IMG/VR virus record: IMGVR_UViG_3300047287_000390
Span: 1 to 24,651 of that record
DNA: 24,651 nucleotides
Reading direction: 5' to 3' (one strand)
Source of the DNA: a virus
Below the pieces are notes generated by a model. It was not told the origin of the DNA. It did not search any database and was given only the letters and a program-made list of their open reading frames with translations. The translations under genes and the position numbers were made by a program. This document shows, one piece after another, positions 1 through 24,651 of this stretch (positions are counted from its first letter, which is position 1; each line of letters begins with the position of its first letter).

Positions 1-179
1 CTGGCGATGCGGTACGCTGCGGCCAGATCCCTTGCCAGCAGTACAGTCTCACGTGAGACAGTGCGGGCAGTGCTTGCCGCCAGGGCCCATACGTCAGCCC
101 AGGTGGTGGGAGCAGCCTGCAGCTCCTGGTACGCCTGCAGGATCTCGGCCTTGGTGGAGCGGGAGGTGATGGCGGTCAT
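1..179 (-). CDS. Small repeat-array protein, 3' end outside the window (paralogue of 1418-1654)
   Basis: Minus-strand gene whose C-terminus lies beyond the left edge; 59 residues are visible. It begins MTAITSRSTKAEILQAYQEL and is predicted to be mostly helical and soluble, with no signal peptide or membrane segment. About 46 of 59 positions match the 78-residue protein at 1418-1654, so the two arose by duplication. The ATG at 179 is preceded on its own strand by CCACACAGGAATCATCCC, giving an AGGA ribosome site. A copy of the inverted repeat begins 19 nt upstream. I recognise no characterised family and assign no function. Confidence 0.8.
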   Translation of the reverse strand, partial: MTAITSRSTKAEILQAYQELQAAPTTWADVWALAASTARTVSRETVLLARDLAAAYRIA

Positions 180-198
180 GGGATGATTCCTGTGTGGT

Positions 199-240
199 TT
201 GATCGTGATCAATCGACCGGGGGGCCGTTCACGCTCACGC
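199..240. repeat. Inverted repeat copy 1 (variant type)
   Basis: Member of the seven-copy family. The left half is TTGATCgtGATCAA, a perfect 6-bp palindrome around GT. The core GGGGGCCGTTCACG follows, and the right half carries TCACGC twice in direct orientation. The long-range arms GATCGTGA/TCACGCTC pair at 7 of 8 positions. It lies between the stop of the gene at 248-568 and the start of the gene at 1-179. Confidence 0.85.
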
Positions 241-247
241 TGTGCTC

Positions 248-568
248 CTACACTAGACAGATATCCTCGGACTTGTCAATGCACCAGTCCAGATATTCCT
301 GCTTGTCATTCTCCAGCACGGTAAATGACGGGGTCCGATCATCCTCAGGCGCCGGCTCGAAGCTGTAGACGATATGGGAGCCGGGGAACAGGGTCTCTTC
401 TAGGTGCTGACAGTATCTGGCAAGGTGCCAGTCAATCTCACCACCGTCTAGGAACAGTGGGTCGTCGCTCCAGCGACTGCTGCCGGCCCACCAGTCGCGA
501 ACTGCCAGATTGCCAGGGAAGACTCGAACTTTGTGATGCTTGTCAGCCCAGAAAGCGATGTGGATCAT
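248..568 (-). CDS. Hypothetical phage accessory protein, 106 aa
   Basis: The protein begins MIHIAFWADKHHKVRVFPGN and ends DWCIDKSEDICLV. It is acidic, rich in Trp and Asp, and has no signal peptide or membrane segment. The ATG at 568 follows AAAGGAC, a ribosome site with unusually short spacing. Repeat copy 2 starts 18 nt upstream, and repeat copy 1 begins about 8 nt beyond the stop, so the gene fills one repeat-to-repeat unit exactly. No family is recognised. Reality of the gene rests on its placement in the array, its start context and balanced protein composition; antisense frames here look like shadows. Confidence 0.7.
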   Translation of the reverse strand: MIHIAFWADKHHKVRVFPGNLAVRDWWAGSSRWSDDPLFLDGGEIDWHLARYCQHLEETLFPGSHIVYSFEPAPEDDRTPSFTVLENDKQEYLDWCIDKSEDICLV

Positions 569-586
569 GTCCTTTGTTTGAGTGGT

Positions 587-628
587 TTGATCGTGATCAA
601 TTGACCAGCGGGCCGTTCACGCTCACGC
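587..628. repeat. Inverted repeat copy 2 (variant type)
   Basis: Same subtype as copy 1: TTGATCgtGATCAA on the left, GGGCCGTTCACG core, and two direct TCACGC units on the right. Its right end abuts the TAA stop (630-632, read on the minus strand) of the next array gene. Confidence 0.85.
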
Positions 629-629
629 G

Positions 630-983
630 TTAACAATAGTATGGCCGCTCCTGCGGGAAAGCCTCGGCGAAACAATCCTCAAAGCAGGATCGGAAGTCGT
701 TGTCGTTGTGATGCGATACGGGCTCGTCGCTGCCAGGCACGAACCGGTAGCCGCCGTAACCGGTGTCCTTGGGGGTTGGCGCCTTGCCTTGCGTGTACGC
801 CAGCGTTGCGCCCTGCCGCATGGCAGCCATCTCATCGGGATTGGCCTCGGCGAGCCACTCCTCGAACTCCTGATCCGAGATCAGGACGGATTGCACCGGG
901 TGGCCGCATTCATACCACCAGCCGCCTTCCTCGGGCCCGCCGTAGGCCTGCCAGACCTCGTAAGTGTTCAGGTAGACAGTCAT
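630..983 (-). CDS. Hypothetical phage protein with GGPEEGGWWYECG motif, 117 aa
   Basis: The protein starts MTVYLNTYEVWQAYGGPEEG. The Gly/Trp-rich stretch GGPEEGGWWYECG at about residues 15-27 is the clearest feature; from memory, similar GGPEEGGWWY stretches occur in uncharacterised small proteins of diverse phages, but their function is unknown to me. Four Cys (C26, two around 100-104 and the terminal one) could bind metal or pair, which is speculation. The start ATG at 983 has a good ribosome site, CAGGGAG, 8 nt away, and repeat copy 3 lies 17 nt upstream. Cytosolic, no membrane segment. Confidence 0.82.
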   Translation of the reverse strand: MTVYLNTYEVWQAYGGPEEGGWWYECGHPVQSVLISDQEFEEWLAEANPDEMAAMRQGATLAYTQGKAPTPKDTGYGGYRFVPGSDEPVSHHNDNDFRSCFEDCFAEAFPQERPYYC

Positions 984-1000
984 GGGATACTCCCTGTGGA

Positions 1001-1039
1001 TTGATCGTGAGCAATGACCGGAGGGCCGTTCACGATCAA
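1001..1039. repeat. Inverted repeat copy 3 (canonical type)
   Basis: Perfect 10-bp arms TTGATCGTGA (1001-1010) and TCACGATCAA (1030-1039) around a 19-nt spacer with the conserved GGGCCGT. Downstream on the minus strand comes CCACAGGGAG, the ribosome site of the 630-983 gene. No T tract follows on either strand, so it is not an ordinary intrinsic terminator. Confidence 0.9.
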
Positions 1040-1045
1040 AGTATA

Positions 1046-1360
1046 TCAGCGCAGGCAGGCGTCGCGCAAGAGCTGCTGGTAACGGACTTCGCCGGGCAGG
1101 ATGGGGCTTGCCTTGGATGGCTCGCGGGCAGCTTCGAAACAGTCCAGCTCAGACCTCAGTTTCTTGGCCATGTCGCGCATCAGGGAAGCATCGGCCGCCG
1201 GGACGCGATGCACCAGAATCTCGCCCTGGTACAGGGTATCGTTCAGCGCTTCTGCCTTGGCGATGGCCTCTTCCATGGCCTGCCAAGCGTCGTCAAAGGC
1301 CTGGGCGTAGGCCTCGACAGCATTCGCGTCGGGGTGGATGGGGCAGAGGACTTCAGTCAT
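1046..1360 (-). CDS. Hypothetical helical phage accessory protein, 104 aa
   Basis: The protein begins MTEVLCPIHPDANAVEAYAQ and is Ala/Glu-rich and almost entirely helical in appearance, with heptad-like stretches at about residues 15-45 and 60-80. An upstream in-frame TTG inside the repeat would add 12 residues but has no ribosome site. The ATG at 1360 is preferred, with GGGAA upstream. Repeat copy 4 lies 22 nt upstream and copy 3 just beyond the stop. No family recognised. Confidence 0.72.
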   Translation of the reverse strand: MTEVLCPIHPDANAVEAYAQAFDDAWQAMEEAIAKAEALNDTLYQGEILVHRVPAADASLMRDMAKKLRSELDCFEAAREPSKASPILPGEVRYQQLLRDACLR

Positions 1361-1382
1361 GATGGGTGTTCCCGAATGATGG

Positions 1383-1421
1383 ATGATCGTGAGCAATGAC
1401 CGGCGGGCCGTTCACGATCAT
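1383..1421. repeat. Inverted repeat copy 4 (canonical type)
   Basis: Perfect 10-bp arms ATGATCGTGA (1383-1392) and TCACGATCAT (1412-1421) with a 19-nt spacer. Compared with copy 3, the outermost pair has switched from T-A to A-T while remaining complementary. The TGA inside this repeat is the stop codon of the gene at 1418-1654. Confidence 0.9.
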
Positions 1422-1654
1422 TTGGATCGTAGCACCGGCTGGCTGTAGATGTCAATCAGGTGGTCGGCCCAGCGCCGGGCAGTGCGGCCAGCAGCTACCA
1501 CATCCCTTGCCAGCAGTACTGTCTCGCGTGAGACTGTCTGCGCCGTGCCGCTGATCAGCGCCCAGGCATCGGCCCAGGTGGTAGGGGTGGCCTGCAGCTC
1601 CTGGTAAGCCTGCAGAATCTCAGTCTTGGTGGAGCGGGAGGTGATAACGGACAT
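1418..1654 (-). CDS. Small repeat-array protein, 78 aa (paralogue of 1-179)
   Basis: Begins MSVITSRSTKTEILQAYQEL and ends in SQPVLRSK. It is a soluble, helical protein; the segment TVSRETVLLARD (about residues 40-51) is identical in the truncated copy at 1-179. The ATG at 1654 has a strong ribosome site, CACAGGAG, 9 nt upstream; longer in-frame starts would have to begin inside or above repeat copy 5 and are unlikely. Its stop codon is the TGA supplied by repeat copy 4. The basic/helical make-up would allow DNA or protein binding, but no motif proves it. Function unknown. Confidence 0.82.
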   Translation of the reverse strand: MSVITSRSTKTEILQAYQELQATPTTWADAWALISGTAQTVSRETVLLARDVVAAGRTARRWADHLIDIYSQPVLRSK

Positions 1655-1672
1655 GGATGAAACTCCTGTGGA

Positions 1673-1711
1673 TTGATCGTGAGCAATGACCGGCGGGCCG
1701 TTCACGATCAA
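1673..1711. repeat. Inverted repeat copy 5 (canonical type)
   Basis: Perfect 10-bp arms TTGATCGTGA (1673-1682) and TCACGATCAA (1702-1711), 19-nt spacer identical to that of copy 4. It sits between the divergent starts of the minus-strand gene at 1654 and the plus-strand gene at 1765. Confidence 0.9.
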
Positions 1712-1713
1712 GA

Positions 1714-1741
1714 TTGACAACCAACCCACAACTGCTACACT
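1714..1741 (+). promoter_or_regulatory. Candidate sigma-70-type promoter for the gene at 1765
   Basis: A consensus -35 box TTGACA (1714-1719) is separated by 16 nt from TACACT (1736-1741), which matches four of six -10 positions. It starts immediately after repeat copy 5 and ends about 23 nt before the ATG. It is inferred from sequence only; the fair -10 box limits confidence. Confidence 0.45.
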
Positions 1742-1764
1742 GAACAAGTCACAGGGATCAACCC

Positions 1765-2259
1765 ATGAGAAACACTGAACGACTGTTCCTGATCGGGCTC
1801 ATTCCATTCACTGCGGTGCTGGGCCTGGTCGGCCATGAGCTGAGCAACATGGCCATTGAAGCCCAGGTCTCGCAAGCCGCTTACCAGTGTGAGATGGGCG
1901 ACGAGCGGGTCTGCTACAAGCTGGCGCTGTGGACTGGTGGCGACTGTGCTTCACCGCGCATGATCGGCGGTTGCCAGTCCGACAGCTACGTCAACGACAG
2001 CGAAATGATCGTGAGCAATCGACCTTTGGGGGCCGTTCACGATCAAGAAAAAGATTCGACCAGCGCTGAGCATAAAGAAAGGGCCCAATGCGGGCCCGTT
2101 TCGTTATACCGAACCACGCATCATCGCTCGACTTCATTGAAGTCAAGGGCCCACCTTTCGAGGGCTGCGATGCATTCGGGCAGGCTGAATCCCTCGATCG
2201 GTTCCAGCATGGCTCGGATCGGGTTAGATACGATCTCAACGCAGATCGGCGGCGCATAG
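1765..2259 (+). CDS. Small membrane-anchored or secreted moron-like protein
   Basis: The only plus-strand gene in the array. ATG 1765 follows CACAGGGATCAACCC, a good ribosome site. Residues 7-24 (LFLIGLIPFTAVLGLVGH) are hydrophobic and look like a signal anchor. The following region has four spaced Cys (YQCEMGDERVCY, then two more), suggesting an exported, disulphide-bonded domain. After about residue 78 the frame runs through repeat copy 6 and a hairpin and then overlaps the minus-strand gene at 2121, giving an Arg/Ser-rich tail that looks non-coding. The natural stop may have been lost when the repeat entered, or the assembly has an indel. Treat only the first ~80 residues as convincing. 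Confidence 0.5.
   Translation: MRNTERLFLIGLIPFTAVLGLVGHELSNMAIEAQVSQAAYQCEMGDERVCYKLALWTGGDCASPRMIGGCQSDSYVNDSEMIVSNRPLGAVHDQEKDSTSAEHKERAQCGPVSLYRTTHHRSTSLKSRAHLSRAAMHSGRLNPSIGSSMARIGLDTISTQIGGA
2005..2046. repeat. Inverted repeat copy 6 (canonical type, longer spacer)
   Basis: Arms TGATCGTGA (2006-2014) and TCACGATCA (2037-2045) are perfect over 9 bp; the spacer is 22 nt and contains a GGGGGCC run. The outer A/A pair no longer matches. The copy lies inside the open frame of the plus-strand gene at 1765. Confidence 0.85.
2074..2104. terminator. Intrinsic terminator between convergent genes
   Basis: GGGCCC-aatgc-GGGCCC forms a 6-bp GC stem (2081-2097). On the minus strand it is followed by TTTCTTTAT, a T-rich tail 24 nt past the stop of the gene at 2121. 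On the plus strand the tail GTTTCGTT is poorer, so termination may be bidirectional but is best for the minus strand. Confidence 0.65.
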
Positions 2260-2432
2260 CCTCGGATGCTGCTGAACTCAGTGCAGAGAATGGCAGGCAG
2301 GTGAGCCTTATCCATCAGCCAGTACAGGCCTTCGCCACGCCAATCCTCAAGCGCCCAGACGACGTACCACTGAAACAGCCCAGGCCGCCAGGGGTGGCTG
2401 CGGCGGGCCGACTCGAGGGGGAAGGAGATCAT
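2121..2432 (-). CDS. Hypothetical phage accessory protein, 103 aa
   Basis: Begins MISFPLESARRSHPWRPGLF. It is Trp-rich (WRPGLFQWYVVWALEDW at about residues 15-31) with no clear signal or transmembrane helix. A TTG start at 2492 would add 20 residues but lacks a ribosome site, whereas the ATG at 2432 follows AAGGGATTCAACCC. Unlike the other array genes its start is over 100 nt from its repeat (copy 7), so the leader is longer. It ends before the terminator at about 2097. No family recognised. Confidence 0.7.
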   Translation of the reverse strand: MISFPLESARRSHPWRPGLFQWYVVWALEDWRGEGLYWLMDKAHLPAILCTEFSSIRGYAPPICVEIVSNPIRAMLEPIEGFSLPECIAALERWALDFNEVER

Positions 2433-2546
2433 GGGTTGAATCCCTTGTTGCTCTGCCAGTATCGCCGTTCCTGTCGCTGGATTCTGTATCAACCGCTACA
2501 GTATCAGAGGAATTAATCGATTCGCTTGCAGCGATGACCCCGTGAA

Positions 2547-2586
2547 ATGATCGTGAGCAATCGACCTACGGGCCGTTCACGATCAT
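2547..2586. repeat. Inverted repeat copy 7 (canonical type)
   Basis: Perfect 10-bp arms ATGATCGTGA (2547-2556) and TCACGATCAT (2577-2586), 20-nt spacer. It is the last copy seen; none occurs in the tail genes to its right. Confidence 0.9.
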
Positions 2587-2762
2587 GCCGCTCGGGAGGA
2601 AGTGCTCGGTGCGCGGATGCGATCGAGTCAGCCCCCAATGTCCAGGTCCAGGGAGGGAGGGTACCCCCACCCCGATTCGCGGAAACGGTATTTCAGATTA
2701 CCCCCTCAGGAAATTTTTAGAAAAAACTGAAACCGGTAGACTAGGTCACTTGGATTAAGGCA
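2587..2762. other. Divergent intergenic region between accessory array and tail operon
   Basis: No gene seen. It contains GGGAGGGAGGG (2651-2661) directly followed by TA and a C-rich run, able to form a GC hairpin or a G-rich structure. An A/T-rich stretch (aaatttttagaaaaaactg) lies around 2710-2730. A -10-like TAGACT sits near 2737, but no convincing -35 is spaced from it. This is where transcription of the plus-strand tail genes could start if it does not come from further left. Confidence 0.4.
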
Positions 2763-2942
2763 ATGATCCATCCAGAGATGTCTGATAACGTGAAGGAAGT
2801 ATTTAAGGCGGTGGAGAATAGTGATATTGTATTAGTGATGTGTAAGGGATGCGGTCATCCTAGGCCGATCAATGCGGAGTATGCAGCATATGTAAAAGAT
2901 GGGATTGCGTCATGTCGTTTTTGTCGTGACGGGGGTGGGTAA
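2763..2942 (+). CDS. 59-residue zinc-ribbon-like microprotein
   Basis: Short gene, ATG at 2763, encoding MIHPEMSDNVKEVFKAVENS and then two CxxC knuckles: C27-K-G-C30 and C51-R-F-C54, about 20 residues apart. This is the layout of a minimal zinc ribbon, so it probably binds one zinc ion and could contact nucleic acid or protein. Its stop overlaps the next start (TAATG at 2940-2944), indicating translational coupling to the virion gene at 2942. AAGG lies very close to the ATG; the internal ATG at 2778 is an alternative. Role unknown; such ribbons occur in small phage proteins of many kinds. Confidence 0.72.
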   Translation: MIHPEMSDNVKEVFKAVENSDIVLVMCKGCGHPRPINAEYAAYVKDGIASCRFCRDGGG

Positions 2943-3460
2943 TGGCGAACGGTATTACCAGTCCATTGGGGTTCATTGCGAATTCCAGTATTATAATCAG
3001 TGATTACGGTACGGTGCTACCAGTAATTGAAGATGGCAGGTATGTGCATGATAATACAGCAACGCGATATTTAGTGAATGGATATTTAAAGCGCAGCCAA
3101 TCAAGTGGAACGGACAGTGGGGAGGATACGGATATTACAACGAATGACACGACTGGCGGCAATGTTACCAGTTATTTATATCGAGGATATTTACTAGGGT
3201 ACAGTGTAGTGGGATCAACGTTCCAGCATGGCCTAGACAATGAGGACAGTTTAACGTATCAGTCATTGGGTATTACGGTACCTAATTTTATCAGTAATTG
3301 CGGTAAGCAGCGTATCAGTTTACGATTTGGTGATTATTTAATGGATGGATATGTCCTCAGTATTGGCGGGACGTATGGTTCCAGGGGAATTGATGAGATC
3401 ATATATTCAGAGATCAGTGGTGTACCAATTGTTCTCAGGGGATCAAGTGTGAATGGGTAA
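2942..3460 (+). CDS. Virion-type protein, possible head-closure/neck component, 172 aa
   Basis: Starts MANGITSPLGFIANSSIIIS. Composition is Gly/Ser/Thr/Tyr-rich and beta-strand prone, with no membrane segment or coiled coil, as in many virion proteins. An acidic, low-complexity loop (about residues 55-74, SSGTDSGEDTDITTNDTTGG) interrupts it. The gene overlaps the zinc-ribbon gene by TAATG and the next gene by 8 nt. Its place just before a gp10-like tail completion gene is where a head-closure or neck protein is usually encoded; that assignment is from position only, and no family signature is recognised. Confidence 0.8.
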   Translation: MANGITSPLGFIANSSIIISDYGTVLPVIEDGRYVHDNTATRYLVNGYLKRSQSSGTDSGEDTDITTNDTTGGNVTSYLYRGYLLGYSVVGSTFQHGLDNEDSLTYQSLGITVPNFISNCGKQRISLRFGDYLMDGYVLSIGGTYGSRGIDEIIYSEISGVPIVLRGSSVNG

Positions 3461-3956
3461 TTCGAGTGAGTTCGGATTAAATTTACCGAATGAATTAACA
3501 AAATATGAAATCCAGGGCACGGCTAAGATTGGATTTTCAGCAAACATAAAATCAACCAGTAATATATCGGGAATTGGTTCAGGCATCAGTAGAAAATTAC
3601 GCAATGTGGATGCGGAATTTACGGTAATATTAGATCAAATATTACGAGAAGCGATCAGTTCAAGCACCTGGCAACTCAGGAATGGTGGTAGTGGGGATAT
3701 AATTGACAGTGGAGCGCTGTTAGCATCACAAAGTGTTACCAATACGGGTAGTGGTTTAAATATTAATTATGATGTACCGTATGCGGCATTAATTCATTAT
3801 GGTGGGTATATTGTACCATATGGCAATAAGAATGCGCAGCGTGTTTATATTCCAGCGAGGCCATGGGTTAGCACGGTTTTAGGTTCACAATTCAATGGAT
3901 ATGACATGTACCAGATATATCGGAATTTGGTTACAGCGGTAATAAAGAACTTATAA
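3453..3956 (+). CDS. Tail completion / neck protein, HK97 gp10-like
   Basis: 167 residues. The hallmark pattern of the HK97 gp10 (minor tail/tail-completion) family is visible: a DSGALL segment (85-90), the strand YAALIHYGGYI (110-120) and the C-terminal PARPW (134-138). Members cap the head-proximal end of the tail or link it to the head-closure ring in siphophages. Here it would act in the virion neck. AGGGG lies 11 nt upstream of the ATG, and the start lies 8 nt inside the preceding gene. An alternative reading is a related virion morphogenesis protein of the Mu gpG type, which shares the same hallmark. Confidence 0.78.
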   Translation: MGNSSEFGLNLPNELTKYEIQGTAKIGFSANIKSTSNISGIGSGISRKLRNVDAEFTVILDQILREAISSSTWQLRNGGSGDIIDSGALLASQSVTNTGSGLNINYDVPYAALIHYGGYIVPYGNKNAQRVYIPARPWVSTVLGSQFNGYDMYQIYRNLVTAVIKNL

Positions 3957-3994
3957 TTGGAACATTAATATGCTGTCTAATTTTGGGCAAATAT

Positions 3995-4618
3995 ATGATC
4001 AAGTTACCGTTTGTAATCGAACCACGCCGCAAACCAATTTTGGAGCGTATTGGCAGTGATGAATCGGGTTATATTGAAATTGAGCGTCGAGGTTATTTAA
4101 CAAGCGGGGAGAAGGCATTTGTACAGCAGGCAGTTTCGAGCGATGAGGGAACATTACGAATCATTGGATTATCACGTAAGGTAGCCACCAGTCAATCAAT
4201 TACATTAGAGGAAGCATACCGCAGTGTTATTGGGGTATTAGGTGGATCAGCATCGGATGATCCAAAATTAAAAGCAATCGAGGATGAATATTTTGAAGAA
4301 TTCAATGATGTATTAAATGTTTTGGCATTAATGCAATCAAAGGAGGAATTGATTACTGCTGTTTGCATGTTACGTTATCGAGTAGATCCGGATATTGATA
4401 TATCCTCAGTATTAGATTTACATCCGGACATTGTAAGTGGCCTAGGTCGGCTTTACAAGGATGAGGAATCGAAATCAGTTGAACGATTGATCCTAGCAGA
4501 AGAAGCAAGTAAACAAGAGGAAACGGAAGGTGCAGCAGATGAATCTGCAGTTGATGATCAAATTGATCTTGACAAGATGGAAAAAAAGCAAAGTCGCCGA
4601 ACTCGAGAGAGTATGTAA
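3995..4618 (+). CDS. Tail assembly chaperone, short (G-like) form
   Basis: The zero-frame product has 207 residues, starting MIKLPFVIEPRRKPILERIG. A mixed alpha/beta N-terminal part is followed by a helical region and an acidic Glu/Asp/Ala linker (about residues 165-195), ending KQSRRTRESM. Tail chaperones coat the tape measure during tail assembly and are absent from mature virions. The call rests on the -1 slippery site near its 3' end, which fuses it to the next frame exactly as in the lambda G/GT system. A TTG at 3983 is possible but the ATG at 3995 is preferred. Ribosome site is weak. Confidence 0.7.
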   Translation: MIKLPFVIEPRRKPILERIGSDESGYIEIERRGYLTSGEKAFVQQAVSSDEGTLRIIGLSRKVATSQSITLEEAYRSVIGVLGGSASDDPKLKAIEDEYFEEFNDVLNVLALMQSKEELITAVCMLRYRVDPDIDISSVLDLHPDIVSGLGRLYKDEESKSVERLILAEEASKQEETEGAADESAVDDQIDLDKMEKKQSRRTRESM

Positions 4619-5220
4619 TACCATTTGATGAATATTATTGGTATTTAAAGAAACAATATCCCGGTGATTTGGAGTTTACGCATTCCAATTACTGGGAGTT
4701 ACCCTATTGTTATATTATAGATGCGGTAAGTCATGCCAGATTACAGCGTCAGAAGGAGCTACATGAAAATGAAGTGCCGATGTCACTGTTGGCATATCAG
4801 CAAGCGGAGATGAATAGGGACCGTAAGAAGACGAAGAAACCATATCAAATAGATGATTTTTATTGTTATGCCCCGAGTGATCTCAGGGATTCGGTGGATG
4901 CAATATATGGTAGTGCTGCACTAGAATTGATTAAGATGGGATCATTCCCAAGGTGGGGATTGTATATGTATAAGGAGTTAACAGAAAATGCGGATAAGGT
5001 AAAAGCACCCCAGATATTGTGTTACCAATGTGAAACGGCCATACTACTAGCGCCCAAAATAATGGACAATATATGTAAAGGAATGTTAATAGCGCAAGAG
5101 GGTGCTTCCAACCGTATGCTGGAATTAACAGCGCCAAACGGTGATATGATACGCCTCAGAATGCCAGAAATCAATGGCAAAGTTGCCGCTCTGGAAAATT
5201 GTTACTTGGATATTGTATGA
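3995..5220 (+). CDS. Tail assembly chaperone, long (GT-like) -1 frameshift product, about 408 aa
   Basis: Reading the zero frame through AAG at 4586-4588 and shifting back one base continues as KAKSPNSREYVIPFDEYYWY and on to the TGA at 5218-5220, adding 210 residues. The second frame is open from 4573 but has no ATG before 4780, and its only earlier candidate is a TTG at 4669 without a ribosome site, so expression by frameshift is more likely than independent initiation. The T-like part has the segment YWELPYCYIIDA and a later DFYCYAP. In known systems the long form recruits tail tube protein to the chaperone-coated tape measure. The 3' end overlaps the antisense HNH gene by 50 nt. Confidence 0.68.
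4582..4612 (+). promoter_or_regulatory. Programmed -1 ribosomal frameshift site A_AAA_AAG
   Basis: The heptamer occupies 4582-4588, in register with the zero frame GAA AAA AAG. Twelve nt later ACTC-gaga-GAGT (4601-4612) can form a 4-bp stem closed by a GNRA loop, a weak candidate stimulator. No upstream Shine-Dalgarno-like stimulator is obvious. The zero frame stops 28 nt after the heptamer. A missing A in the seven-A run would mimic this. Confidence 0.7.
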
Positions 5221-5569
5221 ATTCGTCCTCATTTAATACATCACCTGTTTTCAGCCAGTGATCAATGCGTTGTTCTTTAGCTGAGCTATAAAATGATTGA
5301 CGACGAAACCATGTACGCCAATCTTCTGAACCCTTGGAGGCGTTACATGAGCGATCAGCGGGTACGATATTAGCAGTCAGGTCCTCGCCACCACGACATT
5401 TTGCCTTTACATGATCTAATGTTAAGCTGTTGTCATCAATTGGTGGTTGACCGCAATAAGCGCAACAGTTATTCCAGCTATCTTTGATTGATTGTCTCCA
5501 CAAACGTTTAGCTTCTTTTACTGTCAATGCTTCCATGTTATACAAATAATCGGAGATACATTGATGCAT
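5171..5569 (-). CDS. HNH endonuclease, probable free-standing homing enzyme
   Basis: 132 residues, antisense to all neighbours. Visible HNH features: zinc knuckle C36-A-Y-C39, catalytic D52-H53 in LTLDHVKAKCRGG, N67 in ANIVPADRSC, then C75-N76-x-x-K79; with Asn at the last position it is of the H-N-N type. HNH enzymes make metal-dependent nicks or breaks in DNA; free-standing phage copies often act as homing endonucleases. ATG 5569 (a GTG precedes it) follows AGGAG by 9 nt. The last 50 nt overlap the 3' end of the chaperone gene on the other strand, consistent with insertion at a gene junction. Target unknown. Confidence 0.88.
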   Translation of the reverse strand: MHQCISDYLYNMEALTVKEAKRLWRQSIKDSWNNCCAYCGQPPIDDNSLTLDHVKAKCRGGEDLTANIVPADRSCNASKGSEDWRTWFRRQSFYSSAKEQRIDHWLKTGDVLNEDEFIQYPSNNFPERQLCH

Positions 5570-5775
5570 CACGCAGTTCTCCTGTGTTGAATAGCACAGA
5601 AGCCCTGCCGTTTAAATTTCAGCACTGACTTGTTACGACATTAACCGATCAATCGCTGTTCCAGTACTGTTGGCGAATTCAAAGCTTGCCATAAATCAGT
5701 ATATGCGATTGTCAATATATTTTTCCGGAAATGCTGACAATGTAAGTCGTTATTCAGGAAGAATAAGGTGATTAT
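5570..5775. other. Gene-free gap with 7-bp inverted repeat
   Basis: About 200 nt without a gene. ATTGTCA (5708-5714) and TGACAAT (5735-5741) form a perfect 7-bp inverted repeat enclosing the palindrome TTCCGGAA (5723-5730). This could be an operator or RNA hairpin ahead of the gene at 5776, or belong to the HNH insertion. The leader of the HNH gene also lies here. No convincing promoter boxes found. Confidence 0.4.
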
Positions 5776-6222
5776 TTGTTAAATTTAGTTGTGCCGCAAA
5801 CCAGGGTAACATCAGCACTGGACATATATAACACCCTGGCTGACGACAGTACATTTATGTCGTATGTGGGTGATTATACGTTTAAAGGTGGTAGTACGTC
5901 AACAGCTCTCAGTATTATTACACCTGGCAAGGCGTTACCAAATCTGGGTGATGTGCAGGGACTTGAGGTTATTATTCATGATGCGGGTCGTGCTGGACGC
6001 ATTGATTATTTAACAAATCCAAGTGATGCACTGATTACTTATCAGGTTTACTTATTATTGTGGGAGCCAGCTAATGGTGACACGTTAAATAATGCATCAA
6101 CTAGAATAATCGAGGCCTTTAGTGGTACAAATGTACTACAAATCGTCCCGATCAAAGAAAACAAAAACATTTTAGTACAAAGCTTAGCTGAAATACCAAA
6201 TAATGCAGCAATTATGATCTGA
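5776..6222 (+). CDS. Probable tail terminator / tail-tube capping protein, 148 aa
   Basis: Starts with TTG (LNLVVPQTRV, read as Met), chosen because AAGGTG sits 5 nt upstream and no better in-frame start exists. The protein shows the layout of tail terminator proteins: an N-terminal helix (TSALDIYNTLADD), a central beta region around residues 50-100 with VIIHDAGRAGRIDY and YQVYLLLWEP, then a C-terminal helix (ASTRIIEAFSG). Such proteins form a hexameric ring that stops tail tube polymerisation. The position directly before the tube protein agrees. Assignment is from position and general fold pattern, not a diagnostic motif. Confidence 0.6.
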   Translation: MLNLVVPQTRVTSALDIYNTLADDSTFMSYVGDYTFKGGSTSTALSIITPGKALPNLGDVQGLEVIIHDAGRAGRIDYLTNPSDALITYQVYLLLWEPANGDTLNNASTRIIEAFSGTNVLQIVPIKENKNILVQSLAEIPNNAAIMI

Positions 6223-6339
6223 GGATGGGTAAACTAATGACTGTTTTGTGATATTTATATTTGGAATCCTAGTTTAGGCAGGTAGGTACCTGCTACAAAT
6301 CCTTGTCGTCTCGTACTAGGACCCCTACCTAGCTAAATC
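6223..6339 (+). promoter_or_regulatory. Structured leader of the major tail protein gene
   Basis: A 117-nt gene-free leader. Hairpin A: GCAGGT (6278-6283)/ACCTGC (6288-6293). Hairpin B: CTAGG (6316-6320)/CCTAG (6328-6332), ending 7 nt before the ATG. A competing 7-bp pairing AGGTAGG (6280-6286) with CCTACCT (6324-6330) would break both. No clear Shine-Dalgarno is present just before the ATG; the AGG at 6318-6320 lies inside hairpin B. An A/T-rich stretch near 6250-6262 may hold a promoter, but no boxes are convincing. Confidence 0.45.
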
Positions 6340-6939
6340 ATGGCAAACATTTCTACCGCGTTTGGTTACGACGTTTACATCATCCCGCTGCTGGCGTCCA
6401 ATGTGGACACCGCCTTCACCGGCGTGACTGGTTCTGTTGGTGCCGGTACTGGCAATTTCATTAACACCACCGCTGTTGTGGGTGCTGGCGACACCGTCAG
6501 CTATGCCGCTGGTGCATTCACGGTTGAAACCACCGTGTATGACATGGATGGCACTGATAAGCCGGTGCGTCTGTATGGTCTGACCAACGCTGCCCTGGAA
6601 ACGGACACCAACTCGGAAGATGTGGTGACCTATGACTCCACCACCGGTGGCTTCAACCTGAGCCTGCCTACCTCCAAGTCTTGGAGCATCTCGCTGGCTG
6701 GCGTGGCCGACTTCAAAGATGCTGGTTATCAAATCCTGCGTCTGGCTGAGCAGAACACCGTGGCTGACGCACTGCGCGTCAAATTCGCCCGTGTGGGCCC
6801 CACTGGCACGACCGAAGCCGTTTATGGCTATGGCACCCTGAGCGGCTACACTGAGTCGATTGAAGCCGGTTCTATCGTGTCCTGGGAAGCCACTGTGCAA
6901 GGTTACGGTGCATATAAACTGGACCTTGACGCCAACTGA
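6340..6939 (+). CDS. Major tail tube protein
   Basis: 199 residues, the building block of the tail tube. Hallmarks of siphophage tube proteins: W115-SISLAGVADFKDAGY (115-130), VKFARVG (147-153), YGTLSGYTESIEAG (164-177) and the closing ATVQGYG (184-190). All-beta, no membrane segment. Hexamers of this protein stack on the tape measure. Codons are conspicuously C- or G-ending compared with the genes on both sides, as expected for the most abundant tail protein. The gene has its own structured leader and is followed by two hairpins including an intrinsic terminator, so it is probably transcribed as a partly insulated unit. Confidence 0.88.
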   Translation: MANISTAFGYDVYIIPLLASNVDTAFTGVTGSVGAGTGNFINTTAVVGAGDTVSYAAGAFTVETTVYDMDGTDKPVRLYGLTNAALETDTNSEDVVTYDSTTGGFNLSLPTSKSWSISLAGVADFKDAGYQILRLAEQNTVADALRVKFARVGPTGTTEAVYGYGTLSGYTESIEAGSIVSWEATVQGYGAYKLDLDAN

Positions 6940-6956
6940 TGATATTTTGATATCAT
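6939..6956. other. Stem-loop overlapping the tail protein stop codon
   Basis: ATGATAT (6939-6945), loop TTTG, ATATCAT (6950-6956): a perfect 7-bp AU-rich stem starting at the last base of the TGA stop. It precedes the terminator by about 9 nt and could protect the 3' end of the message. Confidence 0.5.
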
Positions 6957-6962
6957 ACCAAA

Positions 6963-6988
6963 ACGGGGCCTTCGGGCCCTTTTTTTGT
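6963..6988 (+). terminator. Intrinsic terminator after the major tail protein gene
   Basis: GGGCC (6966-6970), loop TTCG, GGCCC (6975-6979), then seven T. The loop is closed by C-G, giving the very stable C(UUCG)G tetraloop. An A run upstream of the stem makes it partly bidirectional. Read-through or a new promoter would be needed for the tape measure gene at 7034. Confidence 0.9.
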
Positions 6989-7033
6989 TGTTTATTAGGA
7001 ATTCTAGACCTAGAGATGTGCTGATTAGGTTAA

Positions 7034-10000
7034 ATGGCCGGCGATCTGAATTTCAAAGTTAATTTTGATACAGCACAAGCCGGCGCTGAACTGCAATCGT
7101 TACTGGAAAAATTTATTGCCGGATCCGAATCTGCCGGCAATCGATTAAACAGAGCACTGGGTGGTACGACTGAACGCAAGGTTGTAATCAGAACTGAGGT
7201 TGATGAAACTGGTGTCAAGAAACTTACGTCACAAGTTCTTACATTAAGGTCTGAGGCGGATAAATTAAGAAATGCATTTGCTTCAGCAACTCGAGTAGAT
7301 CGCGACAGCATTACCAGCCTGCGAGGGCAAATCCGTCAAGCTACGCAGGCGCGAGATGCCGTGCAGCAGTTTGGTCAAGCAATTGATTTGACCAACAGAA
7401 AGCAAGTACTGTCTGCAAAGCAAACCGAAGAATATACAGCCCTGGATGCCAGGGTAAAATCATTACAGCAATCTTTGAAAAATCTGCAAGATGCAGATAA
7501 GGGCTTAAGCGGCCGTTTAGCCGCCAGCTTTGGTGATTTATTTGAAAAAGGCCGTAAGTTTCAGGATCTGGTTTCTATTTTCCAGAGTTTTGGTATTGTG
7601 ATTGGTGCATTTACTGCACCAATTAAGGCTGCTACGAACGCATTAGCTGATCTTGATCAATTCAGGCTATCATTCCAAGCAATTGGCCAAAGTTCGGATG
7701 CGGCTTCTATTGCCTTGTCGGATGCAAGTCGCATTGCACTAGGACTTGGTGTTAATATCAAGACAGTCAGGGACGGTTTTCAACAATTATCGCCAGTTGT
7801 TCTAAATACTGGCGGCACGTTAAATGATGTTTCTGCAATTACCGAATCACTAGCTAGCCGATTTGCTGCGTTTGGTCTTGGCGCGGAGAAATCTCGCCGT
7901 GTTTTAAATGGTGTCATCCAGGCTTTTGGTAAAGGTAAGCTACAAGCAGAAGAATTAACGCAGCAAATATCTGAAGCTGATCCGGCATTCAAGACTGATT
8001 TTGCTAATGCATTATTCAAATCTGTAGATGCATTAAAAGCGGCTGGCGGTGAAAGCGCACAACTCGCATCAGAGCTATCAGCACTAGCAAAATCTGGGCA
8101 AAGACCGGTTACAGCGCTTGAAGGACTCGTAAAGCAGGGCAAGATAACGGCCGCCGTGCTAACACAAATTCTACCTAAGCTCAGCAAGGCGGATATATTA
8201 TTTGGCAAATTAGGACCCACTGCCAGCAGTGGAGTCGAAGCATTCAAGAGGGGCGTTCAAGGTCTGGACGAAGTTCCGGTCACATTACGCCAAGTGCAAG
8301 CAAATATTGAAAACATAAATCAGCTAAACTTAGAAAAATTTGCAAAAACAGCCGAGCCGCTTGTTCTAGTTTTTGTAGAACTTCAGGCTGGGCTTGCTGA
8401 TTTTATTTCCCGTTTGGGTGAAATTGGCACTATCAAAGATTTAGTATCAATATTATCAGCAATTGGTACTGGCGTTGCTAACGTCACGAAATTTATCCTT
8501 ACTGGACTTGAGGGAATAATCCGATTGCTTGGTGTATTGACACCGTTAATAAAATTATTGACACAAATCCCTGGTCTAGTTGAATTAATTGGTGCAGCCC
8601 TACTGATTAAATTTATCAAGCCAGTTTCCGAGTCCGTTGCATCAGCTAAAACTTTAATTCAAGCATTCAGGGATATTGGAAAGGCTAAAGATGCATTAGA
8701 TGGTACTGGCGGTAACACATTATTTGACCCCAAGAGCAGCCAAGTTGCGCAAAAATCATTATCACAGCTAAGGAAAGAACTGGAAACTCCAGTTGGTTCT
8801 GGCATTACTGAATCAGTAAAAGGCACTGAAAAAGCAGTAGAAACGCTTTCGAAAAAGCAAATCAATCAGCTAAATAAAATACAAGAAAGAATTGTAGAAG
8901 CCAGGGAGGACTACAGGGATCTCAGGGTAGAACTAGAAAGGTCAATCCAGGGCAAACAAACCAAAATTGAGTTGATAGATAGTGGTGAAGCGACCAAGAC
9001 ACAAGCACGACTCAAAGAGGTTCGCGATAGAATAGATGAGATTGGCAATATATTCAACACTGTTAGCTGGCAAGATCTTGAGGAAGCCGCAAACGTTGAC
9101 CAAACAAAAGTTATCAATCAAACCAGGCAATTAGCATCGGCCAATGCGGAAGTAAACACTCAATTAGCTAACAGGGCTGGGCTAGAAACAGGTAAATCCG
9201 ATATTGGAGGCTTAACTAATCAGCTTAGCGATCAGAAAAAAGAGCTAGATAAAGCTATCCAGGAAGCTGCTCTACTAGAGGCTCAAATCTCCAATGTTGA
9301 GGGCGGACTCGGCAAGGCTGCCAAAACTGCCGCCTTGCTACCAGAAACTATAGCAACCTTCCCTCTTGATATTCAAAATGCCGTCAAGAACCTTAAAGAT
9401 CTGGATGATGCTTATTTTGGTATAAATCGTAAGCTAGAAAGAGTAACACAATATTCGGTCGGTGGTTTTGTAGACAAAAGTACGCTTGAAGAACTCGCAA
9501 GATTATCTAAGATTGACCCTTCTACTGGCTTGAGGTTATATCAAGAGGTTCAAAAAAATATTATAAATGAAAAAAATCGCTTCAAGTCTGCGATTGAACT
9601 GAATCTGGTATCGCCAGCACTTCTGGAAAATGCAGATCAAATAGATAAAATCTTCGCTAAATTTGAAAGCGATGCAAAGTTTGTGCAAACCGCTATCGAC
9701 GGTATTGACGTAAATAATGTTGGCATCGATGATCTCGGGAAACAGGGAAGCGCCAGCCTTGTAAGTTTAAAAGATGCACTTTCTGGCGTAAAGGAACGCA
9801 TCACTGATTTAAGGAGTAATATCAGTCGGCTGGCAACCGAAATAGCTGTCGTTAAAAGCGAAGACGTTCAAACAGTTAGCCCTCAAAGTGCTGCTGCTGC
9901 GAATGCGGCTGTATCAGCAAACAAACAAGTTAATAATGAATTAACCAGAAGGGTTGAACTTGAGCAAAAGATAGCAGCATTAACTGCTAGAAATGAACAA

Positions 10001-13000
10001 TTAACCGCTAGGAAGAAAAAGGTCACACCACTTCAGTACACCGGTACAACTAAAAATCCAGAAACCGGAAAAAAGGAATACATATTAGCGGAACAGGCTG
10101 TACTTGATCAAGTTGACAGGATATCTAAAAAGATAGAAGACGAAAAGAAAAAAATTCGCAATGAAATTAGAAGGTATAACAGAGAATTAGCTAAACTTGG
10201 TGAACCGCCATCAGCCGAGGATATTGCAAGAACTAATGCCATAACTCAAGCTAAGGGGAAAACCCTTTTCCAGCTCCAGACAGAGCTAGACGATTTACAA
10301 AGGCAACTTGCCAAACTAGAGCCAATAGATGCGATAATTCGAACGAATTTTGATTTAGATATCCAGGAATCGGAAGCTAGCCTGCTAGAACAGCGTAAAA
10401 AAATCGAAAAACTTGTCAGGAGGCAGTTAAAGCTTCAAACGACTGCAGATGTTACCACTACATTCAATGCCGCTAGGTCACCAGAAGCGACTGTTACTGT
10501 TGAAGACATTGATGCCTTCAAAAAATTCAGAGAAGAGGCAGTCAGGTCGTATATTGATGCAAAGCTTGGTTCTGAACAATACGTAAAGCAAGCAAAAACT
10601 GAAATAGAAACCCTGGACCGTAGGGCCGCTGCGCTAGAGAAGGCCAGGAGGAATGCATCATCATTACCCGTTGCTGTGTCCGGTGGTGCTGGTGCAAATG
10701 ATGAATTAAGGGCAATTCAACAACAAGCGGATTATCTTCGCACTAGCTTAGCACAACTTGACGCATCCTGGGCTCGTAGCTATCAGGGCGTTCTGGATTA
10801 CGAAGATGTACTATCAGCACTTGACCAGGGTGCGAAGATAACCGACCAACAACTTCATAAGCTCGCATCAGCAAATGAGATAATTGGAGGCGCGGCAAGC
10901 AGGGCGGCTGATGAGGTATCAGCATTGACGCAACGCCAAGCCGAATTAACCGAGCGTTCTAGGCAGCTTGGTAAGGATCTTGCAGGTTTAAGTTTAAGTG
11001 ATAAGGTTGAAGCCGATAAGTTAAATGGTGAACTTACCCTGGTTAAAGGCGAACTTGTTGATGTTGGTAGACAACTTGACATAACAAGTAATTCTGCTAA
11101 CTTGTTGCAACAGGAAGCGGCTCTTATTGGTACTGCACTGGAGCAGGCATCAAAACCAAGGGCTGGATTACAGGGAATAAAGGATATATTCACGGGATTA
11201 ACGGAAAGTTCTAATAAATTTGGGAAGGCATTTGGAAATACTGGTCTTGTTATTGCCAATGGCGTCAGCAAGATAAATGGTGCGATTACTACAGTTGTTG
11301 CATCAATCAGGGAATTCAGCGCTCAATTACTTCCGTTTGCCGCCATTTCGATAGCAATAGCCGCATACAGTAAAGCAACCGAGGCGTCCAGGACTATTCA
11401 AGAGGAGAATAAGCAGACCACTGATAGACTAAAATCAACCATAAAAGATTTGTCAACTGCCTATGCAGAACTAGGTGGTACTGTTCAAAAAGTAGACATA
11501 AAAAGCCTGACCCCACAAATCAATGGGTTAGATGTTGTATTAATATCACTTGGCGGCATCCTGAAAAAGACGATTAATTTATTCAAGCAGTGGTTTGATG
11601 TTATCAAGGGATCCACTATAGACCCACTAACCGGTCAAATCAAAAAAACATATAGCACTTTTGAACAGTTTGCATCTAGTCTTGGACTGATAGCAAGTGC
11701 AGCACTTGTTGGTGGCCGAGTTTTCGGACCATGGGGCGCTGGCATCGCCGGCGTCGCGGCAGCGGCTGCGGTACTTACGATAGCCTTAAATACGACTGGT
11801 GCTAAAATTGATCAATTGAAGGAAAAAGGTACTGCCCTTCGAGAGGGTTATGTGCAGGAAATTCAATTATTAAAGCAATTAGCTGGTCAAGTAAGGCTAT
11901 TTGGTGATGAATACCTAAAAGCAAAAGCTGCGGCCGAAGCTGCCAACAAAAAAGGCGGAACAGGTGCTGCTGAAAGTGCTGGTAAAGATGTTCAATACTA
12001 TTCTAAGACATTATCTGCCTATGGTACGCTGATTGAAAGGACAAAGGCACTGAGAAACGAACAAACGGCGGCATTGGGCACGACCCGAGCAACGGCGCAA
12101 GAAGCATTCAGGCTAACTAATGAAATCAGACTATTGGAGACAAAAAGGGATTCAACGGATGCAAGAAAGCGCGAAAAAAATGGTGAGCAGGGATACCGAA
12201 CCAGCATACAAAACCAAATAAATGCAAAGAAAGACCAGTTAAAGGTCATAGAAGAAGCAAATGCCCAAGCAGCAGCGTCCGAGAGGCTGCTTAAGGCAGA
12301 GTTAACGCAACTGGAGGCCGAACTGGAAAGGTTGCGTGTGAAGTATGGATTACTGACCAAGGAACAATTAGCTAACGCTAATAACACTTCAAATTTAAAA
12401 GATAAGCTGAAGGAAGCAAAAGCAGCCCTTGACCTGCTTGACTTCACCAGTCAAAGAAAGAAATTCGACGAAATTGCCACTTCCGTTGGAACTATTCAAG
12501 CTCAACTTGATAAGCTTGAAAATGCTGCTAAAGAACGTGAGTTAGCTGGGTATGTCGCTGAGGTCAAAAGGCAACTTGCTAGTGGTGAAATACCGACTAG
12601 TCTGTCAACTATTCAGAACCTAGTCAAGTCGCTGGAAGAACGGTCGGTGATGCTTGATATAAATTCACCACAACTGCCTAAGGTGCTGCAAGATTTGCTC
12701 AAAGCTGAGGAATATGCTGGGCGCTTGGATGGCAAAAAAGCTCAAATAACACTAGAATTAATTGAAAGAGGAGTACAAAATGGATCACTGAAGGATACAT
12801 TAGCGTTAAGGGAAAAACAACTGGAAGAACTTGGCAAAGTCAAGCAATCAACTCCCATTGGTAGTAAGGAATACGAGGCAATTCTGGCCAAGGAGAAGCA
12901 GTTAACCCAGGCAAAGGAAAATGATGAAAAAACTGTTGATGAATTACGCTCGCAACTAGCTCAAAAACAAATAGATAGGATTGACAATATAATCGAAAAG

Positions 13001-14974
13001 CAAAAAAACGCTAGCGAAAAGCGCATTCAGCAGATCGAAAACGAATCAAAGGCGATCGAGAAGCAGTATGATGCGCAAATTAAAGCACTCGAAGGTCAGC
13101 GTGGTCCAGCCGAGCAAGAACTGGCAAAACTGCAAAGGGCAGACCTGGAAGCGAAAGCTAAGCAACCGGGCCGTTCTGGACTGGAGGCCAGGGCTGAGCT
13201 AGAACGTCTTGCCAGGGAGGAGAAGGTAGCGCAATTAAAAGAGGAAAAGGAGAAAAAAGTGCAGGAGCTTGCCGATCAAAGGGCCGCCATTGAGGAAACA
13301 ATAACACAAAATGAATACCAGTTATTAGACACCAGGATTGCGGCCGAAAAAGAAATTGCTAGAATCAGGGGTACACAAATAGATCAAGAAATTAGCGGCC
13401 TGCAACAATCAATCAGGAACAGGGCATCCGGACAAACTGGTACAACTGGCACGACAACTGCTGTTCCTGGTGGAACACAACAATCTGTTGACCAAGCGAA
13501 GGCTGCTGGCGAGCAGGCAGGAAAGGCCTACAGTACTGGATACCAGATGTCAATTAAAGCTGCTGGGCCACCGGAGAACGATCCTAACGCAAAAGTTAAA
13601 TACAACTTTCAGGATCCTGCTGTAATTGCTGCTTCCAAGGAACGCAATACGCTGCAGGAGCAGTACAATGCCCTGCTTGCCAGCACGAAGGCCCTGGAAC
13701 AGCAGCAGGCCAGGACCACTCCTGGTCAACAGGATTCCAGTGTTACTGATCAAATCCTGAGCAATTATCAGCAATTAGCTGCACTGCAGGCCCAAATGGC
13801 AAGTGCTGAGCAGAATTATTCTAACTCATTACAAGCTACGAAGCAAGTTACCGGTCAAATAGTCATTACAAATCAGACATTAGCTCAACAATTTGGGCAA
13901 TTATCAAATACGAAACCAGCCACTCCGGTTGACCTTTCAAAGCTAAGCGAAGCCTATCAGAAGGTAACACAGCTAAATGCTGAATACAAGAAACAGCAGG
14001 GAATTGTAAATGCACTAAAAACGCAGGCAGCTTCTTCGGATCCGGCCGTCCGAGAGGCTGCTATTCAGAAACTTACTACGGAAAACGCTAAGCTCCAAGA
14101 ATTACAGAAAAACCTTAACGGTGCAAAAACTGCCTACGGCAGTCTGGAAAGCACTGCTACCGGTCAAGGACTCAGCAATTCAATTACTCCAGATAACCTA
14201 GAGCAGGTCAAGAATGAAATTAAAAACTGGGCAAGCGGTTTGGATACCGTCGACCAATCCGGACAATCGATTAGCAGTACTCTGCAATCAACCTCGGATG
14301 TAATCCTACAGATTGCGGCTGCATCAAAACTTACAGAAGATTCGTTCAAAAACGCTGCTGGCTCCGTGGGTTCTGAAATGCTACCAGCAATACAGCAAAT
14401 TGAACCTGAATTAAACAATATACAACAACAGCTTGATGACATTTTCAATAAAACATATGAAGTGGCTGTTGTACTGAAAACTGAAAAGCAAGGACTGTGG
14501 ACTGGTGGCCCTGCCACTGGCGGCACCGTCTACAAGGTGAACGAACTTGGCCAAGAAGGCTTCATGAACAAGTTTGGCCGGGTTACTCCAATCAGAAAGG
14601 CCCGCAACAGCTCCTGGAGAGCCCCTGGAGATGGCTTCGTTATCCCGGCTGATATCTACAGTCAAATGTCACAAACATCGCCTGCAGCGCCTTCTGTGGG
14701 TATTTCACCGGCAACGCCCAAGGCTCCTAGTACGGGCAATGACTCACTGCGTTCGTTGGCCAAGTTTACCGCAATGTTGGCGGCAAAAGCGATGCAACCA
14801 TCTGGCGACAACGGCACGTACGAACTCTCGAAAGTTCAAGCACATCAGGCCCAGGAGATCGGAAAACTAAGCCGCGCAGTGCAAGAATTGAACGAAAAAG
14901 ACTGGAACGTAAATGTTAAAGTACGAAACGACAACAGTCTTGCATACCTTAAGGCCTTAAATCACCGACTGTAA
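7034..14974 (+). CDS. Giant tail tape measure protein, 2646 aa
   Basis: Sets tail length and sits inside the tail tube. The N-terminal tape-measure domain (about residues 170-380) is recognisable from LGVNIKTVRDGFQQL, the GAEKSRRVLNG segment and GKGKLQAEELTQQISEADP. Hydrophobic segments lie near residues 489-532, 1428-1446 and 1552-1585 (the last Gly/Ala-rich), plausibly for membrane passage during DNA delivery. Long charged coiled coil runs from about 570 to 1350 and from about 1650 to 2100 (strongest 1978-2092). The C-terminal region near 2487-2540 (GGTVYKVNELGQEGF ... GDGFVIPA) is typical of tape measure tails. No peptidase or lytic transglycosylase domain was recognised. ATG 7034 has AGG 4 nt upstream; the stop overlaps the next start as TAATG. 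Confidence 0.93.
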   Translation: MAGDLNFKVNFDTAQAGAELQSLLEKFIAGSESAGNRLNRALGGTTERKVVIRTEVDETGVKKLTSQVLTLRSEADKLRNAFASATRVDRDSITSLRGQIRQATQARDAVQQFGQAIDLTNRKQVLSAKQTEEYTALDARVKSLQQSLKNLQDADKGLSGRLAASFGDLFEKGRKFQDLVSIFQSFGIVIGAFTAPIKAATNALADLDQFRLSFQAIGQSSDAASIALSDASRIALGLGVNIKTVRDGFQQLSPVVLNTGGTLNDVSAITESLASRFAAFGLGAEKSRRVLNGVIQAFGKGKLQAEELTQQISEADPAFKTDFANALFKSVDALKAAGGESAQLASELSALAKSGQRPVTALEGLVKQGKITAAVLTQILPKLSKADILFGKLGPTASSGVEAFKRGVQGLDEVPVTLRQVQANIENINQLNLEKFAKTAEPLVLVFVELQAGLADFISRLGEIGTIKDLVSILSAIGTGVANVTKFILTGLEGIIRLLGVLTPLIKLLTQIPGLVELIGAALLIKFIKPVSESVASAKTLIQAFRDIGKAKDALDGTGGNTLFDPKSSQVAQKSLSQLRKELETPVGSGITESVKGTEKAVETLSKKQINQLNKIQERIVEAREDYRDLRVELERSIQGKQTKIELIDSGEATKTQARLKEVRDRIDEIGNIFNTVSWQDLEEAANVDQTKVINQTRQLASANAEVNTQLANRAGLETGKSDIGGLTNQLSDQKKELDKAIQEAALLEAQISNVEGGLGKAAKTAALLPETIATFPLDIQNAVKNLKDLDDAYFGINRKLERVTQYSVGGFVDKSTLEELARLSKIDPSTGLRLYQEVQKNIINEKNRFKSAIELNLVSPALLENADQIDKIFAKFESDAKFVQTAIDGIDVNNVGIDDLGKQGSASLVSLKDALSGVKERITDLRSNISRLATEIAVVKSEDVQTVSPQSAAAANAAVSANKQVNNELTRRVELEQKIAALTARNEQLTARKKKVTPLQYTGTTKNPETGKKEYILAEQAVLDQVDRISKKIEDEKKKIRNEIRRYNRELAKLGEPPSAEDIARTNAITQAKGKTLFQLQTELDDLQRQLAKLEPIDAIIRTNFDLDIQESEASLLEQRKKIEKLVRRQLKLQTTADVTTTFNAARSPEATVTVEDIDAFKKFREEAVRSYIDAKLGSEQYVKQAKTEIETLDRRAAALEKARRNASSLPVAVSGGAGANDELRAIQQQADYLRTSLAQLDASWARSYQGVLDYEDVLSALDQGAKITDQQLHKLASANEIIGGAASRAADEVSALTQRQAELTERSRQLGKDLAGLSLSDKVEADKLNGELTLVKGELVDVGRQLDITSNSANLLQQEAALIGTALEQASKPRAGLQGIKDIFTGLTESSNKFGKAFGNTGLVIANGVSKINGAITTVVASIREFSAQLLPFAAISIAIAAYSKATEASRTIQEENKQTTDRLKSTIKDLSTAYAELGGTVQKVDIKSLTPQINGLDVVLISLGGILKKTINLFKQWFDVIKGSTIDPLTGQIKKTYSTFEQFASSLGLIASAALVGGRVFGPWGAGIAGVAAAAAVLTIALNTTGAKIDQLKEKGTALREGYVQEIQLLKQLAGQVRLFGDEYLKAKAAAEAANKKGGTGAAESAGKDVQYYSKTLSAYGTLIERTKALRNEQTAALGTTRATAQEAFRLTNEIRLLETKRDSTDARKREKNGEQGYRTSIQNQINAKKDQLKVIEEANAQAAASERLLKAELTQLEAELERLRVKYGLLTKEQLANANNTSNLKDKLKEAKAALDLLDFTSQRKKFDEIATSVGTIQAQLDKLENAAKERELAGYVAEVKRQLASGEIPTSLSTIQNLVKSLEERSVMLDINSPQLPKVLQDLLKAEEYAGRLDGKKAQITLELIERGVQNGSLKDTLALREKQLEELGKVKQSTPIGSKEYEAILAKEKQLTQAKENDEKTVDELRSQLAQKQIDRIDNIIEKQKNASEKRIQQIENESKAIEKQYDAQIKALEGQRGPAEQELAKLQRADLEAKAKQPGRSGLEARAELERLAREEKVAQLKEEKEKKVQELADQRAAIEETITQNEYQLLDTRIAAEKEIARIRGTQIDQEISGLQQSIRNRASGQTGTTGTTTAVPGGTQQSVDQAKAAGEQAGKAYSTGYQMSIKAAGPPENDPNAKVKYNFQDPAVIAASKERNTLQEQYNALLASTKALEQQQARTTPGQQDSSVTDQILSNYQQLAALQAQMASAEQNYSNSLQATKQVTGQIVITNQTLAQQFGQLSNTKPATPVDLSKLSEAYQKVTQLNAEYKKQQGIVNALKTQAASSDPAVREAAIQKLTTENAKLQELQKNLNGAKTAYGSLESTATGQGLSNSITPDNLEQVKNEIKNWASGLDTVDQSGQSISSTLQSTSDVILQIAAASKLTEDSFKNAAGSVGSEMLPAIQQIEPELNNIQQQLDDIFNKTYEVAVVLKTEKQGLWTGGPATGGTVYKVNELGQEGFMNKFGRVTPIRKARNSSWRAPGDGFVIPADIYSQMSQTSPAAPSVGISPATPKAPSTGNDSLRSLAKFTAMLAAKAMQPSGDNGTYELSKVQAHQAQEIGKLSRAVQELNEKDWNVNVKVRNDNSLAYLKALNHRL

Positions 14975-15720
14975 TGACCGTCACAATTGGCAGTACTACG
15001 TTTGGTAACTTAACGGCCCAGCCATTCGGCTATGAAGGTACAGATGTAAAAGAAGGCATGTCTGCCAGACAATGGCAGATAAGTGGCCTGCTGAAGCCTT
15101 CTGAATGGTTGAATTTAGTCAATACGTATAATACGTGGCGCAGCACCAGGATTCAAGATACACCAACAGACGTTTCTCTGGTTGTTGGTACGACAATAGC
15201 ATTCAGCGGAACAGGCCCTGGCGGCAGTAGCTGGACGAATATTGCTTGCTGGTTTTCGGAAGCGCCAGCGGCGGAAGATGCCGGTGCATTCCTGCGTGCT
15301 ACGGTAACACTTGTAGATGCAAACCAGGCACTTGAGGTAAAGCTAAAGGAAAAGGAAGCGACTGATACAGCAGAAGACCTACCTGATCTTGGCACAATTA
15401 CCATCGGTGGTACAACTTTAGTTCTGACGAAACCGATGGACTCTTATGGTCCCGGTCCGACCATGGAACTTACTGCATCTGGCACGCATTTAATATCAGG
15501 AGCGCTTGTTGTTTATAAAATACGAGACGTAGAAGGAACTACTGATCTGACGGGATGGAATAATATAAGGACTTGGTATGAAGCACAAATTGTCGCAAAA
15601 CCCCTTGCAACAAGTTGGTTTCCAGTTAGCATACCATCCGCAACAGCGGAACGCAAAACCATCAATGGCGTAGTTTCTGACGTTTACACTGTATCAATTC
15701 AACTGGGACAAGTATTGTAA
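14974..15720 (+). CDS. Distal tail (tail-tip) protein, probable, 248 aa
   Basis: First gene after the tape measure, where siphophages encode the distal tail protein that forms a ring joining tube and tip. It starts MTVTIGSTTFGNLTAQPFGY. Two halves look distantly alike: residues about 7-60 (FGNL...GYEG...ARQWQISGLLKPSEWLNL) and about 140-205 (TLVL...SYGP...THLISGALVV...LTGWNNI), suggesting an internal duplication, a weak observation. No membrane segment. It is coupled at both ends by TAATG overlaps (14972-14976 and 15718-15722). Function is inferred from position and size. Confidence 0.6.
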   Translation: MTVTIGSTTFGNLTAQPFGYEGTDVKEGMSARQWQISGLLKPSEWLNLVNTYNTWRSTRIQDTPTDVSLVVGTTIAFSGTGPGGSSWTNIACWFSEAPAAEDAGAFLRATVTLVDANQALEVKLKEKEATDTAEDLPDLGTITIGGTTLVLTKPMDSYGPGPTMELTASGTHLISGALVVYKIRDVEGTTDLTGWNNIRTWYEAQIVAKPLATSWFPVSIPSATAERKTINGVVSDVYTVSIQLGQVL

Positions 15721-17822
15721 TGGCAATTGATGCAAGGGCTATATGTAGCTGCAGCCTCGGCCCCTTAGTTAGTGCATCAATAAGTGACGATTATATCCAA
15801 GGCTCTGGTTTGATTAAAGTTACTGGAAATTGTGTAATCGATGACTTAATTACACCAGATCCGGGTACTATCGTAACTTTTACGTATACCAAGAAATCCA
15901 CAACTGGTGCAAGTGTAACTCGAACTGTTCCACGCAAATTGCGAGTCCTCAGTTCTTTTGCTGACCCTTATCGTAGAACAACATCCGTCCAGCTAGGTTG
16001 CAAGTTAACTTATAATTCTAACCTGAAAGAGGCGTATACGTGGGATGCGTTTGATGACCCTTTGAATGCAGAAGCAGATCCAGCAGATGAAGCTATTGTG
16101 ATAATCCCGATCAATGCCGTCAGCGTAGCTGCTGAATGCTGCTTAAAGCTCGGAATAGGCGGAGGGCCGGCATTAACCAACAAATTCAGTGTCGCAACTT
16201 TTGATTACAGCCCAGGCTATGTAGCTGTTCTCAGCGATCTGATGGTGTCTGAATGCCAGTATGGATATCTGGATATGAATGAGAACTTGGTTGTAAAAAG
16301 TCTTAATTCAGCCTTAGGGACTGTACCAGTTATAACCAATTCTCAGATAATTGATATTTCAGAAATCAATTCTGGTGAGCTACCAGGTGAGTCTGTTGTT
16401 GTAAATTATAGCACACTGAGATTAAAAGACCCAGACCAGACTGATGAAAATGCTGCGAGCGAGGGGCAATGGGAATACGAGGAAACAACGGGCACTATGG
16501 AGTATACAACAATTACGGCGAAGGGTTTAAATGATGAGGTACTGGAGTATCAATATTCAAATCTGCCAATTACTAAAACATACACGACATATGATGATTG
16601 GGACAGGGTTATAAGCCGTATAGAACTTCAGCCAGAAGTAAGAGGGGCATTTCTGTTCAGCAGTTATATATCTGAATATCTTGCATTTGGTGCATCCAAA
16701 AATGATCAATATCAGCAAGTCAATGCAAGGAATATTGCTGGTGCATTGTTTGACTTGAATACTAAAACTACTATTACCTATGTAATGCCAGCCGTTGGCA
16801 CCAAGCCAGACGAAGGCTATGACGAGGTGTATCAAGAAATAGTAGAAAAACAAGAGTACAATTTAAGTGTTCATGGCGCTTGTAGCGTAAATTATATAGA
16901 TAACCAGGGAAATTTTGACAGCCAAAGCATATATCCAATGACTACAGAAAAGACGGTTACTACTTACGAAAAAACTACTAAGTATGTCGAGTGGGACATT
17001 AATAACTTTTACTATGCTTATCAGTCGTCTATACCTGTTAATACTTCTTCGTACTTTACTGATGTAACAAAGACAGTTGTCCAAAAAACAGCAGCTTATG
17101 GCTATACACCATTAGGGCAAGCTGATATAAGCAAGCGCAATGATCAGGGCATCGAAGCTCCCAAAAGTTATAGCAATATTCTGAATATGGTCGATGCTGG
17201 CACCGAAACTAGAATAACTTCAGGCAGAGAAGTTGGTCTGCAATCAAGGCCAGATTCCTCTACGCTTGTTGCTGCAACAACAAGTGATAATGGTGATCCC
17301 AACAATGGCTACAGCACCCCAAGCATGAGTCAAATTGAACTCGCACTTGGATCGGTGGCAGATACAGCTAATCGTGTAGAGTTTACTATGCCATATGCTC
17401 CAGATGATATATTTATTAAAATAGGCGTAGAGCCAAATCAAACCTATTCATCACTTAAAAGCGATGCCAGCTCCAAGGCAAATGCGTTCGGCAGAGTTCA
17501 AAATGAATTACTGCTTGGCAACAGGTATGGCATGAATATTCAAACATTGCCAGAATATATACCATTAAACCCGTTCTCTGGATTTGTCGTAGAGGCAGCA
17601 GGTTATCAAGTGGCATATCGAGTCAATGGATTAACTTGGACGATGGATGCGAATGGTGTCATCGTATCTACGGATGGATTGTTCAGAGGCGGTATTGGTG
17701 GCACCGGCAATGCATGGTTCCCAGTGGCCCCTGGTGTCGTGAATTTACCAACTACTTTGCCAACGTCTAATAGTGCTCCAGTCCAATACATTGGGTCTTT
17801 ACCCAATGTAAATGTAGGCTAG
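15720..17822 (+). CDS. Tail hub / tail-associated structural protein, probable, 700 aa
   Basis: Large protein between the distal-tail-like gene and the fibre gene, the usual site of the central hub that carries the fibres and holds the tape measure tip. The N-terminus (SISDDYIQGSGLIKVTGNCV, then TPDPGTIVTFTY at about 48-60) resembles a hub-type beta domain with a 'P-x-P-G-x-x-V-x-F' strand. The rest is Tyr/Thr/Asp-rich and beta-prone. The C-terminal 100 residues (PLNPFSGFVVEAAG, NGLTWTMDANGVIVSTDGLF) again look like a small beta domain, followed by a Gly/Pro-rich end. No catalytic motif recognised. Its TAG stop overlaps the AGGAGGT ribosome site of the next gene. Confidence 0.6.
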   Translation: MAIDARAICSCSLGPLVSASISDDYIQGSGLIKVTGNCVIDDLITPDPGTIVTFTYTKKSTTGASVTRTVPRKLRVLSSFADPYRRTTSVQLGCKLTYNSNLKEAYTWDAFDDPLNAEADPADEAIVIIPINAVSVAAECCLKLGIGGGPALTNKFSVATFDYSPGYVAVLSDLMVSECQYGYLDMNENLVVKSLNSALGTVPVITNSQIIDISEINSGELPGESVVVNYSTLRLKDPDQTDENAASEGQWEYEETTGTMEYTTITAKGLNDEVLEYQYSNLPITKTYTTYDDWDRVISRIELQPEVRGAFLFSSYISEYLAFGASKNDQYQQVNARNIAGALFDLNTKTTITYVMPAVGTKPDEGYDEVYQEIVEKQEYNLSVHGACSVNYIDNQGNFDSQSIYPMTTEKTVTTYEKTTKYVEWDINNFYYAYQSSIPVNTSSYFTDVTKTVVQKTAAYGYTPLGQADISKRNDQGIEAPKSYSNILNMVDAGTETRITSGREVGLQSRPDSSTLVAATTSDNGDPNNGYSTPSMSQIELALGSVADTANRVEFTMPYAPDDIFIKIGVEPNQTYSSLKSDASSKANAFGRVQNELLLGNRYGMNIQTLPEYIPLNPFSGFVVEAAGYQVAYRVNGLTWTMDANGVIVSTDGLFRGGIGGTGNAWFPVAPGVVNLPTTLPTSNSAPVQYIGSLPNVNVG

Positions 17823-17827
17823 GAGGT
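17821..17827 (+). promoter_or_regulatory. Strong Shine-Dalgarno of the giant fibre gene
   Basis: AGGAGGT, 9 nt before ATG 17837 and overlapping the TAG stop of the preceding gene. It is the strongest ribosome site in the tail operon and decides the start of the fibre protein. Confidence 0.85.
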
Positions 17828-17836
17828 AAATAAGTT

Positions 17837-20800
17837 ATGGCAGCACCAGTTTTCCAGGCCGTAGGAACGCAGTTTGCGGCAACTAACGCGACAACTGCTA
17901 CGTGGCCAACGCACCAAACTGGTGACATCGGGGTTCTCGTTGTTGAAATTGACGGTCTAGGGACTGCAATTACTATAAGTGGTTGGACCAGTCAAACAAA
18001 TGCAGGCGACAATACGGTAGGGAGTAAATTACAGGTTTTGTGGAAGCGGGCCGCCAGCGCCGCCGAACCTGCGGTATCTATACCCGATACCGGCGACCAT
18101 CAAATTGGTGCTATTTTTACATTTAGGGGTTGCAGGGCTTCTGGTAATCCATTCTTTGGTACGCAAACTTCATCTTTAATACTTAGTAACGCTGGCTCCG
18201 TTACTTGGCCAACTCTTACTACAACAGAAAATGATCTTTTAGTGCTGCTAATTGCGACTAGAAATAATGATAATGCTAGTACTACTTTCTTTGGAGTAGC
18301 TCAACCTGGTACTGGCGCTGCTCTTACTGGTGTTGCAGAAGCAGGTGAAATAGGTGCCATTTCCGGTAATGGTGGTGGAGCTACTGTTCAGTACGGAACT
18401 TTAGCGCTTGCTGGTTCCACTGGAACCTATACTTCAACTGTTACGACGGGTGGTGTAGCTCACGTAATGGCCACTATGGCCCTGCTGGGTCCTGTTGGTG
18501 TTACTGGCGAAAAAGGCGCATTCAGCGTTGTCGGCAAAGATGCAACTTTCAAGAGAAGTTACAGTGTTTTAGCTGCAACTGGCAGTTATGCTATCGCGGG
18601 AAAGAATGCAAACCTCAAAAGGGGCTGGCTCGTATCGGCTGGAACGGGCTCATTCTTGGTCGCCGGAAAGAATGCAACTTTCAAGAAATCGTATTCACTG
18701 CTATCCAGTAAGGGTTCGTTCTTAGTTTCAGGAAACCCTGTTACTGTCAGGACAGTCAGGGCCCAGGCTGGCAGCTTTACCGTAGCCGGTAAAAATGCTA
18801 ACTTCAAGAAAAATTCTGTATTTCCTGTTAGCGCTGGCAGCTTTAACGTAACAGGCAAGAATGCTTCATTCGTCAAGGGTAGGGCATTTATTGTTGGGCC
18901 TGGTTCGTATACAGTTAATGGCAAGAACGCCATACTTATTCGAACTATTGATCCTCAAAATAATTTAAACAATAACTTCCCAGATGCGCAACCTGGAGAT
19001 GGCGTAGTTGATCAAAATACTGGAGATGTATGGATATATAATGGCACTTTATGGGTTAATTCTGGACCTAATCCTGGTACAACTATTGAAGCAAGCAGAC
19101 GAATACCAGTCTATAACGAAACCTTGCTTTGCACATGTATAACTGGCATCAGTTTTGGTTCAAAAAGCCTTGCGTATAAACTAGATCTAGATCCTGTAAT
19201 ACTTGAACCATCTATAGTAACCACTAGTATTTCTGTATCGGTGTTGAATGCTGTATATACGCCACCGAACAGTGGCAGAATTACCTTATCTTACAATACG
19301 CCAAGTATCAGGAAAGGCACAGCGGTTTTTGGTAAATCTTACAGTATAGCTATAAATAGTTTTGCTCCAACCGTTGCAGCTTCTAGCGGTATTGGAGTGC
19401 CTGCTGCAAGTATAGCTATCAATGCTTTTGCCGGATCGATCGCATCTCAGACAAAAACAATAAGCATGCCGAGTGCCGTTGCTGTAAATATCACCACTGG
19501 AATACCTACGTTAATCAATATTAGTGATCCGTATTGGAGCAATGTTGTTTTATTGCTTAGAACGGAAGGTTCTTCATTTGCTACCAGTCCATCTGGTAGA
19601 TATTTTGCTGATGCTGGACCATACAACCTGACAATAAGAACAACTGCAAAAGACTCGCTCGATTATACAAAACAAAACGTTCTTTATAGCAGTACGCGTG
19701 TTAAGTATGGTGCAAATTCTGCACTTTTCTGGGACGCAAGTTCGCTGTTGAAAATTGAAGCAAACTCTAATACTGTTATTGGTACAAGTCCATTTACGGT
19801 CGAGTTATGGATATATCTCACTTCTCTTGGTAGCACAAATCAAACAATTATCGGCGAAACAAGCCTAAGTAATGGTGGAGAGCTAGTAATATACTTCAAC
19901 CAGACATTGATAGGTGTCGGGAAAGCTGATACAAGTGAAGGGTTTACCACTATTCATAATGGTTCTTTAACTGTAGGAGCCTGGCATCATCTAGCGGTTG
20001 TCAGGGATGCATCTAGCAATGCTTACGTTTTTCTGAATGGTATTCTTAAGTCTGGTCCAATCCAACTGCTATCAGATTTCTCTTCAGCAGAAGGAAACCA
20101 GGGTAAGTTAACAGTCATTGGTGGCGATGGAACTAATGGTGGTACACTTAGGGGCTTTGTGGAAGACCTCAGAATTACAAAAGCTGCAAGGTATACCAGT
20201 AACTTTACTGTGCCATCGGAGCAGTTTGAGGGTAAGGATATTACTCCTGTCGTTACAGAACCCAGTGATATACCATATTCTGCTGTCAAATTATTGATTC
20301 ATGGATCTGGATCAATTGCAGATTCCAGCTCCAGCAGTACATCAATAACGGCAACTGGTGTCAGTATCAATACAACTATCCAAGATCCATTTGGCTTTAC
20401 GTCGGGTGTACTAAGTTTTGGCGGTACCAGCAGCTATCTAATATTTGGCTCAAATGCTGGCCTAGTATTCGGTACTGATCCATTCTGTCTTGAATTCTGG
20501 GTTTATTTAACATCTGCATATTCAGCTAATATATTTGCTCCCTTTGCTAATAGTACTACAAATACTGGACTACCTAGTATTAGGATGTTCTGTGATTCAA
20601 ACGGTTACGGCACTGAAACTATTTTTGACATATTAAAGACTTCGTACTGCCCAACGGTGCTGAATACATGGCATCACATCGCTTTCACCAGGGATTCGCT
20701 TGGTGAAGGCCGTGTATTTGTAGACGGCAAGCTGGTTGATTATCCGGAATTTCTAGCGAACTACTTGGCTGGATATTATTGGACTGGTAATGGTAAAACA

Positions 20801-23800
20801 TCCTTTGACACACAAATCAACAGCATAAACAAACTTGCTGCCGGTGATCCCTATTACGATAACGTCGTATTAAGAGTTAACTTCGATAGATATAATCCAG
20901 CAAATGGAGTTTACTACGAAGATGAAGCTGATCCGGTTAGCCCTGTTTTGTGGACATATCAATTTGGCTCCGGTGTCATTAGTACGGCCGACAGTAAGTA
21001 TGGTGGAGCATCTTATTATAATGGTGATTTGACCCTTTCTGGGGCAAAAGTACAAAGTAGTGCTTACTTCAATACTGGCGCAACCAGATTTAACCTTGGA
21101 GTTCAGTACGGTGGCGAGACAGCAGTCAAGCCGACGACAATAGAGGCATTTATAAAACCAACTGCCAATCCAATTTCTGATGGTCAATGGCTAGAGTACT
21201 GTGTTGTTGGTAGGGCTAGTGATTATAATCTACATGTATATCCAACTGCAAGCGGAGTTGGTAGTTACATCAGTGTATGGAACGATGCTAGCTTCTTCTA
21301 TACTGGTGGCGCCAGTCCCGGACCGGCTGAAATCAAAATATATCCACCAGCGCCTGGTATTACCCTGAATCAATGGCATCATGTGGCCATTACAACCGAC
21401 AGCAGCGGTAATATGTTCTTCTGGCTCAATGGCGCACAGGTCGGCTGGGTTGTTAAATCTTGGTCCATGGGTACTGGCGACAATAGCAGTACAGCCCCTG
21501 TTATTGAAATAGGCGGTATCCGTAGATCTAGTTTTGGAACACCCCTTAATTGCTTTAAGGGATACATCGATGGCGTCAGGATAACGAATGGCAAAATTGT
21601 CAGCGGAACCTGGACCCCTGGGGTAACAAGGTATGTTGGTGTAGCTGGACAGCAAACAGGCGGGACCTATACAATTCCTACATACGAGAGCATGTATTCT
21701 AACCTCGCCGGATCTTCTCCAGGCCTTAATGGATACATGTGTGAAGTCAGGGTAACTAAGGGATACGCCAGATATGTTGCTGATTTTGATGTGCCAAATG
21801 GAAGGTATCCGAATACAGAAAAGCTAGGTGTAATGGTATTAAAGACAATAAAAGTTACTGTATCGGCTATTACGCCCGAATATATTGGTTCCAGACCGGT
21901 GTTTGGATCGGTTCAGCATTATCAATCACTAAATGGTGAAAATATTACAATTACTTGGCCATCGGATGCCAGTACTTATGATGTCGGATTGCTCGTTATC
22001 GCATTGGAAGGAAATGCTGACACGGTCCCAACAATGCCGACTACAACCTATCCGGTATGGAATAGTGCTATTACTGGTGGGAAATTTTCAACTTCGCAAA
22101 TTGCATCAATCAATAATGGCGCCGATAGCGATAGTTCTATTGTGGCTGCATGGTGGACTAAATTAACTGGCGGATATCCAACCGCCAATCCATCTTTTAC
22201 AATATCTGGTTCTCCGTCAACCGCTACGCGTCTACCAATAGCTAACATATCTACTATTTACGGTTCTCCAAATACATTTGTATCCGTAAATGGAAGTGGT
22301 AATTTCTATACCGATGCTGCAAACCCATCAAATACTATATCGTTTCAAACTGATGTTAACAACAAAGCAACAGTATTTGGTTGTACATTAGATAAAAGTG
22401 CTGGAAACTGGTACGATTCGCTGCCGTCAAGCGCAACTGCTACTTTTACACTTAAATATGCACTATGCGATGCTGACGGATCTTTAAATAATGGATACGT
22501 TCAAGGCCCAATTGCTCCAATAAATACAGGTAATAATATTACTTTTACGGTGCAAATTGGTGTATATAACACTAGTACAAGCACATTTACTCCTGTATTT
22601 ACAGGTCCCAGCTTAACTACTACTTTAACACTTTCTTGGACTCAGGTATCGTATCAAATTAATACAAGTTTACTGGTTCCATATGCATCAAGTCCTTACA
22701 GGCTTGCCATGGGAGTAAATGCAGCGGCCAGTGGCGGTAGTCCCAATAACAGGAGATCATTGGCAGTTTGCTATTATAATGCAACATGGCCGCTTGGTAT
22801 TTCAAAGGTGGCTGCCAGCTTTGTTACAATCAAGAATACAAGCACTCATCCCAGTGGTGATCCATTTCAGCTTGCTATAGAAGATACCGCTACTAATATC
22901 ACGGCAAGAAGTGGAAGCCAGAGAATATGTCCTGTTTATAGTACTGTAACGACGCCAACTAATACTTGCCAAAGCCCGGCTTCCTTTTCTGAACAAAAGG
23001 CGTGCGTAAATCTTGCATGTTTTATTACACCACTTGGATCAAACTCGGATATCTTTTCTAACGATGCCACATGCTCCAGCTTGACTGGTATAACAAAGAC
23101 AACAGCAGGTGGTGTCAATGATGCGTCCAGCAATCTTGGCAGCACAATTCAGTTTGTGTACGGCAGTACGAATAAATTTGGCGATTTAGCTCCAATCACA
23201 ATAACAAAGTCAGCCAGTACAAAATATATATCACTTAGCTGGGTCTTTGAGAACAATAAAACTGATGCGTATACGAACTATATTTATGCGAGAATTTCTG
23301 GCGCCGATGGTGAGCCACTTAACGAAACCTACTGGGCTGCGTACAAGACATTCCTGCTCAATCTTCTTGTATATAATGGGTGCAGTCTTGTTTATAATTT
23401 TGGTGGAGCAAAGTACTATTCATCATGCATGTTTGCTACTACCTGTGGAATAAAACTTATTGGTAGCACTCAATACTATATCACCAATAGCAGTCAAACA
23501 TGGTATCAGAAAACTGAATTAACCGCAACCAACTTTGAAAATGATCAATACAGTAGAACAACTGGCTTAAGGGGAAGTCCTTCAAGGGGTTCATATATTG
23601 CAATGCCAAGCGCAGGCACGCATTGGTGGTTAATAAGTGATGTTACGCCAGCTACGACGATTACTACATACGCTCGCAGAGGCGAAATAATATACGGAAA
23701 TAGCCCAAGTGGATACGCTCACACGGAATGGGCTATTGAGCAGGACGACTTGGGGTGGAGTTACACACCATGGGACTATAATGCTTCGACTGGAGGTATT

Positions 23801-24118
23801 GATGGATATCGATACAATAACTATGGTGTTGCTGGTCCCGGAACGGAATTCGTTGGATTTAGTGGCGCATATTTTAACAATCCTTATTACTGGTGGATCG
23901 AGGGCACATGGAATTCACTAACTAGCTCTGGGTTAAGTTCTTCGCTTACTGGTACTCCTTACCTGTTTGCCAGTCCAGGTACTACTGGGATGACAAACTT
24001 CTCAAATGCTAAGGTATTTTGTGGCGTACATGTATATATGAATAGCTCTAGCCAGGCTAGTGTGATCAAAAGCTATATGGATACATTTTACAATAGTGTA
24101 AAAGATTTACAGATATAA
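17837..24118 (+). CDS. Giant tail fibre / receptor-binding protein with LamG lectin-like domains, 2093 aa
   Basis: Modular fibre, probably the host-recognition protein at the tail tip. Residues 3-215: N-terminal beta domain (PVFQAVG, TWPTHQTGDIGVLVVEIDG). 227-371: seven ~20-residue units of the type GSF-x-V-x-GKNA-x-FK. 374-452: a module shared with the next gene (NTGDVWIYNGTLWVNSG). 564-798: LamG/concanavalin-like domain (DPYWSNVVLLL, SPFTVELWIYL, AWHHLAVVRD, EDLRITKAARY). 812-990: a second LamG (TDPFCLEFWVYL, TWHHIAFTRD) lacking its last strands; 1003-1260: a third LamG; 1275-1325: the missing end (MCEVRVTKGYARY). 1353-1460: second copy of the N-terminal domain. 1460-2093: unrecognised Cys/Trp/Tyr-rich region ending SVKDLQI. 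No catalytic motif seen. Confidence 0.85.
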   Translation: MAAPVFQAVGTQFAATNATTATWPTHQTGDIGVLVVEIDGLGTAITISGWTSQTNAGDNTVGSKLQVLWKRAASAAEPAVSIPDTGDHQIGAIFTFRGCRASGNPFFGTQTSSLILSNAGSVTWPTLTTTENDLLVLLIATRNNDNASTTFFGVAQPGTGAALTGVAEAGEIGAISGNGGGATVQYGTLALAGSTGTYTSTVTTGGVAHVMATMALLGPVGVTGEKGAFSVVGKDATFKRSYSVLAATGSYAIAGKNANLKRGWLVSAGTGSFLVAGKNATFKKSYSLLSSKGSFLVSGNPVTVRTVRAQAGSFTVAGKNANFKKNSVFPVSAGSFNVTGKNASFVKGRAFIVGPGSYTVNGKNAILIRTIDPQNNLNNNFPDAQPGDGVVDQNTGDVWIYNGTLWVNSGPNPGTTIEASRRIPVYNETLLCTCITGISFGSKSLAYKLDLDPVILEPSIVTTSISVSVLNAVYTPPNSGRITLSYNTPSIRKGTAVFGKSYSIAINSFAPTVAASSGIGVPAASIAINAFAGSIASQTKTISMPSAVAVNITTGIPTLINISDPYWSNVVLLLRTEGSSFATSPSGRYFADAGPYNLTIRTTAKDSLDYTKQNVLYSSTRVKYGANSALFWDASSLLKIEANSNTVIGTSPFTVELWIYLTSLGSTNQTIIGETSLSNGGELVIYFNQTLIGVGKADTSEGFTTIHNGSLTVGAWHHLAVVRDASSNAYVFLNGILKSGPIQLLSDFSSAEGNQGKLTVIGGDGTNGGTLRGFVEDLRITKAARYTSNFTVPSEQFEGKDITPVVTEPSDIPYSAVKLLIHGSGSIADSSSSSTSITATGVSINTTIQDPFGFTSGVLSFGGTSSYLIFGSNAGLVFGTDPFCLEFWVYLTSAYSANIFAPFANSTTNTGLPSIRMFCDSNGYGTETIFDILKTSYCPTVLNTWHHIAFTRDSLGEGRVFVDGKLVDYPEFLANYLAGYYWTGNGKTSFDTQINSINKLAAGDPYYDNVVLRVNFDRYNPANGVYYEDEADPVSPVLWTYQFGSGVISTADSKYGGASYYNGDLTLSGAKVQSSAYFNTGATRFNLGVQYGGETAVKPTTIEAFIKPTANPISDGQWLEYCVVGRASDYNLHVYPTASGVGSYISVWNDASFFYTGGASPGPAEIKIYPPAPGITLNQWHHVAITTDSSGNMFFWLNGAQVGWVVKSWSMGTGDNSSTAPVIEIGGIRRSSFGTPLNCFKGYIDGVRITNGKIVSGTWTPGVTRYVGVAGQQTGGTYTIPTYESMYSNLAGSSPGLNGYMCEVRVTKGYARYVADFDVPNGRYPNTEKLGVMVLKTIKVTVSAITPEYIGSRPVFGSVQHYQSLNGENITITWPSDASTYDVGLLVIALEGNADTVPTMPTTTYPVWNSAITGGKFSTSQIASINNGADSDSSIVAAWWTKLTGGYPTANPSFTISGSPSTATRLPIANISTIYGSPNTFVSVNGSGNFYTDAANPSNTISFQTDVNNKATVFGCTLDKSAGNWYDSLPSSATATFTLKYALCDADGSLNNGYVQGPIAPINTGNNITFTVQIGVYNTSTSTFTPVFTGPSLTTTLTLSWTQVSYQINTSLLVPYASSPYRLAMGVNAAASGGSPNNRRSLAVCYYNATWPLGISKVAASFVTIKNTSTHPSGDPFQLAIEDTATNITARSGSQRICPVYSTVTTPTNTCQSPASFSEQKACVNLACFITPLGSNSDIFSNDATCSSLTGITKTTAGGVNDASSNLGSTIQFVYGSTNKFGDLAPITITKSASTKYISLSWVFENNKTDAYTNYIYARISGADGEPLNETYWAAYKTFLLNLLVYNGCSLVYNFGGAKYYSSCMFATTCGIKLIGSTQYYITNSSQTWYQKTELTATNFENDQYSRTTGLRGSPSRGSYIAMPSAGTHWWLISDVTPATTITTYARRGEIIYGNSPSGYAHTEWAIEQDDLGWSYTPWDYNASTGGIDGYRYNNYGVAGPGTEFVGFSGAYFNNPYYWWIEGTWNSLTSSGLSSSLTGTPYLFASPGTTGMTNFSNAKVFCGVHVYMNSSSQASVIKSYMDTFYNSVKDLQI
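18515..18949 (+). repeat. Seven tandem GSF..GKNA repeats within the fibre gene
   Basis: Units of about 19-25 codons begin at GGC GCA TTC (18515) and continue to GGT TCG TAT (18902). Five units read GS[FY]-x-[IV]-x-GKNA; unit 1 has GAF...GKDA and unit 4 has GSFLVSGNPV. DNA divergence between units shows the array is old rather than a recent slippage. Such short Gly-rich repeats are frequent as shaft or spacer elements in phage fibres. Confidence 0.8.
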
Positions 24119-24128
24119 TTAGGCAACC

Positions 24129-24147
24129 TAGGCACAGATCGTGCCTA
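24129..24147 (+). terminator. Stem-loop after the giant fibre gene
   Basis: TAGGCAC (24129-24135), loop AGATC, GTGCCTA (24141-24147), a perfect 7-bp stem followed by TTTCATAT. The T tract is short, so it may be a weak terminator or an mRNA-processing hairpin between the two fibre genes. Confidence 0.5.
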
Positions 24148-24166
24148 TTTCATATAAAACCAAGTA

Positions 24167-24651
24167 ATGGCAGATCCCCAGCAAACATTAAACAATGCCT
24201 TTCCTGGAGCAGAAACTGGAGATGCCGTTGTTGACGAACTCACTAACGATGTATGGGTTTACGATGGCAGTTTATGGATAAATAATGGAGGAAATCCAGG
24301 CGAATATTTAGTAGATCCAACACCGATTCCGACACATAACGAAACATTGCTGGTTACATGTATAATGTCAACCGGCTTCAGTTCAAAAAGCCTAAATTAT
24401 GGGCTTCAATTACTTTCTGAATTAAATCCAATATCGTTTGGTATTGGTCTGCAGGTCAGCCCAATATCTGTAAAGATAGATATGTCTGGCGAAACAAAAG
24501 AATTCGAGATTGTAGCAGATCATCCAGATGTCAGGACAGGAATAGCTGTATTTGTGCCATTAAATAAGGTAATAGCAGTAGTCGCAATACCGCCAGCGGA
24601 TATCAAGGCTAGCGTACAAGTTCAAGCTGTTATCAGCATAGCAGTTAGCGC
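24167..24651 (+). CDS. Second tail fibre protein, 5' part only
   Basis: Open to the right edge; 161 codons visible, starting MADPQQTLNNAFPGAETGDA. Its first ~80 residues are clearly related to residues 374-452 of the giant fibre: NDVWVYDGSLWINNGGNPG against GDVWIYNGTLWVNSGPNPG, and HNETLLVTCI against YNETLLCTCI, then SSKSLNY against GSKSLAY. It therefore probably assembles at the tail tip too. The remaining visible sequence is beta-prone with Val/Ile-rich strands. No good ribosome site precedes the ATG; coupling to the upstream gene or read-through of the hairpin is likely. Confidence 0.75.
   Translation, partial: MADPQQTLNNAFPGAETGDAVVDELTNDVWVYDGSLWINNGGNPGEYLVDPTPIPTHNETLLVTCIMSTGFSSKSLNYGLQLLSELNPISFGIGLQVSPISVKIDMSGETKEFEIVADHPDVRTGIAVFVPLNKVIAVVAIPPADIKASVQVQAVISIAVS

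Follow-up and report, generated by a model that had tools for sequence, protein, structure and literature searches.

Introduction

In the PeSL cassettes of T4-type phages, short repeated stem-loops lie between the small, non-essential genes of a hyperplastic region; early promoters adjoin them, and recombination shuffles the genes. These mobile regulatory cassettes were reportedly described by Arbiol in 2010 and by Comeau in 2014. Integrons and superintegrons carry one gene per unit, with the attC repeat set flush with the stop codon, homogenised repeats, fixed polarity and a single anchor. The boundary or linker sequences of lambdoid phages are short conserved sequences at module joints that are used by relaxed homologous recombination. 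In cluster K mycobacteriophages the SAS hold the ribosome-binding site, at 3-7 nt from the start codon, and are oriented like the gene (PMC3203893). PeSL cassettes are cited in PMC4503421.

Here we describe an array of small phage genes separated by a repeated palindrome, for which the PeSL shuffling cassettes appear to be the closest known system. Our literature search, which reached few subscription papers, found no description of the repeat element.

Results

Seven palindromes at one end of the window

The window, the whole stretch of DNA that was analysed, is an IMG/VR fragment of 24,651 bases in which the array is truncated by the contig end at position 1. Seven imperfect palindromes of 36-40 nt lie between 200 and 2585, every copy on the minus strand; this number is a lower bound because the contig begins inside the array. 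A pattern fitting all seven copies gave 0 matches in 100 dinucleotide shuffles, and a covariance model from 42 copies found no further copy in the window, its 22 kb of tail genes included. The sequence-only reading had reported seven inverted repeats of about 40 bp that were missing from the tail genes, and both observations are confirmed. It had also given them uniform arms, which they do not have: copies 1 and 2 carry TGAGCGTGA on one side, so that the half-site becomes TGAnCGyGA, its fourth position being free.

The features of the array and its borders are as follows.

3-179, minus: cassette gene of family A (ITSRSTKAEILQAYQEL), incomplete at the contig end and paralogous to 1418-1654
200-237, minus: repeat copy 1, TGAGCGTGAACGGCCCCCCGGTCGATTGATCACGATCA; pattern and covariance model
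248-568, minus: cassette gene, 106 aa, without known family
588-625, minus: repeat copy 2; pattern and covariance model
630-983, minus: cassette gene, 117 aa; shares 68% identity with the gene in a wholly matching L088 unit (5081-5540); a search for more homologues found none
1002-1038, minus: repeat copy 3; pattern and covariance model
1046-1360, minus: cassette gene of family E, 104 aa; homologues in G002, L090 and L088 (flipped there)
1384-1420, minus: repeat copy 4; covariance model; its outer TGA is the stop codon of gene 1418-1654
1418-1654, minus: cassette gene of family A, 78 aa; the unit and both its repeats align end to end with G002 12244-12577
1674-1710, minus: repeat copy 5; pattern and covariance model
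1714-1741, plus: sigma-70-like promoter TTGACA-16-TACACT, within the unit between copies 5 and 6
1765-2259, plus: cassette gene, ATG at 1765; the frame continues through repeat copy 6 with no stop there
2006-2045, minus: repeat copy 6, with a longer centre; pattern and covariance model
2081-2097, minus: intrinsic terminator GGGCCCGCATTGGGCCC-TTTCTTT, 3' of gene 2121-2432, within the cassette and ahead of repeat 6
2121-2432, minus: cassette gene, about 103 aa, leader about 115 nt
2548-2585, minus: repeat copy 7, the final copy ahead of the tail operon; pattern and covariance model
2763-2942, plus: small CxxC..CxxC gene on the anchor side, followed by the tail genes; relatives in G001 and G010 stand in the same place beside the array

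The repeat had been placed 17-22 nt before a start codon in five units; the five units stand, at a spacing of 18-23 nt. On its other side it was said to abut or supply the stop of the previous gene. Gene 1418-1654 is the only window gene whose stop the repeat supplies, and genes 248-568, 630-983 and 1046-1360 stop short, 7-13 nt ahead of it. Since a plus-strand gene occupies the unit between copies 5 and 6, gene orientation in the array is not uniform. Past copy 6 the frame of this gene runs antisense to the next gene; that it does not stop at the repeat counts against a cassette reading, and the gene may be broken or recently joined. Elsewhere in the window, 18950-19170 and 24173-24393, 5.2 kb apart, are 70-74% identical; the two copies lie in a 2093-aa ORF and the next ORF, and are likely a duplicated tail-protein domain.

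The array in other phages

Relatives were gathered by pattern scans of IMG/VR and by a search with cassette family A. About 20 other IMG/VR records have the repeat in one block next to the tail operon; some of these records may be near-duplicates, and most relatives are metagenome fragments. The covariance model matched in 13 of 14 other records and then in 8 of 8 further ones. Every matching record has a single block of up to 13 copies, always close to a contig end or next to the structural operon, and no repeat was found outside its block in records of 59-93 kb or in the complete S-CRES1. Two Synechococcus isolates of about 73.7 kb, S-CRES1 and S-CRES2, carry it; the whole S-CRES1 genome has two copies only, on either side of gp61 and gp62 (gp62 is annotated, as deposited, 'S-adenosyl-L-methionine hydrolase'). 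S-CRES3 and S-CBS2, which have an anchor gene in common, had no repeat in the stretch examined. Variants with a different centre occur in L106 (G019) and L107 (G020). The hosts of the group are likely cyanobacterial, given homologues in Synechococcus phages and a Kyanoviridae family hit; from these relatives we infer the same for the window. A host-genome origin of the repeat was discarded, since the one genome scan gave 10 scattered single matches and no arrays, which we took as chance.

The surroundings of the array hold other features. In G002 and G003 it lies near a cumulative GC-skew minimum, as an origin of replication might, but the minimum coincides with a change of gene direction. A long AT-only palindrome just beyond the S-CRES1 array, at the end farther from the tail genes (L060 6831-6870), is possibly an origin region. 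The corresponding region of S-CRES3 has a different repeat ahead of small genes (L059 5395, 6328, 6645 and 6974), which reads as a promoter, TTGACC-N17-CATACT, partly with a TGAGTA/TACTCA palindrome. Adjoining the G002 array region is a 574-aa protein with a PcfJ-like domain (L024 6589-8313).

Genes and leaders of the units

A simple ORF caller gave 58 repeat-to-repeat units with a credible gene, and one small gene per unit is the rule. In 33 of the 58 the gene ends on the outermost TGA of the palindrome beside it, and in 13 more the stop codon falls no further than 15 nt before the palindrome. Because the palindrome shows TGA on both strands, it supplies stops in either orientation (22/40 genes parallel and 11/18 antiparallel to the repeat). 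Thus 18 of 58 genes run opposite to the repeat, while the repeats hold one orientation. The start codon is 14-89 nt from the repeat, and the ribosome-binding site lies outside it. Short leaders of 14-28 nt (18 units, 17 of them parallel to the repeat) have a ribosome-binding site only and never a -10 box (0/18); among the 37 long leaders, of 32-89 nt, 23 have a -10 box resembling TGCTACAAT, against 6 expected. Searches with 57 cassette proteins returned hardly any Pfam, NCBIfam or annotated PHROG matches, although three match Kyano_Gp96; the predicted structure of family A is two helices (pTM 0.38).

Like SAS/ESAS, the element is an inverted repeat with a variable spacer between small non-structural genes; the stop of the upstream gene is sometimes inside it, its consensus varies by phage group, and its arms give no support for RNA pairing (PMC3203893). 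It differs in its wide range of start distances, in the external ribosome-binding site and in an orientation independent of the downstream gene. The likeness to SAS/ESAS proposed from the sequence alone thus extends to an inverted repeat without pair covariation, and fails for the tie to gene starts and orientation.

Conservation and folding of the repeat

The consensus is TGAnCGyGA-rCGGyCC-N3-5-GGyC-n-ATTGn-TCACGnTCA. Arms are perfect in 21 of 83 copies, and the fourth position of TGAnCGyGA is paired in 39 of 83, against 44.6 expected; what is conserved in these half-sites is the sequence and not the pairing. The inner stem, which reads GGCCC/GGTC or, mirrored, GGTCC/GGCC, is hardly ever perfect and has a near-constant wobble. 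Certain copies fold well (z about -3 to -4), whereas the common variant TGATCGCGA..TCACGCTCA, found in 3/3 full G010 copies, folds no better than shuffles (z -0.3). The repeat matched no Rfam family up to E = 1, and pair covariation of the arms was not seen across the repeat family. Empty Rfam results, arms that do not covary and common variants that do not fold led us to reject the RNA element offered in the sequence-only reading.

Two related kinds of sequence were seen. A second array type (L105 5083-6322, in the contig of L088; L109 4090-5065, G003) keeps the core and differs in its arms (ACyTGnGA / TCGCArGT; ACyTG/CArGT), which partly co-vary; in L105 it directly adjoins the first type, and a family A cassette is found in both. 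Hairpins with outer arms TGAnCGTGA, whose inner stems differ and pair well and several of which have a loop like AAGGCAG, occur outside the array on the flank away from the tail genes (L024 6451, 8417, 10241; L088 8388, 8750, 10437; L090 11246; L097 10777, 11458).

Units move between arrays

Eleven gene families recur across arrays with their order and neighbours changed, and families A, E and F are each found in both orientations relative to the repeats. Ends of nucleotide matches between arrays fall within 5 nt of a repeat edge in 14 of 24 cases, compared with 6% of random positions, a count inflated by conservation of the repeat itself. Unit-length matches join window 1384-1710 to G002 12244-12577 and window 589-1038, in reverse direction, to L088 5539-5081. 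Records L090 and L094, whose cassettes are 90-93% identical, have the orders A-D-c1-c2-X and A-X-y-D. The first 9 nt of the L094 A/X repeat, AGATCGTGA, equal those of the L090 A/D repeat, and the following GCGGTCCGnnGGCC resembles L090 c2/X; part A/D-like and part c2/X-like, this repeat places the homology switch inside the palindrome. Homologues of family D in some 38 other viral contigs have no copy of the repeat, which is therefore a feature of the array rather than of the gene; this rules out the repeat as a property of the cassette genes.

The array had been read as a possible 'footprint of unit-by-unit gene acquisition', with a comparison of relatives for block-wise gain or loss as the check. 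The L090/L094 rearrangement and the unit-length matches at repeat borders agree with it: units move, drop out and flip as repeat-bounded blocks. Comparison of these sequences gives good support to the view that the block is a cassette array, in which genes are gained, lost, reordered and flipped as whole units.

Discussion

As in the PeSL system, genes are shuffled between relatives at the elements that separate them, as the L090/L094 junction repeats and unit-length matches indicate. The PeSL element includes a promoter; ours does not, and -10 boxes stand in leaders beyond it (0/18 short and 23/37 longer ones). The PeSL stem-loop is a junction terminator. Here some copies fold well and others do not fold at all, and T-rich sequence stands before part of the promoter-bearing cassettes. 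Our element also has another sequence, gives stop codons on both strands, keeps one orientation with genes facing either way, and occurs in relatives of siphovirus-type cyanophages.

We consider it likely that the block is a cassette array that recombines within the palindrome, with a phage annealing system as the likeliest agent. Such recombination would swap, insert, delete and invert whole genes, unbroken, and a gene joined flush to the repeat receives the outer-TGA stop in either orientation. A ribosome-binding site comes with most cassettes and a promoter with many; those without a promoter nearly always run parallel to the repeat and would presumably be read through from a neighbour. Repeat cores are closer within a record than between records (0.889 vs 0.785, 0/300 permutations), and the repeat kept alike within each phage probably serves as shared homology for cassette entry. 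The agent could be the phages' own system of a Sak/Rad52-type annealase, a PD-(D/E)XK nuclease and a RusA resolvase. Genes for all three, the annealase being Sak-type, are present in G003, and the S-CRES1 annotation includes Rad52 (gp6) and RusA (gp15). The tyrosine integrase family PF00589 was found in 0 of 15 records, most of them fragments but including ones of 85 kb and 93 kb (control genomes, 14/14 positive), and none is annotated in the complete S-CRES1. Annealing is the likeliest mechanism because no tyrosine integrase was found and relatives encode the annealase, RusA and nuclease. The short conserved sequence at module joints recalls lambdoid boundary sequences; here, in contrast to those linkers, a single palindrome is repeated at all joints of a dense array. 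The Rad52-like recombinases of phages promote exchange where homology is short and diverged (PMC3945230). However, 37 nt is short for homologous exchange, and the assays in that work used longer homology.

Fixed polarity, a near-constant inner-stem wobble and the constant TGAnCGyGA point to recognition by some protein, for which pure annealing has no need. The palindrome could be the folded or double-stranded site of a dedicated recombinase, encoded outside the fragments or still unrecognised, in an integron-like site-specific system. All sites have a fixed polarity relative to the genome: repeats are on the strand opposite the tail gene, placed by blastn, in 15 of 15 records, which partly reflects common descent. 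As with attC, single-gene cassettes carry the site at their 3' end, here with the stop codon inside; its dyad half-sites are conserved in sequence, sites are homogenised within a phage, and the array is anchored at one place beside a conserved operon. Unlike in integrons, genes face both ways, and an integrase was neither adjacent nor found by the PF00589 search; the site, about 37 nt, also varies in length at its centre. We regard this system as unlikely. Much the same low probability, if anything slightly higher, attaches to a phage-borne integron analogue, in which a dedicated enzyme would act on a polar palindrome to capture single genes in either orientation at one fixed place in the genome.

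Half-site sequence conserved independently of pairing, together with two sigma-70-type factors encoded by relatives, is also what an operator or promoter-associated site would offer. A phage regulator would bind the TGAnCGyGA dyad and control all cassettes, in the manner of stoperators or ESAS, with shuffling as a by-product. The -10 boxes, present only in some cassettes, stand anywhere from 3 to 54 nt from the repeat and start codons vary as widely; repeats flank both gene ends and keep their orientation when genes flip; and the repeat is absent elsewhere in genomes of 73-93 kb. This makes the operator improbable, and the same spacings and the 18 opposed genes count against the coordinated operator/RNA element for the whole block suggested in the sequence-only reading. 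A conserved role of the repeat as operator or RNA leader is not supported.

The least probable reading is a 3'-end element, in which each gene would be closed by a hairpin that stabilises mRNA or by a terminator working in both directions, like the stem-loop half of PeSL. Repeats flush with stop codons, the well-folding copies and T-rich starts of the longer, often promoter-bearing leaders (at least 5 T in 14 nt in 15/37; short leaders 0/18) are in its favour, but the TGATCGCGA..TCACGCTCA variant does not fold, the arms do not covary, most copies are missing a T tract, and one window cassette has a separate canonical terminator ahead of the repeat.

A cassette array recombining within its palindrome, the reading we prefer, bears on how phages exchange small accessory genes without breaking them, which is an open question. 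Such genes often serve host takeover or counter-defence. Here the exchange points are visible, numerous and alike across many phages, and they are present in cultured Synechococcus phages, so that the process is directly testable. Searches keyed on the repeat can bring up many accessory genes of environmental phages that are still uncharacterised, and the array would be a natural plug-in slot for phage genes.
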